From Anaerocolumna aminovalerica (lineage in GTDB: Bacteria > Bacillota > Clostridia > Lachnospirales > Lachnospiraceae): a stretch of DNA of 64,000 nucleotides. Shown one piece after another: positions 1 to 64,000 of the stretch. Below the pieces are notes generated by a model. That model was given only the letters and a program-made list of their open reading frames with translations. It was not told where the DNA came from and made no database searches. The translations under genes were made by a program, and so were the position numbers. The stretch's first letter is position 1, and each line of letters opens with the position of its first letter. The stretch is taken from assembly GCF_900115365.1 (NCBI RefSeq), contig NZ_FOWD01000012.1, forward strand, positions 1-64,000. The letters are read 5' to 3'.

Positions 1-217
1 TGTACATGTTACCGCAGGAAGGGCAGAAACGGCTTTTGCAAGTATAAGGAACAAACCTAAGTTTACCACACTCAGGGCAGCCCCAAAAAGCACCGCCGTG
101 AGCAGAATCACCACAGTTAAGCATACGATTAATGTTATCAATGACTGTATCACGAGGGTGTAAAATATATAGCGTTTCTTCATAATGGTCTCTCAAAATA
201 TCTTTTAATATACTCAT
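1..217 (-). CDS. IS91-family transposase, N-terminal part (runs off the window)
   Basis: Reading the minus strand from an ATG at 217 gives 72 open codons that leave the window. The visible part has the zinc-binding head of IS91-type (Y2 HUH) transposases: a CPECG pair, then the CKSRFCPSCG block typical of the clostridial branch of this family. These enzymes move DNA by rolling-circle transposition. The catalytic HUH and tyrosine motifs would lie outside the window, so it cannot be judged whether the element is intact. The family call rests on the zinc-finger motif only. Confidence 0.75.
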   Translation of the reverse strand, partial: MSILKDILRDHYEETLYILHPRDTVIDNINRMLNCGDSAHGGAFWGCPECGKLRFVPYTCKSRFCPSCGNMY

Positions 218-252
218 AAGACTATTATGAAGCAAAGTAACAAAAAAGAAAA

Positions 253-305
253 CCCCTTCCCCTCATGAATGAGGGGTCAGGGGAGTTGAGAGTGTCGAAG
301 ACACT
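253..305. repeat. Two adjacent hairpins just upstream of the transposase gene
   Basis: The first hairpin (253-283) has an 8-bp perfect stem, CCCCTCAT/ATGAGGGG, around a 2-nt loop and extends outward with CCCC/GGGG. The second (291-305) is AGTGTC-GAA-GACACT. IS91-type elements end in subterminal hairpins rather than long terminal inverted repeats, so this may be the terIS side of the element. That assignment is inference; the hairpins themselves are directly visible. Confidence 0.45.
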
Positions 306-360
306 TTGTTCTATGTCATTCAATGTGAATTTAAGGATATTAAAATTACAAGTTTTTATT

Positions 361-406
361 GAAATAAAATTACATGTGTGAAAAAATAAAAGGAAATAAA
401 ATTACA
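361..406 (+). promoter_or_regulatory. Direct repeat upstream of murQ promoter, candidate operator
   Basis: The 14-mer GAAATAAAATTACA occurs at 361-374 and again, identical, at 393-406, 32 bp apart (about three helical turns). The second copy ends 8 bp before the -35 hexamer. RpiR-type MurNAc regulators bind AT-rich GAAAT...TTTC-like sites, and a damaged RpiR gene lies beyond this operon. Regulator and site are linked by inference. Confidence 0.4.
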
Positions 407-413
407 ATTTCTC

Positions 414-442
414 TTGACATTGTATTGTATGTTGGATAAAAT
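414..442 (+). promoter_or_regulatory. Sigma-A promoter of the murQ operon
   Basis: TTGACA at 414-419, a 17-nt spacer and TAAAAT at 437-442. This gives an untranslated leader of about 90 nt before the murQ start. Confidence 0.7.
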
Positions 443-542
443 AAATTTAAAGATATTAGAATATATTACTAAAACATGCATTACATGGAAGGCTGATTTA
501 CAAATAATTTAATGTAATGTCATTTGGAAATGTGGGATTATT

Positions 543-1469
543 ATGAATGAGTATTTATCAAACCTAATAACTGAAAAGGTAAATCAAAATACAAAGAATA
601 TTGATGAATGCAGCACCCGTGAAATTTTGGAATTGATTAATGAGGAAGATTGCGGTGTTCCTTATGCTGTAAAAGAGGAGATACCCAACATCATCAAGGC
701 CGTGGATATTCTTTATGAATCACTAAAGAATGGAGGAAAGATGGTTTATATGGGAGCTGGTACTTCCGGAAGATTAGGGGTATTAGATGCATCAGAATGT
801 CCTCCCACTTTTGGTACAGACCCTGAATTGGTGCAGGGATACATTGCTGGAGGGGATGTGGCTTTAAGAACAGCCGTTGAAGGTTGTGAAGATAATGAAG
901 ACCTGGGAAGGCAACAGATAATTGAGTGTAATATTAAAGAGGGTGATGTGGTAATTGGTATCACAGCCAGCGGAAGTGCCCCTTATGTAATTGGCGGTAT
1001 GAAGCAAGGGAAAGAATCAGGGGCAAAAACTATCGCAGTTGTGAACAATAAAGATAGTAAATTGAAACCAATATGTGACATATGTATCGCTCCCGTTGTG
1101 GGACCGGAAGTTATAATCGGATCCACAAGAATGAAAGCAGGTACGGCTCAAAAACTTGTACTGAACATGTTGACCACCTCTACCATGATTAAACTTGGAA
1201 AAGTATACGGCAATATGATGGTTGATTTAAAAGCAACCAATAATAAACTTAATGAAAGGGCATTAAGAATTATTAAAACCACCACCGGAGTAGATGATGA
1301 GACAGCCAAAGAATATTTGGTTAAGGCCAATAAGAATACAAAAACTGCAATATTAATGATTTTATCCGGTTATTCATTAGAAGAAGCTGAACAATTATTG
1401 CAGGAGAACGAAGGATATTTAAAAAGGGCACTAATGCAATTAGATATTAAAATAGAAGATGATTTTTAG
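543..1469 (+). CDS. murQ: N-acetylmuramic acid 6-phosphate etherase
   Basis: MurQ cleaves the lactyl ether of cytoplasmic MurNAc-6-phosphate, giving GlcNAc-6-phosphate and D-lactate, the committing step of muropeptide salvage. At 308 aa it has the usual family length. The SIS sugar-phosphate domain shows GAGTSGRLGVLDASECPPTFG near residues 71-91, with the conserved Glu at about 85 and a second Glu at about 113, matching the catalytic pair known in E. coli MurQ. A UBA-like helical tail follows. It is the first gene of an operon with anmK, a MurNAc/GlcNAc kinase and namZ, all with gaps under 200 nt. The ribosome site is weak; the start is supported by the family N-terminus. Confidence 0.95.
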   Translation: MNEYLSNLITEKVNQNTKNIDECSTREILELINEEDCGVPYAVKEEIPNIIKAVDILYESLKNGGKMVYMGAGTSGRLGVLDASECPPTFGTDPELVQGYIAGGDVALRTAVEGCEDNEDLGRQQIIECNIKEGDVVIGITASGSAPYVIGGMKQGKESGAKTIAVVNNKDSKLKPICDICIAPVVGPEVIIGSTRMKAGTAQKLVLNMLTTSTMIKLGKVYGNMMVDLKATNNKLNERALRIIKTTTGVDDETAKEYLVKANKNTKTAILMILSGYSLEEAEQLLQENEGYLKRALMQLDIKIEDDF

Positions 1470-1662
1470 AAGGTACATATAGAAAGATAAATTTTAAGAC
1501 TGGTTTTCATTTGATTAAAGATATAGGGATTCACTAAAAGCAGCAAAAACAGGTATTATTATTTTAGTTCTACATTATGATTAATAACTGCGTATAATTC
1601 CGGTTAGCCAAAAGAAAGACCAATAATAAATGAATTCTTAAGCCGGAAAGAAAGAGGTATTT

Positions 1663-2904
1663 ATGTTGGAGCATATCAGGTCAAAAAAAACAAGAAGAGT
1701 GGTAGGGCTTATGTCAGGCACCTCTGTGGATGGAATTGACAGTGCGCTGGTTGAAATTACCGGAGATCCCATGGATGGGAATGTAAAGTTAATTGCTTTT
1801 GAAAACAATCCTTTTCCGGAAGAGGTTAAGGATATGATAATCTCTTTGTTTGATACCAAACATGCTAATGTGGAGCAATTGGGATATATGAATGTACTTT
1901 TGGGAGAACTTTATGCTAAGGCAGTGTTCTCAGTAGTACATAAAGCTGGACTTATGATAGGGGATGTGGACTTCGTAGGTTCTCACGGTCAAACAGTCTA
2001 TCATCATCCGGAAATTTGTACCTTTCCTTTAGAGTTAAAAGAGTACCCGTCCGATTCTCAGAGAGACTCCTATTCTTTTGGCTACACCATGCAGATTGGA
2101 GAAGGTGCAGTCATTGCTGCAAGAACCGGTATTCCATGTGTTTCTGACTTTAGGGTTGCTGATATGGCAGTAGGGGGACAAGGGGCTCCTTTAGTGCCAT
2201 TTACCGAATATCTGTTATACAGAAAAAAAGATAAAACGGTTCTGCTACAGAATATTGGAGGTATTGGTAATATTACGGTTCTACCAAAGAGTTGCTCTCA
2301 GGAAGAAGTATATGCTTTTGATACGGGACCTGGTAATATGATCATGGATGGTTTAATTCATCTATTTACCAATGGAGAGAAAAGTTATGATATAGGCGGA
2401 GAGGTGGCAGCCAGGGGACAGGTGAACAAAGGGTTATTGGATACTATGTGCAGGAACATCTATTTTGCAATGAAACCCCCTAAATCAACAGGAAGAGAAT
2501 TGTTTGGGAAAGAGTATTATACAAATTTGTTCCATAAGATGCGGGAACAAAACATTAGTATGGAGGATGCTCTAGCTACAGCAACAGAATTTACCGCCTG
2601 GTCCATAGAAGATTCTTATAGACAATTTATCATGGAGAAAGAGATTAAAAGGAGTAGTGCTTCTCAGCTTATTATTGGGGGTGGAGGCAGCTACAATCAC
2701 ACCTTAATAGGGAAAATAAAACTGCGTATGGAACCATTTGGTATAGAGGTTCTTACACAGGAAGATGTTGGATTTAACAGTGATGCAAAAGAAGCAGTAG
2801 CCTTTGCTATGTTAGCGGATTGCGCCATTGCCGGTAAATATAATAATATGCAGTTGGTTACCGGTGCCTGTAAGCCAGTAGTCATGGGCAAAATATCTTT
2901 GTAG
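1663..2904 (+). CDS. anmK: Anhydro-N-acetylmuramic acid kinase
   Basis: AnmK opens the 1,6-anhydro ring of anhydroMurNAc and phosphorylates it to MurNAc-6-phosphate, the MurQ substrate. The 413-aa product begins its ASKHA fold with VGLMSGTSVDGIDSALVEI near residues 14-32, then shows the DTGPGNMIMD and IGGGGSYN phosphate/adenosine loops. A GAAAGAGG ribosome site precedes the ATG. It is a little longer than the roughly 370 aa of E. coli AnmK. Its presence beside a MurNAc kinase suggests the cell can take in both reducing MurNAc and anhydroMurNAc. Confidence 0.93.
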   Translation: MLEHIRSKKTRRVVGLMSGTSVDGIDSALVEITGDPMDGNVKLIAFENNPFPEEVKDMIISLFDTKHANVEQLGYMNVLLGELYAKAVFSVVHKAGLMIGDVDFVGSHGQTVYHHPEICTFPLELKEYPSDSQRDSYSFGYTMQIGEGAVIAARTGIPCVSDFRVADMAVGGQGAPLVPFTEYLLYRKKDKTVLLQNIGGIGNITVLPKSCSQEEVYAFDTGPGNMIMDGLIHLFTNGEKSYDIGGEVAARGQVNKGLLDTMCRNIYFAMKPPKSTGRELFGKEYYTNLFHKMREQNISMEDALATATEFTAWSIEDSYRQFIMEKEIKRSSASQLIIGGGGSYNHTLIGKIKLRMEPFGIEVLTQEDVGFNSDAKEAVAFAMLADCAIAGKYNNMQLVTGACKPVVMGKISL

Positions 2905-2950
2905 AGCCTATCAGAAACAACTGTTTGAACTGCAGTAAGGAGGAAGCACT

Positions 2951-3868
2951 GTGTCGGAATATATAATAGGAATGGATGGCGGAGGAACAAAGACAAAAGT
3001 ATTAATTGCAGATAGGAACCAAACTATTCTGGAAGAACTTACAGCAGGTGCCATTAACTATAATGGTGCAAAGAAGGAGGAAGTTGATCAGAATATTCAA
3101 GGTATCTTTCATACTCTGGAGGATAAGGGATATAAAAAAGACCATTGCAGGGGAATATGTATTGGTACCGCCGGAATCAGCAATCCACTTGTAACTGAAT
3201 ATATGAAAGAAAATATTAACCATTTTGGATACACATGTTCCGCAGACATTGTTGGTGATCATGAAACTGCACTGGCAGGTGCTCTTATGCAAACAGAAGG
3301 TATAATAGTAATTGCCGGCACCGGTTCTATTTGCTATGGTAAAGACCAGTGTGGAAATACCTATCGTACCGGAGGCTTTGGTCATCTTATTGATGACGAA
3401 GGAAGTGGCTATGCCATAGGAAGAGATATACTTTCTGCGGTAGTCAGGGCACATGATAAAAGAGCAGAAGATACGGTTCTTACAAAATTGGTATTTGAAT
3501 ATTTGCATATACGATCCATAGAAGAATTAATCCGTTATGTTTATAATCCAAAGCATAGTAAAAAAGAGATAGCAAAGCTTTCCATCCTTATAGATGAAGC
3601 ATACCGATTACAGGACACAGTTTCTGTTGCTATTATGGACAAATGTGTAAGAGGATTGGTGGATTTAACCAGACCGATCCTTAACCATATGAATGAAAAT
3701 TGTCTTGTTGCGGCAGCAGGAAGTGTTCTATTAAATAATGAAAATATACTGGAAAAATTCACTGCCGGAATGAAAAGGGAATATCCTGATATATCTATAA
3801 TAAAGCCCAAGAAAGATGCTGCTTATGGTGCAGTTATTTTAGCAGCCAAGTTGTTAGGAGAGGATTGA
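2951..3868 (+). CDS. murK: BadF/BadG-type sugar kinase, likely MurNAc/GlcNAc kinase
   Basis: A 305-aa ASKHA-fold kinase of the BadF/BadG/BcrA family, translated from GTG behind AAGGAGGAA. The phosphate-1 loop GMDGGGTKTKV (about residues 7-17) and the adenosine-contacting AGTGSICYG loop are intact. Clostridial MurK of this family phosphorylates MurNAc and GlcNAc with ATP. Its place between anmK and namZ makes MurNAc the likeliest substrate here, because NamZ releases free MurNAc. A pure GlcNAc kinase is possible; the sequence alone does not settle specificity. Confidence 0.8.
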   Translation: MSEYIIGMDGGGTKTKVLIADRNQTILEELTAGAINYNGAKKEEVDQNIQGIFHTLEDKGYKKDHCRGICIGTAGISNPLVTEYMKENINHFGYTCSADIVGDHETALAGALMQTEGIIVIAGTGSICYGKDQCGNTYRTGGFGHLIDDEGSGYAIGRDILSAVVRAHDKRAEDTVLTKLVFEYLHIRSIEELIRYVYNPKHSKKEIAKLSILIDEAYRLQDTVSVAIMDKCVRGLVDLTRPILNHMNENCLVAAAGSVLLNNENILEKFTAGMKREYPDISIIKPKKDAAYGAVILAAKLLGED

Positions 3869-3910
3869 ATAGCAATAAAAAGAGGCTAAAACGCCGGAAT
3901 CGAGGTTAGT

Positions 3911-5050
3911 ATGAAACTGGGAATAGACCAAATTGATAAATATATGTACTTATTTGAAGGAAAAAAGGTTGGACTGATTACTAATCCAACGGGAGTCAAT
4001 AGTGAATTAGAAAGTACCATTGATATTTTACATAAAAAAGTGAATTTAGTACGGTTATTTTCTCCCGAGCATGGAGTAAGAGGGGATATACAAGCTGGAG
4101 AGGCTGTGGAGAATTATGTGGATGAAAGTACTTCTTTACCTGTTATTACCTTATATGGCAAGAATAAAAGACCATCTAAGGAGATGCTTGAAGATATAGA
4201 TATATTAGCAATGGATATTCAGGATGTAGGTTCCAGGCTATATACCTATCTATATACTATGTCTTATTGTATGCAGGGCTGTGCCCAGTTTGGAAAAACC
4301 TTTGTTCTTTTTGACCGGCCCAATCCTATTGGGGGAGAGAGTGTGGAAGGCAATATCATTCAGGAAGGTTTTACTTCCTTTGTGGGATTACACCCCATTA
4401 CTTATCGATATGGATTAACCATAGGTGAAATGGCAGAGTTCTTTAATAAGGAATTTCATATTCAATGTGATTTAAAGGTAATTCCCATGGAAGGGTGGAC
4501 CAGAAGTATGTTCTATGAAGATACTAATTTGGCTTGGATTCTGCCTTCTCCTAATATGCCTACGGTAGATACTGCATTTGTCTACAACGCTGCTTGTATT
4601 TTTGAAGGAACGAATATCTCAGAGGGCAGAGGCACAACAAAACCTTTTGAGTTCGTAGGTGCTCCCTGGCTTAATGCTGGTAAATTAGCCGATATTATGA
4701 ATGGTTTGAAGCTGGAGGGAGTTGTATTTCGACCTGTATATTTTACTCCAACCTTTTCAAAACATGCCAATGAACTATGCAAAGGAGTACAGCTTCATGT
4801 AACTAATCGAAGCACTTTCTGTGCAGTAAAAACCGGATTGCATTTGCTGGAAGTAGTCAAAAGGATGTCAAAAGAAAAGTTTCAGTACTTACCGGCCTTT
4901 TCTGAAAGAGGAAAGCCTATGATTGATTACAATACAGGAAGTGATTACATTAGAACCCACGATTTTTCTGCAAAAGAGGTATACCAAATGTGGAAGAAAG
5001 ATGAAGAAGAGTTTAAACAAAAAAAAGAAAAATATCATATTTACAAATAA
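3911..5050 (+). CDS. namZ: DUF1343/NamZ exo-beta-N-acetylmuramidase, no signal peptide
   Basis: A 379-aa protein of the DUF1343 family. The B. subtilis member NamZ (YbbC, GH171) is an exo-muramidase that removes terminal MurNAc from peptidoglycan fragments. Family landmarks are GLITNPTG, FSPEHGVRGDIQAGE, DIQDVGSRLYTYLYTM, FDRPNPIGG and SPNMPTVDTAFVY. B. subtilis NamZ is secreted, but this protein starts directly with the mature domain and shows no hydrophobic N-terminus, so it is probably cytoplasmic and would act on imported muropeptides. It is the last gene of the operon. Confidence 0.85.
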   Translation: MKLGIDQIDKYMYLFEGKKVGLITNPTGVNSELESTIDILHKKVNLVRLFSPEHGVRGDIQAGEAVENYVDESTSLPVITLYGKNKRPSKEMLEDIDILAMDIQDVGSRLYTYLYTMSYCMQGCAQFGKTFVLFDRPNPIGGESVEGNIIQEGFTSFVGLHPITYRYGLTIGEMAEFFNKEFHIQCDLKVIPMEGWTRSMFYEDTNLAWILPSPNMPTVDTAFVYNAACIFEGTNISEGRGTTKPFEFVGAPWLNAGKLADIMNGLKLEGVVFRPVYFTPTFSKHANELCKGVQLHVTNRSTFCAVKTGLHLLEVVKRMSKEKFQYLPAFSERGKPMIDYNTGSDYIRTHDFSAKEVYQMWKKDEEEFKQKKEKYHIYK

Positions 5051-5093
5051 TAACGTCTAATTCAAACATTAGAAGATTGAGATTTGCAAATGA

Positions 5094-5136
5094 AAACGCG
5101 GAGTATACTGATTTTTAACCGGTATATTCTGCGTTT
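5094..5136. terminator. Long hairpin after namZ
   Basis: A 17-bp stem, including a few G-T pairs, joins 5094-5110 with 5120-5136 around a 9-nt AT-rich loop. There is no long T tract, so it may terminate weakly or protect the 3' end of the mRNA. It lies between the namZ operon and the opposing regulator. Confidence 0.5.
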
Positions 5137-5198
5137 ATGCTTATATATGGAATTATCTGTCATCACAAAAGTTTTATTAACATCATTCAGCAAACTGC

Positions 5199-5450
5199 TC
5201 ACTTGTTGTGTTTTCCAATGGGGATTTTTGTTAAAAAGTAAAACAGATAGGGGCCAAGCATTGCTGGAATTACATACAGCCAACTAATGCGTCCAGATTC
5301 ATAAATATTACTAATAGTGATGTAATAACTGTAAACATAGATACAGGCAGATATAGAAATAGGTTTACTATGCTAATGAACCAAAATACTGCATTATCTG
5401 TTCTAACGCTAAGACAATAACAGATAGACCACCAGTAGTGTGGCGGATTT
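5199..5450 (-). pseudogene. Possible remnant of a membrane protein gene
   Basis: On the minus strand a frame ending at 5199 reads a plausible hydrophobic tail with WLYVIPAMLGPYLFYF, while upstream an adjacent frame carries NAVFWFISIVNLFLYLP. The two are joined only across a frame change with stops. This looks like a decayed C-terminal piece of a multi-pass membrane protein downstream of the regulator. I do not recognise the parent family and the call is tentative. Confidence 0.25.
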
Positions 5451-5548
5451 AAATCCTCCTGTACTTAATACGGAATGAATTTTTATTGTATGCTGGGTAT
5501 TAAATAATATTGTGATTATAAAGCATCTAAAATCCATATCACATAATT

Positions 5549-6431
5549 TTAATCCGTTAAACGGTGGGAACTGCAAGACTCATAACTGACTTCCAGCAAT
5601 TCCTCAACATTCTCATAATCTCTATTAGCAATTGCGGTAAACAATATATCATTCAAAATCAATTGGGCAATACGGGAACTCATAGCACCGCTTCTTTTGT
5701 AGATTTCCGGTGAACTGGTATATAGGACTAAATCCGAATTCATTGCTAAATGACTTTTTCCAAACTTAGTGATAGCTAATGTAGTGGCCTTATTTTTTTG
5801 TGCAATTTCCAATATTTCGATAATTTCCTTCGTTTCCCCGGAGTTAGAGAATAAGATGGCAATATCTTCTTCTGTAAGTGTGGAGGCATAGGTTAAACTA
5901 ACGTGAGTATCCTGACAAAAAGTCACATTATAGCCAATGCGGAGTAACTTATGAAATAAATCACTGGCTACTAATCCTGACGCACCTACACCGAATAAAC
6001 GTATTGTCCTGGCATGAATAATATGTAGGAATTTTATTTACAGTTTTTTTCAACATTTCTTCGTCGAATAATTTGAGAGTAGCTTCAATTGCTTGAATAC
6101 TGCTATAACAAACATTCTCAGCCATAGAGCTAAATGTAGAATGTTCTTTAATATCTGTAAATTGTAGCAGAGGAGCAGATGTACCACTTTCCGTAATGGT
6201 ATCATTCATTTCTACAAAAAGGGACTTTTTTAAATCCTTCATACCATCAAAACCGATGGATTTACAAAAACGAACCCAAGCTCCCTGACTGGTACCGGAT
6301 TGTTCTGCAAGTTTAGCAAGTGGATAACGAAAGATGTTTTCTCTATTTTTTAAAATGTAATCTGCCACTAATTTCTCTGAATTACTCAATTGGGAATACA
6401 TTGTTTGTGTACGAATTTCAACAGTAGTCAT
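5549..6431 (-). pseudogene. RpiR-family regulator (MurR-like), split by a frameshift
   Basis: The first part (6431 down to about 6020) encodes an RpiR helix-turn-helix domain with SNSEKLVADYILKNRE and WVRFCKSIGFDGMKDLK, then a linker to EEMLKKTVNKI. The frame then runs into a stop at 5961. In the +1 frame the SIS domain resumes as ARTIRLFGVGASGLVASDLF, continues through ILFSNSGETKEI and ends normally at 5549. The shift lies near 6005-6030 and needs one extra or two missing bases. Rejoined, the protein would be about 290 aa, the normal RpiR length. Family and position suggest a MurNAc-6-phosphate-responsive regulator of the murQ operon. It may be a real mutation or an assembly error. Confidence 0.8.
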
Positions 6432-6626
6432 TTAGCTCACCTCGTATTTTCATAATACTACCATTATATAACAAAAATTTGATATAGGCAATATGAAGAA
6501 GTTGTAAATAGAACTAAATTCTATGATTTTACTTATGGCTTGATATAAAATGACAGAATCTGTGGAAAACTATGTTCCCTGAAAAAAGGTAATATTCTCG
6601 TGAACACTACCAGTGAGCTGAACGGA

Positions 6627-7241
6627 CTACTTTTCCAGATGCCCGGTATCATTAAAACTCATAATTACCGGATAAGGACTGTCTTTAAAGACTAAATGAG
6701 TAACAGCCGTATTGTTTAAATTTAAACTTTGGTACATATTCATTCTCCAATTGAAAAGACCAATTAAACCAGCTTTTATAATCCCTCCGTGGGCAACAAC
6801 AACAATTTTACTTCCTTGATATTTATCCACCAGGTCATAAATAGCATTCTTTGCCCGGATGGAGGCGTTTCTTGTACTTAATTCACCGCCGGTAAAAGGA
6901 CCGTTTATTTCATCGGTTCTCCAGGCATGAAGATCTTCCGGATATGTTTCTTTAATATCTTTCAAAGTCAATCCTTCCCATGCCCCAAAATTAATTTCAG
7001 CAATTTCATCAACTATAACAGGCTTCATATCAATATCTTCACAAATTATAGATGCAGTATGAAAGGCTCTTTTTAAAGGGCTGGAGAAAATATAATCAAA
7101 GTCACCTTGAAACCGATCTTTTAAACATTGTGCCTGCCGGATACCTTCTTCTGATAATTCTAAATCTGTACTGCCTTGGAATTTACCAAGCTTATTCCAT
7201 TCCGTTTCTCCGTGTCTTACTAAATATACTTCTGTTTTCAT
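6627..7241 (-). CDS. Histidine phosphatase family protein
   Basis: A 204-aa member of the phosphoglycerate mutase-like histidine phosphatases. The LVRHGETEW motif places the phospho-accepting His at residue 10, with Arg 58 (SSPLKRA), Glu 82 and His 151 (VVAHGG) completing the active site. The length and the INFGAWEGLTL segment match the broad CobC/GpmB-like phosphatase group rather than true glycolytic mutases. Such enzymes act on diverse phosphate esters, including alpha-ribazole phosphate in B12 synthesis. No cobalamin genes are adjacent, so the substrate is not assigned. It is a single gene with its own promoter. Confidence 0.85.
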   Translation of the reverse strand: MKTEVYLVRHGETEWNKLGKFQGSTDLELSEEGIRQAQCLKDRFQGDFDYIFSSPLKRAFHTASIICEDIDMKPVIVDEIAEINFGAWEGLTLKDIKETYPEDLHAWRTDEINGPFTGGELSTRNASIRAKNAIYDLVDKYQGSKIVVVAHGGIIKAGLIGLFNWRMNMYQSLNLNNTAVTHLVFKDSPYPVIMSFNDTGHLEK

Positions 7242-7299
7242 TTGACTTTCCAGCAGACTTATATTTCTGCCGTTCCTTTCGCTATTATATGATATGCTT

Positions 7300-7327
7300 A
7301 TTATAGCATTTGAAAATGATAAATCAA
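7300..7327 (-). promoter_or_regulatory. Promoter of the histidine phosphatase gene
   Basis: On the minus strand, TTGATT (7327-7322), a 16-nt spacer and a perfect TATAAT (7305-7300). The rest of the divergent gap up to 7620 is AT-rich with no other clear feature. Confidence 0.55.
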
Positions 7328-7619
7328 TGTATATGAATGAATATAGAATTTTGAAATTTATCCTAAGAAGTGTAAAAGTAATTTTTTATTTTGCATTCTA
7401 GACCTCCACATTAATAATTTCAGGATATAAACTTATAGATATTATACATCAAATGCTATAAAGTATCTAACAATTTCTATTTTTCACTGAAAACTGTGCT
7501 TGGGTTATGGGAATTTTAACATATAATAATTTATTATTGATACTCAAATTCCCACTCTAATAGTGTCATTAGGTGTTTAATTTTAATTTGCCTCATATAA
7601 TTTATTAATATATTTCATT

Positions 7620-8624
7620 ATGAGGTTACACATATTGAAGTTATTGGTTGTTAATAAGAAAAAAGTTTATATTTACCTTATAACTTTTTTAATAATTTTA
7701 GCAGTATTAAAGGTTTTCTATGAATTTCTCCATATTGATACTGCTGAAATGGTAATGGGGGGTAAGCTGTTTATTCAAACCTTTGAAGTTGAGGAAAATA
7801 TGGACCCAGATCAGAATGAAGATGTTGAAAAATATTTTAGACCGTCTAAGCTACCTGTACTCAATGATAGAAATTTTAATGGGAGGTTTTTTGATCCTTA
7901 CTTTCAGAAAGATGTATCTGAAATAATTTTACCGGAATATTTGACAAAGTCACCGGAGGATACCATCATTAATTATTTTAGTATTTTACGGGAGGCGGCT
8001 AATGTTCAGAAAGGTAAGTTTGCGGGTTGTGGCACTTTAGGGAACCAATTATTGCCTTATCCTATAGCATATCAATTTTTGTCATCCGCTTATAAAAAAA
8101 ATACATCCTATAAAGAATATCTTAAAACTTTTTTAAATATCTTACATATCAATTTAATTAAATATAGGCAGGTACCTGTATATAATAATACCAATGATAT
8201 AATAAGATATTTTGTAGAGATTGAGACTATTGAAGGTTCTGAGAAAAATGCGGCAAATTTTGCTTACTACTATGGTTTCGTTGATATTGTAAAAGAGAAG
8301 AATAATTATAAAATATCGAATTTAGAATTCCATAGAGAAGATTATCTTTGTGCACCATATCATGGTTGGTCTCATGCTGCTGAAGCTGTTGTTGATATAA
8401 AATATGGCGGATGGTGTAAACTGGTGAAGGAAAGATATCCAACTAAACAGGAAGGTTATATAAAGAAGATTCCCTTTAAAGGGACTGATGGAAATGATTA
8501 TCTTATAGAATTCTATCAGTTAACAAATGATACCGATATAGAGATAGCACAATATATAAAAGACAAATCCGGCAACTGGAGACTTATAAAACTTGAGCCT
8601 GAAAAATGTTTAGAAGATAAATAA
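7620..8624 (+). CDS. Membrane-anchored extracytoplasmic protein of unknown function
   Basis: A 334-aa protein I do not recognise. The N-terminus has several lysines and then one hydrophobic segment (about residues 18-34, IYLITFLIILAVLKVFY), a signal anchor without a lipobox. The remaining roughly 300 residues are soluble, rich in Tyr, Asn and Asp, and presumably outside the membrane. It contains four cysteines (GCGT, LCAPY and WCKL areas among them). Both neighbours have their own transcription signals, so it is probably monocistronic. Function unknown. Confidence 0.6.
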   Translation: MRLHILKLLVVNKKKVYIYLITFLIILAVLKVFYEFLHIDTAEMVMGGKLFIQTFEVEENMDPDQNEDVEKYFRPSKLPVLNDRNFNGRFFDPYFQKDVSEIILPEYLTKSPEDTIINYFSILREAANVQKGKFAGCGTLGNQLLPYPIAYQFLSSAYKKNTSYKEYLKTFLNILHINLIKYRQVPVYNNTNDIIRYFVEIETIEGSEKNAANFAYYYGFVDIVKEKNNYKISNLEFHREDYLCAPYHGWSHAAEAVVDIKYGGWCKLVKERYPTKQEGYIKKIPFKGTDGNDYLIEFYQLTNDTDIEIAQYIKDKSGNWRLIKLEPEKCLEDK

Positions 8625-8729
8625 GGGGGGTTACAAAAGAGGAATGGTAATATCAGAGAATAGGTGGAATAACAATTCTATTCTTAATTTCTGGAAATAT
8701 CATCTATTTTGCAAATCCCTATTTAACAT

Positions 8730-8789
8730 TACTTTACCTATTAACACTTGATATGTGCTAAATTACTCCCAAGGTTAATAGGTAAAGTA
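8730..8789. terminator. Long bidirectional hairpin between convergent genes
   Basis: A perfect 16-bp inverted repeat (TACTTTACCTATTAAC at 8730-8745, its complement at 8774-8789) closes a 28-nt loop in the gap between two convergent genes. There is no classic T tract on either side, so it could be a transcript-end hairpin or a protein-binding site. Confidence 0.5.
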
Positions 8790-8816
8790 TACTTATGTTA
8801 ATTATATATTGTATAA

Positions 8817-9989
8817 TTACTCAGCTGCAATACGGTAAATTTCTTCCGCATCTTTACTGGTAAGTTTTACAAAGTTACCAGTAGTACCATTTTCCCCAAG
8901 TCCAAGTTTATCAACTAAAACTGTAATATCCTTTGCATCGGCTCCCAGTTCTTTAAAGTTAACCGGCAATCCTATAGATGAGAGGAAATTCTTAAAGCGT
9001 TCTATACCTTCTGCAGCAGTTACCTCAGGATGGGCAAAGTCCATATTACAACCCCATACTCTGACAGATGCCTGAGCGAAACGGTTGATGTCCTGGTGCA
9101 TAACATATTTCATCCAGGCAGGGAAGATTACAGCTAATCCGGCTCCGTGGGCACAGTCATATACTGCAGACAATTCATGTTCTATACTATGGCTTGCCCA
9201 ATCCTGTTCACGTCCCACCCCTACAATATTATTATGGGCAACCATTCCTGCCCACATAATGTTGGCTCTTGCTTGGTAATCATCTGGATTTTTTATGGCT
9301 TTTGGAACTTCCTTTATCATAGTTAACAGGATAGCTTCACACAAACGGTCAGTTACCTCAACATCCTGTGTATTGGTAAAATATCGCTCAAATACATGAG
9401 CCATTATGTCAGCAGCACCGCATGCAGTTTGATATGCAGGAAGAGTTTGGGTTAATTCCGGATTAAGAATGGAGAATACCGGGCGATAATATTCACTGCT
9501 GGCACCTCTTTTTATCATACCTTCTTCTTTAGTAATAACAGAATCTCCGGAACCTTCACTGCCGGCAGCGGCAATCGTAAGTATAGTTCCAACTTTTAAA
9601 GCATCCTTAATTGGGGTATCAACGTAAAAATCCCAGAAGTCCCCCTCATATTTTGCTCCTGCGGCAATGGCTTTTGCAGAATCAATGGCACTTCCGCCTC
9701 CGATAGCAAGTATAAAGTCAACATTATTTTTCTTGCAAAGTTCAATTCCTTCATATACCAGCCCACTTCTTGGATTTGGTTTTACTCCTCCTAATTCCAA
9801 AAAGGAAAGGCCTTCTTTTTCCAGGGATTTCTTTACTCTGTCCAGTAATCCCGAACGGATTACTGAACCGCTCCCATAATGAAGCAATACTTTAGTACCT
9901 CCAAAGCGTTTTACATAATGGCCGGCATCATCTTCTTTTCCTTTGCCAAATACAAAATAAGTTGGACTATAAAATGTGAAATTGTTCAT
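8817..9989 (-). CDS. Iron-containing alcohol dehydrogenase (BdhA/YqhD-like)
   Basis: A 390-aa group III Fe-dependent alcohol dehydrogenase. It starts with MNNFTFYSPTYFVFGKG, the usual N-terminus of the butanol dehydrogenase/YqhD branch, and carries the nucleotide-binding GGGSAIDSAKAIAAG motif near residues 95-110. I chose the ATG at 9989 because AGGAGGTG precedes it with good spacing; an upstream in-frame ATG at 10043 lacks this. These enzymes reduce aldehydes to alcohols with NAD(P)H, a normal end step of clostridial mixed fermentation. The exact substrate cannot be told from the sequence. It appears to be a single gene. Confidence 0.9.
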   Translation of the reverse strand: MNNFTFYSPTYFVFGKGKEDDAGHYVKRFGGTKVLLHYGSGSVIRSGLLDRVKKSLEKEGLSFLELGGVKPNPRSGLVYEGIELCKKNNVDFILAIGGGSAIDSAKAIAAGAKYEGDFWDFYVDTPIKDALKVGTILTIAAAGSEGSGDSVITKEEGMIKRGASSEYYRPVFSILNPELTQTLPAYQTACGAADIMAHVFERYFTNTQDVEVTDRLCEAILLTMIKEVPKAIKNPDDYQARANIMWAGMVAHNNIVGVGREQDWASHSIEHELSAVYDCAHGAGLAVIFPAWMKYVMHQDINRFAQASVRVWGCNMDFAHPEVTAAEGIERFKNFLSSIGLPVNFKELGADAKDITVLVDKLGLGENGTTGNFVKLTSKDAEEIYRIAAE

Positions 9990-10244
9990 ATACTGCACCT
10001 CCTGAGCTTTTATCATTTTATTATAAAATGAGACTTCATGCATATTTTATATATTTGTACAGCTAAAATATTCTTTATTAAAAATGGAAAATGAATCAAT
10101 ATTTTGGCATGAATTTTCTCATAATATATTATAACATATTTTGAAAATTATTGAAATAGCAAACATACTTGTATATATCTATAGGTACAATATATTGTGA
10201 AAATGCAAAAATTATTACTATATGTAGTAGACATTTCCTGAAAA

Positions 10245-10510
10245 TATGATATAATACAAACGGAGTGAAAGGTTTGCAAGCTTGCTTGCAAACCTAGAGC
10301 GTAGTGCCAAGATCATGAACACGCTTTACGTTCATGATATAATACAAACGGAGTGAAAGATTTGCAAGCCTGCTTGCAAACCTAGAGCGTAGTGCCAAGA
10401 TCATGAACACGTTTATGTGCAAACCTTGGCGCAGTGATCATGAACTGCTTTTGTGTTTATGATATTACGCAAATGGATTAAGGAATATGCAAGCTTGCTT
10501 ACATATGGTT
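10245..10510 (+). repeat. Tandem array of hairpin plus extended -10 units upstream of nrdJ
   Basis: Two units 88 bp apart (TGATATAAT at 10247 and 10335) and a third degenerate unit at 10459. Each full unit has TGATATAATAC, a perfect extended -10 (TGN-TATAAT), then AAACGGAGTGA, a stem-loop made of TTTGCAAGC and GCTTGCAAA arms, then AGTGCCAAG, and a second stem-loop, ATCATGAAC pairing with GTTCATGAT, that leads into the next TATAAT. The last unit ends 65 nt before nrdJ. A second array of the same family lies at 41921-42150. I do not know a described element of this form. Confidence 0.8.
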
Positions 10511-10573
10511 AAAATCCGCTTGGGAATAAGGATTACCTTAAGAATTTTATAGAGAAAGGCAAGGGGTAGATGA

Positions 10574-12973
10574 ATGAAGAAAGAGATCATCAAAAGAAAC
10601 GGAAAGAAGACAACCTTTGATAGAAGCAGAATTGCCAACGCAATAATGAAAGCAATGATTTCAGTGGGTCTTGAAAATAAAGAAATTGCAGAAAAAATTG
10701 CAGCTAAAATTGAAGAAAACCATGTAGATGGCATGCGTGTAGAAGATGTTGAACGACAAGTGGTAAAAGAACTGTTTCTAGAAGATATGGATGAAGTTGC
10801 TGATTCCTATGCAGAATACAAAGCGCAGCGTAAACTGTTTAGAAGCCGTGAAAATAAAGAGACCGGTAAATTCTTATCCAGTGAATTTATTGCAAAATAT
10901 AAGCATAAGCCAGATCCTTTCCCAACAGAACTTGGAAAATTTGTGTATTACCGTACATATAGCAGACCGATTCCAGAGGAGAGACGCAGAGAATATTGGT
11001 GGGAAACCTGTTACAGGGTTGTGGAATTCAATGTGGGCTTACAATTGGATGCTATGAGAAGACAAGGTATCTATGTGACGGAAAAGCTAATGCATAGTCT
11101 CACAAAAGAAGCAGAGGAAATTTATGATTTAATGTATCATTTAAAACTATTCCCATCCGGAAGGTCTCTTTGGGTAGCAGGTAGCAAAGCTTCCTATTTG
11201 TATCCTTTAAGTAACTTTAACTGCAGCTTTGTTACAATAGACAGCCTGAAGAAATTCTCAGAAATCTTTTTCGTATTGATGCTTGGAACCGGAGTTGGCT
11301 TATCCGTACAAAGAGAATATGTATCAAAACTGCCTAAGATAAACAGTAAAATTGAGATTATTCATAAATCCTACGATGCAGTGCCAGTAAAACAGCGCAA
11401 AGAGTATACAGAATTAAAATTAATCAATAACAATGCCATTGAACTTGAAATCGGCGACAGCAAGTTTGGATGGTCCAGTGCCATTGACATGTTCTTTGAC
11501 ATATTATCCTCAAAACAATATGTTGGAGTAGAATATATTTTTATAAATTACAATAATGTAAGACCTGAAGGGGAAAGATTGAAAACATTTGGCGGATATG
11601 CATCCGGTCACAATAATATTAAACAAATGTTTATTAAGATAGATCGTTTATTTAAAGAAAAGAGAAAGTCAAATCAACAGCAATGGCAGTCAATTAAACC
11701 TATTGATTGTCTGGATATAGCAACCATTATTGCTGAAAATGTTGTATCCGGCGGTGTCAGACGTAGTGCAGAAATCATTCTTTGTGACCATGACGAGGAA
11801 GAAGTATTAAATGCAAAGGCCAATCTTTACTATCAGGATGATAATGGTAACTGGATTGAAAATAAGCAGATTCTAAATCGGTCTCTTTCCAATAATACCG
11901 TTATTTATAACAAAAAACCAACAAGGGAAGAACTGCATCAGCATTTTAATAAACTAAAAATCTCCGGTGAACCTGCTTTTGCAAACTTTGAAGAAATGAG
12001 GAGGAGACGTCCGGATGTGCAAGGCGGAAATCCATGCTTTGAAATCCTGTTAAGAGACAGAGGAGTGTGTAATTTAACAGAAGTTAACCTGATGGGATTT
12101 GTTAATCCGGATGGGACTTATGATAAGCAGGGCTTATTAAAAGCACAAAGATATTCTGCCCATATTGGATACCGCATGGCAAGCATTGAACTTGAACTTC
12201 ATGAGTGGAACCTTGTAAATGAAGAAGATAGATTAACAGGCTGCTCCATTACCGGTGTTATGGATTTTAGAAATGCCACTAATATGTCAGACGAAGAGTT
12301 TGTAGACTTATTAAAAGAATTAAGACGAACTGCCAGAGAATCCGCATTCGAATTAGCAGATTTCCTGATGATGAACCGTCCAAAATTAGTAACTACCGTT
12401 AAACCTTCCGGTACCATCAGTCAGCTGCCAACAGTATCAAGCGGTGTACATTTTTCCCATGCTCCATATTATATCAGACGTGTGAGAGTAAATGCGAAGG
12501 ATCCTCTGGCTCAGGCACTTGCGGAAGCAGGATTTCCATGGAATCCTGAAGTGGGACAGACAGTAGAGGAGCATAAGACAAAGGTATTTGAATTCCCTGT
12601 AAAGTCTCCTGAGGGAAGAACGAAATACGATGTATCTGCAATTGAACAATTAGAATTGTACAAAATGATTATGAAGAATTATGTAGACCATAATGCTTCT
12701 AATACCATTCATGTAAGACCAAAAGAATGGGAAGAAGTAGAACAATGGGTATATGATAACTGGGATGACATAGTAGGTGTTACGTTCCTTTCCTTAGATG
12801 AAAGCTTCTATCAATTGTTACCATACGAAGCAGTGGATAAAGAAACATATCAGGAATTATATGCAAAACAACCTAAATTTAACCCATCCATTCTAAATCA
12901 ATATGAAACCTTTGAAGAAGAATTTGATATATTAGATGCCGATTGCGATAGTGGTCACTGTCCGGTTCGTTAA
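10574..12973 (+). CDS. nrdJ: Adenosylcobalamin-dependent ribonucleoside-triphosphate reductase (class II)
   Basis: NrdJ reduces ribonucleoside triphosphates to deoxyribonucleotides using a radical generated from coenzyme B12, so it works with or without oxygen. The 799-aa protein has an N-terminal ATP cone (about residues 1-95) that senses dATP/ATP, then the ten-stranded reductase barrel. FNCSF (Cys about 217) is one cysteine of the active-site redox pair, and LNRSLSNNT and TVKPSGTISQL are typical of the RTPR branch. The C-terminal CDSGHCPVR provides the mobile cysteine pair that thioredoxin reduces. AAGGGG precedes the ATG by 7 nt. Upstream I see no cobalamin riboswitch, only the hairpin array. 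Confidence 0.93.
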   Translation: MKKEIIKRNGKKTTFDRSRIANAIMKAMISVGLENKEIAEKIAAKIEENHVDGMRVEDVERQVVKELFLEDMDEVADSYAEYKAQRKLFRSRENKETGKFLSSEFIAKYKHKPDPFPTELGKFVYYRTYSRPIPEERRREYWWETCYRVVEFNVGLQLDAMRRQGIYVTEKLMHSLTKEAEEIYDLMYHLKLFPSGRSLWVAGSKASYLYPLSNFNCSFVTIDSLKKFSEIFFVLMLGTGVGLSVQREYVSKLPKINSKIEIIHKSYDAVPVKQRKEYTELKLINNNAIELEIGDSKFGWSSAIDMFFDILSSKQYVGVEYIFINYNNVRPEGERLKTFGGYASGHNNIKQMFIKIDRLFKEKRKSNQQQWQSIKPIDCLDIATIIAENVVSGGVRRSAEIILCDHDEEEVLNAKANLYYQDDNGNWIENKQILNRSLSNNTVIYNKKPTREELHQHFNKLKISGEPAFANFEEMRRRRPDVQGGNPCFEILLRDRGVCNLTEVNLMGFVNPDGTYDKQGLLKAQRYSAHIGYRMASIELELHEWNLVNEEDRLTGCSITGVMDFRNATNMSDEEFVDLLKELRRTARESAFELADFLMMNRPKLVTTVKPSGTISQLPTVSSGVHFSHAPYYIRRVRVNAKDPLAQALAEAGFPWNPEVGQTVEEHKTKVFEFPVKSPEGRTKYDVSAIEQLELYKMIMKNYVDHNASNTIHVRPKEWEEVEQWVYDNWDDIVGVTFLSLDESFYQLLPYEAVDKETYQELYAKQPKFNPSILNQYETFEEEFDILDADCDSGHCPVR

Positions 12974-13076
12974 ACGGTTGATGAAAATATTAAACTCAAT
13001 TAAATATATCTAAAAAATGTTTCTAAATAAATAAGTGGAGAGTATCATAATAATGATTTCATCCATCAATTAAAAC

Positions 13077-13123
13077 GAACCCCTTTCATTGAATAGTAGA
13101 TTACATATTCAAGAATGGGGTTC
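13077..13123. terminator. Hairpin downstream of nrdJ
   Basis: GAACCCC (13077-13083) pairs with GGGGTTC (13117-13123), with an inner TTGAATA/TATTCAA stem. It is followed by an AT-rich stretch and sits about 100 nt after the nrdJ stop. Confidence 0.6.
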
Positions 13124-13308
13124 ATTTGAATTAATGGGGAGATCAATGAGGTCATTCTCAATAGTAATCTCTTTTTAGGATAGTAATATGGCAGAAAACT
13201 TTAAGATAATACTAGATTTTTTGGAATATAAAGGTATAATGGGGATATAACTATATCATTATAGAATGTACGTGTGAAAATAGATTAAAAAGAGAAAAGG
13301 AGAAGCAT

Positions 13309-14658
13309 ATGTCAATAGAATTAAATAATAATATTAATAATAAAGGAAAAAGAACCTTAGTAAAATGTGATGTGTGCGGAGAAATATTTGATTCATCCCT
13401 TGAAAAATGCCCTGTATGTGGAGTGGGCAAAGAACATTTCATGCCATATGAAGAAATACAGTCAGAATACCGGAAGGCCACAGAAGAAGTATACATAATA
13501 CTTGGAAATGGTGCAGCCGGTGTTAATGCGGCAGAAGCCATTCGGGGACGAAATGAAAATTGTGAGATTATTATAATTTCCAACGAACCTGTTTTAGGCT
13601 ATAACAGACCTATGTTAACGAAAGCCTTAAGTAAAAAGATGGATCCTGCAAAAATTGCCATATACAAAGAAGATTGGTATACAAAAAATAGAATCACCAA
13701 TAAGCTTGGTGTTACCGCCCAAAAGATAAACCCGGAAGAAAAAACAGTCCTATTATCCGATGGAGAATCCATAAAATATGATAAGTGCATTTATGCCTTA
13801 GGCGGGGAATGTTTTATACCGCCAATTGCCGGCAGTAATAAACCGGAAGTAATAGCAATCCGCCGTATCTCTGATGTTGAAAAAATCCATGAACTCCTTC
13901 CAAAAGTTAAGAATGTAGTAGTTATCGGAGGGGGAGTTTTAGGTCTAGAAGCCGCCTGGGAAATGAAGAAAACCGGATGCCATGTAACTGTATTAGAGAT
14001 TGCAGATAAATTAATGGTTCGTCAACTGGATACAGAAGCAGGAGAGCTGTTAGGTGAAATTATAAAAGAAGCAGATATTGAATTCCAGTTGAATGCACAT
14101 ATCAGTGAAATTACAGGTGATACTTCCGTAACCGGTGTTAAACTGGAGGATGGCAAAGTTTACCCGGCAGAACTGGTGATTGTATCCAGCGGTGTTCGCC
14201 CTAATGTATCCATTGCACAGGAAGCAGGAATGGCAGTGGACCGCTTTATCGTGGTGAATGAAAAGATGGAAACCAACATTCCGGATATATATGCCTGTGG
14301 AGATTGTGCTGCTTATAAAGGAGTAAACTTCAGCTTATGGGCAGAAGCATCAAAAATGGGTAAAGTAGCGGGAGCTAACGCAGCAGGGGATGCCCTGACT
14401 TACCAAATCCAACCTACAGGATTAACTTTCTATGGAATTAATACATCATTATTTGCCATAGGTGACAATGGTAAGAATGATTCATTAACCTACGAAACAA
14501 AAGAAATCAGAGACAGAGAGAAAAAGATTTATAAGAAATATTATTTTGTAGATAAAAGATTAGTTGGTGTTATCCTAATTGGTGATACTTCAACCTTATC
14601 CGATATGAGGAAAGCCATTGATGAACAAAGAGCATATTCTGATATGTTTAATGATTAG
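13309..14658 (+). CDS. NAD(P)H:FAD oxidoreductase with N-terminal rubredoxin-like domain
   Basis: A 449-aa flavoprotein. Residues about 18-42 form a small metal-binding knuckle domain, CDVC...CPVC (Cys 20, 23, 34, 37), as in rubredoxin. Next comes an FAD Rossmann motif, ILGNGAAGVNAAEAI, and then the NAD motif VVVIGGGVLGLEAA, and finally IYACGDCA, the second FAD contact of this pyridine nucleotide-disulfide oxidoreductase fold. The closest functional analogue is NADH:rubredoxin reductase, which feeds oxygen- and peroxide-detoxifying proteins in clostridia. Fusing the electron acceptor to the reductase would make the transfer internal. The gene is alone, with a strong terminator after it. Confidence 0.82.
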   Translation: MSIELNNNINNKGKRTLVKCDVCGEIFDSSLEKCPVCGVGKEHFMPYEEIQSEYRKATEEVYIILGNGAAGVNAAEAIRGRNENCEIIIISNEPVLGYNRPMLTKALSKKMDPAKIAIYKEDWYTKNRITNKLGVTAQKINPEEKTVLLSDGESIKYDKCIYALGGECFIPPIAGSNKPEVIAIRRISDVEKIHELLPKVKNVVVIGGGVLGLEAAWEMKKTGCHVTVLEIADKLMVRQLDTEAGELLGEIIKEADIEFQLNAHISEITGDTSVTGVKLEDGKVYPAELVIVSSGVRPNVSIAQEAGMAVDRFIVVNEKMETNIPDIYACGDCAAYKGVNFSLWAEASKMGKVAGANAAGDALTYQIQPTGLTFYGINTSLFAIGDNGKNDSLTYETKEIRDREKKIYKKYYFVDKRLVGVILIGDTSTLSDMRKAIDEQRAYSDMFND

Positions 14659-14694
14659 TTTATTTAGGATAAGCAAAATAAAAAATTAATTTAG

Positions 14695-14745
14695 AAGCCG
14701 CTAAGAATGTAATTAGTAAATAAAACATTTTTAGCGGCTTTTTTA
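14695..14745 (+). terminator. Intrinsic terminator after the rubredoxin-fused flavoprotein
   Basis: A 15-bp stem, AAGCCGCTAAGAATG with its complement ending AGCGGCTT (one G-T pair), followed by a T run. About 40 nt after the stop codon. Confidence 0.9.
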
Positions 14746-14785
14746 ATTAATAGGAAATTCCTCAAATCGTAAAAATAGTTATAAT

Positions 14786-14962
14786 AGAATAGAAATAAAA
14801 ATGGCATTACAAAAGAGCGAAGGGGGTTACTTCGGGATGACTTTGTTTTATGAAGTTTTTTTGTTCGAATTGCACTATCTGACATTTGAGGAAGAATCAT
14901 GGAAAGTGGATTTATCCATAACCCATAGACTTTCGATATTGTTCAAATAGTGCAGTTTTTTT
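14786..14962 (+). ncRNA. Structured noncoding RNA, family not assigned
   Basis: TATAAT at 14780-14785 is followed by about 165 nt without a coding frame that folds into several hairpins. CGAAG(818-822)/CTTCG(830-834) is enclosed by ACAAA/TTTGT; TGGA-TTTA-TCCA sits inside an ATGG/CCAT stem. A closing pair, TGCACT (14871-14876) with AGTGCA (14948-14953), ends in GTTTTTTTA as an intrinsic terminator. A standalone promoter, no ORF and a terminator point to a small RNA. It does not match 6S (found elsewhere here), SRP RNA, tmRNA or RNase P as I know them. I could not place it in a riboswitch class. Confidence 0.55.
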
Positions 14963-15220
14963 ATTGAGTTAGAAGAAAATAAACCTTATAACTGAAAAAC
15001 TTCTTATACTAACCCCAATTATAAAACCTACATAAATCTTGCGGAATAGGAAGGTGTATTTGCACCTCTTTGAATAAGAATATAGTTTATAACAGCTTTT
15101 TCTGGCAGAAAAAGTGCATTAACATTAGCTGATAAAACAGTTATATTGACAATTTGGTATATTAATAATTTTATTTAACAAGTTAAACTATATAAAAAAT
15201 ATATAAAATATTTATTATTA

Positions 15221-15271
15221 TTGACATATATTACAAATATGTTATAATCTAATTGTTAAACAATTAGATTA
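15221..15271 (+). promoter_or_regulatory. Promoter overlapped by a large palindromic operator
   Basis: TTGACA (15221-15226), a 16-nt spacer and TATAAT (15243-15248). A 27-bp perfect palindrome (15245-15271; 13-bp arms around a single central A) overlaps the -10 and the transcription start. Its core TTGTTAAACAA fits the TNGTNNNACNA consensus of FadR-subfamily GntR repressors. The last gene of the operon (23970-24650) encodes exactly such a regulator. Start-site overlap implies repression by blocking polymerase. The gap 14963-15220 otherwise holds only short AT-rich hairpins. Confidence 0.8.
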
Positions 15272-15296
15272 TATAAACAACAATGGAGGTTACTTC

Positions 15297-16658
15297 ATGA
15301 AAAACATAAAAATACTTGCACCATGCGGTATTCTTGGCTATGGATATCCAAAATCCTCTTTTTTAAATGGTATGGCATTAAAACCGGATGCCATTGTAGT
15401 TGATGCCGGAAGTACCGATGCAGGACCACACAAATTAGGTGCGGGTGTTGCAATAGTTAGCCAACGTTCCTATAAAAAAGATTTAGAAATTATGATGGTA
15501 GAAGGAGCTAAGGCAGGGATTCCTATAATTATTGGATCTGCAGGGGGCAGTGGGGGAAAGGTTCATGTTGAATGGTCTTTAAAAATTATAAAAGAGATTA
15601 TTCATGAGCAATCTCTTCATCATTTAAAGATAGCAGTGATCTGGGCAGATATACCAAAGAACATCATCCAGGACAGGTTACATAGTAATAAAGTAAATCC
15701 GCTAGGATTAACAGTAAAAGAACTGACAAAAAATCGATTGGAGGAAACGTCCTCAGTTGTAGCCCAGATGGGGCATGAACCAATAGTCAAGGCACTGGAA
15801 GAAGGAGCTGACTTAATTATCTGCGGCAGAGCCTACGATCCCTCCCCTTTTGCAGCAGTTGCGGCATATCATGGTCTTCCGCTTTCTTATGGCTATCATG
15901 CAGGAAAAATATTAGAATGTGCGGCATTATGTGCAGTTCCCGGAACCACGAAAGACTGTATGCTTGGAATTATTACTCAGGAGGGATTTACCATAACACC
16001 TTTATCCGATGATAGAGTGTGTACTCCATTATCAGTTGCAGCTCACACCTTCTATGAAAAGGATCACCCTTATCTTCTTCATGGTCCGGGTTATGTCTTG
16101 AATTTAGAGGACTGTAAATTTACCCAGTTGGATGAAAAGAGTGTATATGTAACAGGAAGTAAAATAGAGAAAACAGATCCATACACCATTAAGTTAGAAG
16201 GAGCTATTAAAGTAGGTTATAGAACTTTTGTAGTAGCCGGTGTAAGAGATGCTATTATGATATCGAAACTGGAAGAAATAGAACAGCTTGCTAAAGAGCA
16301 GGTTAAAAATTACTATTCAGACATTCCCTGTGAAGATTATCAGATTCACTTTATGAACTACGGATTGAATGCGGTTATAGGGGAACTTGAAACCAACAAA
16401 GGCTTACCTCACGAAGTGGGGATTGTTTTTGAGGTCCTTGCAAAAACACAAGAACTTGCCAATACGGTATGTGGTACTCTTCGCTCCACCTTATTGCATT
16501 ATGGCTATGATGGACGAAAATCAACTGCCGGCAACCTTGCCTTTCCTTTTTCTCCAAGTGACATACCTTTTGGGCCGGTTTATGAGTTCTCCGTATATCA
16601 TCTTATGGAAGTAAAAGATGGTTATGAGATGTTTCCTATAGAATATTTAACATTGTAA
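15297..16658 (+). CDS. AtuA-family protein (DUF1446)
   Basis: A 453-aa protein of the 'acyclic terpene utilization AtuA' family (DUF1446). It begins with the conserved ILAPCGILGYGYP, followed by DAIVVDAGSTDAGPHKLG and the Gly-rich IIIGSAGGSGG. LIICGRAYDPSPFAA and the C-terminal FPFSPSDIPFGPVYEFS are also typical. AtuA is named for a Pseudomonas citronellol pathway, but no terpene genes occur here and the biochemical role of the clostridial branch is not established. It is the first gene of a regulated operon and is followed by DUF4387, its usual partner. The two probably form one enzyme. Confidence 0.8.
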   Translation: MKNIKILAPCGILGYGYPKSSFLNGMALKPDAIVVDAGSTDAGPHKLGAGVAIVSQRSYKKDLEIMMVEGAKAGIPIIIGSAGGSGGKVHVEWSLKIIKEIIHEQSLHHLKIAVIWADIPKNIIQDRLHSNKVNPLGLTVKELTKNRLEETSSVVAQMGHEPIVKALEEGADLIICGRAYDPSPFAAVAAYHGLPLSYGYHAGKILECAALCAVPGTTKDCMLGIITQEGFTITPLSDDRVCTPLSVAAHTFYEKDHPYLLHGPGYVLNLEDCKFTQLDEKSVYVTGSKIEKTDPYTIKLEGAIKVGYRTFVVAGVRDAIMISKLEEIEQLAKEQVKNYYSDIPCEDYQIHFMNYGLNAVIGELETNKGLPHEVGIVFEVLAKTQELANTVCGTLRSTLLHYGYDGRKSTAGNLAFPFSPSDIPFGPVYEFSVYHLMEVKDGYEMFPIEYLTL

Positions 16659-16688
16659 CTATAGACGGAAGCAAAAGTGATTAGATAA

Positions 16689-16743
16689 CAGTTTGATTTG
16701 AAGGTAATATATTACAGAGAGTTATAACAGGCAAATCAAACTG
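16689..16743 (+). repeat. 12-bp inverted repeat in the mRNA between two operon genes
   Basis: CAGTTTGATTTG (16689-16700) pairs perfectly with CAAATCAAACTG (16732-16743). It lies inside the operon between the AtuA-family gene and the DUF4387 gene and has no T tract. It could tune expression of downstream genes or stabilise the mRNA. Confidence 0.5.
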
Positions 16744-16766
16744 CATTATATAGGGAAAGGAAGGTT

Positions 16767-17090
16767 ATGATGACTCAATATAAATTATACGATCTGGCCA
16801 AAGTAATCCGGTCAAAAAACAGCGGCCCCTTTGCTATTACATTAGATGTATTATTTGATAACCCTGATATTTACTACAAAATAAAGAATAATGGTTTGAT
16901 AGATAAGAAATTAATCTCCAGGCTGTATCACATTCCTCAGGAAATGATTTCGCAAATTGTTTTTTATGATCCTGCATTGGGCTTTAAAATAACATTTGCC
17001 AGAAAAATATCTTCAGGAACCAGCTTTGATACAGATGTTTATGGTGCTCAGCAGCATGCGCCTTTAGGTGAATTGGTGATAGAGATATAG
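16767..17090 (+). CDS. DUF4387 domain protein
   Basis: A 107-aa protein of the DUF4387 family. Landmarks are LYDLAKVIRSKNSGPFAITLD near the N-terminus and the FARKISSGTSFDTDVYGAQQHAPL block near the end. GGGAAAGGAAGG precedes the ATG; an adjacent ATG at 16770 could also be used. DUF4387 proteins typically sit next to, or are fused to, AtuA-family proteins, so it is likely a small subunit of that unknown enzyme. It ends 7 nt before the next gene. Confidence 0.75.
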   Translation: MMTQYKLYDLAKVIRSKNSGPFAITLDVLFDNPDIYYKIKNNGLIDKKLISRLYHIPQEMISQIVFYDPALGFKITFARKISSGTSFDTDVYGAQQHAPLGELVIEI

Positions 17091-17097
17091 GGAAGGA

Positions 17098-18027
17098 GTG
17101 AGAGAATTGGCCAATGGACAGAGTAAGACTGTAAGAAGTACATTAAAGAGAATAAAACGTGACAGAACCTTGTATTTAATATTATTGCCCACCTTAATCT
17201 ACTTTGTTATCTTTCATGTGATACCTATTATGGGAATGAAGTTAGCTTTTTATGATTATCGAATTATGGGAGACAGTATATTTATAGGTTTTAAAAATTT
17301 TCAAAAGCTATTTTCCACACCTAATTTTACAAGAATATTGGAGAATACTTTAATCATTAGTGCAATGAAGATATTTTTGTTTTTTCCATTGCCGGTTATA
17401 TTTGCCCTTATGTTAAATGAATTTAAGCCCGGTCCTTTTCGAAAAACCATACAAGTTATATCATATCTGCCCCATTTTCTCTCATGGGTAGTTATTGCCG
17501 GAATCTGGTTTGAATTCCTATCCCCTTCCTCCGGTGTGTTTAATATGATTCTGAATTCGTTAGGGTTTGACAGTGTGGATCTACTTACCAGTAAAGGTGC
17601 TATCCGGTGGATATTACTAGCTTCTGAGTCATGGCGTTCCATTGGATGGGATTCCATCGTGTTTTTCTCAGCAATTATGGGAATTGACACTACCCTTTAT
17701 GAAGCTGCAAAAATCGACGGAGCAGGACGGTTACAGATTATAGGATACATTATAATACCTGCCTTATTACCCACTATGATTACAGTACTGATTTTAAATA
17801 TCGGATTCTTTATGAATGCAGGTCTTGATCAGATACTTAATTTCACTAATATTGCGGTGAATTCAAAGATAGACATTATTGATACATATGTTTACCGTAT
17901 TGGTTTACAAAATTCTCAATATTCCTTTGCAACTGCTGCCAATCTGTTTAAAGGTGTGGTAGGAACTGTTTTAATCGTTTCCACTCATCTGTTTTCCAAA
18001 AAGCTAACAGGTAAAGGTGCATGGTGA
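17098..18027 (+). CDS. ABC importer permease 1, LplB/UgpA type
   Basis: A 309-aa inner-membrane permease of the carbohydrate-uptake (CUT1) LplB branch. It has six predicted membrane segments, the first LYLILLPTLIYFVIFHVIP, and the EAAKIDGAGRLQIIGYIIIPALLPT loop that contacts the ATPase. GTG is the probable start, just behind GGGAAGGA. It pairs with the next gene and the following lipoprotein. No ATPase is encoded in this operon, as is usual for CUT1 systems that use a shared MsmK-type ATPase made elsewhere. Confidence 0.88.
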   Translation: MRELANGQSKTVRSTLKRIKRDRTLYLILLPTLIYFVIFHVIPIMGMKLAFYDYRIMGDSIFIGFKNFQKLFSTPNFTRILENTLIISAMKIFLFFPLPVIFALMLNEFKPGPFRKTIQVISYLPHFLSWVVIAGIWFEFLSPSSGVFNMILNSLGFDSVDLLTSKGAIRWILLASESWRSIGWDSIVFFSAIMGIDTTLYEAAKIDGAGRLQIIGYIIIPALLPTMITVLILNIGFFMNAGLDQILNFTNIAVNSKIDIIDTYVYRIGLQNSQYSFATAANLFKGVVGTVLIVSTHLFSKKLTGKGAW

Positions 18028-18040
18028 GAGGAGGAACAGT

Positions 18041-18928
18041 ATGAAAAGAGTAAAGAAAATATCCCTGGGTACAACAATATGCGCTGTAATCATGATACTT
18101 ATTGCGTTGGTTATGATTGTTCCTTTATTGAATATATTGGCTAAGTCAATATCCCATCCTGATATGGTTTCCAAATTAAAAGGCTATAATATATTACCAA
18201 AGGGATTCTCCATGGTAAACTATCAGGTAATTATGAATAATCCCATAGTTCTTCGAAGTATTTTTAACTCTTTGGTGGTTACTGTTGGGGGAGTGGCTAT
18301 TAACATTATTCTTACCGCAAGTGCAGCTTATGTTCTGACCCGCCCTAATTTAGTAGGAAAGAAATTATTCATGTATTTTTTCATAATCATGATGATATTC
18401 GAACCGGGACTTGTTCAGGAATACCTATTGATGAAAGACATTCATTTGCTGGATAATCTATTATCCATGGTTTTATATAAAAGCGTGAATGTGTACTACT
18501 TAATTATACTTATGAGGTTTATGGAGGAGGTACCCATCTCTTTAGTAGAAGCAGCCGGAATCGATGGGGCAGGACATGTAAAAATACTCTTTAAGATAAT
18601 TATTCCTTTATGTAAGGTTCCTTTATTAACGGTAGGTATGTTTTATGCTGTATTCCGCTGGAATGAATTTTTTAAGTCCAGCATATTCCTGACCAGTAAA
18701 AACAATACCGTATTACAGGTACTATTACGGCAATTTGTTGTAAATTCTGATTCGGAAGTAATTGTCGGTGCTGCCAATATACTAGCCAATAATCATATTG
18801 CTCAATTAGATAATGGCTCATTAAAAGCGGCAACTATCGTAGTGGCAGTAATACCGATTTTATTATTATATCCTATCATTTTAAAATACTATACCAGTGG
18901 TGTGTTGTCAGGAGGTGTGAAAGAGTAG
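18041..18928 (+). CDS. ABC importer permease 2, LplC/YtcP type
   Basis: The second CUT1 permease, 295 aa from the ATG at 18041, which has AGAGGAGGAACAGT upstream. A longer GTG frame from 18017 overlapping the previous gene is less likely. It has six hydrophobic segments and the EAAGIDGAGHVKILFKIIIPL ATPase-contact loop. The C-terminal LLYPIILKYYTSGVLSGGVKE is the standard ending of the LplC/YtcP group, whose members often serve oligosaccharides and glycoconjugates. Confidence 0.88.
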   Translation: MKRVKKISLGTTICAVIMILIALVMIVPLLNILAKSISHPDMVSKLKGYNILPKGFSMVNYQVIMNNPIVLRSIFNSLVVTVGGVAINIILTASAAYVLTRPNLVGKKLFMYFFIIMMIFEPGLVQEYLLMKDIHLLDNLLSMVLYKSVNVYYLIILMRFMEEVPISLVEAAGIDGAGHVKILFKIIIPLCKVPLLTVGMFYAVFRWNEFFKSSIFLTSKNNTVLQVLLRQFVVNSDSEVIVGAANILANNHIAQLDNGSLKAATIVVAVIPILLLYPIILKYYTSGVLSGGVKE

Positions 18929-18988
18929 ACTTACCATAGCATTACGAATCCGGTGCATAAGTATGCCAGAGGGGATTAGTATAAGTAG

Positions 18989-19011
18989 TAGTTTAAACAA
19001 ACTAATATAAT
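18989..19011 (+). promoter_or_regulatory. Small palindrome and -10-like box upstream of the binding-protein gene
   Basis: TAGTTT-AAAC-AAACTA is followed directly by ATATAAT. This may be an internal promoter that lets the lipoprotein be made in excess of the permeases, as is common. The half-site spacing differs by one from the main operon operator, so shared control is uncertain. Confidence 0.35.
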
Positions 19012-19028
19012 GAAAATGGAGGTATGTT

Positions 19029-20540
19029 ATGAAAAAAATAATTCAAGTTGTATTAGCCTTATGTATGGCAATGGTTCTTTTTACCGGCTGTAATTCAAAA
19101 AAAGAGGAGAAGGATACAGTTAATACCGGTAAGCAAACAGAAACTGCAGATAAGAATCAAAATGAGAAAACAGATGATAAGACATCACCGGTTATCATCA
19201 AAACGGTTATAAAAGATATGTCTTCAGATGATGAAGTATCTGTAAAATTCCTGGAAAAAGTCAGTGAAGGTGTATCAAAACAGCTTGGTAGAGAAGTTAA
19301 AATTGAACTTGCCCCTATATCAGAGGGTACTTATTCAGAAAGTTTAGGTTTATTAATCCAAAGCGGTGTGATTCCAGACTTAATGTATTTCCAGGGCGGA
19401 GATTATCAATTTGCAATTACACAAGGAATACTAGAGGATTTAAGACCTTATATTGAAGAATCTACATATGTAAAATCTTTGATTCAACCATACAACAAAG
19501 CGAGACTTGAGAATTATCCCTATCTTTTATGGCTGGCGCCGGACAGAATTAAGGTACCTGTTGTAAGACAGGACTGGTTAGATGGTTCTGAAACAGGTAA
19601 AGCATTATTAGAGAATCCTACTCCTGAAAATTACAAGGAATTCTTTAAAGAGTTAGTAAAACAACACAATCTTTTATCAGCATATACCGTTCCTGGTGAT
19701 ATTACGGAATTGGATACCGTATTTAATTTAGCTTTTGGTGTAACCCAAACGTGGGTAATGGAAGGAGATTCTTATGTTTATAGCAAAGTATCTCAAGCTA
19801 CAAAGGATAAATTGGGATTCTACGCAGAATTATATAAAGAAGGCTTATTAGATAAAGAATGGATTTCAAAGAAATGGGATACCAAAGAGAGTGCTTTCTA
19901 CAATGGTGAAGTTGGGGTAGTAGCCGGTACACAAGGCAGTGTAGTTAATGTATATAACAACAAGATGACAGGCCAAAACGGAGAAAGTGCCAAACTTGCA
20001 GTTCTTCCTCCTGCAAAAGGGGTAGCACAAGGTTATACTCCTAGTGATGTAAGTAAAGAATCACGTGGTTGGGCTATTAACGCCTATTCAGAGAATAAAG
20101 ATGTGGCATTTGCAATACTGGAATATATGGCAAGTCCGGAAGGACAGGTACTGGATAAACTTGGATATGAAGATGAACATTATACAAAAGAGGGAGAGCA
20201 ATACAAATTAACAGATAAGATTGGTGAGTGGTGGCCACGTTTTCACGAATCCATTTATCAATTTGAAGCTAATTTTGCGCCTGAAACACCTTATTATAGT
20301 CAAGCAGCTGAAAAGGCTTTAGATATGGTAGTTCAATATTCTTCTTTTGATAACAGTTTTGTTATACCAGATGATTATGCAACCAATTGGGATGCACAGG
20401 AAGCATTATATGCTGAATTTGCAGCAGAGGTCATTAATGGTAACCGTTCTATAGATGAATTTGATACTTATGTAAAAGAATGGTATGCACTTGGAGGAAC
20501 TGAGATTACTGAGTATGCAAATGAAGTTTTAAACAAATAG
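19029..20540 (+). CDS. Extracellular solute-binding lipoprotein of the ABC importer
   Basis: A 503-aa binding protein. The signal peptide ends in a lipobox, LFTGC (Cys 21), so it is anchored to the outer face of the membrane; a Lys/Glu/Asp/Thr-rich linker follows. The fold is that of family 1 sugar-binding proteins (LplA-like), with PDLMYFQGGDYQFA, AYSENKDVAFAILEYMASPEG and a C-terminal NRSIDEFDTYVKEW. It delivers the ligand to the two permeases encoded just upstream. The ligand is unknown; the two ADP-ribosylglycohydrolase-family genes downstream suggest a glycoside or riboside. Confidence 0.88.
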   Translation: MKKIIQVVLALCMAMVLFTGCNSKKEEKDTVNTGKQTETADKNQNEKTDDKTSPVIIKTVIKDMSSDDEVSVKFLEKVSEGVSKQLGREVKIELAPISEGTYSESLGLLIQSGVIPDLMYFQGGDYQFAITQGILEDLRPYIEESTYVKSLIQPYNKARLENYPYLLWLAPDRIKVPVVRQDWLDGSETGKALLENPTPENYKEFFKELVKQHNLLSAYTVPGDITELDTVFNLAFGVTQTWVMEGDSYVYSKVSQATKDKLGFYAELYKEGLLDKEWISKKWDTKESAFYNGEVGVVAGTQGSVVNVYNNKMTGQNGESAKLAVLPPAKGVAQGYTPSDVSKESRGWAINAYSENKDVAFAILEYMASPEGQVLDKLGYEDEHYTKEGEQYKLTDKIGEWWPRFHESIYQFEANFAPETPYYSQAAEKALDMVVQYSSFDNSFVIPDDYATNWDAQEALYAEFAAEVINGNRSIDEFDTYVKEWYALGGTEITEYANEVLNK

Positions 20541-20557
20541 CTTAGAAAGGACAGATT

Positions 20558-21544
20558 ATGCTAACTAGAGACTATCTCATACAAAACAAAGAAATTGCAT
20601 CAGATAAAGCAAAGGGATCCTTATGCGGGCTGGCTATCGGAGATTCTTTTGGAGATGCTGCAAGAGGACAGGATAACCAGAGAGATTTTGGGATTACTAC
20701 AGATTTTAACAGAGGCTCTACATGGAGTACCGATGATACAGAATTCGCTCTTTTAACGGCTGAAAATCTAATTCTCACTAATGGAGAATTTACTTCTGAG
20801 GATGTGGTAAACATGTGGTTAAACCATGTTGCTACTGAAGATGAATTAAAACGGGGAGGAGTAAGCGAAGTAGAAGCCTGCAACAATTTACGCAGAGGCC
20901 TTCGCCCTCCTGAAACCGGAATGTATAATGCATACTATATGAGTGACGGAGCGGCTATGAGAAGTGGCCCAATTGGTATAGTATGTGCAGGAGATCCGAA
21001 AAGGGCAGCAGAACTTGCTGAGGTAGATGCCTCCATCAGTCATTACCGGGATGGTATATGGGGAGCACAGGCAGTAGCAGTGGCTGTCAGTCTGGCTATG
21101 GTGGATGCCACTATGGAGGAAATATTTGATGGAGTATTAGAAGTAGCTCCTAAAGATTCTTGGTTTCGTCATAATTTATTACGGGCATATGAGATTGTAA
21201 AAGATGCAAACTGGGATATAGCAGATGCTTGGATGCCTCTTCATTATGAATTGTTTTCAACTCATCGTTCAACAGTAGCTGAAGCACTGCCGGAAGTATT
21301 CGGATCACTCTTGTTAGAACATAGCAGTTTTAAATCCGGGTTGATTCTTGCAGGAAACTTTGGAAGAGATGCAGATACTATTGGTGCTGTGGCAGGGGCT
21401 ATTTTAGGCGCGAAATACGGAGCAAAGAATATTCCTGAATCCTGGCTGCAAAAAACCAGGTACCCTTCCGGAACTTGTTTGAGATTTACAAAAGGAATAG
21501 ATATATTTGAGAAGGCAGAAAGACTTGCAGCATTAATAAAGTAA
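20558..21544 (+). CDS. ADP-ribosylglycohydrolase family protein, single domain
   Basis: A 328-aa member of the ADP-ribosylglycohydrolase (DraG/ARH) family, an all-helical fold with two Mg ions that hydrolyses N- or O-glycosidic bonds of ADP-ribose. Metal-site motifs are complete: [11 protein letters not shown] (about 24-34), STDDTEF (57-63) and GRDADTIGA (269-277). It follows the binding-protein gene by 17 nt. In a sugar-import operon, a catabolic hydrolase for an imported glycoside is more likely than reversal of protein ADP-ribosylation. This is inference. Confidence 0.88.
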
Positions 21545-21623
21545 GAGAAATCTATTGCCTATAAAAGCTTAGCAATTGATCTTCAAAACTTATTTTGTAT
21601 GTTAGTAATAATAGCCTCCAGTA

Positions 21624-21696
21624 AGAAGTCTAACCGAAGAAACTTCGAAAAATGCCTTACATGAAAGCCTTTTCCGAAGTTTTTTCGAAGACTTCT
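21624..21696 (+). repeat. Long stable hairpin between the two glycohydrolase genes
   Basis: AGAAGTCT (21624-21631) pairs with AGACTTCT (21689-21696), and an inner 13-bp stem pairs 21635-21647 with 21675-21687 (one G-T pair). No terminator-type T run follows. The gap 21545-21822 has no gene. Confidence 0.6.
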
Positions 21697-21822
21697 AAAT
21701 GGAAATTAGCAGAAGAATAATCTATGAGGAACTGAAAAATCTCTAATCTTATGGGATTCTTCTCATTGAAAACTCTGAAAGCAACTAATCCCAATGATGA
21801 CAGTAGAACGAGGAGGTAGTAT

Positions 21823-23925
21823 ATGATACCGGAACAATACTTAGAAAAAGTCTATGCCGGTTTTTTAGGTATGAACATAGGAATCCGTTTAGGAGCTCCT
21901 GTTGAACCAACATTATGGACCTATGACAGAATAAGAAATACCTATGGGGAAATTACCGGATATATAAAAGAATATAAAAATTTTGGTGCCGATGATGATG
22001 TAAATGGACCGGTTTATTTTTTACGTGCTTTGTATGATGATGCAAAAAATGGTCTGCTAAAACCCCAGGACGTAGCCCGAGCCTGGCTAAATTATGCAAG
22101 AGAAGGTATAGGTATGTTTTGGTGGGGAGGATATGGAATTAGTACAGAACATACTGCATATCTGAATTTAAAACATGGAATATCTGCTCCTCAATCAGGT
22201 TCCATGTTACAAAATGGTCAAATATTAGCCGAACAGATTGGAGGACAAATCTTTATTGATACATGGGGACTTGTGAATCCTTGTAATCCAACAAAGGCAG
22301 CAGACTTTGGAGAGGCAGCGGCAAGTGTTTCCCATGATGGTGAAGGATTATATGGTGCAAGATTCTTTTGCGCCTGTATAGCAAAGGCTTTTGCATGCAA
22401 TGATATAATGGAAATCATTCAAACCGGACTATCGGAAATACCGGAAGCTTCCACCTATGCTAAGGTAGTTCATGCTGTTCTAGAATTTCATAAAGAACAC
22501 GAAAATTGGCGTGATTGCTATGATATGCTGGTTCGCGACTGGGGTTATGATAAATATGGTGGGGTATGCCATATAATACCCAATGCAGGAGTATGTGCTT
22601 TAGCTATGATCTATGGTAATGGTGATTTTGCAAGAACCATAGAGATTGCAACTATGTGCGGCTGGGATACGGATTGTAATGCCGGTAATGTAGGTACCAT
22701 ACTTGGTGTGATGTGCGGTATAGAGGCTTTACCGAAGCATTATAGGGAACCCATTAATGATGGAATAATCTTGTCCGGAATATCCGGTTATTTAAATATA
22801 TTAGATGTACCAACCTATGCAAAGGAAATAGCGTTACTGGGTTATCAACTAGTAGGTGAGGAACCACCTTCTGAAGTAGTAAGTTCCTATAAACCCGGAG
22901 AGGTGTACTTTGATTTTGAACTCCCTGGCTCTACTCATAATATGCGTTTATCAGATTCCTTTTTCTGCACTGCAAGTTATACAACAGAGAGAGCTTATGA
23001 AGGAAAGGGATCCTTAAAAATATTGGTAGACAGAATGACACGTGGAAATCAATGTAAGTTATACTATAAACCATTTTATAGAAGAGATGAATTCTCTGAT
23101 GAACGTTATATGCCGGTACTTACGCCTACCGTTTATTCCGGACAAAAGGTTTCCATGAAGCTCTTTTTAGAACAATGGAATGGTTGGGAAACACTTGGAA
23201 TAGCACCTTATATTAGGACTATGAGTGATAAAAAGGAGCATTTGCAAGGGTATATAAAACTGGTAGAGGATCAATGGATTGATGTCGATTTTACAATCCC
23301 TGATACGGATGGAGATTTGATTGATGAGGTTGGCATAGTGATGGAAGGATATTCCATTGCAAAGGCAAAGACCTTAGGATTTATATATCTGGATCAGTTT
23401 ATAATCTCCGGTAAAAGTAAATATTCCATAGCAATTGAGAAGCAACGGAAAGAGTTTGGTACCATTACTCCTTTTTCCGTGGATCATGGTGCATGGGCAA
23501 AAGAAGGAGGTCAATTAAGCCTAATGAGATGTGAGCCTGCCTTTGCATATGCAGGAAACTATCATAGTAAAAATTATAAAATAAAGACTTTTGTAACTCC
23601 TGTTCACGGAGAAAGTCACATGCTAATGATTAGGGCTCAGGGAGCTATGCGAGGTTACATTGCCGGATTTGATAAGGAAAATAAAATAGCAATTTATAAA
23701 AATAATTTTGGGTATAAAAAAATGGCGGAAATTGGTTATATATGGTCTTTCGGTACAACTTATGAGTTGACTTTAGAGGCAGTAGATAGTAACATTACAC
23801 TATATATAGATAGGAAAAAGGTTTTAGAAATATCAGATAATGATTTTGTTTATGGAATGTATGGCTGTGGTTCCTTACAAATGGGAAGAACATTATTTGG
23901 TGATTTTATAATTGAAGAGTATTAA
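21823..23925 (+). CDS. ADP-ribosylglycohydrolase family protein with C-terminal extension
   Basis: A 700-aa protein. Residues 1-345 are a second ADP-ribosylglycohydrolase domain: YAGFLGMNIGIRLGAP (11-26), GADDDV (55-60) and CGWDTDCNAGNVG (279-291) supply the metal ligands, with substitutions compared with the first copy (GADDDV instead of STDDTE). Residues about 360-700 are a beta-rich region with repeated aromatic motifs (FTIPDTDGDLIDEVGI, LYIDRKKVLEIS) resembling carbohydrate-binding or LamG-like domains. There is no signal peptide, so the protein is cytoplasmic. The extension suggests a bulky sugar-containing substrate. Confidence 0.82.
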   Translation: MIPEQYLEKVYAGFLGMNIGIRLGAPVEPTLWTYDRIRNTYGEITGYIKEYKNFGADDDVNGPVYFLRALYDDAKNGLLKPQDVARAWLNYAREGIGMFWWGGYGISTEHTAYLNLKHGISAPQSGSMLQNGQILAEQIGGQIFIDTWGLVNPCNPTKAADFGEAAASVSHDGEGLYGARFFCACIAKAFACNDIMEIIQTGLSEIPEASTYAKVVHAVLEFHKEHENWRDCYDMLVRDWGYDKYGGVCHIIPNAGVCALAMIYGNGDFARTIEIATMCGWDTDCNAGNVGTILGVMCGIEALPKHYREPINDGIILSGISGYLNILDVPTYAKEIALLGYQLVGEEPPSEVVSSYKPGEVYFDFELPGSTHNMRLSDSFFCTASYTTERAYEGKGSLKILVDRMTRGNQCKLYYKPFYRRDEFSDERYMPVLTPTVYSGQKVSMKLFLEQWNGWETLGIAPYIRTMSDKKEHLQGYIKLVEDQWIDVDFTIPDTDGDLIDEVGIVMEGYSIAKAKTLGFIYLDQFIISGKSKYSIAIEKQRKEFGTITPFSVDHGAWAKEGGQLSLMRCEPAFAYAGNYHSKNYKIKTFVTPVHGESHMLMIRAQGAMRGYIAGFDKENKIAIYKNNFGYKKMAEIGYIWSFGTTYELTLEAVDSNITLYIDRKKVLEISDNDFVYGMYGCGSLQMGRTLFGDFIIEEY

Positions 23926-23969
23926 TTTATGAATCAGGTAGATTCAATTTCATATAAGGAGCGAAGTTT

Positions 23970-24650
23970 ATGAGATTTTCCCCTATTACCAATGAAAAAT
24001 TGTCCGATAAGATTGTAAGAACAATCATGGATAAAATAAAAGACGGTACCCTAAAGCCAGGAGAAAAGTTGCCAAATGAGATAGAATTGGCAGAAGAATT
24101 CTCTGTCAGTAGGGGGATATTAAGAGAAGCCCTCATAATATTGCAAGCCAGAAATTACATTTATCGAAAGCCAAAAGAGGGAACCTTTGTTAATCCTGAA
24201 GTTATGACGCTTTTAAACAATTCCAAGGGAATTAGCTTAAAAAAAGCTACTTATGAAGATTTAATAGAAATGCGTGAATGTATTGAACAAAAAGTAGTAG
24301 AAAAGATTATAGATACTGCTTCTGATGAAGAGATTGCCGAATTGTACGATTTATTATCTATAACGGATGAGAAGGCAGGACAACGTTCGATTGATTATTA
24401 TTTTCATTATAGACTTGCGGAATTATCTCGTAATGTAATGTTTGTTAATTTTATTAATACCTATTATGATGTAATTGATGAATTAACTTCACAAACAACG
24501 AAAAAAGGAAGCAGAAGAGAAGAAATATATCGAGAGCATTTAGCTATTGTTGCAGCTTTGGTTAAAAGAGATAAAAAAAGAGCAAAAGAGGCTATTGTTA
24601 ATCACCTTAATATAGTTTTACAAAATGCCAAGTCATTTTATGAAGGGTAA
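23970..24650 (+). CDS. GntR-family transcriptional regulator, FadR subfamily
   Basis: A 226-aa regulator. The N-terminal winged helix-turn-helix contains KIKDGTLKPGEKLPNEIELAEEFSVSR, the GntR signature (about residues 18-48). The all-helical FadR (FCD) ligand domain follows, with Asp/His residues such as YYFHYRLAELS and the DEL...REEIYREHLAIVAAL His that bind a metal in this family. As the last gene of the operon it most likely represses the 15221 promoter through the palindrome there and answers to the imported substrate or a product. Confidence 0.88.
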   Translation: MRFSPITNEKLSDKIVRTIMDKIKDGTLKPGEKLPNEIELAEEFSVSRGILREALIILQARNYIYRKPKEGTFVNPEVMTLLNNSKGISLKKATYEDLIEMRECIEQKVVEKIIDTASDEEIAELYDLLSITDEKAGQRSIDYYFHYRLAELSRNVMFVNFINTYYDVIDELTSQTTKKGSRREEIYREHLAIVAALVKRDKKRAKEAIVNHLNIVLQNAKSFYEG

Positions 24651-24779
24651 AAAAGTAGTAATATTCAGGCAAAGAAAGCTGGAACTTGGCTTACTCCTTT
24701 TGGAAGAAACTATTAAAAATAGTAGAAAAATTTGTTCTTGTCAATTGTGATTTGGTACTGGACAAGAATAAGTAAAACA

Positions 24780-24828
24780 CCGGAAACTTGCACAAACATT
24801 TACGTTTTTTGCAGGTTTTCGGCATTTC
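24780..24828. terminator. Terminator between the GntR operon and the Bce module
   Basis: CCGGAAACTTGCA (24780-24792) pairs with TGCAGGTTTTCGG (24810-24822) through G-T pairs and is followed by CATTTCTTTT. A second 8-bp hairpin, TTCTTGTC/GACAAGAA, lies just upstream at 24735-24768. Both sit between converging transcripts. Confidence 0.7.
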
Positions 24829-24884
24829 TTTTGATACTGTAAGGGAAAATTACTGCAATTTGGCCCATGATGGTTGCTAATTTT

Positions 24885-25952
24885 TTATCCTTCTCGATAA
24901 TCACTTATTTTTGGAAAAATCAATGAGAAGGCTGTACCTTTGTCATAGCCTAAATTATGAGATTGAACATGAACTCTAATATTCAAATCATCAGCCATTT
25001 TCTGAACCAGGTACAATCCCATTCCCGTAGATCGGCTCAAATAACTTCCTGTATCGCCTGTAAATCCTTTATCAAAAATAAACGGTAAATCAGATGGCGG
25101 TATACCTAAACCATTGTCATTAATAGACAAAATAATTTTTTGTGTATCTGTATTTTCTTTCACTTCAAAACGAAGTAATGGAGTGGTTTTTTCATCTGAA
25201 TATTTCACACTATTACTAATAATCTGTCCCAAAATAAACATAAGCCCTTTTTGATCGGATACAACAAAATAATCTTCATCTGAATATTCAATCTGAAAGC
25301 CGGCCTCATCTAAAAGTGTAGAATTATCTGTAACAGCTTCTTTGCAGATGTTGTTAATTGACAGTGGCTCCCAGTAATAATCTTTATGCACAGCACCAAG
25401 ACGAGAAAAATAAAGAATTTGCTCTACGTCTTGTTTGATGTGGTCACGAGCATATAACATTCTTGTGTGAACACGAGGGGAGATTTCATCTTTTCTGTTA
25501 TCCAATAACAATGTCATTAGCGATAATGGCTTTTTGATTTCATGTACCCAGTTTTCGATATAATACTCGTAATCTGTAACCTGTATATTTCGCGCCTCTA
25601 TTTCTGCTTGTTTTTCTCTTAAACACTGCCCAAGTTCATGAACATATGGGCGTAATGATGGAGATACAAATTCACTTAGCAAATACTCATTTGTTTCATC
25701 CGGTTCTAACAAAAAGCTCTGAAATGCAATGTTCTCTTGCTTGTGTTTTCTAATGATAAGTGTAAGGGGGATGATAAACGCAGATAGAATAACAAAAAGC
25801 ATAAGCCCTGCAAGTTTAAGTAAGTCCCCCGGGTACGCTACCCATGCAAAAAACAAAAATAAAACATCAACACAGATCATTGAAATCAACCAAATCTTAC
25901 AGGAAGAAATATAGGTGAAAACAGTATGCATTTTTTTCACAAATTCACCCAC
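24885..25952 (-). CDS. BceS-like intramembrane-sensing histidine kinase
   Basis: A 355-aa kinase with two membrane helices close together (about residues 20-38 and 47-67) and almost no external loop, the hallmark of intramembrane-sensing kinases. The phospho-acceptor His is at about 137 in NWVHEIKKPLSLM, and the ATPase part carries the N box (ISNSVKYS), DNGLGIP and GMGLYL. Such kinases do not sense peptides themselves; they read the state of a partner BceAB transporter. GTG start, overlapping the regulator gene by 16 nt. Confidence 0.9.
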   Translation of the reverse strand: MGEFVKKMHTVFTYISSCKIWLISMICVDVLFLFFAWVAYPGDLLKLAGLMLFVILSAFIIPLTLIIRKHKQENIAFQSFLLEPDETNEYLLSEFVSPSLRPYVHELGQCLREKQAEIEARNIQVTDYEYYIENWVHEIKKPLSLMTLLLDNRKDEISPRVHTRMLYARDHIKQDVEQILYFSRLGAVHKDYYWEPLSINNICKEAVTDNSTLLDEAGFQIEYSDEDYFVVSDQKGLMFILGQIISNSVKYSDEKTTPLLRFEVKENTDTQKIILSINDNGLGIPPSDLPFIFDKGFTGDTGSYLSRSTGMGLYLVQKMADDLNIRVHVQSHNLGYDKGTAFSLIFPKISDYREG

Positions 25953-26620
25953 TCTCTCAATCGGTAGCCTTGTCCCCGCACCGTTTCAATGGGGTCATCA
26001 ATACCAAAATTACGTAAAGTTTTACGCAATCGAGTAAAATTTACTTGTAGTGCATTTTCATCTATAAATTCATTTGTGTTCCAAATGGCGTGACACAATT
26101 CAGATTTCGTGACGACATTAGGGCTATTTTTCAGTAAGGTAAGCAATAGTTTCCCCTCATTCGGAGGTAAGATATAAGAAGTTTTGTCAATATAGATTGT
26201 AAAAGTATTAGGATCGATCCTAAAATTTCCACCATCCAATAAACCTTGATGTTCATTTTCTGAGGTTCTACGCAACAGATTTTTGATACGAGCCAACAAG
26301 CGTTCCATGTTACACGGTTTTGTTAAATAATCATCTGCACCTAAACCCAAAGCGTGTAATTCATCTTGCAATTTATCTCTTGCGGTCAACATCAATATGT
26401 TACCCACGCCTTTAGCCTTTAGAGATTTGCAGATTTCAAAACCTGATTGATAGGGTAAATTTATATCCAGTAATATTAAATCAGGAGCAAGTTCCAGTAT
26501 ATGAGAAACTGGATTTTCAAAATTGGATATTGATAATGCCTCATATCCAGATTTATTCAAAAGGTCAATCAATTCTTCTCTCATGTATATATCATCTTCA
26601 ACCACAATAATCCGTGCCAA
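25937..26620 (-). CDS. BceR-like response regulator, OmpR family
   Basis: A 227-aa regulator: receiver domain with the acidic pair at residues 9-10 and phospho-Asp 52 (LILLDINLP), then an OmpR-type winged helix with ALQVNFTRLRKTL and VRGQGYRL. It starts at TTG behind AAGGAGG. It is expected to activate the transporter genes just upstream in the same direction; a suitable inverted repeat lies in front of bceA at 29667-29681. Confidence 0.9.
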   Translation of the reverse strand: MARIIVVEDDIYMREELIDLLNKSGYEALSISNFENPVSHILELAPDLILLDINLPYQSGFEICKSLKAKGVGNILMLTARDKLQDELHALGLGADDYLTKPCNMERLLARIKNLLRRTSENEHQGLLDGGNFRIDPNTFTIYIDKTSYILPPNEGKLLLTLLKNSPNVVTKSELCHAIWNTNEFIDENALQVNFTRLRKTLRNFGIDDPIETVRGQGYRLREWVNL

Positions 26621-26665
26621 TAGAACCGCCTCCTTTCTTAATCACGATAATAGCATACGCACTAT

Positions 26666-28816
26666 TTAGGAATTTATTTTCCATTTTAGTTTTCCTATTT
26701 CACGGTTTGCTGTCTGTGCAACTGCGACTGCATAAATTACCAATACAACAATAACGCTACCTGCCATTATAAACATAAGTGGATAGGATTGTACAATCGC
26801 TGCCTGAGAAGAATGAAGATGCTTTTGCATAGCAAACAATCCGACAGAACCACTTATGCACGCCAGTAAAAGCGGAAGCAGAAAGTACCATAGCACTTGC
26901 TTGTTAATGGATTTTTTCATTTGCTTATGATTTGCACCTAACATTGATAATGTTAAATATCTTTCTTTGGTTGCTTGCATTTGCGTTAAAAATTGTAAAG
27001 AAAGAAGTGCACAGGCGATGATTAAAAACATAAATCCCATATATAAAGAGGTATAACTTCCCGCAATCACATAAAATAGCTGACGCCCAAAATTGTTTAG
27101 GTAGCTTTCATAAACAAAACCGGATGGTTTCAATAAATGGTTTGCGTCCATAATGGATTTCATTAAGCCCTTTTCATTAGCCGTTTCTCCTGGAATACAA
27201 AAGTGCCAATAGACCATGCAAGTATCTTGGTCTACATACTTTTCAAATACTTCATCTGAAACAATCAATGCAGAAGTAACACGAATATTTTTATCAGCAG
27301 TCAGACCTTTCATAGTCACAGATGAAGTAAAAAAGAATGGTTTACCGTCAATCGAAAGAAGTGGTGTATTTGTCGATTTTGCCTTTGAAAAAATCTCGTC
27401 TAGCATGGAACTTTCATCCTCCTGTGCAGAACCTATAAAATCAGGATTTATATAAAATACAGCTTCGTCCTCACCGAGTATCAAAGGAGTTTCTCCTGAC
27501 GCTTCTAATAGCCGACTATATGTCGATGCCGGAACTAGGTATGGTGTGTAGCTGCCAGTATCTATAATGCCTAAGATATTCAATGCAGGGGGATTGTCGG
27601 GAGCCATTGTATAACTTCCTGTATCCTGTGTAGCAGGATCAACTACATCTGATGGTAAATGCTGTACAATTTCTGCTCTGAATTTTGACCAATCCACAAA
27701 AGAATTTATACTACCTGCTTCTGGCTTTTTTATCTTTCCGGTTTCCATACGGTTCAAATGTGCGACATAAGGTTTCATTTTTTCTGAAGAAAGATATTGT
27801 TCCACCATCATATCGTCACCCATCACAGTAAAATCATAAACAGAAGAACCTCTGCTCAAATTTTTTCTGTATGTCATAATGCTTGATGAACCATCCGCAA
27901 TCAACATAATTGTAAACATCATTAAAAGAGATGCGACACTAATTGAAACATATTTGCATACAACATTCTCCTGTAATTGTCGCAATGTAAAAGTATAAAG
28001 TCCCTTTGTTGATTTGTTTTTTATAGAACCAGCAAACAAACTTAATAATCTCGCCAGTCCACGAATGAACAGAAGTGTTCCTGCAATGCCGAATAACACG
28101 GCAACAAAAAGCATTGCTCCTCCAGCAGCAAAAAAATGTTTCAAAGCAACCCAATATGCCACGGCTAATAATATAACACCAACAAGTAGTGTAAAAAGGC
28201 CGCCACTGGCTGTCCCTGTGTTTTGTTTTTTCACCATTTCTCCATAAAGTAGCTGATGAACTTCTCGTTTGAAGGTTTTTCCACCTAATATAAACAAACT
28301 TAATGCTTGAATAAGTAAAAGTCCAATGGTCGTCCAGATAACTGCACCAATAGAAAAACTGGATTGGTGTGTAATGATTCCTTGACCAACCAAACGTGCA
28401 GTGGCAAGGCTAATGATTTCTGATAAAAAGCTACCACAAATAATTCCGCCGAAAAGGGCTAAAAGAGATGTAATAAACCCCTCCATCATAAGTTGGAAGA
28501 AGAGACGTTTTTTTTTCATGCCAAACATCAGGTAAAGTCCCAATTCTCTGCTGCGACATTCCAGTTGATATTTATTTGCAAACACAACAAGGAAAAATAT
28601 AAACAATAACGCACACAGATAAACCATTGGCATTACTGTTGTAAGCAATTTTTCTACCGCAGAACTTTCAAGCTCTCTTAAAAATCTTATAACGTCTTGT
28701 TGTCCTAAAGAAAGAATGATATAAAATGAAGCCACTGCCGTTACCATCGTAAGAAAATAAATCAGATTTTCATTTCGACTTCTTTTAGCATTACGCCACG
28801 CAAGATTAAAGAACAT
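26666..28816 (-). CDS. BceB-like ABC transporter permease (FtsX family)
   Basis: About 716 aa, ten predicted membrane segments with one large extracellular domain between segments seven and eight (about residues 310-520), the architecture of BceB permeases. The first FtsX block has ECRSRELGLYLMFGMKKKR, and QATKERYLTLSMLGANHKQMKK marks the second. BceAB pumps free targets such as lipid II cycle intermediates from peptide antibiotics and also signals to BceS. I chose the ATG at 28816, 9 nt after GGAGG, over a GTG two codons upstream. Confidence 0.9.
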   Translation of the reverse strand: MFFNLAWRNAKRSRNENLIYFLTMVTAVASFYIILSLGQQDVIRFLRELESSAVEKLLTTVMPMVYLCALLFIFFLVVFANKYQLECRSRELGLYLMFGMKKKRLFFQLMMEGFITSLLALFGGIICGSFLSEIISLATARLVGQGIITHQSSFSIGAVIWTTIGLLLIQALSLFILGGKTFKREVHQLLYGEMVKKQNTGTASGGLFTLLVGVILLAVAYWVALKHFFAAGGAMLFVAVLFGIAGTLLFIRGLARLLSLFAGSIKNKSTKGLYTFTLRQLQENVVCKYVSISVASLLMMFTIMLIADGSSSIMTYRKNLSRGSSVYDFTVMGDDMMVEQYLSSEKMKPYVAHLNRMETGKIKKPEAGSINSFVDWSKFRAEIVQHLPSDVVDPATQDTGSYTMAPDNPPALNILGIIDTGSYTPYLVPASTYSRLLEASGETPLILGEDEAVFYINPDFIGSAQEDESSMLDEIFSKAKSTNTPLLSIDGKPFFFTSSVTMKGLTADKNIRVTSALIVSDEVFEKYVDQDTCMVYWHFCIPGETANEKGLMKSIMDANHLLKPSGFVYESYLNNFGRQLFYVIAGSYTSLYMGFMFLIIACALLSLQFLTQMQATKERYLTLSMLGANHKQMKKSINKQVLWYFLLPLLLACISGSVGLFAMQKHLHSSQAAIVQSYPLMFIMAGSVIVVLVIYAVAVAQTANREIGKLKWKINS

Positions 28817-29588
28817 TCGCACTGCCTCCTCCCATTTGAGCCATTACACGTAAAATACGGTCATAAAATTCATCCCTTGTTTCTGACGGAATTTGTCGGC
28901 GCAGCTCATGAAAAATCTTACCATCTTGTATAAATAGTATTCTGGAACAAAAACTTGCAGCATTCGGGTCGTGTGTTACCATCATAATTGTTCTATTCTT
29001 TGCTCGATTGATTTCCTGTAATTTTTCCATGAGAAGCCTTGCCGCTTTTGTATCTAATGCCCCAGTAGGTTCATCTGCCAGAATAATATCCGGATCAGAG
29101 ATTAGACAACGAGCTGCTGCAACACGCTGTTTTTGTCCACCAGACATTTGGGATGGAAATTTTGAAAGTACGTCAGTGATTTTTAGAAACTCTGCTATAC
29201 TGTTTAATTTTTTTTCTGATAAGCGTACGTCTGCGTCATGTATAGATAAAGGGAGTAGTATATTTTCTCTCCCGGTTAAGTTATCTAACAATGCAAAATC
29301 TTGAAATAGATAACCAATTTTACTTCCTCGATACATAGCCAATTCATCACTTCCAAAAGCACTGATATTTGTCCCGGAAAGTAAAATCTGACCGGATGTT
29401 GGCTTGATAATCGTAGCAATACAATTTAATAATGTTGTCTTTCCTGAACCACTGGCCCCCATAATCCCTAAAAATTCTCCGGGAAGAACATCAAAAGTAA
29501 TACCATTTAACGCTTTCGTAGGAATACCGCCTTTTGCATAAGACTTATGCAAATCTCTGACTTCTAATAATTTATCTGTATAATTCAT
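28806..29588 (-). CDS. BceA-like ABC transporter ATPase
   Basis: A 260-aa ATPase of the MacB/BceA type with Walker A GASGSGKTT (44-52), Q loop, signature MSGGQKQRVAAAR, Walker B DIILADEPTGALD and the H loop MVTHDPNAASFC. It overlaps the permease gene by a few codons. It is the first gene of the Bce module, followed by permease, regulator and kinase, all on the minus strand. Confidence 0.92.
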   Translation of the reverse strand: MNYTDKLLEVRDLHKSYAKGGIPTKALNGITFDVLPGEFLGIMGASGSGKTTLLNCIATIIKPTSGQILLSGTNISAFGSDELAMYRGSKIGYLFQDFALLDNLTGRENILLPLSIHDADVRLSEKKLNSIAEFLKITDVLSKFPSQMSGGQKQRVAAARCLISDPDIILADEPTGALDTKAARLLMEKLQEINRAKNRTIMMVTHDPNAASFCSRILFIQDGKIFHELRRQIPSETRDEFYDRILRVMAQMGGGSANVL

Positions 29589-29643
29589 AAATAGACACCC
29601 CTCACTTCACTTTCCTAATTCTTGGTTTATAAGTTCATTTTAC

Positions 29644-29681
29644 ATTATAGTGAGACAATATTCCACTTACATTAGCTGTAA
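29644..29681 (-). promoter_or_regulatory. bceA promoter with BceR-type operator
   Basis: The inverted repeat TTACATTAGCTGTAA (29667-29681) lies 17 nt upstream of TATAAT (29649-29644, minus strand), i.e. where a -35 would be, and no good -35 hexamer is present. BceR-type regulators are known to bind TNACA...TGTNA repeats as activators. The match is clear but unproven. Confidence 0.65.
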
Positions 29682-29716
29682 GGTTTAGGTTTTCAGCCAA
29701 GCTATTAAAACTGTAT

Positions 29717-29765
29717 GAAAAAGCGGCGCTCCTATGTTCCCGTGTGGGAATTAGTAAACGCCGGC
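29717..29765 (-). terminator. Intrinsic terminator of azlCD
   Basis: On the minus strand a CGGCG/CGCCG stem encloses an inner TTCCC-ACAC-GGGAA hairpin and ends in CTTTTT. A further GCTTC-TTGT-GAAGC hairpin lies at 29771-29784. Confidence 0.7.
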
Positions 29766-29862
29766 TGAGTGCTTCTTGTGAAGCGGAGCAATCTGAACAC
29801 ATTAAGATAAAGATAAGTAAAAGGTAGATGAGATGCCACAGGCTGAACTGTAATTAAATTTC

Positions 29863-30165
29863 TTAAATAACTAGTCCTGACACATAGACAGCAATAATAG
29901 CACCAACAGCTACAATTACTAAGCTTTTCTCACGAAATGCAAGGAATAAAGCTACAATAGTTCCTATAATAGCAGTCATGTAATCACCGGTCGAATCAAA
30001 AATATCAGGAAAAGTAAGTGCACCTAATACCGCATAGGGAACATATTTTAAGAAAGACATTATAAAAGTTGACTTTATTTCTTTACGAAATAAAACTAAA
30101 GGTAATACTCTTGGAAGATAGGTAACAAGAGCCATTAACAGAACGGCAATAAAAGGCTTTAACAT
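29863..30165 (-). CDS. azlD: AzlD-type branched-chain amino acid export subunit
   Basis: A 100-aa hydrophobic protein with about four membrane segments and the AzlD landmark YLPRVLPLVLFRKEI near the N-terminus. AzlC and AzlD together form an exporter for leucine and related amino acids and analogues. Its start overlaps the end of azlC by 7 nt, indicating coupled translation. Confidence 0.88.
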   Translation of the reverse strand: MLKPFIAVLLMALVTYLPRVLPLVLFRKEIKSTFIMSFLKYVPYAVLGALTFPDIFDSTGDYMTAIIGTIVALFLAFREKSLVIVAVGAIIAVYVSGLVI

Positions 30166-30893
30166 GTTTTTACCTCCTCCTCATTGTCTTTTGATTCTTC
30201 TTTTACAGGGAAGATAGCTGCTCCAACACATGCACTGAGAACAGTGGCAATTATGATACGAAATCCGCCGGATATAAAAGAAAAAACAGGAATGTATTTT
30301 AACCCTATGGTAATTAAAACGGATAATAGAACTATGATTAATATAGGTCTGGATTTCTTGGACGGAGGTACTATAATAGCAATGAACATTGCATATAAGG
30401 CGATTCCCATAGCATTACTTATGGATAAAGGCAATGATTCCGATATAAGAGCGCCCATTGCTGTTCCTAAAGTCCAGCCTGCAATAGGACCGGTAATCAA
30501 CCCCAGCATAAAAGCATAGGTTAGTTTACCCTGTTCTAAGGAAGCTATAGTGAAGGTTTCATCTGTTATGCCAAATCCAAATAGTAATCTTTGCTTTACC
30601 GTAATCTTTGATTCAATTTTTTGAGACAGAGAAAAGGACATAAGCATATATCTAATATTTATAATAAACGTAGTAAGAGTAATCTCAAGGAGTCCGGCTC
30701 CGGCAAGAATTAATTCAGTTCCGGCAAATTGCCCGGCAGAAGTTAAATTAGAGAGGGAAGTAAAGATTGCCAGCCATAGGGGTAATCCTCCTCCGGTAGC
30801 CATAAGACCAAAGGTGAAAGATACTGGTATATAGCCAAAAGCAATGGGTAATCCTTTGCGAAAACCATATGTAAATTGTTTTTGATTTATCAT
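30159..30893 (-). CDS. azlC: AzlC-type branched-chain amino acid exporter
   Basis: About 244 aa with several membrane helices and the AzlC motif GLPIAFGYIPVSFTFGLMA near the N-terminus. ATG at 30893 follows GAGGA by 8 nt, so it is preferred over an upstream TTG. A promoter with TTGAAT and TATAAT (18-nt spacing) lies upstream on the minus strand near 30925-30955. It is followed directly by azlD. Confidence 0.88.
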   Translation of the reverse strand: MINQKQFTYGFRKGLPIAFGYIPVSFTFGLMATGGGLPLWLAIFTSLSNLTSAGQFAGTELILAGAGLLEITLTTFIINIRYMLMSFSLSQKIESKITVKQRLLFGFGITDETFTIASLEQGKLTYAFMLGLITGPIAGWTLGTAMGALISESLPLSISNAMGIALYAMFIAIIVPPSKKSRPILIIVLLSVLITIGLKYIPVFSFISGGFRIIIATVLSACVGAAIFPVKEESKDNEEEVKTC

Positions 30894-31039
30894 TTGCAAT
30901 TCCTCACTTTATCATTCATAAACAATAAGTCACATTATAGCATCTAGATTGTAAGTAATTCAAGTAAGAAACAAAATAAACTAAGGGAATTGATATTAGT
31001 ATTATTTATAGTACTTAGAAGAAAGCATATTTAAAAAGA

Positions 31040-31205
31040 ATTGAAAAAGATAAATATGGAAGGAATCTGATTAAAAGAATATAGTATTGAAAAAGATAAA
31101 TGTGGAATAAATCTGAGTTAAGAATATAGTACTGAAAAAGATAAACGTGGAATGAATCTGAGTAAAGAAATTATTGAAAAAGATTAATATGAAATAAATC
31201 TAATA
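31040..31205. repeat. Four tandem copies of a ~45-bp AT-rich repeat
   Basis: TTGAAAAAGATAAA recurs at about 31041, 31087, 31132 (CTGAAAAAG) and 31173 with periods of 46, 45 and 41 bp. Copies share a TGGAA-NNAATCTGA core and decay toward the 6S RNA side. No coding frame is shared between the copies. Confidence 0.75.
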
Positions 31206-31274
31206 ATAAAAATCTAACTGATACTAAGATTCTTAAATTAAAGGAATCCATACTACAGATAGATATAATAACAA

Positions 31275-31486
31275 AAAAAATTTCTATAATTCTTTCAAAT
31301 AAATTTCCCAAAATGCCGGGCCTACGATTTTGAATCCTAGCATGAGCTAGGTGGGTAACCGCACCTGATTTTCTGTCTTCCGCTGCATAATGGCGGCCTG
31401 ACATCCAAGCAGGAATATAGGAATCCCTTATTGTGTTTGTAGGTTCAAAATAGTAGGGAATCGAACATCCCAGGTCATTTATTGTT
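31275..31486 (-). ncRNA. ssrS: 6S RNA
   Basis: On the minus strand the transcript has the long, interrupted rod of 6S RNA: TTCCC and GGGAA form part of the closing stem, GAACCTAC faces GTAGGCC near the ends, and the middle carries GTTACCCACCTAGC-TCAT-GCTAGG, a block I recognise from clostridial 6S RNAs. 6S RNA binds sigma-A RNA polymerase by mimicking an open promoter and dampens transcription in stationary phase. The 3' end is approximate, set by a T run near 31270-31280. A 126-aa reading frame over the region is spurious. Confidence 0.8.
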
Positions 31487-31492
31487 AAGTTT

Positions 31493-31521
31493 ATTATAAT
31501 GAATTTGTAAGCAGAGTTCAA
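31493..31521 (-). promoter_or_regulatory. Promoter of the 6S RNA gene
   Basis: Minus strand TTGAAC (31521-31516), 17-nt spacer and a perfect TATAAT (31498-31493); start expected near 31486. Confidence 0.75.
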
Positions 31522-31560
31522 CAAGTAAATTATAGAAGTACTTGTAAGCAACCTCCAGGT

Positions 31561-33279
31561 TTAATGGCAGATGCGATTGATATCCTCTTGATTTAAAGAT
31601 TCCTTTTCAAGTAATTCTTCTGCAATATTTTTTAACAGTTCTAGGTTTTCTTCCATTAATTTTTTGGTGTCTTTATAGAAGGTGTTCATTTGTGTTCTGC
31701 ATTTATTAACCAGATCCAAATCGTGGCCTTCCTCCAGAACTTCCATACTAAAAAGTCCCATATCGGAATCCATACCATATTTATTCATATAGTTAAGGAT
31801 TAAGGAAGAAGCTTTTTGAATGTCGTTACTTGCACCGGTTGTAATTTCATCTTCACCAAATATGAGCTCTTCCGCGACTCTACCTGCAAGAAGTACTTTA
31901 ATATTTGCTTCAATCTGTTTCTTTGTTTGGAAAAGGGTATCCTTAGGAATGCTTAAGTTAAAGCCCCCTGCACCTTTTACTGATGGGATAATGGTTACTT
32001 TTGAAAGATAATGTTCCGGCAGTAAAAGAGTAGTAGTTAAAGCGTGGCCTGCCTCATGATATGCGGTAATCTTACGGTCCTGATCTGAAATAAAACTTCG
32101 GTCAATTTTAGGAGAACCGGCGATAACAGTATAAAAGGCAGTATCAATATTACTTTTACCAATAACAGATTTACCATCATTGGCGGCATGAATGGCAGCT
32201 TCGTTTAATAGGTTTTCAAGCATGGCACCGCTAAAATAAACGGTGGATTTTGCAAGATCTTCTAAATCCACATCATCTGCCAAAGGTTTTGATTTGGCAT
32301 AGAGGGATAAGATTTTTTTTCTTGCATTTATATCCGGCAAACCAATTTCTATCTGGCGGTCAAATCTGCCGGGTCTTAATAAAGCTTCATCCAAGGTGTC
32401 CAGTCTGTTTGTGGCACCTATAACAATAATTCCGGAATTTTCATGAAATCCGGACATTTCCGTTAAAAGTGCGTTTAAAGTTTGATCACGTTCATCGTTG
32501 CTGGCAGAAAGACTGCGGGCTCTCTTTTTACCAATGGCATCAATTTCGTCAATAAAAATAACTGCTTTTTCACTTTTCTTTGCTTTCTTAAAAAGGTTAC
32601 GAATACGGCTGGCACCAACACCAACATACATCTGAACGAAATCAGAACCGCTCATAGCATAAAAAGGAACATTTGCTTCCCCAGCAATTGCTTTAGCCAT
32701 TAAAGTTTTACCGGTTCCCGGCGGACCATAGAATAAGAGGCCCTTTGGCATTTTAGCTCCCACAGAAGTATATTTTTCCGGGTTCTTTATAAAGCCAATA
32801 ACATCTTCAACCATTAATTTAGCTTCTGCATTACCGGCAACCTGATCAAGGGTAACCGTTGAACTCTTTTGTTTTTTCTTATTGGAATCTTCAGCTAAAT
32901 TGGAGGACGTACTTCCTCTTTTGGCTAACCAAATGACGCTTCCAATAACAAGGAAGGTAAAAGTGACTTGAATAAATCGGGTAAAACCATCAGTACCATA
33001 ACTGATATTGATTCCTTTTAATAACAAGTACTCAGTAAAATTCTCTGTTTTAGGATTAGGTACAAGGTATTCCACATTTTCTTCTGTATTTAAATTTACT
33101 TTGAATAAATTCTTGTTTTCTATAAATGTAACTTTTTCTACTTCCTTCTTTTCAACTGCTTCTAAAAAGGAGGGGTAGGACATATCCTGCTGCTTTGTAT
33201 CCAGAAAATGATATCCTATTAATCCTGCAGTGATTATCAGGAATAAAACCGATAGGATAATCAGATATTTTCTTTTCAT
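31561..33279 (-). CDS. ftsH: ATP-dependent zinc metalloprotease FtsH
   Basis: A 572-aa membrane-bound AAA protease that degrades misfolded and short-lived membrane and cytoplasmic proteins. Two membrane helices (about 5-23 and 102-118) flank a small external domain. The AAA module has Walker A GPPGTGKT, Walker B IFIDEIDAIG, pore loop YVGVGASR and the second region of homology GATNRLDTLDEALLRPGRFD. The zinc site is HEAGH. It is shorter than most FtsH proteins (about 600-650 aa) because of a short tail, so it may be a second, accessory copy. ATG follows GGGAGG. Confidence 0.93.
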   Translation of the reverse strand: MKRKYLIILSVLFLIITAGLIGYHFLDTKQQDMSYPSFLEAVEKKEVEKVTFIENKNLFKVNLNTEENVEYLVPNPKTENFTEYLLLKGINISYGTDGFTRFIQVTFTFLVIGSVIWLAKRGSTSSNLAEDSNKKKQKSSTVTLDQVAGNAEAKLMVEDVIGFIKNPEKYTSVGAKMPKGLLFYGPPGTGKTLMAKAIAGEANVPFYAMSGSDFVQMYVGVGASRIRNLFKKAKKSEKAVIFIDEIDAIGKKRARSLSASNDERDQTLNALLTEMSGFHENSGIIVIGATNRLDTLDEALLRPGRFDRQIEIGLPDINARKKILSLYAKSKPLADDVDLEDLAKSTVYFSGAMLENLLNEAAIHAANDGKSVIGKSNIDTAFYTVIAGSPKIDRSFISDQDRKITAYHEAGHALTTTLLLPEHYLSKVTIIPSVKGAGGFNLSIPKDTLFQTKKQIEANIKVLLAGRVAEELIFGEDEITTGASNDIQKASSLILNYMNKYGMDSDMGLFSMEVLEEGHDLDLVNKCRTQMNTFYKDTKKLMEENLELLKNIAEELLEKESLNQEDINRICH

Positions 33280-33386
33280 TAAAAATTCCTCCCAATAAAT
33301 TGATCGGTTAGATAGCTTCTCTGTATATTATAGAGGAATTTTGTCAAATTTTCTATATTTAATTAATGGAAAGTAGGTCATAAGTC

Positions 33387-34496
33387 CTAGTTTACAAAAC
33401 GAGCAATTTCCTCCAGCTTTGGATATACCTGATATAAGAAGTCCTGATAGGGACAATAATTATCTTCTTCTGCATAAAAAGAGCGATAGCGCTTGCAACC
33501 CCCTCCGCACATAGGATATACCTGACAGGTTTTACAAAGGGGATTCTTAGGTGTCTCAAATTTAAGAAATTTTTGGGCAGCAGAAGATTGAATCATGGTT
33601 TCAAAAGAATTCTCTTTTAGATTGCCAAGTTTAAAATCATCCAAAACATAAAAGTCACATGGATATACACTGCCATCTGCTTCTATAACACATTGCACTG
33701 AGCAATGTCCCAGTATTCCACATTGCTCTGCAGGCCGGCCTTTTAACATATATACTAAATTGTCGAACTGACGGATGCTGATATACTGATTATTCTTAAA
33801 AGCTACGTACCATTGCTGAAAGAAATCTATTAAAAACCAAGCATACTCATGTGGTGTCAGGTCGTACTTGTTTAAAGGATCATTTGGTGAAAAATCAAGG
33901 GACTTTAAGCAAGGTATCAGTTGAACGTACTGAAATTTTCTTCTTTCATAATAGCGAAATAGTGTTTGGGGTTTTTTAGCCATTTGTTTTGTTATAACTG
34001 ATAATATATTGTATTCCACATGAAACTGATCCATGAGCTTAATGGCACGATTGGTATGCTCAAAGGTTCCTTTTTTATCAGCACCAAGACGGTTTACATC
34101 ATGGAACTCTTTTGGACCGTCCTGTGATAATCCTACTAAAAAATTATATTTTCGAAATAACTTGCAAAACTTTTCATCCATTAACTGACCGTTTGTCTGT
34201 ATGGAATACTGAATTTTATTCTGACCCTTATTCACTTCTTCCACCCGTCTGGTAAAATACTCAAAATAATCATATCCTGCTACGGTAGGTTCTCCCCCTT
34301 GAAAGGCAAAAGTAATAATACAAGGTTTTTTAACATATTCAAAGGTTCTATCTATAAGAAAATCAGTAGTTTCCTGATTCATAATACCATTGGACTTTAC
34401 TTCCCGGTGTTCTGACACATCACTATAAAAACAGTATTTACACCGCATGTTACAAAGAGATGAAGCTGGCTTGATCAGCATAGAAAATTGATTCAT
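33387..34496 (-). CDS. Anaerobic sulfatase-maturase-type radical SAM enzyme
   Basis: A 369-aa radical SAM/SPASM protein. The SAM cluster motif is CNMRCKYCFY (Cys about 15, 19, 22), followed by FQGGEPT. The C-terminal SPASM domain binds two more Fe-S clusters through C...CSVQC...CDFY and CKTCQVYPMCGGGCKRY. Members of this group turn a Cys or Ser of sulfatases into the catalytic formylglycine. No sulfatase is adjacent, so it probably acts in trans; action on another peptide substrate cannot be excluded. ATG follows ATAGGAGGCGG. Confidence 0.85.
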   Translation of the reverse strand: MNQFSMLIKPASSLCNMRCKYCFYSDVSEHREVKSNGIMNQETTDFLIDRTFEYVKKPCIITFAFQGGEPTVAGYDYFEYFTRRVEEVNKGQNKIQYSIQTNGQLMDEKFCKLFRKYNFLVGLSQDGPKEFHDVNRLGADKKGTFEHTNRAIKLMDQFHVEYNILSVITKQMAKKPQTLFRYYERRKFQYVQLIPCLKSLDFSPNDPLNKYDLTPHEYAWFLIDFFQQWYVAFKNNQYISIRQFDNLVYMLKGRPAEQCGILGHCSVQCVIEADGSVYPCDFYVLDDFKLGNLKENSFETMIQSSAAQKFLKFETPKNPLCKTCQVYPMCGGGCKRYRSFYAEEDNYCPYQDFLYQVYPKLEEIARFVN

Positions 34497-34733
34497 GGAA
34501 TTCCGCCTCCTATCATTAAAAAATGTATCACTGCAATATTACTATAAAAAGAATAAAAAGACAAATCCTTAAACTTGCTAAAATGGCAGAATAAGAGTGT
34601 GAAATAAGGAATGGCATGAAATGAACTTACCCAATAATAGTTAAAGTGTAAGATATATTGAAACAAAACAGATAGGTGCTAAGTGGTAAATATTAACCAA
34701 AAACCTGGATTGGAATTAATTAAAATATACATA

Positions 34734-34786
34734 TTGACATATTAGGAATCATATATTATAGTAAACATGAGACGTGAATCATGTTT
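34734..34786 (+). promoter_or_regulatory. bcd promoter with an inverted repeat just downstream
   Basis: TTGACA (34734-34739), 17-nt spacer and TATAGT (34757-34762). The 8-bp perfect inverted repeat AAACATGA...TCATGTTT (34763-34770 and 34779-34786) covers the start site and looks like an operator. Confidence 0.65.
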
Positions 34787-34794
34787 CATATAAT

Positions 34795-34836
34795 TCCGGA
34801 CAATGAAATAATTAACTCCGGACAATGAGATAATTA
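34795..34836 (+). repeat. 20-bp direct repeat in the bcd leader
   Basis: Two copies that begin TCCGGACAATGA and end ATAATTA (34795-34814 and 34817-34836), differing at one base and offset by 22 bp. They could be paired regulator sites on one face of the helix. The function is unknown. Confidence 0.6.
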
Positions 34837-34966
34837 GCAAAGAAAGCATTTTAAAAAACTAAGACATTTCACTGTTTAAATTTATTTTAAATATATATGT
34901 GGTTCCAAGTTTATATTAACATACAAAATTAAAGCAATGCCGAAAAGGTATGAGAGGAGGAATAAC

Positions 34967-36103
34967 ATGGATCTTACGTTAAGTAAAGAACATGAAATGG
35001 CAAGAACTCTATTTAGAGACTTTGCTTTGCAGCAGGTAAAACCCCTGGCAAGAGAGGTTGATGAAACTGAAGTTTTTCCAAAAGGAACTGTTGAAAAGAT
35101 GCAAAAACTTGGGTTTCTGGGAATTCCTATATCTAAGGAATACGGTGGACAAGGCTGCGATACTTTAACTTATATACTATGTATTGAAGAGTTATCAAAG
35201 GTATGCGGTACTACCGGAGTTATTGTATCGGCACATACATCATTGTGCTGTGATCCAATTAAGAATTTGGGTACGCCGGAGCAGAAAGAAAAGTATCTGA
35301 GACCGTTGGTAACCGGTAAAAAATTAGGTGCATTTGGTCTAACAGAACCAAATGCCGGTACCGATGCTTCAGGCCAACAAACTAAGGCGGTATTAGATGG
35401 TGATGAATATATTTTAAATGGAAGTAAAATATTTATTACAAATGGCAAAGAAGCTGATATCTACATTATTTTTGCAATGACTGACAAATCCAAAGGAACA
35501 AAAGGAATTTCAGCATTTATCGTCGAAAAAGGTACTCCCGGATTTACTTTTGGTACAAAGGAAAAGAAGATGGGAATCCGTGGATCCGCTACATATGAAT
35601 TAATCTTCACCGATTGCAGAATTCCAAAGGAGAATCTCCTAGGTCAGGAAGGAAAAGGTTTTAGTTATGCTATGCAGACCCTTGACGGCGGGAGAATCGG
35701 CATTGCCGCTCAGGCTCTTGGGCTTGCAGCAGGTGCATTAGAAACTACCATAGCTTATGTAAAAGAAAGAAAACAATTTGGTAAACCTCTTTCTAAGTTC
35801 CAAAATACCCAATTCCAAATTGCCAGTATGGCTACTAAGGTGGAAGCAGCCAGATTATTAGTATATAAAGCAGCAATCGCTAAGGATACGCAGAAGAAAT
35901 ATTCCACTGAAGCAGCAATGGCCAAATTATATGCTTCTGAAACAGCAAGTGAAGTCACCAGTATGGCTGTTCAGCTTCATGGCGGATACGGATATACAAG
36001 AGAATATGATGTGGAACGAATGATGCGGGATGCAAAGATTACTGAAATATATGAGGGTACTTCTGAAGTGCAACGCATGGTTATTTCGGGAAGTTTGTTA
36101 TAA
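34967..36103 (+). CDS. bcd: Butyryl-CoA dehydrogenase (acyl-CoA dehydrogenase)
   Basis: A 378-aa flavoprotein that reduces crotonyl-CoA to butyryl-CoA. With EtfAB, encoded next, clostridial Bcd couples this to ferredoxin reduction by flavin-based electron bifurcation. The motif FGLTEPNAGTDASGQ is the FAD/substrate loop, and IYEGTSEVQRMVI near the C-terminus holds the catalytic Glu (about 362). I chose the ATG at 34967 after GAGAGGAGGAATAAC rather than the longer frame at 34937. Crotonase, thiolase and HBD genes are not in the window. Confidence 0.92.
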   Translation: MDLTLSKEHEMARTLFRDFALQQVKPLAREVDETEVFPKGTVEKMQKLGFLGIPISKEYGGQGCDTLTYILCIEELSKVCGTTGVIVSAHTSLCCDPIKNLGTPEQKEKYLRPLVTGKKLGAFGLTEPNAGTDASGQQTKAVLDGDEYILNGSKIFITNGKEADIYIIFAMTDKSKGTKGISAFIVEKGTPGFTFGTKEKKMGIRGSATYELIFTDCRIPKENLLGQEGKGFSYAMQTLDGGRIGIAAQALGLAAGALETTIAYVKERKQFGKPLSKFQNTQFQIASMATKVEAARLLVYKAAIAKDTQKKYSTEAAMAKLYASETASEVTSMAVQLHGGYGYTREYDVERMMRDAKITEIYEGTSEVQRMVISGSLL

Positions 36104-36131
36104 ATTTAACTAATTCAAAGGAGTGATAAGA

Positions 36132-36914
36132 TTGAAAATCATAGTTTGTATAAAGCAGGTTCCAGATACCAATGAAGTAAAACTTGATCCGGTTACAGGT
36201 ACTCTGATTAGAGATGGGGTACCAAGTATTATAAATCCCGATGATAAAGCTGGTTTAGAAGCAGCCTTAAGGTTGAAAGATGAATTGGGAGCTGAAGTAT
36301 CTGTAATATCCATGGGACCTCCTCAAGCAGAAGCAGTAATTCGGGAAGCATTTGCAATGGGTGCAGATAAAGGATATCTAGTAACAGACAGAGCTTTTGG
36401 GGGAGCGGATACCTGGGCTACCTCATCTACCCTTGCAGCAGCTATTCATAACTTGGAATATGATGTAGTTATAACAGGACGTCAGGCAATTGACGGCGAT
36501 ACCGCCCAAGTTGGTCCCCAGATAGCGGAACATCTTGATATTCCTAATATAAGCTATGCAGAAGAAATTAAAGTTGATGGAGACTATATAATCGTAAAAC
36601 GGCAATATGAAGACAGATACCATATTGTAAAAGCCAAGATGCCATGTTTGATCACTGCACTTGCTGAACTGAATGAACCCAGATATATGACACCCGGCGG
36701 AATCTTTGATGCATACAGAGAAAAGAAAATCACAGTATGGGACCGGAATGATATTACCATTGATGATAGTAATATTGGTTTAAAAGGTTCACCTACAAAA
36801 GTAGCCCAATCCTTCCCCAAGAGTGTAAAGGCAAGGGGTCAGGTAGTAACTTTGGATCCGGAAGAATCAGCTGATTTTATACTGGAGAAATTAAAAGAAA
36901 AGTTCATATTTTAG
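36132..36914 (+). CDS. etfB: Electron transfer flavoprotein beta subunit
   Basis: About 260 aa. The probable start is TTG at 36132, 8 nt after AAGGAG, giving MKIIVCIKQVPDTNEVKLD, the standard EtfB N-terminus; a GTG three codons earlier is less likely. VITGRQAIDGDTAQVGPQIAE is the conserved nucleotide/FAD contact. In bifurcating Etf, this subunit carries the bifurcating flavin. It lies 28 nt after bcd and before etfA. Confidence 0.92.
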   Translation: MKIIVCIKQVPDTNEVKLDPVTGTLIRDGVPSIINPDDKAGLEAALRLKDELGAEVSVISMGPPQAEAVIREAFAMGADKGYLVTDRAFGGADTWATSSTLAAAIHNLEYDVVITGRQAIDGDTAQVGPQIAEHLDIPNISYAEEIKVDGDYIIVKRQYEDRYHIVKAKMPCLITALAELNEPRYMTPGGIFDAYREKKITVWDRNDITIDDSNIGLKGSPTKVAQSFPKSVKARGQVVTLDPEESADFILEKLKEKFIF

Positions 36915-36993
36915 AATTTTCTTTTCTTAGCTTATGATAGGAATTTAATAAATAAAAAAGACTATTAAAATAATTAGAAAGCGGTGAGCATAA

Positions 36994-38013
36994 ATGGGTT
37001 TTGAAAACAATAAAGGTATCTTTATCTTCATTCAACAAGTTGATAATAAGATAACCAATGTATCTTTTGAATTAATTGGCAAGGGAAAAGAACTGGCAGC
37101 AGATTTAGGTGCAGAAGTTACAGCAGTATTGCTAGGCTACAAGGTAAAATCATTAGCAGATGAACTGGCAGCTTACGGTGCCGATAAAGTAATTCTTGTA
37201 GATGATCCCGCCCTTGAAATTTATACTACGGAAGCTTATACCCATGGAATGTATTCTGTTATAGAAAGGTACAACCCTGAAATTGTATTATATGGTGCAA
37301 CTGCAATTGGACGTGATCTGGCACCGAGAGTTTCAGCAAGAGTACATACCGGATTAACTGCGGACTGTACCAAATTAGAAGTTGATCCGGAAACAAAATA
37401 TTTAAGAATGACAAGACCAGCATTTGGAGGAAATATTATGGCAACCATTCTATGCCCTAATTTCCGTCCCCAGATGGCAACCGTTCGTCCCGGAGTGATG
37501 CAAAAACTGAAAAAAATAGAAGGGGCGAAAGCAAATATTAAGGAATTTAATCCTGGGTTTGAGAAAAATCATAAATATGTTGAAGTGCTTGATGTAATTA
37601 AAAAACCTTCTTCTAAGATTGATATTCAGGAAGCTAATATTCTGGTTTCAGGAGGACGTGGAGTTGGAAGCAAAGAAAACTTCAAGTTATTAGAGGAATT
37701 AGCTGATACCATCGGTGGTACCATCAGTTCTTCCAGAGCCTCTGTAGATGCCGGGTGGCAGGATAAAGAAGTACAAGTAGGCCAGACTGGTAAAACGGTG
37801 CGTCCACATGTGTATTTTGCTATTGGTATATCTGGCGCAATCCAGCATCTTGCAGGCATGGAAGAATCCGATGTTATTATTGCTATCAACAAAGATCCCT
37901 ACGCACCAATTTTTGATGTAGCTGATTATGGCGTTGTTGGTGATTTGAACCAAATTGTTCCTATCTTAACAGAAAAAATCAAGGCTGAAATGATTTCAAA
38001 AGATAACTGGTAA
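36994..38013 (+). CDS. etfA: Electron transfer flavoprotein alpha subunit
   Basis: A 339-aa protein with an N-terminal alpha/beta domain and the C-terminal FAD domain: VSGGRGVGSKENF, SSRASVDAGWQD, GQTGKTVRPHVYFAIGISGAIQH and INKDPYAPIFDVADYGVVGD. It forms the heterodimer with EtfB and passes electrons to Bcd. A GCGGTGAG ribosome site precedes the ATG. Confidence 0.93.
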   Translation: MGFENNKGIFIFIQQVDNKITNVSFELIGKGKELAADLGAEVTAVLLGYKVKSLADELAAYGADKVILVDDPALEIYTTEAYTHGMYSVIERYNPEIVLYGATAIGRDLAPRVSARVHTGLTADCTKLEVDPETKYLRMTRPAFGGNIMATILCPNFRPQMATVRPGVMQKLKKIEGAKANIKEFNPGFEKNHKYVEVLDVIKKPSSKIDIQEANILVSGGRGVGSKENFKLLEELADTIGGTISSSRASVDAGWQDKEVQVGQTGKTVRPHVYFAIGISGAIQHLAGMEESDVIIAINKDPYAPIFDVADYGVVGDLNQIVPILTEKIKAEMISKDNW

Positions 38014-38127
38014 GAAGTACGACAGATGGAACTGCAAAGGCAGCCACGCAGCAAAGAGGGATGATGCCGTCAAGGAGCTGCTTAAGGTATTAAAATAATT
38101 TAAATAAGAAAGGATGCAAGTGTTATT

Positions 38128-38535
38128 ATGAATTACGAAGACATTAAAATAGGTGATAAAGCAGCCATTGAAAAAACATTTACATCAGAAGATGTTTTTA
38201 CTTTTTCAGAAGTATCTGCTGATATAAATCCACTTCATTTGGATGAAGAATATGCTAAAAATAGTTTATTTGGAAAAAGAATTGTTCATGGAATGCTTAC
38301 TGCCTCCCTGATATCTGCAGTATTGGGCACAAAGTTGCCTGGTGAGAATACGCTATATCTCTCTCAATCTTTAAAATTTACCCACCCTGTTTATATAGGA
38401 GACCATTGTGTAGCAGAAGTGGAAGTTATAAGTAAAAGAGAGGATAAAAAAATACTGACACTAAAGACAACCGTTACCACTAATAACGGTGACACTGAAG
38501 TAGTAGTAGGAGAAGCAATTGTAAAGAAAATGTAA
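38128..38535 (+). CDS. MaoC-like (R)-specific enoyl-CoA hydratase
   Basis: A 135-aa hot-dog-fold hydratase. The active-site motif ADINPLHLDEEYA supplies the Asp/His pair, and RIVHGMLTASLISAVLG is the overhanging helix region typical of PhaJ-type enzymes. These add water to trans-2-enoyl-CoA to give the (R)-3-hydroxy form, or the reverse. Directly after etfA it may interconvert crotonyl-CoA and 3-hydroxybutyryl-CoA. Stereospecificity is inferred from the family. Confidence 0.85.
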   Translation: MNYEDIKIGDKAAIEKTFTSEDVFTFSEVSADINPLHLDEEYAKNSLFGKRIVHGMLTASLISAVLGTKLPGENTLYLSQSLKFTHPVYIGDHCVAEVEVISKREDKKILTLKTTVTTNNGDTEVVVGEAIVKKM

Positions 38536-38556
38536 TTCTTATATATATAAACATGT

Positions 38557-38610
38557 CTGCTGTAACAGCTAACTTATTCTCATAATTATCTGTTAGCTGC
38601 TGCAGTTTTG
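38557..38610 (+). terminator. Hairpin after the bcd operon
   Basis: CTGC plus CAGCTAAC pair with GTTAGCTG plus GCAG, with a small bulge, followed by TTTTG. A second terminator-like hairpin, AGAGTC/GGCTCT with a seven-T run, lies at 38785-38810. The rest of the gap to 38990 is AT-rich with nothing recognisable. Confidence 0.6.
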
Positions 38611-38992
38611 ACATTTGCCGATGTTCGAATTAAGATAATATGCAATTATACTCTTCCTTAATTGCCAGAAGGTAAGATGCTTTTCTAATTTTTTCATGTT
38701 TTCCAATTACTAATTGTTGAAATTATATAAAAGTTATAATTATTTTAGTAAAAACAATAAAATTTAGGCGATAGTTTCAAATTGAGAGTCTTATGTGGCT
38801 CTTTTTTTATTTCTTGTATCTATGGGCCGCCTTGTCACCTATGTTCTATGCTTTCAGCAGTACTACTATGGCCTATGCCTTTTTGTCCAAATTATATTTA
38901 ATAGAAAATTGATAGGATTTCTAAATGATTTTAATTAAAGGAATATAGGCACAATGCACAAAAAAATATAAAATATTTCACTATAATGCTCA

Positions 38993-39021
38993 TTGACACA
39001 CTAGTATACAAGTGATAAACT
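38993..39021 (+). promoter_or_regulatory. Promoter with palindromic operator in its spacer (sugar ABC genes)
   Basis: TTGACA (38993-38998), 17-nt spacer and TAAACT (39016-39021). The near-palindrome CACTAGTATACAAGTG (38999-39014, one mismatched pair) fills the spacer, the ideal place for a repressor. GTATAC-centred sites of this kind are common for GntR regulators. No regulator gene is adjacent. The leader of about 190 nt shows no clear structure. Confidence 0.65.
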
Positions 39022-39213
39022 TAGTGCTGTAGTTTTCAGTGGAATTTTGCACAAACATATCAATGAATTAAGCTTATGAATTTGAGCTGCATAATGAAGT
39101 TGGTTTTGATGTTATGCTGATAGGGATTTGATTGTCTCTGGCAAACAGTTCATATGCCACATATATTATGACTTATCTGAAAGTATTTTTATTCTAAAGA
39201 AAGAGGTGAAATT

Positions 39214-40722
39214 ATGTCAGAGGAACTATTCCGAATGGAAGGAATTTGCAAAACTTTCCCCGGTGTAAAAGCGTTGGACAATGTTTCATTTTCAGTTGAC
39301 AAAGGAGAGGTACACGGCCTTGTCGGAGAAAATGGCGCTGGAAAATCAACATTAATGAAGATTATGTCCGGAGTATATCATGCAGATGCAGGTAGAATCT
39401 TCATAGAGGGAAAAGAAGTAAATATCAACTCTGTCAGCAAAGCCCAGGAATTGGGCGTCAGTATCATATTTCAGGAGTTAAACCTTTGTCCTCATTTATC
39501 AGTGGCTGATAACATATATATTGGCCGTCCGCCTAAAAAAGGTTTACTGATCAGTGATAAAGAAATGCACAAAAATGCACAGAAGGTGTTAGATGATTTA
39601 GGTATCAAAATTGACTCCCACGCAGTTGTACGAGATTTGAGCGTAGCACAGCAGCAAATGGTCGAAATTGCAAAGGCGATTTCTCGTAATGCGCGTATCT
39701 TAGTACTGGATGAACCTACAGCAGCTCTTACTGATAAGGAAATAGCTCAATTATTTGAAATTATCCGTAACCTTCAGAAAAAACAAGTTGGTATGGTTTA
39801 TATTTCCCACCGTATGGAAGAATTGGAACAAATCTGTAAAAGGGTGTCCATATTACGTGACGGTCAATATATTGGTACACGTAATTATGCAGATATTACA
39901 GTAGATGAACTTGTTAATATGATCGTTGGACGAACTTTAGAAGACAAGTATCCGAAATATGATAGAAAAATCGGTGACGTACTTTTCGAAGCCAGAAATA
40001 TTCGTCGTGGTGATGTTGTAAACGTTGATAAAATACAGGTTCGTAAAGGAGAAATTCTGGGAATTGCGGGCTTAATGGGAGCAGGACGTACTGAAATTGC
40101 CCGTTGTATTTTTGGTGCTGACGCAGCAGACTCTATGGAATTATATATGAATGGTAAGCCAATTAAGGTTAAGAATGTTGGACAAGCAATTGCAAATGGA
40201 ATTGGTTATGCAACAGAAGACCGTAAGTTTGATGGCCTTGCACTTAATTTGGATGTTCAATACAACACAAACATGGCTCATTTAAAACAATTATCACGCT
40301 TTGGTATTATAGACGATAAAGAAGGAAAGAGAAATGCGAAACATTATAAAGATCTTCTTCGCACAAAAACTCCAAGTTTACGTCAAAGAGTTGGTAATTT
40401 AAGTGGTGGTAATCAGCAAAAAATCGTTTTATCAAAATGGTTATGTAATGATGTTAAGTTATTAATCGTAGATGAACCTACAAGGGGTATAGACGTAGGT
40501 GCAAAATATGAGGTATATGAATTATTCAATCGACTAAGTGATCAAGGCGTTGCTATTATTATGATATCATCTGACTTACCAGAAGTTCTTGGTATGAGTG
40601 ACCGTGTGTTAGTCGTTCATGAAGGAACAATTAATGGTGAATTAGAAACGAAAAAGACAACACAAGAGGAAATCTTATATTTGGCAGCAGGTTACAACAA
40701 GTTAGAAAAGAAAGCAAAGTAA
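39214..40722 (+). CDS. Sugar ABC importer ATPase, RbsA/MglA type
   Basis: A 502-aa double ATPase of the CUT2 family. The N-terminal module has GENGAGKSTLM, signature LSVAQQQMVEIAK and VLDEPTAALT; the C-terminal module has the degenerate P-loop GLMGAGRTEIAR and the intact signature LSGGNQQKIVLSKW with VDEPTRGIDVG. Such proteins power uptake of ribose, galactose, xylose or autoinducer-type ligands. It is followed by its permease, but no periplasmic-type binding protein is encoded next to it. Confidence 0.92.
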   Translation: MSEELFRMEGICKTFPGVKALDNVSFSVDKGEVHGLVGENGAGKSTLMKIMSGVYHADAGRIFIEGKEVNINSVSKAQELGVSIIFQELNLCPHLSVADNIYIGRPPKKGLLISDKEMHKNAQKVLDDLGIKIDSHAVVRDLSVAQQQMVEIAKAISRNARILVLDEPTAALTDKEIAQLFEIIRNLQKKQVGMVYISHRMEELEQICKRVSILRDGQYIGTRNYADITVDELVNMIVGRTLEDKYPKYDRKIGDVLFEARNIRRGDVVNVDKIQVRKGEILGIAGLMGAGRTEIARCIFGADAADSMELYMNGKPIKVKNVGQAIANGIGYATEDRKFDGLALNLDVQYNTNMAHLKQLSRFGIIDDKEGKRNAKHYKDLLRTKTPSLRQRVGNLSGGNQQKIVLSKWLCNDVKLLIVDEPTRGIDVGAKYEVYELFNRLSDQGVAIIMISSDLPEVLGMSDRVLVVHEGTINGELETKKTTQEEILYLAAGYNKLEKKAK

Positions 40723-40769
40723 TCCTGCATACAATTTATTCTTTATAATATATATTTTAGGAGGTCATT

Positions 40770-41780
40770 ATGAAACAATCTGCTCAAACAGTGGAATCAA
40801 AAGAGTCTTTCATATATAAATTTTCACCGGCAACAAGAAAGGCTATGTTCTCAGGAATTATCCTTATTTTAATGTTTTTAGCATTTGCTATATTAAAACC
40901 AAGTTTATTTCTTTCTTCCGGTAACTTAATAAATATTGCACAACAAGTTGTTACTTATTCCATCATTGGTTATGGTTTAACTTTCTGTTTAGTATGCGGT
41001 GGTACTGATTTAAGTGCTGGTGCATCTATGGCATTGTCCGGTATCATTGTAACAACCTTACTTATTCATGGTGTACCACTTACATTAAGTATTCTTATTG
41101 CGTTAGTATTCGGTATTGGAATGGGTATTTTAAATGGTTTCTCTATCGAAGTACTTGGAGTTGTTCCTTTTATCGCAACACTTGGTACACAATGGGTATT
41201 CCGTGGACTTGCTAACGTTTTAGTAGATGGTAAACCAATCTATACCAATACAATTCCAAGTCAGGATGTACAACAAGCTTTCTATATCCTTGGTGGTGGA
41301 CGTATGCCAGGTGGATTACCTTACAGTGTTTTAATTGCAGCAGGATATGGTATTATTTTATACTTCGTTCTTTCAAAAACACGTATTGGTCGCCAGATTT
41401 ATGCATGCGGTAGTAACCTTGAAGCAGCTAAACTTTCCGGTATTAATGCAGTTGGTACTCGTATGTTTGTTTACTGTGTCAGTGGTTTCTCAGCAGCTAT
41501 TTGTGGTATTTTAGTTACTTCCCGTATATCTTCCGCACAACCTATGGCTGGACAAGGATACGAGTTGGAAGCAATCGCAGCTGCCGTTCTTGGTGGTGTT
41601 AACAACAATGGTGGTGAAGGTACTATCATCAACACAATCATTGGTGCCCTTATGATGGGTGTGTTAAGAAATGGTTTAAACTTAATGGGTGTAAGCTCTT
41701 TCTGGCAGCAAATCGTTATCGGTATCATTCTTGTAGCTGCTTGTGCTATGGATGTTCGCCGTCAAAAGAAAAATAAATAA
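40770..41780 (+). CDS. Sugar ABC importer permease, RbsC type
   Basis: A 336-aa CUT2 permease with about ten membrane helices. The motif ELEAIAAAVLGGVNNNGGEGT is the RbsC-type signature in the ATPase-contact region. An AGGAGG site precedes the ATG, 48 nt after the ATPase gene. A terminator follows, so the operon ends here. Base use in both transporter genes looks somewhat different from the neighbours (many GGT/CGT codons), perhaps because of high expression. Confidence 0.9.
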   Translation: MKQSAQTVESKESFIYKFSPATRKAMFSGIILILMFLAFAILKPSLFLSSGNLINIAQQVVTYSIIGYGLTFCLVCGGTDLSAGASMALSGIIVTTLLIHGVPLTLSILIALVFGIGMGILNGFSIEVLGVVPFIATLGTQWVFRGLANVLVDGKPIYTNTIPSQDVQQAFYILGGGRMPGGLPYSVLIAAGYGIILYFVLSKTRIGRQIYACGSNLEAAKLSGINAVGTRMFVYCVSGFSAAICGILVTSRISSAQPMAGQGYELEAIAAAVLGGVNNNGGEGTIINTIIGALMMGVLRNGLNLMGVSSFWQQIVIGIILVAACAMDVRRQKKNK

Positions 41781-41822
41781 TAGGTGATATTTCTTAGTAA
41801 GTTATATTATAAATAATGAAAT

Positions 41823-41866
41823 GGAGCAAATGCAAAGACTAATTTAGTTGACGCAATGCTCCTTTT
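41823..41866 (+). terminator. Terminator of the sugar ABC operon
   Basis: GGAGCA-AA-TGC pairs with GCA-A-TGCTCC and is followed by TTTTCTTT. Confidence 0.75.
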
Positions 41867-41920
41867 CTTTATTCTTAGTTGTTCCATTAATAGAAATGTA
41901 TTATAATATCTGTAGATGTG

Positions 41921-42150
41921 TATGATATAATACAAACGGAATGAGGTATTTGCAAGCTTGCTTGCAAAAACCGATTGGAGTGCCAAGATCATGAACTGCT
42001 TTATGTTCATGATATAATACAAAACGGAATGAAGTATTTGCAAGCTTGCTTGCAAAAACCGATTGGAGTGCCAAGATCATTAACAGCTTTATGTTCATGA
42101 TATAATACAAACGGAATGATGATAGTGCGAGATACTTCACTCGCACAGCA
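41921..42150 (+). repeat. Second tandem array of hairpin plus extended -10 units
   Basis: TGATATAAT occurs at 41923, 42010 and 42098 (periods 87 and 88). Units carry AAACGGAATGA, the TTTGCAAGC/GCTTGCAAA stem-loop, GGAGTGCCAAGATCAT and a GAAC...GTTC stem, as in the array before nrdJ. In the third unit the first hairpin is replaced by a different one, GTGCGAG-N8-CTCGCAC (42124-42145). The array ends 60 nt before the next gene and points toward it. Confidence 0.8.
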
Positions 42151-42210
42151 AGCTCTAAAATATAGAAGGTACAGGAATCCTTAAGATAAAAATTACATGG
42201 AGGTGATAGT

Positions 42211-42603
42211 ATGGCGGGTATATTCGGTAAAATGTTTGATATGCGCAGTAAAGATGAAAAACAACGGGACTTTGAGGCTTATTCAAAGAGAATTTTTCCT
42301 TATGGAGATTCACATAAAGAAAAAGTTTCAGAGATTCTTACAGCACTTTATCCTAAAACAAACATAAAATATCTAAGAATGTATTATATTTTATTAAAGG
42401 ATGAAATGACCGGTGAAGATGCTGTTGATTTTGAAGCTGCCGCAAAAAAATTAATAAAGAAAAGTATGATTAAAGTTACTCCGGAACTTAATGCGGATCT
42501 ACATGCTTTATTGCTGGCTGATTTTGAAATAGATGAGAATCTGAACTTTCCATCCATAGAAGAAATACACGAAATGTCAAAGAACTTAGTAAATAAGGAA
42601 TAG
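42211..42603 (+). CDS. Small soluble protein of unknown function
   Basis: A 130-aa protein I do not recognise. It is charged and predicted helical (MAGIFGKMFDMRSKDEKQRDFEAY at the N-terminus is split between a hydrophobic tip and a Lys/Glu-rich helix), with no membrane segment or signal. Length and codon use look like a real gene, and TGGAGGTGATAGT precedes the ATG. It is set off by the repeat array upstream and by a very strong terminator downstream, so it is probably transcribed alone from the array promoters. Confidence 0.7.
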   Translation: MAGIFGKMFDMRSKDEKQRDFEAYSKRIFPYGDSHKEKVSEILTALYPKTNIKYLRMYYILLKDEMTGEDAVDFEAAAKKLIKKSMIKVTPELNADLHALLLADFEIDENLNFPSIEEIHEMSKNLVNKE

Positions 42604-42620
42604 ATAATTGCTTATGGGTT

Positions 42621-42677
42621 ATGCTCTTTTTGTGTCAGCTGGTTTGATGATAAAATTGGCTGACACAAAAAGAGCAT
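42621..42677. terminator. Strong bidirectional terminator
   Basis: A perfect 19-bp inverted repeat, with arms at 42621-42639 and 42659-42677, carries an A run and a T run that serve both converging genes. Confidence 0.92.
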
Positions 42678-42681
42678 TCAT

Positions 42682-43491
42682 TTATTCATTATGATTTCTT
42701 TTTAATTTCTTTACAATAAAATGCTGTGCCACGGCACCCTTGCCGCGTCTCTTAATGTAGAAGTATCCTATAATGGAGAATACGGATGCACCAATGAAAT
42801 TAACGAATAGATCTTTCATAGTATCAATCAGTCCAATATCCAGATAACCTCCAAGGCCCAATTCCTCTCCGTTAATGACTACGCTATAAATGTCTTTGAT
42901 TATTACAGGGTTGTTACCGCCTGTGGGATCTAATTTAACGGTAGAGATGGTATTGATAATGGTATCTTTTTGCATGTCGAATTGAAAGAAGGTATCCATC
43001 CCGAATTCAAAGAATTCCCAAATCACCCCTATAGTCATGGAAAAACAAAAGGCTACCATTGCCATGAAGAAGGGAGACAGGTGAAAGGATATTCGTTCTG
43101 TCCGGTTTAATATATCCACTAATGAAAATCCAATGGCTGCCGCTAAAAATCCGTTTAATGTATGTAGCATGGTATCCCAAAATGGAAATATAATATAATA
43201 TTCCTGTATTTCACCTAAAATCTCTGCTGCAAAAATAAACAGCATTATGATAATTTCAAAGGTATTAGGCAGGTCTATTCGGAAATTCATTTCAATAACG
43301 CTGGGAATTATTAAAAGAATCAATGTTAAAACACAAAGAAATACATTTTCGTAATTTTTATTAAAGAATTGAGCAACCATAACTAATATAACTAATGCTC
43401 TAAGAACCAGATATATATAGAATGTACTTTTTTCTTTCTTTATATGTTCTAAAAAAGCGCGGTGATTATCTCTGATCGGATGCTTTTTCAT
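42682..43491 (-). CDS. Integral membrane protein, YjdF/DUF2238-like
   Basis: About 269 aa with six to seven membrane segments. Conserved-looking motifs are FWDTMLHTLNGFLAAAIGFSL and IGVIWEFFEFGMDTFF, whose His/Asp/Glu residues within membrane helices recall DUF2238 (YjdF) proteins. The family has no established function. The ATG at 43491 is 7 nt from AGGAGG; the ATG two codons upstream is too close. It stands alone. Confidence 0.65.
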   Translation of the reverse strand: MKKHPIRDNHRAFLEHIKKEKSTFYIYLVLRALVILVMVAQFFNKNYENVFLCVLTLILLIIPSVIEMNFRIDLPNTFEIIIMLFIFAAEILGEIQEYYIIFPFWDTMLHTLNGFLAAAIGFSLVDILNRTERISFHLSPFFMAMVAFCFSMTIGVIWEFFEFGMDTFFQFDMQKDTIINTISTVKLDPTGGNNPVIIKDIYSVVINGEELGLGGYLDIGLIDTMKDLFVNFIGASVFSIIGYFYIKRRGKGAVAQHFIVKKLKRNHNE

Positions 43492-43920
43492 AGACATTCC
43501 TCCTCTTAAGTTGTATTAGACCAAGCTGTTTTTTGGCATATAGAAAACCATAGCATATGAGCCCTTCATTTGTCAACTTACTTGATTAATAATTAAGGCA
43601 GAAAACTAGCATGATTGCTTTGAAAATGATATTATAGAATTTACTGAAATACTATGGCATAAAGAAACCTATTCTTGACATAGTGAATACAGGCAAATAA
43701 AATCATAGTATAAAACAATTACTATTGTTAAAGGTTATAATGTGCAATATAATATAGGCATACATATAACAGAAAACATGCATATATCATATTACTTTAT
43801 AGTGAGAACCAATCCCGGACCTGTATTCTTAAGTAAAAGGAGTATAGATATAAATAAGATGAATCATGCATATATAATAAATATTATGAGAATCAGTATA
43901 ACTTAGTTAAGGAAAGAGAG

Positions 43921-43944
43921 AAGTGTGAAGACATTTTCACACTT
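43921..43944 (+). repeat. Hairpin in the mecA leader
   Basis: AAGTGTGAA and TTCACACTT form a perfect 9-bp stem about 50 nt before mecA. The 43498-43920 stretch is AT-rich with no recognisable gene. Confidence 0.5.
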
Positions 43945-43992
43945 GGAAGAATTTTATTCTTTCAATGACTTTGAAAGGAGTTAATTATATAT

Positions 43993-44676
43993 ATGAAATT
44001 TAGCAGAATAGATAAAGATACCGTTCGTTGTATTATTACAGAAGAAGATATGAAAGAATATGGGCTTAATTTTGAGGATTTTTTTAATGATAAAGGAAAA
44101 TCCCGTGAATTTCTTGAAAGCATTGTAGAACAGGCAGAGAAAGAAGTTGGTTACCGGGTACGGAACGGAGTACTGGCTATACAGATTATGCCCTTGCCTC
44201 AGAATAGTTTAGCAATTACATTTTCTGAAAATGGCAGTAAAAATTTTATGGATATATTTGAACATATAAAAGATATAGGAGAAATTAGCGGAGAATATAA
44301 GAGCATTGATATTAATGAGCCGGTTAAAGCACAAGGTAAATCAAAATCAAAAGGAAAGTCAAAAAATCAGCCTATTCTAAATATATATAAATTTGAAACG
44401 CTAAAAGATGTGGAACAATATTGTTGCTCTATTACCCTTGATAAAATGTTTACCAGCAAGCTTTATAAGGATGAAAAAAATAATACCTATTATCTTATTA
44501 TTAATAAGGGAAGACTGTCAGCAGAGGTCTACGACAACATTTGTGACCTGGCCTTGGAATTTGCTGTATATGTATCTGACAGTTCCATATATCTAGCCTA
44601 TTGTGAAGAACATTATACATGTCTGATAAAAAAGAAGGCAATTAACGTAATGAGAAATATCGGATTGGGTCAATGA
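43993..44676 (+). CDS. mecA: Adaptor protein MecA
   Basis: A 227-aa MecA-family adaptor that delivers substrates to the ClpC unfoldase. The N-terminal substrate-binding part has MKFSRIDKDTVRCIITEEDM, KSREFLESIVEQAEKEVGY and LAITFSE. A basic Lys/Ser-rich linker (about 115-128) joins the ClpC-binding C-terminal domain (YKFETLKDVEQYC...). It has the usual family length. It is 32 nt ahead of dtd and may be co-transcribed. Confidence 0.88.
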   Translation: MKFSRIDKDTVRCIITEEDMKEYGLNFEDFFNDKGKSREFLESIVEQAEKEVGYRVRNGVLAIQIMPLPQNSLAITFSENGSKNFMDIFEHIKDIGEISGEYKSIDINEPVKAQGKSKSKGKSKNQPILNIYKFETLKDVEQYCCSITLDKMFTSKLYKDEKNNTYYLIINKGRLSAEVYDNICDLALEFAVYVSDSSIYLAYCEEHYTCLIKKKAINVMRNIGLGQ

Positions 44677-44708
44677 TAAAAGAACCTGTTTAAAATATGG
44701 AGGTACAC

Positions 44709-45143
44709 ATGAAATTTGTAATTCAAAGAGTCACTCAGGCATCTGTGACCGTTGATGATAAAATAGTAGGAAAGATTAATAAGGGCTTTCTGGTTTTAAT
44801 CGGAGTAGGTCAGGAGGATACGAAGGAAGAAGCGGATAAGTTAATTAAGAAAATGATTCAACTTCGTATATTCGAGGATGAGAAGGGTAAAACCAATTTG
44901 TCCTTAAAAGACGTAAATGGCGGGCTTCTTTTGGTTTCCCAGTTTACTTTATACGCTGACTGCAAAAAAGGTAATCGTCCTTCTTTTATTAATGCTGCAA
45001 AGCCGGAGTTGGCAGAAGAATTATATGAATATATTATTGAAGAATGTAAAAAGCTAATACCCGTTGTTGAAAAAGGAATATTTGGAGCTAATATGAACGT
45101 AGAATTATCCAATGATGGACCATTTACTATTATATTAGAATAA
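44709..45143 (+). CDS. dtd: D-aminoacyl-tRNA deacylase
   Basis: A 144-aa protein that hydrolyses D-amino acids (and glycine) from mischarged t[20 protein letters not shown] is the classic N-terminus, so the ATG at 44709 after GGAGG is the start. The [17 protein letters not shown] motif and the [17 protein letters not shown] cross-subunit Gly-cisPro-type loop region (here GANM...NDGP) complete the active site of the dimer. Confidence 0.95.
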
Positions 45144-45185
45144 GATGTAATAAGAAAATGTATGATATTAATATATAGGGTTACC

Positions 45186-45234
45186 AGACCTTTCGGAGTA
45201 TGAATAACAACTCATATCCTATAAGGTCTTTTTT
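45186..45234 (+). terminator. Terminator after dtd
   Basis: AGACCTT pairs with AAGGTCT around an inner GGA-TATGA/TCATA-TCC stem, ending in TTTTTT. Confidence 0.85.
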
Positions 45235-45321
45235 GTTCATTGTGGTGGACAGTGAATTCAATACAGAGTATAATAATGGGAAATACTAGTGATTAAGAAA
45301 ATCAGCATATTAGAGGTGGCT

Positions 45322-46899
45322 ATGAATAGAATTAAAACATCAAAAGATAAAAGAAAAATGAAACGAATCCTGCTGTCTATCCTGGCTTTAGGTGCAGTAG
45401 GTGCTTTGACTGTTCTATTTATTAATATATACATGATGGGAAAATACAAGGAAAAAATCTTAAGTCAGAAAGATATGGCTGGCAAAAAGTTTGACTGTAT
45501 TCTGGTTCTTGGTGCAAAGGTGTGGGATGATGGCCGGCCAAGCTATATGCTGGAAGATAGATTAAATCAAGCTATAGAATTGTATAATGCAGGATATTCC
45601 GACCGCATATTAATGAGCGGAGATCATGGAAGAAAAGAATATGATGAAGTCAATGCTATGAAGCAGTATGCCATGGATAAAGGGGTTAAAGGAGAACATA
45701 TATTTATGGATCATGCCGGATTCTCTACTTATGAATCCATGTATAGAGCCAGAGATGTTTTTCAAGTGGAAAGTGCTATTATTGTTACGCAAAGATACCA
45801 CTTATACCGTGGATTGTATATTGCCAATGAATTAGGATTGGATGCTTACGGTGTCCCTTCGGATTCAAGGCAATATGCAGGACAGACTATGCGTGATATT
45901 CGAGAGGCGGCAGCAAGAGTAAAGGATTTCTTTGGAGTAATATTCCGGGTTAAGCCAACTTATCTTGGAGAGGCTATACCCATTACAGGCAGCGGAAACC
46001 TGACCGATGATATAATTAATGATGAGGCTGTTGAATCAGTTGAAGCCCATAATCAGCAAGGGAATAGGAAAGAAGAGACAGCAGGAGAAAACTTACAGGG
46101 AAACAATATTTCCGGTAATGAGAACAATGAGAGTTATGAATATATAAATCCCCAAGGAAATACTTTAGAATCAAGGATTCTGCCCCCGGAAGGCTATGTT
46201 CGGGCAGAAGCAAAGGAAGACAGCTTTGTTACATTTTTAAGAAAACAGGAATTAAAGCCACATGGAAGTCCTGTGCTTTTATATAACGGAAGGGAAAAAG
46301 GGAACCAGACTGCACAAGCGGCAGTATTTGCTATGGATGTTGGGAACTCAGATTTACAGCAATGTGCTGACAGTATTATCCGTGTATATGGTGAGTATTA
46401 CTGGTCAATTGGAGCATATGATAAGATTGGATTTCATTTGACTAATGGCTTTTATATGGATTATCTAAAATGGAGAAATGGCAGCAGAATTCATGTAGAG
46501 GGTAATCAGGTAAGTTGGGTTAAGTCAAAAAGCTATGATGATTCCTATGAAAGTTTTCGTCAATACCTGAAGAATGTTATGGTTTACGCTGGAACTTTAT
46601 CCTTGGAAGGAGAAAGTACCGGTATTGAAGTTAAGGAGTTACAAGTTGGGGATATGCTGATAAGGGGCGGATCTCCGGGACATTGTGTTCTGGTTGTAGA
46701 TATTGCAGAAAATGAAACCGGTGAAAGATGCTATCTGTTAGCACAAGGGTATATGCCTGCACAGGAATTTCATATATTGAATAATCCTTCTTCAGAGGAT
46801 AATCCATGGTATTATGGGGAAGATTTCAAAGAAACCATTCGTACACCGGAGTATACTTTTTATGAGGAAAATATAAAACGTTGGGGAGAAGGATTTTAA
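45322..46899 (+). CDS. Fusion of SanA/YdcF-type (DUF218) domain with DUF4846
   Basis: About 525 aa. A signal anchor (ILLSILALGAVGALTVLFINIYM) is followed by a DUF218 domain: DCILVLGAKVWDDGRPSYMLEDRL, LMSGDH and IIVTQRYHLYRGLYIA, as in SanA of envelope-permeability fame. A low-complexity Asn/Glu linker (about 235-280) leads to a DUF4846 domain (LPPEGYVRAEAKEDSFVTFL, KPHGSPVLLYNG, DVGNSDLQQCADSI, LIRGGSPGHCVLVVD). Both domains should be outside the membrane. The ATG at 45322 is preferred, with GAGGTG upstream; a GTG at 45289 is possible. The combination suggests a cell-envelope enzyme. Confidence 0.8.
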   Translation: MNRIKTSKDKRKMKRILLSILALGAVGALTVLFINIYMMGKYKEKILSQKDMAGKKFDCILVLGAKVWDDGRPSYMLEDRLNQAIELYNAGYSDRILMSGDHGRKEYDEVNAMKQYAMDKGVKGEHIFMDHAGFSTYESMYRARDVFQVESAIIVTQRYHLYRGLYIANELGLDAYGVPSDSRQYAGQTMRDIREAAARVKDFFGVIFRVKPTYLGEAIPITGSGNLTDDIINDEAVESVEAHNQQGNRKEETAGENLQGNNISGNENNESYEYINPQGNTLESRILPPEGYVRAEAKEDSFVTFLRKQELKPHGSPVLLYNGREKGNQTAQAAVFAMDVGNSDLQQCADSIIRVYGEYYWSIGAYDKIGFHLTNGFYMDYLKWRNGSRIHVEGNQVSWVKSKSYDDSYESFRQYLKNVMVYAGTLSLEGESTGIEVKELQVGDMLIRGGSPGHCVLVVDIAENETGERCYLLAQGYMPAQEFHILNNPSSEDNPWYYGEDFKETIRTPEYTFYEENIKRWGEGF

Positions 46900-46938
46900 T
46901 AAGCCTTCTTCTACATAGCATAGGAGGACAAGTATAGA

Positions 46939-47394
46939 ATGAATATAATAGTCAGTGGCTGTTTGTTGGGAATATGCTGCCGTTACAACGGTACAGGGAA
47001 ACTTTCAGAAGAATTGGCAGAACGAATGAAAGAGTATCATTTTATCCCGGTATGTCCCGAACAGCTTGGGGGATTAACCACACCAAGGCTGCCAGCAGAA
47101 AAAATCGGAGACAAAGTAATACTTAAGGATGGCAGGGATGTAACAGAAGAATTTATACAAGGGGCGAAAGAAACTTTAAAATTGGCTCAAATGTATGATT
47201 GTAAATTGGCTATATTAAAGGAAAGAAGTCCTTCTTGCGGTTACGGAAAGATATACGATGGTTCCTTTACGGGACAGATTATAGACGGTAATGGTGTAAC
47301 TGCAGAAATTCTTTCAGAAAATGGGATAATGGTAATTGGAGAATCTAAGATTAATAAGTTAGAAGATATTGTAAATAATATGAACAATCATTAA
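46939..47394 (+). CDS. DUF523 domain protein
   Basis: A 151-aa DUF523 protein. Conserved cysteine motifs are VSGCLLGICCRYNG at the N-terminus, PVCPEQLGGL and KERSPSCGYGKIYDG. The cysteines suggest metal or Fe-S binding; some relatives are fused to or paired with 2-thiouracil desulfidase-type functions, but no role is proven for this branch. ATAGGAGGACAAG precedes the ATG. It lies 40 nt after the SanA fusion. Confidence 0.82.
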   Translation: MNIIVSGCLLGICCRYNGTGKLSEELAERMKEYHFIPVCPEQLGGLTTPRLPAEKIGDKVILKDGRDVTEEFIQGAKETLKLAQMYDCKLAILKERSPSCGYGKIYDGSFTGQIIDGNGVTAEILSENGIMVIGESKINKLEDIVNNMNNH

Positions 47395-47482
47395 TATACC
47401 AATAAATAATCATTGATACAACAAGTGAAATTGTTAATATACCAATAAATAATCACTGATACAACAAGTGAAATTATTAATA
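47391..47482. repeat. 43-bp AT-rich tandem repeat
   Basis: TTAATATACCAATAAATAATCA occurs in pieces at 47391 and 47434 and restarts at 47477 (period 43), with the unit ending CAAGTGAAATT. Short TTAATATAAC repeats continue to about 47533. No coding potential. Confidence 0.7.
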
Positions 47483-47555
47483 TAACATATAAAATAATTA
47501 TTAATATAACAAGAGAACGTATTAATATAACATATAATCAAAGGAGACTTCCATT

Positions 47556-48320
47556 ATGAATCTGCAAAATGAACTTATCAAAAAACAACTGGAGCACAGA
47601 ACTATACGTGAATTTAAGGAGCAAAGCATTCCTTCAGATATTTTTGAACAGTTAATGGAGGTAGGAAGAAGAACTGCTACTTCAAACGGAATGCAGGGAT
47701 GTTCGGTTATCCGTGTTACTGATGGGGTACTTCGAAAAGAAATTGCTGAAATCTGCAAACAGGAGTATGTTGCCAGAGCACCTGAACTTCTGATATTTGT
47801 GGTTGACCAGAATAGAAACTGGCAAATTGCAAAAGAAAAGAACTGCCTGGAAGAAAGTGCAAAAGACATGGATCGATTCTTTCAAGGATTTACCGATGCT
47901 TGCATAACTGCACAAAATATAGTAAATGCTGCGGAAGCTCTGGATTTGGGAACGGTTTATTTGGGAAGTATCCTAAATGATTCCGAAAAGATTTGTGAAC
48001 TGCTGAAATTACCCAAACTGACTTTCCCGGTGGTAGGATTGGGAATAGGTTATCCAAATCAAAACCCTCAATTAAAGCCAAGAATGGATATGAAACTGCG
48101 GGTGTTTGAAAACAGTTATAAAATTTTTGATAATTACTTGGAAGAAATAAAAGATTATGATGAGGAAATGCAGACTTATTATGATCTTAGAGATGCCAAT
48201 AAACGAGTGGATTGTTTTAGCGATCAGGTAGTAACCAGATTAAAGAATACAGTGCCAAAGAGGCAGGAGCTGCTGCAAGTAATTCGTGACCAGGGGTTTG
48301 ACCTGAAATTAAAGTATTAG
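47556..48320 (+). CDS. NAD(P)H-dependent nitroreductase/flavin reductase (NfsA/FRP type)
   Basis: A 254-aa FMN enzyme. HRTIREFKEQSIP is the first FMN-phosphate contact, RTATSNGMQGCSVIRV the second, and AAEALDLGTVYLGSILND the helix that completes the site; VVGLGIGYPNQNPQLKPR is the usual NfsA/FRP landmark. Such enzymes reduce nitro compounds, quinones or flavins. The length fits the family. ATCAAAGGAGACTT precedes the ATG and a terminator follows. Confidence 0.88.
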   Translation: MNLQNELIKKQLEHRTIREFKEQSIPSDIFEQLMEVGRRTATSNGMQGCSVIRVTDGVLRKEIAEICKQEYVARAPELLIFVVDQNRNWQIAKEKNCLEESAKDMDRFFQGFTDACITAQNIVNAAEALDLGTVYLGSILNDSEKICELLKLPKLTFPVVGLGIGYPNQNPQLKPRMDMKLRVFENSYKIFDNYLEEIKDYDEEMQTYYDLRDANKRVDCFSDQVVTRLKNTVPKRQELLQVIRDQGFDLKLKY

Positions 48321-48448
48321 TTATAAATCAGGTGAAGATATAAAACAATTAAAAGAAATTCAAATTAGAATCTCTTCATACTTATAACCAATAGGATATA
48401 TGTGAATAAAATATACCTTTATAAGGATACTAATAATTGCTAAAACTG

Positions 48449-48483
48449 AAAGAAGGAGCATATAAACCAGCTCCTTCTTTTAT
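48449..48483 (+). terminator. Terminator after the nitroreductase
   Basis: AAAGAAGGAGC pairs with GCTCCTTCTTT around a 10-nt loop, ending in a T-rich run. The gap 48484-48831 is AT-rich, with no other gene seen. Confidence 0.85.
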
Positions 48484-48831
48484 TAGAATAATATGCTAAA
48501 TTTTTTTGTATAAAGCTAAAAAAAATTAATAATATCTTATAATATTAATTGTTTTTGTGGATTTTATATGTTAAAATATATATGAAACGAGGATTATCCA
48601 TAGGATTTTTTTATATTATTAGGGGAATAAAAAATCTATGTTATAGTATCAGATGTCTTTAGGGAGCCTTTAAACAAATTCACGATAGAGCCTTTTAATA
48701 AAGAGTTACAAAGGTACAATGTTTTATGGCTGACATATGATATTTTATAAGTACTTTAAGTTATATAAGTAATAGGAGGAATTACATCAAAATTAATATT
48801 TAATAAGCTATAAGGAGAGAGAGGTATTTAT

Positions 48832-51450
48832 ATGTTTATAGTGAATGTTAATGGTAAGGATTATCAATCCGAAACAGATATGACATTAATGGATTTTCTT
48901 CGAGACAAGCTAAGAATTACTTCCGTTAAAAATGGGTGTAAAGAAGGTGCCTGTGGAACCTGTACTGTAATTGTTGACGGTAAAACAGTTCGTGCTTGTG
49001 TACAAAGATTATCAAAACTGGAAGGTAAAAAGATACAAACAATAGAAGGATTTACAGAAAGAGAAAAAGAAGTCTTCGCTTATGCATTTGCAGCAGCAGG
49101 AGCAGTACAATGTGGTTTCTGTATCCCTGGTATGGTTATCTGCGGTAAATGTCTGATTGATCAAAACCCGGATCCAACAAAAGATGATGTAAAGCAGGCA
49201 ATTCGTACTAACATTTGCCGTTGTACAGGCTATGATAAAATTGAGGAAGGTATCCTTTTGGCTGCTAAAATGCTAAGAGAAAACCTAGTAGTACCTGAAA
49301 TAGAACCAACTGCTAATATTGGAGAAAGAACCTGCCGTGTTGACGCGGTTCCTAAAACCCTTGGTACAGCAATGTATGCAGACGATTATTATTTTGAAGG
49401 AATGCTTTATGGGAAGAACGTATTTAGTAAATACGCTCATGCAAAAGTGCTTTCTATTAATATAGATAATGCTCTCAAGATGCCAGGAGTTGTTGCAGTA
49501 TATACTGCAAAAGACATTCCAGGCAATAGATATATTGGACATCTTGCAAAAGACTGGCCGGGAATGATTGCAATAGGAGAAGAAACCAAATGTATTGGAG
49601 ACACTCTTGCAATGGTAGTTGCCGAAACGAAAGAACAAGCAGAGGCAGCTGTAAAAGCGGTGGAAGTAGAATATGAAGTATTAGAGCCCATTCGTAATCC
49701 CAAGGAAGCAGCAGCTCCCGGAGCTCATGCAATTCATGGTGAAGGTTTTATGCAATTTGGAAAATTTAGAATTCCAGAGAACAATCTCTTTGACCATGAA
49801 GAAGTAAAGAGAGGAGATGCAGAAGCTGCATTGGCTGGCTCAAAATATGTTGCTGAAGGAACTTTTACAGTACCACCGACAGAACACGCATTTATGGAGC
49901 CGGAAACTGCAATTGGTGTTCCTGATGAGGATGGAATTAAAGTTATTACCGGTGGACAAGGTATCTATGATGAATATCATGAAATCAGTGAATACCTGGG
50001 ACTTCCACTTGAAAAAGTAAGAATTCAAAGTGCTGTTGTAGGCGGCGGATTCGGCGGTAAAGAAGATATGAGTGTTCAGCATCAGGCTGCATTGTGTGCA
50101 TATCTTACTAAGAGACCGGTAAAGGTATCTTTTAGCCGTCAGGAAAGTATTAATTATCATCCTAAGCGTCATGCTATGGAATTATATTTTAAAATTGGTT
50201 GTGATGAAAATGGTATATTGCAAGGTATGAAAGCGCGAATTACCTCAGATACCGGTGCCTATGCATCATTAGGTGGACCTGTTCTTCAAAGGGCCTGTAC
50301 TCATGCAGGGGGACCTTACAACTATCAAAATGTGGATATAGAAGGTAATGCTTATTATACAAACAATCCTCCTGCTGGAGCATTCCGCGGTTTCGGTGTT
50401 ACCCAGTCCTGTGCAGCTGTGGAATGTCTTATTAATGAACTTGCTGAAAAAACAGGTCTGTCCGGATGGGAAATTCGTTATCGTAATGCCATCAGACCGG
50501 GACAATCTTTACCTAATGGACAGATTGCCGATGAAGGAACCGGTATGGCAGAAACCTTAGAGGCAGTGAAAGAAGATTTTGAAAAATATGAAGCAGATCC
50601 AAATTACTATGTTGGTATCGCCTCCGCAATGAAGAATGCCGGATTAGGTGTAGGCGTACCTGATACGGGACGTTGTAATTTAAAGATTAAAGATGGAAAA
50701 GTTTATGTAAGATCATCTGCCGGAGCAATTGGACAGGGAATTCAGACCGTTTTATTCCAAATGGTTTGTGGAACTACCGGATTAAATCAGAATTTAGTTA
50801 TAGTAGAGCACCCGGATACAAAATATACTCCGGATTCCGGTACTACAACAGCTTCCCGTCAAACGGTATTTGCAGGTGAAGCAGCCCGTCTGTCTTCCTT
50901 ACAATTAAAGGCTGATCTTGACAAAGGGCTTACTTTGGCAGATTTAGAAGGTAAGGAGTATGTGGGAGAATTCGATTTCAAATCAGATCCCATCGGTTCA
51001 ACAAAGCCAAATCCGGTCAGCCACATTGCTTATGGCTATGCCACACAACTTTATATACTTGATAAAGAAGGAAAAGTTGTTAAGATCGTTGCTGCTCATG
51101 ATGTTGGCAGACTTATCAACCCACTTTCCGCAATCGGGCAGGTAGAAGGCGGAGCAGCTATGGCTCTTGGATATGGATTAACAGAAGACTTTCCGCTGAA
51201 AGACGGTGTACCACAGGTTAAATTAGGTACATTAGGATTATTTAAATCCACTCAGATGCCACCTGTTGAAGCTCATTTTATTGAGAAAAATCCATCTGAA
51301 GTAGCTTATGGTGCTAAAGGACTTGGTGAAATCGTTTGTGTTATGGGCGCTCCTGCTCTACAAAACGCTTATTATAAAAAAGATGGTGAATTCAGATACA
51401 AGTTTCCTTTAGAAAACACCTATTATCGTAAACCAAAGGCTGTAAAATAG
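48832..51450 (+). CDS. Molybdenum hydroxylase, selenium-dependent xanthine dehydrogenase type
   Basis: An 872-aa xanthine-oxidase-family protein with the Fe-S and Mo subunits in one chain. The N-terminal plant-type [2Fe-2S] site is CKEGACGTC (Cys 36, 41, 44) with Cys 56, and the second cluster is CGFC...CRCTGY. The molybdopterin part has VVGGGFGGKED, PPAGAFRGFG and the active-site Glu segment GAKGLGEIV. There is no FAD domain. This layout matches the Se-dependent xanthine dehydrogenase group, where labile selenium, not selenocysteine, sits at Mo. Purine, nicotinate or aldehyde substrates are possible. Maturation genes are not adjacent. Confidence 0.8.
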   Translation: MFIVNVNGKDYQSETDMTLMDFLRDKLRITSVKNGCKEGACGTCTVIVDGKTVRACVQRLSKLEGKKIQTIEGFTEREKEVFAYAFAAAGAVQCGFCIPGMVICGKCLIDQNPDPTKDDVKQAIRTNICRCTGYDKIEEGILLAAKMLRENLVVPEIEPTANIGERTCRVDAVPKTLGTAMYADDYYFEGMLYGKNVFSKYAHAKVLSINIDNALKMPGVVAVYTAKDIPGNRYIGHLAKDWPGMIAIGEETKCIGDTLAMVVAETKEQAEAAVKAVEVEYEVLEPIRNPKEAAAPGAHAIHGEGFMQFGKFRIPENNLFDHEEVKRGDAEAALAGSKYVAEGTFTVPPTEHAFMEPETAIGVPDEDGIKVITGGQGIYDEYHEISEYLGLPLEKVRIQSAVVGGGFGGKEDMSVQHQAALCAYLTKRPVKVSFSRQESINYHPKRHAMELYFKIGCDENGILQGMKARITSDTGAYASLGGPVLQRACTHAGGPYNYQNVDIEGNAYYTNNPPAGAFRGFGVTQSCAAVECLINELAEKTGLSGWEIRYRNAIRPGQSLPNGQIADEGTGMAETLEAVKEDFEKYEADPNYYVGIASAMKNAGLGVGVPDTGRCNLKIKDGKVYVRSSAGAIGQGIQTVLFQMVCGTTGLNQNLVIVEHPDTKYTPDSGTTTASRQTVFAGEAARLSSLQLKADLDKGLTLADLEGKEYVGEFDFKSDPIGSTKPNPVSHIAYGYATQLYILDKEGKVVKIVAAHDVGRLINPLSAIGQVEGGAAMALGYGLTEDFPLKDGVPQVKLGTLGLFKSTQMPPVEAHFIEKNPSEVAYGAKGLGEIVCVMGAPALQNAYYKKDGEFRYKFPLENTYYRKPKAVK

Positions 51451-51490
51451 CTGACAAAGCATTTTAAAACTCATATATATTTAAAATTAA

Positions 51491-51531
51491 AAGGACTAAG
51501 TAATCCCTTATACAGGGATTACTTAGTCCTT
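51491..51531. terminator. Strong bidirectional terminator
   Basis: A perfect 17-bp stem (arms 51491-51507 and 51515-51531), with A and T runs at the outer edges, lies between the converging molybdo-enzyme and small-protein genes. Confidence 0.88.
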
Positions 51532-51536
51532 TCTAC

Positions 51537-51998
51537 TTAACTTTCATACCAAAATAACTTTGCTTCTTTTTTTGAAATTTCTTTCTCATGGCTAAAATAA
51601 TCAAAGATGACCTTTTTCAAATCTTCCTGAATGTTAGTATCTAAGAAGTAATTTCTTGTTACCGGATCGAAATAATAAATCTCAAAATTTGTAATGTATA
51701 CTGTGGGATAAGCAATATTCATAGGGATTTCTATAATCACACCCCGATTATAAAAACCTTCATTTATTTCAGCAGTATTATCATTTAAAAATTCATAAGC
51801 TTTATTATAATCATCAAAATAAGCAGATTCATTACAAGAAAAATAGTAGTAATCACTTATTTTGTAGTTTAATTTTTTCCACATATCTATGGTAAAGTCG
51901 GTATCATATTTTATTGAAAGAATTTTACATTCTTTATTAATATCATTGAGGCTTTTTGGTATTAAATTAAAAACGGTTACAACATATAGTTTTTTCAA
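51537..51998 (-). CDS. Small cytoplasmic protein of unknown function, likely Fur-controlled
   Basis: A 153-aa acidic, aromatic-rich protein without membrane segment or signal; I do not recognise the family. It starts at TTG, 7 nt after GGGAGG. A near-perfect Fur box lies 24 nt upstream of the start, which implies induction under iron limitation. Tyr/Phe-rich segments (YYYFSCNESAYFDDYNKAY) and a single Cys are the only marks. The gene is alone, so its link to iron rests on the operator. Confidence 0.65.
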   Translation of the reverse strand: MKKLYVVTVFNLIPKSLNDINKECKILSIKYDTDFTIDMWKKLNYKISDYYYFSCNESAYFDDYNKAYEFLNDNTAEINEGFYNRGVIIEIPMNIAYPTVYITNFEIYYFDPVTRNYFLDTNIQEDLKKVIFDYFSHEKEISKKEAKLFWYES

Positions 51999-52021
51999 AT
52001 GAAAACCTCCCTTTAAATATT

Positions 52022-52040
52022 AATAATGATAATCATTATC
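52022..52040 (-). promoter_or_regulatory. Fur box
   Basis: AATAATGATAATCATTATC matches 18 of 19 positions of the classical Fur consensus (GATAATGATAATCATTATC). It overlaps the expected promoter/leader of the 51537-51998 gene. Confidence 0.8.
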
Positions 52041-52312
52041 TTATAATAATCATAAAACAATTATAGTAGTAACGTCAAGCAAAATAATTTTTTATTTTTG
52101 TCTTAAAGTTAGAATATAAATAAGTATCCATTAAATGTTTGGGTAAAGGTAGTATGCTTGCTTATTTGGCATAATAAATTTATTACAATAATGGCTGGTA
52201 ATAGGTATAGTGGAATGATTTGGATATTTAAAAAGTTGCTAGGGTTTAGATAAAAAGGAGGAATATATTAGTATAATAAGAAGGGGTTCGAAGTGTGTAG
52301 GGGAGGGTTTAT

Positions 52313-52463
52313 ATGAATACATTTTACTCTAAAAAAAAGGAATTTACTGCCATTGCTAAAAAGAGGTCACTGTATAGGTGGAACAGATGCGGACAAGGGG
52401 ATGTTAGATAGATTGAACAGCAAATATAATAATACTGAAGCCATAAGGGCTGTAAAAGAATAA
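52313..52463 (+). pseudogene. Short gene remnant or frameshifted small gene
   Basis: GGGGAGGG precedes an ATG at 52313 whose frame stops after 32 codons. The neighbouring frame continues as GGTDADKGMLDRLNSKYNN and ends in a stop at 52461-52463, right before a terminator. A single frameshift near 52360-52385 would join them into about 50 aa. No family recognised. The remainder of 52041-52312 shows nothing else. Confidence 0.35.
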
Positions 52464-52469
52464 CTGTAA

Positions 52470-52507
52470 CTCTCACCTAAATCCAGTTAAGCTGAATTTA
52501 GGTGAGA
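52470..52507. terminator. Hairpin between the remnant and the chemoreceptor gene
   Basis: TCTCACCTAAAT (from 52471) pairs perfectly with ATTTAGGTGAGA, with inner CAG/CTG, between two converging transcripts. Confidence 0.75.
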
Positions 52508-52574
52508 ATGACAGGATTGCAATACTTCCATTGAGAACATTCTTATGTTAGTTTATATACAAGTAATTTGTGAA

Positions 52575-54221
52575 TTATGCTAATTTATAATCTAAGCCTT
52601 TAAAATGAATCATTTGAGCAGCATTCAGACCGCACTGTACAATTCCTTTTTTATCAGTCATGGATACTCCGGTATATTTGAATAAAGTGGAATCTTCATC
52701 ACGAAATGCTGCTTCCTGGTTTACTTTTATTGAAGGGTCATTTAATATCCGAATAAAATCATATGTCTGAGTACCTTTTTGACTACTGAATTTATAACCG
52801 ATATTCTTGTAGCTGCTGCTTTTAATTACAACACCATTTTCATCGATTATATGGATTTCAGTTAATCCGGTTTCTTTGGTCAGTTGAATCAAATCTTCAT
52901 TAGAAAGGTTTTTCTTCTCCAACAACCTGGCAATTTGCATATTTACCTCAAGCATTTGTTCTCCGATGGCGGTATCAAATTTCTTCATAATGTCTTTTAG
53001 ATTATGAGCTACTTCCAATAATTTTTCTGTTCTTTCCGTGTTCAGAACATTATTTTTTAACTGCACATCCATAATTTCTGCCATTTCTTCTGCAGATTCT
53101 TTACCGGATATACTTTTTTGTGCTACATCATCGGCACTTTGTGAGATAAGATCTGTACCCTGAGTATGGTTGGCTACATCCTTAGATATATCTTCAATCA
53201 GAAGAACAGCACCTTGAACTGTATTCATAATATCCTCTAAATTCTTTTTCGCTTTTTCTGTTACATTGACTCCATTATTTACGTCATCTATGACCTGTTT
53301 CATGGAATCCACTGCACGAACAACTTCAGATTGCACATTACATATTAAAATATTAATTTTTTCTGCTGCATCCCGGGTTTCTTCAGATAATTTTCTGACT
53401 TCATCTGCTACAACGGAAAAGCCCTTTCCATGTTCACCGGCTCTGGCAGACTCTATAGCTGCATTTAGCGCTAACATATTGGTTTGTTCTGATATAGTTT
53501 TGATAGTAGCTGTAATAGTTCCAATCTCGGAAGAGGATTGCTCTAAATTTTCGATAATATTATAGGTAGACATAATATTATTCTTTACTTCTGTCATAGT
53601 TTCAGATACCTCTGAGATTGCAGTTCCACCAAGGGAGGCAGTGTCATTGGCATATTGTACACGTGTAACGGCGGACTCACTATTTCCTGCTATACTTTTT
53701 TCGTTTACAACTAATTGAGTAGTGGATGAGGCTACTTCCATAATCATATTTGTTGTTTCTTCAAATAACTGATTAATATAAATTAATTGTTTGTTTAAGT
53801 CGGTCATTCCATCTGTGGTCTTATCCGTTGTGTCTTTAATTCTATCTGCGGAAATCTCAATAGAGACAGCAGAGTGTAAAAGCTCATAGATCCAATTGTT
53901 AATAATAATTCGCAGATTCTCAAACTGTTCAATAATCTCCCTTAAATCCCGTTGTTTGGAACGAAACTTAATTTGGGAGTTAAAATTACCTTCATTAAAT
54001 TGATTTAAATTTCGTTTGATTTCATTTAATAAAAGGTATACTTCTCTGTTGCAAATAGTTACGATGAAGCTGGTAATTAATAATGATATACATAAAAACA
54101 AGAAAACAGTCACTAAAAAACTTAGTCCCTTTTTTTCAGCGACTGCGGCTACTGCTGCATAGATGATTGTATTTAATGCAGTCAGTAACATAATGTGCTT
54201 TAAATTCAATTTCGTCTTCAA
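52575..54221 (-). CDS. Methyl-accepting chemotaxis protein with C-terminal sensor-like domain
   Basis: A 548-aa chemoreceptor. Two N-terminal membrane helices (about 9-27 and 33-57) are separated by only a few residues, so there is almost no external domain. A HAMP-like helix leads into the signalling coiled coil whose tip is [36 protein letters not shown], the CheA/CheW contact. Unusually, the last 110 residues or so ([19 protein letters not shown]... to [19 protein letters not shown]) look like a Cache/PAS-type sensor placed after the signalling domain. The receptor would therefore sense a cytoplasmic signal. Confidence 0.88.
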
Positions 54222-54426
54222 GTATCTACCTCCATCATTTGTAAATAACTATGATATTGTAATAAGTGATCTTATTTACAATGGCACCGTGGTACAGTCA
54301 TGGTGAAAATTACTAAATAATATGACGTGTATTATGTTAATTTTATCACAAATGTTGTATAAAGACTAGTATACAATTTAAATTTTTATAGGTAATAGTG
54401 CTTATATATTAATTTCAATTTGACAA

Positions 54427-54443
54427 ACCACTCATAAAGTGGT
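54427..54443 (+). repeat. Small hairpin upstream of the oxidoreductase gene
   Basis: ACCACT-CATAA-AGTGGT, a perfect 6-bp stem about 50 nt before the start. It could be an operator or a leader hairpin. Confidence 0.35.
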
Positions 54444-54489
54444 AGATTGAATCTGTTTTAAGTATCATCTAAGGAGGACACGAACGAAA

Positions 54490-55467
54490 ATGAAATGGGG
54501 AATTATTTCAACCGGTACAATTGCTCATAATTTTGCTAAAACCGTCGGGGCAATGGGAGGAGAAACAGAAGTTTATGCTGTTGCTTCACGTAGCCAGGAA
54601 AGTGCCCAGGCTTTTGCAGACCAGTATGGGATTAAAAAAGCATATGCCACTTATAAAGAGTTGGTTGAGGATGATAACGTAGATATAATTTATGTTGCCA
54701 CACCTCATAATTTACATTATGAAAACATGATGTTGTGTTTGGAACATGGTAAGAATATACTTTGTGAGAAATCATTTACGGTTACTGCTGAGCAGGCACA
54801 AAAGATATATGATTTAGCAAAAGAAAAAAATCTGTTTGTTATGGAAGGTTTTTGGACAAAATATCTGCCTATATACCGGGAAGTTGAAAAATTAATAGAA
54901 GAAGGTGTAATAGGAGATATTCATATGGTTACGGCACAGTATGGATACTGTACCGCAGGAGCCCGTACCCTTCGCAAATTTGATCCGGCATTAGCAGGAG
55001 GAACACTTTTAGATATCGGTGTTTATGCCATAGGTTTTGCTGCCATGATGTTAGGATATCAGCCAAAGTCTATTCAGTCCCTGGTAAAATTAAATGATGT
55101 GGGCACAGATGAATTTAGTACCATTGTTATGCAATATGAAAATGGGGCAATCGCACAGCTTACCACTGCAATTCAGACAACAATTCCTGTTTTGGGCTGT
55201 GTATATGGTTCGAAGGGATATATTAATATTCCGGAATTTAAAAATCCTGATAAAATTCAGGTAGTATTAAATGATGGAACCGGTTATACGATTGAAAAAG
55301 AAGTAGAGATAAACGGATATGAGTATGAAATCAGAGAAGCAGAACAATGCTTATCAGAGAAACGCCAATATAGTGAGATTTTAACTCCTGATCAATCTAT
55401 AGCTGTTATGAGTATGATGGATGAGGTAAGAAGTATTTGGAACATGAAGTTTCCTTTTGAAAAATAA
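54490..55467 (+). CDS. Gfo/Idh/MocA-family oxidoreductase
   Basis: A 325-aa NAD(P)-dependent dehydrogenase. The Rossmann start is MKWGIISTGTIAHNFAKTV, followed by VDIIYVATPHNLHYENM and the EKSFTVTAEQA motif (Glu-Lys of the family, Lys contacting substrate). GGTLLDIGVYAIGFAAMMLG contains the catalytic-region Asp/Tyr. The family acts on sugars, inositols and related polyols, or on dihydrodiols. AAGGAGGACACG precedes the ATG. It is monocistronic, with a strong terminator, so the substrate is not deducible from neighbours. Confidence 0.88.
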   Translation: MKWGIISTGTIAHNFAKTVGAMGGETEVYAVASRSQESAQAFADQYGIKKAYATYKELVEDDNVDIIYVATPHNLHYENMMLCLEHGKNILCEKSFTVTAEQAQKIYDLAKEKNLFVMEGFWTKYLPIYREVEKLIEEGVIGDIHMVTAQYGYCTAGARTLRKFDPALAGGTLLDIGVYAIGFAAMMLGYQPKSIQSLVKLNDVGTDEFSTIVMQYENGAIAQLTTAIQTTIPVLGCVYGSKGYINIPEFKNPDKIQVVLNDGTGYTIEKEVEINGYEYEIREAEQCLSEKRQYSEILTPDQSIAVMSMMDEVRSIWNMKFPFEK

Positions 55468-55527
55468 ACACATTTAATAAATGAGCCAAAAATAAAGAAC
55501 CGGATATTCACAGGTTTATGTAAATAT

Positions 55528-55577
55528 AGGACTAATTCAAAATCTCTATTAAGGGAATTTGAGTTAGTCCTGTTTTT
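55528..55577 (+). terminator. Terminator after the oxidoreductase gene
   Basis: AGGACTAA-TCAAA pairs with TTTGA-TTAGTCCT and is followed by GTTTTTG. Confidence 0.85.
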
Positions 55578-55706
55578 GTATGAATAATTGGCGAAAAATG
55601 TAGATGTAAATTTCTTGCAATATTATTTTCGATGTGATAACGTAAAATTATAAACATATCGTAGAAATATATAAATTACTGTCATATTAATAGAGGGGGA
55701 TTAATT

Positions 55707-56402
55707 ATGATAACAGCAATATGTGACGATGAAGGAATCTACCGTACCCATGTAAAAAGGCTCTGCCAGGACTATTTTATTGAAAGAAATATTTCAAGTG
55801 AAATTATTGAGTTTTCTTCAGGTGAAGAATTTCTATCATCTGTGGAGGAAATTAATATTGTATTATTGGATATTGAAATGAACGGAATAAATGGAATTAC
55901 TGTAAAAGAGCAGCTCGAAAAGTTAAATAGAGATATTAGGATAGTTTATATAACAAGTCATATTCAATTTATGGAGAATGCTTTTGGAAAGAATGTTTAT
56001 AGTTTTCTAACCAAACCTGTTATGAAAGACAAATTTAATAAAGTAATGGATTTAATTATGAGAGATATGGAAGAAGATTTTATCGTAAAAATAGATAACA
56101 AAGATAATCCATATATTAATTGCAAAACAATTATATACATAAAGGCCCAAGACAAATATACCACGGTAAAAACACGAGAAGGAGAATATCTGGTTCGTCG
56201 CAGCATGAACGACTGGGAAAACATACTGGCAAACAGATTCTTTTATCGTATTCATAAATCTTACATTATAAATCTGGCTTATGTAAAGAGAATAGATAGC
56301 TTGGTTCTGATGGATAATGGCGAAAAGGTAACTATAAGTAAGAAATATATACATTCTTTTAAAGAAAGTTATTACAATTACATAAAGAGAAAGGTAAGAT
56401 GA
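55707..56402 (+). CDS. LytTR-family response regulator (AgrA/ComE-like)
   Basis: A 231-aa regulator: receiver domain with DDE at 7-9 and phospho-Asp about 55 (VLLDIEMNGING), then a LytTR DNA-binding domain with YIKAQDKYTTVKTREGEYLVRRSM and FYRIHKSYIINLAYVKRI. LytTR regulators bind paired direct repeats and commonly drive peptide-bacteriocin and quorum-sensing operons. It is 6 nt ahead of the kinase gene and upstream of the peptide cluster, making it the likely activator of that cluster. Confidence 0.92.
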   Translation: MITAICDDEGIYRTHVKRLCQDYFIERNISSEIIEFSSGEEFLSSVEEINIVLLDIEMNGINGITVKEQLEKLNRDIRIVYITSHIQFMENAFGKNVYSFLTKPVMKDKFNKVMDLIMRDMEEDFIVKIDNKDNPYINCKTIIYIKAQDKYTTVKTREGEYLVRRSMNDWENILANRFFYRIHKSYIINLAYVKRIDSLVLMDNGEKVTISKKYIHSFKESYYNYIKRKVR

Positions 56403-56408
56403 TCAGCT

Positions 56409-57749
56409 ATGGTTACTTTCAGAAATATTGTATATGTATTAGCTATGGAAATACCGGAATTAATCAGTTCTTTTCTTATTTTATGGGGAATCTTACAATG
56501 TAAATTGAAAAAAAGATTTTTACCTTATGGGGAAGCTTATGTTTGCCTGCTTCTTGTATTAGTTTTTACGGTATTAACTGGAAATGTGAATAATTTACCC
56601 CCTATTTGTGTAATCTTGGAATTCCTTATTGTTTTTTTATGCTTTGAAGAACGATTTACAAAAAAAATAGTGCTTTATTTTACTGCCTATATTAGTAGTT
56701 ATATCATTAATACGATAATCAGAATTCTATTCTCTATTATATTTTATAAAAAAGATATTTCTTTGACAGAGTTATCTTATGAGGAATTGATACGGTTTCG
56801 TTTTATTATGTTAACGCTCAATATAGGTATTCTTTTAATTATAATCTTTTCTATAAGAAAATGGAAAAAGCAAATAGCTAATTGGTTAAATAATATTTCC
56901 CTGAGTTATGTAGCCATAGCACTACCTGGATTACTTTGTTGTGCTGTAGTTCTGGCTTTTGTACAAATTAGCAGAAACTATTCTCTTAATATGATTTGGG
57001 ATAAAGTTGCCGGAATATGTGTAACTATTGTGTGTATATTTTTTATGGCTGGAACCGTTGCATTTATTTTTATTAATGACTCCCGAAAACATTACCAAAT
57101 GGAAAATCAATTAAAAGAACGGTTTTTACATATGCAAAATAGTTATTATAAAAATATTTTAGAAAGTGATAAGGAAATTCGAAAATTCCGCCATGATATA
57201 AGAGGGCATATGGGTTGTATGCGTATATTAGCGGAAGAAGGAAAATATCAGGAATTATCCGGCTACATCGGGGAAGTATTTTATGAAGTGGACAACCTTC
57301 TAAATAGAAATTATGCCAGTGGCAATGATTTTGTGGATGCAACCTTAAATTATCTGGGAACAGAGGCTAAAAAAGATGGAATTGCCATAGCTTTGGAGGG
57401 GGTATTGCCGATCTTAAAAATTGCAGGCTCGGATTTATGTACCATATTTTTTAATACAGTCTCTAATGGTATAGAAGCATGCAGGTTTGTTAGGGAAAAA
57501 GAGAAAAGAAATATATCCATATCTATTTTATGTAATCAGAATATTCTGATCATTGCCATTGAGAACCCAGTTATAGAACCGGTTGACATGAATATTTTGG
57601 GAAGGGGAACAACAAAGCCGGATAAAATACATCATGGATATGGAATTCAAAGCATTAAAGATACTGTAAAAAAATATGATGGGGAAGTAAAATTTATAAA
57701 TGAAGAGGGTAAATTTAGAGTAGAAGTAATATTATTAAATATAATATAA
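56409..57749 (+). CDS. GHKL sensor histidine kinase, AgrC/ComD-like
   Basis: A 446-aa kinase. About six membrane helices in residues 1-225 form the sensing part, then a coiled linker, the phospho-acceptor His about 262 in KFRHDIRGHMGCMRIL, and a GHKL ATPase with FNTVSNGIEACR and HHGYGIQSIKDTV. This build is that of receptors for extracellular peptides in peptide-induced bacteriocin systems. No AgrB or AgrD gene is nearby, so the inducer may be one of the small peptides encoded just downstream. Confidence 0.9.
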   Translation: MVTFRNIVYVLAMEIPELISSFLILWGILQCKLKKRFLPYGEAYVCLLLVLVFTVLTGNVNNLPPICVILEFLIVFLCFEERFTKKIVLYFTAYISSYIINTIIRILFSIIFYKKDISLTELSYEELIRFRFIMLTLNIGILLIIIFSIRKWKKQIANWLNNISLSYVAIALPGLLCCAVVLAFVQISRNYSLNMIWDKVAGICVTIVCIFFMAGTVAFIFINDSRKHYQMENQLKERFLHMQNSYYKNILESDKEIRKFRHDIRGHMGCMRILAEEGKYQELSGYIGEVFYEVDNLLNRNYASGNDFVDATLNYLGTEAKKDGIAIALEGVLPILKIAGSDLCTIFFNTVSNGIEACRFVREKEKRNISISILCNQNILIIAIENPVIEPVDMNILGRGTTKPDKIHHGYGIQSIKDTVKKYDGEVKFINEEGKFRVEVILLNII

Positions 57750-57775
57750 TTTTTATATTATAAATATTCTTGTGG

Positions 57776-57795
57776 TTCTCGCCAAGAGGTGAGAA
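57776..57795 (+). repeat. Hairpin just after the kinase gene
   Basis: TTCTCGCC-AAGA-GGTGAGAA, an 8-bp stem with one G-T pair and a 4-nt loop, without a T run. Confidence 0.45.
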
Positions 57796-57867
57796 TCCCA
57801 AGAAGAAAGCAGTGATGTTAAAGCTTAAGAGGTGTGTCTTAAAACGGTTATACTGAGAGTGAATACT

Positions 57868-57942
57868 GCTATGCTGAATTTTATGAGAGAATCTCCCATA
57901 AAGGTGGATTTTAAGATAATGAATTCAGTATAGCTATTTTTA
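57868..57942 (+). terminator. Terminator between the two-component genes and the peptide operon
   Basis: GCTATGCTGAATT (57868-57880) pairs with AATTCAGTATAGC (57922-57934), followed by TATTTTTATG. Confidence 0.7.
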
Positions 57943-57993
57943 TGCCCTAAAAACGGAGTTATGTGATGGCTTCCTAATTTTACGATTATTGCC

Positions 57994-58021
57994 ATTCACG
58001 ACAAAAATTGGTTGTTCACGA
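57994..58021 (+). promoter_or_regulatory. Candidate LytTR binding repeats upstream of the peptide operon
   Basis: ATTCACGA (57994) and GTTCACGA (58014) form a direct repeat with 20-bp period, close to the roughly 21-bp period of ComE/AgrA-type sites. They lie about 65-90 nt ahead of the first peptide gene, with AT-rich -10 candidates (TATGGT, TATGTT) between. Confidence 0.45.
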
Positions 58022-58082
58022 AATTGGAATTGTATGGATATTTCTCCTATGGTATGTTTGTTTTAGAAAGGAGGTATTTAAT

Positions 58083-58139
58083 ATGATATTATTTGATCTT
58101 TTAGATTTATTGCTATGGTTGTTTGGTGGACGTCGTTAA
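58083..58139 (+). CDS. 18-residue hydrophobic peptide, first gene of the peptide operon
   Basis: The frame reads MILFDLLDLLLWLFGGRR and is preceded by AAAGGAGG at ideal distance, so translation is likely. The acidic start, long aliphatic run and GG near the end recall short hydrophobic signalling peptides (SHP, which end in a hydrophobic run plus GG and are trimmed by an M50 protease), but here two arginines follow. A PqqD-like/M50 protein is encoded 50 nt downstream. It may be the inducer sensed by the upstream kinase, a third product, or a leader peptide. I cannot decide from sequence. Confidence 0.55.
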   Translation: MILFDLLDLLLWLFGGRR

Positions 58140-58189
58140 CATAGGTCAATAGGATAAGGTATGGTAAATACCAAGGAGGTGGTCATTTA

Positions 58190-59305
58190 TTGCAGCTTAA
58201 TCCGAATATTATTCTATTACATAATAAAGATTATATGATACATGATAAAGGGACAAGTAAGTATTATAAAATAGACAAGCTTGTATTTGATTTCTTATGT
58301 AATGTAAAGGATGGCAATGAAGTTCAGAAAGACGGACAATACGATGAGCTGGTAACCTTTCTTTATAGTAATGGTATTTTATATGAAGATCAGGATGCCG
58401 GTAAAAGGAATTCCAATGATGTTCCTGTAAAACCAAAGAAGAATTTTCAATTAACACAGATTGATTTGATCGGAATTGATTTAAATAATTTTTTAGATAA
58501 ACACAATAATATTACTAAATTCTTTTGTTCTGAATATTTAGCAGTGATTTATAGAATCAGCTTAACATTATCTTTAATAGTTACAATTTTATGCATTGGA
58601 TTTCTTATCATGAATTGGCATGAATTTGTGCACGTATTATCTGAAAGTATGAGCCTGAAACAAGGTGTAATCGCTTATTTTAGTTTGTTTATAATAACTA
58701 TTTTTCATGAATTTGGACATATTATGCAATGTAAAAAATACGCAGGATACGTTGGCAGATGCGGTATTATGTTATATTTTCTATTCCCGGTATTATATAC
58801 AGATATTACAATTACAAACAGTTTAATTAAAAAGGAAAAAAGTATAGTTATTATGGCAGGAGTGAAAAACCAATTACTCGTTAATGGGGTATTAGGCATT
58901 ATTGTTATTCTGCAAAATCTGTTTCAAGGACAATGGAACGATATTTTAATTATACTATTTTTGTTAAATACAATAATGATTCTTAGTAATTTAAATCCTT
59001 TTTTTAAATATGATGGTTATTGGTTATTATGTACCAAAATCGGTGTAGAAAGATTATATAGTAAAGCAATCGGCTGCGTTTTTAATTTTAGACAATATTC
59101 CGACAACAGCAAGAATGAAAAAAGACTGTTTGTTTATGGAGTATCACTAATTTTATTTTATATTTTATCATGGGGAATTACTATTTCTTATATCTATTTT
59201 CTCCTGATAGAAAGAATCGGTCCATTTTATACAATGTCTATTATCCTGGTATTGTCCTTATTAATACTATATGAAATCTTTAACAGGTATAAGGAGAATA
59301 AATAA
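58190..59305 (+). CDS. PqqD-like domain fused to an M50 membrane metalloprotease
   Basis: A 371-aa protein from a TTG start behind AAGGAGGTGG. Residues about 1-68 (YKIDKLVFDFLCNVKDG, ELVTFLYSNGILYED) resemble PqqD/RRE winged helices that bind RiPP leaders. The rest is a multi-pass membrane protein with the site-2 protease zinc motif HEFGH (173-177) and the third ligand region NPFFKYDGYW (Asp about 275). B. subtilis YydH and the proteases of other RiPP clusters have this arrangement. It most likely recognises the precursor leaders and removes them at the membrane. Confidence 0.85.
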   Translation: MQLNPNIILLHNKDYMIHDKGTSKYYKIDKLVFDFLCNVKDGNEVQKDGQYDELVTFLYSNGILYEDQDAGKRNSNDVPVKPKKNFQLTQIDLIGIDLNNFLDKHNNITKFFCSEYLAVIYRISLTLSLIVTILCIGFLIMNWHEFVHVLSESMSLKQGVIAYFSLFIITIFHEFGHIMQCKKYAGYVGRCGIMLYFLFPVLYTDITITNSLIKKEKSIVIMAGVKNQLLVNGVLGIIVILQNLFQGQWNDILIILFLLNTIMILSNLNPFFKYDGYWLLCTKIGVERLYSKAIGCVFNFRQYSDNSKNEKRLFVYGVSLILFYILSWGITISYIYFLLIERIGPFYTMSIILVLSLLILYEIFNRYKENK

Positions 59306-59358
59306 ATTTTTAGAGCCGGACTTGTGCCAGAGCTTATTGTAGCAGCCATATGATAATT

Positions 59359-59373
59359 AACTGTAGTACAGTT
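59359..59373 (+). promoter_or_regulatory. Perfect 15-bp palindrome before the precursor genes
   Basis: AACTGTAGTACAGTT, 7-bp arms around a central G, about 85 nt before the first precursor gene. It may be an operator for a separate precursor transcript; ATATAAAG at about 59423 is a weak -10 candidate. Confidence 0.4.
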
Positions 59374-59457
59374 TAAGGAAGAGGACACGTAAGAAATCTT
59401 TATAACTATTTTAAGATAGTAATATAAAGAAAAAATAATAAGAAAGGAGGGAAGTAT

Positions 59458-59574
59458 ATGAAAATTTCAAACTTATTTGAATTTGAAGTTATAGAAACTG
59501 TGAAAGCACCTTGTGCTACATGTTTCTGGGGCGGTGCTGCCCTAGTTGCAGCAGCTGTTGTAGCGGCTACATAA
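59458..59574 (+). CDS. RiPP precursor peptide 1
   Basis: A 38-residue peptide with AAGGAGGGA before its ATG. The leader half, MKISNLFEFEVIETVKAP, is acidic; the core half begins CATCFWGG and continues as an Ala/Val-only tail ending VVAAT. The next gene encodes a peptide with the same leader pattern, F-E-x-[IV]-E-[ST]-[VI]-x-[AV]-P, and also a C-terminal Thr. The CxxC pair in the core could form a disulfide or thioether. Pattern and neighbours identify it as a ribosomal natural product precursor, probably cut after the Ala-Pro by the M50 protease. Confidence 0.8.
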   Translation: MKISNLFEFEVIETVKAPCATCFWGGAALVAAAVVAAT

Positions 59575-59609
59575 TGTACAGATAAATTTTAGGGAAAGGA
59601 GGTACATAT

Positions 59610-59732
59610 ATGAATTATTTTAGATTCGAAGAAGTGGAGTCTATCCTTGTTCCCGGACATGGAGGATCAGCAATCGCTGGGGTTGTAGTAGGCGGCATTG
59701 TAGTTGTTGGGGGCGTTGTGATAGGAACCTAA
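59610..59732 (+). CDS. RiPP precursor peptide 2
   Basis: A 40-residue peptide, with AAAGGAGGT before its ATG. The leader is MNYFRFEEVESILVP and the core is Gly/Val/Ile-rich with a GHGGSAIAG start and an ending of VVIGT. Leader motif and terminal Thr match precursor 1, but there is no cysteine, so a Cys-based crosslink is not the common modification. The core could span a membrane as a short helix. Two different hydrophobic peptides made together suggest a two-component membrane-active product. Confidence 0.8.
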   Translation: MNYFRFEEVESILVPGHGGSAIAGVVVGGIVVVGGVVIGT

Positions 59733-59748
59733 TAAATAGTTAAATCTT

Positions 59749-59784
59749 GCAAAGCAAACCAGATGATAATCCGGTTTGCTTTGC
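59749..59784 (+). terminator. Attenuator-like hairpin between precursor and exporter genes
   Basis: A perfect 12-bp stem, GCAAAGCAAACC with GGTTTGCTTTGC, without a long T run. In bacteriocin operons such hairpins raise precursor mRNA relative to the downstream genes. Confidence 0.65.
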
Positions 59785-59806
59785 ATACAATGCATAAAAA
59801 TTATTA

Positions 59807-59840
59807 AAGGAGAAGTTGACTAAAGTTGTCACTTAGTCAA
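59807..59840 (+). promoter_or_regulatory. Shine-Dalgarno separated from the ABC ATPase start by a hairpin
   Basis: AAAGGAGAAG (59807-59815) is 37 nt from the ATG at 59852. Between them TTGACTAA (59816-59823) pairs with TTAGTCAA (59833-59840). Folding would bring the site to about 12 nt from the start. An alternative is a tiny leader frame, TTG at 59816 to TAG at 59834. Confidence 0.5.
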
Positions 59841-59851
59841 TACAAATAAAT

Positions 59852-60772
59852 ATGATATTAAAAGTTAAGCATATAACCAAAAGATATAAAGACATCCTGG
59901 CTGTAGATGATGTTTCCCTGGAAAGCTCCGGGGGAAGAATATATGGACTTTTAGGGCGTAATGGTGCCGGAAAAACTACTTTAATAAAAACTATAATGGG
60001 AATTATAAAACCAGACAATGGTAATGTAGAGATAAAATTTGAAGACAATGAAAAAGGGGAAAAGAGTATCGGTTATTTGCCTGAGGAGCGGGGGCTATAT
60101 CTTAATATATCAGTTAAGGATCAATTATTGTTTATTGCAAGACTAAATGGCTTAAGTAAGGAAGAAGCCATGAAAAATATAAGTTTTTATTTAAAGGAGC
60201 TGGGTATCTCTAATTATTTAGATAGAAAGTTAAAACAGCTATCAAAAGGAAACAAGCAAAAGATCCAGTTAATAAGCGCATTGATTCATAATCCTTCTTT
60301 AATTATCTTAGATGAACCTTTTAGCGGACTTGATCCTGTAAACGTAGCTATTTTTAAAAATTTAATATTAAAATGCAGAGATTCAGGCAAATTAATACTT
60401 CTTTCCAGCCACAGACTGGAAGATGTTGAAGAGATATGTGATGAAGTTTTATTTTTGAAAAAAGGCAAAGCTTTTATTCAGGGACCGGTAAAACAAATAA
60501 CGAAAGATTATACAACCAATAATGACATCTTAATTATTACGGATACAAATGCAGATACTTATTTTAAAAAATTAGATCTCATATATAGAAAAACAGATGA
60601 CTGTTCTTATTTTGTAAAGTATGAGTTTTATGGTAGGATTATGAAACTATTGAATGAACTATTGCTTAATAATATTAATCTGGTTCAGTTTAAGATAGTA
60701 CAAACTACATTAAATGACATTTTTGTAAGGGAGCTAAATGATGAAAATGAAAAAAGCCTTATTGGAAGCTAA
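59852..60772 (+). CDS. ABC transporter ATPase of the peptide cluster (NatA-like)
   Basis: A 306-aa ATPase with Walker A GRNGAGKTT (35-43), signature LSKGNKQKIQ, Walker B LIILDEPFSGLDP and H loop SSHRLEDVE, plus a C-terminal extension of about 90 residues typical of NatA/antibiotic exporters. With the next gene it should export the mature peptides or give producer immunity. It overlaps the permease gene by 35 nt. Confidence 0.9.
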   Translation: MILKVKHITKRYKDILAVDDVSLESSGGRIYGLLGRNGAGKTTLIKTIMGIIKPDNGNVEIKFEDNEKGEKSIGYLPEERGLYLNISVKDQLLFIARLNGLSKEEAMKNISFYLKELGISNYLDRKLKQLSKGNKQKIQLISALIHNPSLIILDEPFSGLDPVNVAIFKNLILKCRDSGKLILLSSHRLEDVEEICDEVLFLKKGKAFIQGPVKQITKDYTTNNDILIITDTNADTYFKKLDLIYRKTDDCSYFVKYEFYGRIMKLLNELLLNNINLVQFKIVQTTLNDIFVRELNDENEKSLIGS

Positions 60773-61958
60773 ATTTACTTACGTTAATTATGTAAAGGGA
60801 AGTGCTTTTCGAATCATACTATTTATTGGAGTCATACTTATTATCGGATTGGTTAATATTGATTCTATAAATGAATTTCTTTTCGCAGATGCAGAGAAAT
60901 ATAAAGCAGGTGTATATCTGGAGAATCAGGAAAGTATTAGTGCAAAAATGATTATGCAGGCCCACTCAGAATTGTTTGAATATATTATTCTAAATGATAA
61001 TAAAAGTGAAGAAAACATAAATAATCTTAAAAGTAGGGATTCCATATATGATGTAATTGTAAAATTCGATGAAAACACCGGTAAGGTCTCTTTCTATTAT
61101 GAATCCGGTATCAGTGCACAAGGTATGAATGAATCTGCTGGTTTTATGCAAGAAGCGGCTAAAGTGTATCTCTTAGAGAAGGAAGGGTATGATGAGAATG
61201 AGATTTCAAAACTGGTTACACCAAATATAGAATTTATTCCTTTTAATATGGTAAACCAGTCAATTATTAATCTGGTTGCCAATATGCTATTATTCTTCAC
61301 CATTTTTATATATGTGGTACATATAGGTAACACCATAACCGAAGAAAAAACAAGCAGAATAGCAGAAACTTTATTATCTTATATATCACCTTTAGAAATG
61401 TTAATAGGAAAGTTGGCGGGAATGCTTGGAATACTCCTTACACACTTAGCTTCATTTTGTATTGTATATCTGATATCCACCAGTGTTTTCCAGTCCTATG
61501 CCTTATTTGACAGCATTGTAAGTGCATTTAATGCAAAGACTCTTTTTATGATGCTCTGTATGTTTATCATCGGATATGTGGAATATGGATTTTTATATGC
61601 GGCAAATTCATCCTTTGCAGATACAGTACAGGATATTGGACAAGCTTCTATAGTACAATCCATATTAATTGTAATTGCATTTTACTTTTCACTTATTTTA
61701 CAAATGCATTATGACAGTAGGCTTGCACATATATTAATATTTATTCCTTTTGTTTCTGTATTCTCAAATATTGTTTTAACTGCCGCCTCAAATATAAGTT
61801 GGCTCATGATACTTCTTGTTATTGCAGTTCAGATTATATATACGGTTTTAATTGGATATTTTTGCACCAAGAGATTTCGATATGGAATAACGAAATACGG
61901 TGCTCAAAAAAGGAGTCGGAAAAGAAATGTATTCATTAATAGTTGGAGCAACCAGTGA
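60738..61958 (+). CDS. ABC-2 type permease of the peptide cluster (NatB-like)
   Basis: A 406-aa permease: one N-terminal helix (about 22-44), a large external domain (about 45-185) and five C-terminal membrane helices, the NatB/ABC-2 pattern. GNTITEEKTSRIAETLLSYISPLEMLIGKLAG is the conserved coupling region. Start ATG at 60738 (or 60741) follows AAGGGAG inside the ATPase gene. The operon continues with a 32-nt overlap into the next gene. Confidence 0.88.
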   Translation: MMKMKKALLEAKFTYVNYVKGSAFRIILFIGVILIIGLVNIDSINEFLFADAEKYKAGVYLENQESISAKMIMQAHSELFEYIILNDNKSEENINNLKSRDSIYDVIVKFDENTGKVSFYYESGISAQGMNESAGFMQEAAKVYLLEKEGYDENEISKLVTPNIEFIPFNMVNQSIINLVANMLLFFTIFIYVVHIGNTITEEKTSRIAETLLSYISPLEMLIGKLAGMLGILLTHLASFCIVYLISTSVFQSYALFDSIVSAFNAKTLFMMLCMFIIGYVEYGFLYAANSSFADTVQDIGQASIVQSILIVIAFYFSLILQMHYDSRLAHILIFIPFVSVFSNIVLTAASNISWLMILLVIAVQIIYTVLIGYFCTKRFRYGITKYGAQKRSRKRNVFINSWSNQ

Positions 61959-62655
61959 GATAGCAAAAGAATTTATAAAACAGAATCCCGGTAAAAAATA
62001 TATTCTTACAGAGATACCTAAAAATTATGATGCCTTAAAACAGTTTATAGAGGAAATACAAATTGATGGGACTGCTTTTGTATTGGATGTAAAGAATATA
62101 AGGGAAATAGAGGATTTATTTCAAAAATTTAATAGGGAAGATGTAAAGATTGAGGAACTTATCTATATTGCAGGTATTAACTATTTATGTGAAGCGGTTC
62201 AAACAACAGAAGCAATTTGGGATGAAGTGAATGCCATTAATTTAAAGGGTTGCTTTTTTGTAATGAAAGAAGCAGGGAAAAATATGATCTTACATAATGT
62301 AAAGGGAAGAATCGTAAATATAGCCTCTCAACATGGTATGGTAGGAAACCTGAATCGGGCAGCATATTGTGCCAGTAAGGCCGGGTTAATAAACCTGAAT
62401 AAAGTTTTGGCATTGGAATGGGCACCTTATGGAATCCGGGTCAATTCGGTTTCTCCAACCTTTATTCTATATAATAAAAACGAAGAGTTTTTTATGAACG
62501 CAATGGCAAAAAAAGAATATTTAAAAAATATACCTATGAAACGCTATTGTAATGCACAAGATGTAAGTAATGCCATCTCTTTTTTACTGGCAGAAGAAAA
62601 TGAAATGATTACAGGGCATAATTTAGTAGTTGACGGAGGCTGGACAATTAAGTAA
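61927..62655 (+). CDS. Short-chain dehydrogenase/reductase of the peptide cluster
   Basis: A 242-aa SDR. The nucleotide motif is IVGATSEIAKE (5-15), and the Ser-Tyr-Lys triad is S134 (NIASQHG), Y147 and K151 (AAYCASKAG), all present, with the usual ending VVDGGW. ATG at 61927 follows GGAGTCGG, overlapping the permease gene. An oxidoreductase inside a RiPP operon is likely a tailoring enzyme. Oxidation of the beta-hydroxyl of the C-terminal Thr, with loss of CO2, would fit the Thr ends of both precursors. This is inference. Confidence 0.85.
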   Translation: MYSLIVGATSEIAKEFIKQNPGKKYILTEIPKNYDALKQFIEEIQIDGTAFVLDVKNIREIEDLFQKFNREDVKIEELIYIAGINYLCEAVQTTEAIWDEVNAINLKGCFFVMKEAGKNMILHNVKGRIVNIASQHGMVGNLNRAAYCASKAGLINLNKVLALEWAPYGIRVNSVSPTFILYNKNEEFFMNAMAKKEYLKNIPMKRYCNAQDVSNAISFLLAEENEMITGHNLVVDGGWTIK

Positions 62656-62706
62656 TTCATTTAATGTAAGATTATTGGGGATTAATTTAATTTAAGGAGG
62701 GAGTCT

Positions 62707-64000
62707 ATGAAGAATAAGGTACTTTTGATTAATCTGCCTTGTCACTCTACCATGCAGGATTTTGTAGATAATAGTTTTCAATATAATCCGGCACTTGGCT
62801 TGTTGGCTATCACAGATTATTTGTCCATGTTTGATTTTGAAGCTTTGATATTGGATTATAACTATAATGAAATCAATTATGGAGAATTATTTGATTATAT
62901 TGATAAAAAAGGGGTTACAATGATTGCCTTTACTGCTTATACGGAGAATTTAAACACAATGCTGAAATTTATCCGAATCATTAAGAAACAATTTAGAAAT
63001 GTTAAAATAGCAGTAGGGGGTCCTCATGCAACCCTTCGTCCGGAAGAAATTATTAAAAACCAGAATGTAGACTTTGTTTTATCAAGGGACGGAGAAGCAA
63101 CTTTTCTGGAATTAATGCTTCACCTTGAAATGGGAGATAATTTAATATCTTTAGATAAAATTAAAGGTTTATATTATTCCCAGGGTGAAAGAAAGATACA
63201 AAACGAAAACAGAGAAGTAGTTTCAGACCTTAACCTCCTTCCCATTATTAATAGAGAAAGGGTGGATACAAAACGTTATAGATCCATAGTATCTATTTAT
63301 TCCAGTAAAGGATGTCCGGCCAAATGTATTTATTGTTCTGCTTCCGCTATATCCGGGGCTAAATATAGAATGCGCAATATTAAAAATGTTTTCTTGGAAT
63401 GCCAGGTCATTTATAATCAGATGGAACCGGATACGGATAAATTATATTTTATTGATGACACTTTTACAGTGAATGTAAAACGTGTAAGGGAATGGTGTTC
63501 CTTATGTAATGAGTATAAGTTAAAAATGAAGTGGAGCTGTGAGTCAAGAGTGGATGTTATGAATGAAGAAATCATTGATTTGATAGCCTCTACAGACTGT
63601 TTCTCCATACAATTTGGGGTAGAAAGCGGAAATCAAGAGGTATTAAATAAAATTAAGAAGAATATTAAATTAAGTCATCTGGAAAGGATCGTTGATTATA
63701 TTAAACAATATAAAATTGGTATTTTTTTAAGCCTGATTCTGGGACATTTTTGTGATACGGAAGAGACAATGATGGAAACCATTGAATTAGCTAAAAGACT
63801 TAGAAAGCTAAATCCTAATGTGGAATATGGAATATCCGTAAATACACCATTTCCGGGAACCTGGCAGTATGAAAACGCAGATAAGATAGGTTTAAGAATT
63901 ACGGATAGAGATTACTCCAATTATGATTTAATAACACCGGTAATTGAAACAGAACATTTTAATAAAGCCAGACTGGAGGAACTTCGTAACTTGGCAAATT
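62707..64000 (+). CDS. B12-binding-domain radical SAM enzyme (runs off the window)
   Basis: An open frame of 431 codons from ATG at 62707 (AAGGAGGGAG upstream) to the window edge. Residues about 1-140 form a cobalamin-binding Rossmann domain (NPALGLLAITDYL, AVGGPHATLRPEEI, VLSRDGEATFLEL). The radical SAM motif is CPAKCIYC (Cys 203, 207, 210), followed by the FIDDTFTVN and FGVESGNQEVL blocks of class B cobalamin-dependent enzymes. These mostly methylate unreactive carbons; some do other chemistry. In this operon it probably modifies the hydrophobic cores. The C-terminus is missing only because the window ends. Confidence 0.88.
   Translation, partial: MKNKVLLINLPCHSTMQDFVDNSFQYNPALGLLAITDYLSMFDFEALILDYNYNEINYGELFDYIDKKGVTMIAFTAYTENLNTMLKFIRIIKKQFRNVKIAVGGPHATLRPEEIIKNQNVDFVLSRDGEATFLELMLHLEMGDNLISLDKIKGLYYSQGERKIQNENREVVSDLNLLPIINRERVDTKRYRSIVSIYSSKGCPAKCIYCSASAISGAKYRMRNIKNVFLECQVIYNQMEPDTDKLYFIDDTFTVNVKRVREWCSLCNEYKLKMKWSCESRVDVMNEEIIDLIASTDCFSIQFGVESGNQEVLNKIKKNIKLSHLERIVDYIKQYKIGIFLSLILGHFCDTEETMMETIELAKRLRKLNPNVEYGISVNTPFPGTWQYENADKIGLRITDRDYSNYDLITPVIETEHFNKARLEELRNLAN

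Follow-up and report, generated by a model that had tools for sequence, protein, structure and literature searches.

The 3' end of the window, the 64,000 nt stretch of Anaerocolumna aminovalerica DNA analysed here (positions 1–64000 of contig NZ_FOWD01000012.1), is best explained as a whole by a Bacillota-type daptide operon with two companion hydrophobic peptides and a DapB protein descended from a cobalamin-type radical SAM/SPASM enzyme (probability roughly 85 %). The window edge at 64000 cuts the operon and leaves only its first part inside; the remainder lies within 4.4 kb past the edge on the same contig. The original prediction had proposed daptide-like logic with different enzymes, and possibly a new RiPP class, with no aminotransferase or methyltransferase in sight. 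That absence was an artefact of the window edge, as both genes are located at 66243–68358 of the same contig. A new RiPP class is thereby rejected, and 'different enzymes' is not supported either, because SDRs are already known to fill this place in Bacillota and the missing genes sit just past the edge. Daptides had also been taken as actinobacterial, whereas the main text of PMC10036551 assigns 180 of 483 daptide clusters to Bacillota. Reading beyond 64000, as had been recommended, yielded the aminotransferase, the methyltransferase and a DapB with a probable RRE.

Every gene named in the original prediction was present among the ORFs, on the + strand and in the order given, confirming a one-direction operon with overlaps from an 18-aa peptide to a B12 radical SAM enzyme. 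Upstream are a LytTR-type response regulator (55707–56402, +) and an Agr-type sensor kinase (56409–57749, +), ORFs with family names assigned by reading the sequence rather than by a scan; their position makes them possible regulators of the operon. The 18-aa peptide (MILFDLLDLLLWLFGGRR; 58083–58139, +) has a Shine-Dalgarno match of 8/8, and no counterpart was found upstream of the M50 gene in the closest relative, L038. It is followed by an M50 intramembrane protease in the DapP role (58190–59305, +), with a TTG start, the motifs HEFGH and NPFFKYDG and, by reading only, an RRE-like N-terminus. Next are the precursors A1 (38 aa; 59458–59574, +) and A2 (40 aa; 59610–59732, +). A stem-loop (59748–59785, +), possibly an attenuator or processing site, separates A2 from the exporter genes; the stretch 59733–59851, which comprises this stem-loop and a second, smaller one, folds at −32.4 kcal/mol (z −6.2), a value equalled by none of 200 shuffles. 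The exporter genes, assigned by reading as DapT1 (ABC ATPase; 59852–60772, +) and DapT2 (ABC permease; 60738–61958, +), overlap by 35 nt, and both were among the seeds from which the exporter profile was built. The SDR in the DapC role (61927–62655, +) and the B12-binding radical SAM enzyme (62707–64011, +, cut at 64000 by the window edge) complete the visible part. Past the window, in contig numbering, the ORF list gives two small overlapping ORFs of 75 and 79 aa (64232–64670), followed by genes in the roles of DapB (515 aa; 64696–66243), the methyltransferase DapM (66243–67061) and the class III aminotransferase DapD (67054–68358). DapB is the most unusual part, and its position beyond 64000 put it outside the view of the original prediction.

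The homologies of these genes make the cluster look like a Bacillota-type daptide cluster; daptides are small peptides in which an amine replaces the terminal acid. Three enzymes had a daptide model as best NCBIfam match, each below the curated cut-off: the aminotransferase with NF041821 (343.9 bits, cut-off 450), the methyltransferase with NF041820 (119.1 bits, cut-off 175) and the M50 protease with NF041824 (daptide_HExxH; 132.5 bits, cut-off 300). Together with Thr-ended precursors that recur in relatives, these matches support the daptide logic proposed earlier. The NAD(P) oxidoreductase expected of a daptide cluster is the SDR (PF13561, 2.1e-44; motif YCASK), which is 40–44 % identical to the SDRs of four related clusters (G278, G062, G462 and G586). 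Its proposed role as Thr oxidase agrees with the use of a PF13561 SDR by Bacillota daptide clusters as described in the main text of PMC10036551 (2023). The RRE-M50 protease and ABC exporter are represented as above, the RRE part of the protease and the exporter by reading, and the RRE-containing accessory protein by DapB, through a Foldseek search with the model of its L038 homologue. The window therefore has in common with the Bacillota daptides of PMC10036551, as far as its main text describes them, at least two Thr-ended hydrophobic precursors, a PF13561 SDR, an RRE accessory protein, an aminotransferase, a methyltransferase, an M50 protease and an ABC exporter. It differs from them in the SPASM cysteines of the accessory protein, in having a B12 radical SAM enzyme accompanied by small ORFs, and in the core motif CxxCFWGGAALV. 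The actinobacterial daptides mpa, tfDap and saDap (PMC12338566, main text) share the overall logic, in which Thr is converted via aminoacetone and diaminopropane into Dmp, but have a PF00465-type dehydrogenase as DapC and YcaO enzymes that add imidazolines, whereas the window has an SDR for DapC and no YcaO was seen among its operon genes.

Both window precursors end in Thr, and their predicted cores, each following Pro, are CATCFWGGAALVAAAVVAAT (A1) and GHGGSAIAGVVVGGIVVVGGVVIGT (A2). The leaders FEFEVIETVKAP and FRFEEVESILVP resemble the daptide leader motif ELExMEAP, and the G892 cluster has QFEEMEAVTAP; the precursors matched nothing in NCBIfam or Pfam. Among the 34 short ORFs of the whole window (25–60 aa, Shine-Dalgarno match ≥5), three were Thr-ended and six had a hydrophobic tail, and of these six only A1 and A2 started with ATG, confirming the two hydrophobic, Thr-ended precursors of the original prediction. 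Across 16 clusters, Thr was the last residue in 33 of 37 precursor-like ORFs, defined by a hydrophobic tail and no overlap with a called gene; the other endings were C, G, N and H. This count leaves out L044 and includes three identical G892 rows; charged-tail ORFs (L046:399-515 and L047:580-735) failed the tail filter, and two L040 ORFs and one G462 ORF, all Thr-ended, failed the overlap filter. Taken with the short-ORF counts of the window, this proportion rules out Thr endings by chance. Four clusters, those of the window, L038, L039 and L040, share the A1 core motif CxxCFWGGAALV, and A2 has counterparts in L038, L039 and L040.

The set of precursors, methyltransferase, DapB, aminotransferase, M50 protease, exporter and SDR recurs in G278, G062, G462, G586 and G892, with DapB identified by profile search and the other roles by reading. 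No methyltransferase was seen in L039, neither aminotransferase nor methyltransferase in L041, and no called M50 gene in L040. The G062 cluster is also flanked by similar response regulator and sensor kinase genes (by reading), and a response regulator is near the G586 cluster. A plasmid set searched with the window and L043 DapBs gave no match. Searches of the plasmids with the aminotransferase and M50 protease returned mostly other proteins among the matches listed (40 of 1158 and 40 of 81, respectively), and led to two Bacilli clusters, one on a Priestia plasmid and one on a Staphylococcus epidermidis plasmid. Some candidates were rejected: a Streptomyces plasmid M50 match had no daptide set in its annotation, weak DapB matches in G733 and G924 lay outside daptide clusters (motifs in the G924 protein identify it as a genuine radical SAM/SPASM enzyme), and the G272 match was a radical SAM protein without a SPASM motif.

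All eight SPASM cysteines are present in the window DapB (residues 293, 300, 319, 353, 356, 362, 365 and 378), with gaps of 6, 18, 33, 2, 5, 2 and 12 residues compared with 5, 14, 40, 2, 5, 3 and 17 in anSME, a similar spacing, though with a shorter last gap (12 rather than 17). The SPASM model TIGR04085 gave 19.7 bits, below its cut-off of 27, and matched 5 of the 10 proteins of set A4 at E ≤1. Seven of the eight Cys columns were kept in 22/22 sequences and one in 21/22, a count in which G892 stands for L051 and which leaves out L055, L056, L058 and the two Bacilli plasmid DapBs. These two plasmid proteins are without SPASM cysteines, and the clusters are therefore not essential to the class. 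The radical SAM motif CxxxCxxC was missing from the window DapB and 13 other DapBs (0/14) and from a second DapB set (0/10); the forms of L042 and L048 contain it. The eight cysteines and their similar spacing are shared with anSME and MftC, the latter an enzyme that removes the carboxylate of a C-terminal peptide tyrosine by oxidative decarboxylation (PMC5682303). The window DapB differs from both in that it lacks CxxxCxxC and is too short to hold a full barrel.

The C-terminus of DapB is probably a peptide-binding RRE, as judged from a model of the L038 homologue (43 % identical to the window DapB), which matched TbiB1 with leader in Foldseek (prob 1.00, TM 0.73–0.75 by target, E 0.013–0.034). 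The same search gave nothing at E ≤0.001 for this short DapB; rank 1 was a dehydrogenase (E 0.0054, prob 0.18), and anSME and SkfB had prob ≤0.21. A profile search of solved structures gave weak matches only, to the radical SAM protein 5wgg (CteB; 0.04), to TfuB1 (0.025 and 0.063) and to two others (>0.1). The daptide_RRE model NF041823 matched 2/10 proteins of set A4 and had no match in the window's own genome; its match to the L043 DapB (E 4.2e-5, positions 105–309 of 331, 22.8 bits, below the cut-off of 150) weakly ties that protein to the daptide_RRE family.

DapB appears to descend from a radical SAM/SPASM enzyme of the cobalamin type, having lost its catalytic motif and kept a predicted iron-sulfur domain, because its longer relatives align with intact enzymes yet are without CxxxCxxC. 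In hhalign, 11 long DapBs, with no intact rows in the alignment, matched four intact radical SAM-SPASM relatives with prob 99.9 (E 1.3e-35), collinearly over 10–649 and 4–682, from near the N-terminus through SPASM. The first 520 residues of the long DapBs matched the B12 radical SAM family at 86.5 % (4.6e-6), compared with at most 1.2 % for five unrelated profiles. The N-terminal segment alone scored 29.1 % against this family and 97.7 % against the four intact forms, and the barrel segment alone 4.6 % and 89.2 %, respectively. A model of the long L043 protein had 16 Foldseek matches at E ≤0.001, namely AprD4, CysS, TokK, TsrM and OxsB (TM by query 0.29–0.33), a result that is not independent of hhalign because the alignment behind the model included two intact radical SAM rows. 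The short DapB aligned with the intact enzymes in its SPASM region (242–380, 97.7 %) and hardly at its N-terminus (1.9 %), and with the long forms from residue 142 onward (100 %, 7.3e-45), so for the short protein the claim of descent rests on the long forms. Its length and alignment suggest that the window DapB would have lost most of the barrel as well, while keeping all eight auxiliary-cluster cysteines and, presumably, iron-sulfur clusters. The Bacilli DapBs aligned with the long forms only locally (90.2 % over 81 columns and 78.8 % over 75), hardly with the short forms (9.7 % and 43.2 %) and not with the intact radical SAM forms (0.1 %).

The B12 radical SAM enzyme, which has both B12-binding and radical SAM domains with a CxxxCxxC motif (CPAKCIYC), may introduce a second modification, as originally proposed, and is perhaps a C-methylase. 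It is 37–39 % identical to four homologues, and Pfam finds only the B12-binding (PF02310, 9.2e-19) and Radical_SAM (PF04055, 1.2e-16) domains. An extra radical SAM enzyme as such is not new, because PMC10036551 (2023, main text) lists radical SAM enzymes among the secondary enzymes of daptide subgroups. ApyD, an RRE-containing B12 radical SAM Tyr C-beta methylase (PMC10635010), likewise belongs to a RiPP cluster, but acts on another substrate, and the window enzyme scores 124.2 bits with NF050148, for which the cut-off is 750. Its best NCBIfam matches, far below cut-off, are HpnJ, PhpK and BchE, which would suit an enzyme acting on a sugar or lipid, or an unrelated passenger. A glycosyltransferase-like gene (by reading) downstream in G278, G462, G586, L045 and L047, after at least one other gene, points the same way, whereas no such gene was seen downstream in the window, L038, L039 or L040. 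The B12 radical SAM gene follows the SDR in four of the six daptide clusters found through DapB (G000, G278, G462 and G586; not G062 or G892), which argues against this reading. That the enzyme is something other than a peptide methylase, a passenger included, is less likely than not, though it deserves weight.

The SPASM and RRE of DapB might alternatively serve this neighbouring enzyme, in which Pfam shows only the two domains, instead of or besides the SDR. In the LanM-type cluster L044 (type by reading), a long DapB-like protein adjoins the gene for a B12 radical SAM enzyme, and about 18 kb of the 21.5 kb contig showed neither an SDR nor an aminotransferase or methyltransferase. However, G062 and G892 have a SPASM-DapB and an SDR with no B12 radical SAM gene in the 19 kb covered, and the actinobacterial equivalent MpaB is required for decarboxylation; such service is unlikely.

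Under the preferred daptide reading, the RRE of DapB would bind the leader and hand over the C-terminal Thr for oxidation by the SDR, with loss of CO2, to aminoacetone. The class III aminotransferase would convert this to 1,2-diaminopropane and the methyltransferase would dimethylate it to Dmp. The M50 protease would cleave on the C-terminal side of Pro, and the ABC pair would export products with calculated [M+H]+ of 1835.97 (A1) and 2114.28 (A2). Any C-methyl groups introduced by the B12 radical SAM enzyme, possibly close to the CxxCFWGG conserved in A1, would add 14.016 each. An SDR that only oxidizes or reduces a side chain, with aminotransferase and methyltransferase acting on a different residue and a product not Dmp-ended, would be in keeping with the sub-cut-off model scores, the enzymes seemingly lacking in L039 and L041 and one Cys-ended precursor in G062. 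This is very improbable given the predominance of terminal Thr in the precursor-like ORFs and an enzyme set of the kind shown in PMC10036551 to make Dmp in actinobacterial clusters.

In Lachnotalea (a 715-aa protein) and Vallitalea, an intact form lies beside daptide-type aminotransferase and methyltransferase genes with no co-directional SDR, an arrangement that suggests, in two cases, decarboxylation by a radical mechanism. A joint reading, tentative and short of even odds, is that the oxidation of the daptide C-terminus was originally a radical reaction, that decarboxylation passed from DapB to an SDR, and that Lachnotalea glycerini and Vallitalea keep using the intact radical form. The SPASM clusters retained in the window's clade would then still be working parts, either by contributing to the SDR step or as a SPASM-RRE unit made available to the B12 radical SAM enzyme encoded separately.

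The open-licence PMC papers searched yielded no report of a DapB with all eight SPASM cysteines, of its likely radical SAM descent or of the intact form beside daptide-type genes. Supplements apart, SPASM, iron-sulfur, cobalamin and Clostridi- are absent from PMC10036551, SPASM and iron-sulfur from PMC12338566, and SPASM from PMC12710340. The daptide accessory protein was termed functionally unannotated when daptides were described, and a radical SAM origin, if true, would give it an identity. Such an origin would link three routes of carboxylate removal (PF00465 dehydrogenase, SDR and radical SAM) within one RiPP family and provide an example, open to testing, in which an iron-sulfur domain has outlived the loss of the catalytic cluster, while clusters like L042 would add enzymes that turn the acid end of a peptide into an amine.

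The window forms bases 1-64000 of contig C37 (111,591 bases) in a 4.62 Mb genome that is 99.86 % complete, and positions past 64000 follow the same contig numbering (position in locus L009 + 55000). All genes listed in the original prediction were present, and this gene set is real. The two precursor genes, A1 (59458-59574) and A2 (59610-59732), have good ribosome sites and encode small, membrane-like peptides with a C-terminal Thr. Across the whole window, 34 short ORFs carry a Shine-Dalgarno match; of these, three were Thr-ended and six had a hydrophobic tail, with an ATG start in two of these six, the precursors. A strong, stable hairpin (59748-59785) lies 3' of A2 and before the exporter genes; the fold of 59733-59851, a region with two stem-loops, has a z of -6.2. 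Genes assigned by reading to a LytTR-type regulator and to an Agr-like kinase lie 5' of the operon. The 18-aa hydrophobic peptide at 58083-58139, with a perfect ribosome-site match and absent in the nearest relative, is possibly a regulatory or leaderless peptide.

ORF reading of the contig showed that the operon continues past 64000. Two short ORFs come first (64232-64670); by eye they resemble a protein of 134-141 aa whose gene, in some relatives, lies 3' of that for the B12 radical SAM enzyme. Next are genes for a 515-aa protein, DapB (64696-66243), for a methyltransferase (66243-67061) and for an aminotransferase of class III (67054-68358), and these three overlap their neighbours by a few bases. 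A subtilase-like gene (by reading) starts at 68501, 3' of the aminotransferase, and was not counted in the operon. Reading past 64000, as had been proposed, recovered the aminotransferase and the methyltransferase; the suggestion of a new class, drawn from the lack of both enzymes within the window, falls because their genes sit just past its end. The best NCBIfam matches of the aminotransferase (343.9 bits), methyltransferase (119.1 bits) and M50 protein (132.5 bits) were the corresponding daptide models, all below the curated cut-offs of 450, 175 and 300, respectively.

PMC10036551 describes 483 daptide clusters, 180 of these in Bacillota, where a PF13561 oxidoreductase replaces the iron-type dehydrogenase; an RRE-containing DUF protein is required for decarboxylation and the secondary enzymes of subgroups include radical SAM enzymes. 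PMC12338566 reports reconstitution of the pathway with actinobacterial enzymes. By these published descriptions the cluster is a daptide cluster of the Bacillota type, a class already known, and the presence of a radical SAM enzyme in such a cluster has precedent. Both domains of the B12 radical SAM protein (62707-64011) scored above Pfam cut-offs. Its gene lay 3' of the SDR gene (61927-62655 here) in four of six daptide clusters found independently of it (G000, this cluster, and G278, G062, G462, G586 and G892). The A1 core motif C-x-x-C-F-W-G-G-A-A-L-V, kept in four clusters, is a candidate site for this enzyme, whose reaction is inferred.

Searches with the 515-aa protein gave matches in 3 of 299 family genomes, a three-row profile in 4 of 391 class genomes, a six-row profile in 4 of 398 phylum genomes (two weak and outside daptide clusters) and a ten-row profile in 6 of 299 family genomes, own genome included throughout. 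The ten-row matches included intact radical SAM/SPASM proteins with no daptide set around them (G082, G166) and one radical SAM protein that lacks the SPASM motif (G272). In G166 the intact B12-type protein adjoins a large polyketide-synthase-like gene, by reading (L073:8084-15318). The whole daptide set was found in five relatives (G278, G062, G462, G586 and G892), with roles other than DapB assigned by reading. Of 148 genomes in the family to which G892 belongs, 10 (G892 among them) held a DapB-type protein, all ten with the SPASM core CxxC..CxxC and nine with an aminotransferase on the short locus. When genome contigs were scanned with the alignment of B12 radical SAM proteins, 11 loci were obtained, with an aminotransferase in seven and a methyltransferase in seven. 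No methyltransferase was seen in L039, neither enzyme in L041 or L044, and no called M50 gene in L040; L038 ends shortly past its methyltransferase, and the L045 contig starts just 5' of its precursors. The nearest relative, L038 (Alkalibaculum bacchi MAG), has a B12 radical SAM protein 64 % identical to that of the window and a nearly identical A1 core. Over 16 clusters, 33 of the 37 precursor-like ORFs passing a filter (hydrophobic tail, no overlap with a called gene) ended in Thr. A G062 precursor ends in Cys (L015:14091-14231), in a cluster where reading also points to YcaO-like and ThiF-like genes and to a second M50 gene. Two peptides (L046:399-515 and L047:580-735) resemble the neighbouring precursor in their hydrophobic part, carry a charged or polar tail in place of Thr, and are perhaps immunity or decoy peptides.

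In an alignment of 22 sequences (18 DapB-type and four intact radical SAM), seven of eight Cys columns were kept in 22 and one in 21. Their order and spacing in DapB follow the SPASM pattern of anSME, with gaps of 6,18,33,2,5,2,12 in the window protein and 5,14,40,2,5,3,17 in anSME (PMC5682303). The modelled L038 homologue (43 % identical to the window DapB; mean pLDDT 78.7) has a C-terminal domain resembling the RRE protein TbiB1 (probability 1.00, E 0.013-0.034). For the long DapB of Ruminiclostridium hungatei (L043; pLDDT 78.0, pTM 0.81), all 16 Foldseek matches at E <=0.001 were cobalamin-type radical SAM enzymes: CysS, TokK, TsrM, OxsB and AprD4. The alignment behind this model held two intact radical SAM rows, and descent was therefore tested separately by profile comparison. 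Eleven long DapBs matched four intact relatives at 99.9 % probability (E 1.3e-35), collinearly (10-649 against 4-682) from near the N-terminus through SPASM, leaving the RRE part uncovered. Their first 520 residues matched the B12 radical SAM family at 86.5 %, against <=1.2 % for five unrelated profiles. Pieces were weaker than the whole: the barrel segment alone gave 4.6 % with the B12 family and 89.2 % with the four intact forms. The radical SAM motif CxxxCxxC was found in none of 14 and none of 10 DapB-type proteins in two sets (G892 in both), and is present in the intact forms of L042, L048, G082 and G166. The DapBs of two Bacilli plasmid clusters are shorter and without SPASM cysteines. 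The daptide_RRE model NF041823 matched the L043 DapB at E 4.2e-5, far below cut-off, a hint of common descent with that model's family.

An SDR gene was present in all 11 clusters whose DapB is without CxxxCxxC (G000, L038, L039, L040, L041, L043, L046, L047, G462, G062 and G892, the last two by reading); of these, L043 is the G586 cluster and L046 the G278 cluster. In a LanM-type cluster (L044:7328-11356, by reading), a DapB-like protein without the motif adjoins a B12 radical SAM gene; the part of this locus that was examined showed neither an SDR nor an aminotransferase or a methyltransferase. The DapB-like proteins of Lachnotalea (L042) and Vallitalea (L048) keep CxxxCxxC and adjoin daptide-type aminotransferase and methyltransferase genes, best matched by NCBIfam daptide models in L042 (352.6 and 147.6 bits) and called by our own profiles in L048. 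No SDR was shown in L042; that of L048 is low-scoring (91 versus 180-384 for cluster SDRs), on the other strand and ~2.8 kb past the methyltransferase. This pattern comes from two loci, chosen via another gene. By analogy with MftC, a radical SAM enzyme that oxidatively decarboxylates tyrosine (PMC5682303), a radical route to decarboxylation would be chemically reasonable. Both loci further encode another radical SAM enzyme, of sactipeptide-like type, and one Cys-rich precursor each, so these clusters may be hybrid RiPPs in which another enzyme could perform the decarboxylation step. Thr-ended precursors, a PqqD protein and the intact radical SAM/SPASM protein occur together in both (L042:14321-16468; L048:14491-16683). 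The surprise for specialists would lie in DapB, read as a fallen radical SAM enzyme with its SPASM ligands kept, and in the intact DapB-like versions that adjoin daptide-type genes without a cluster SDR.
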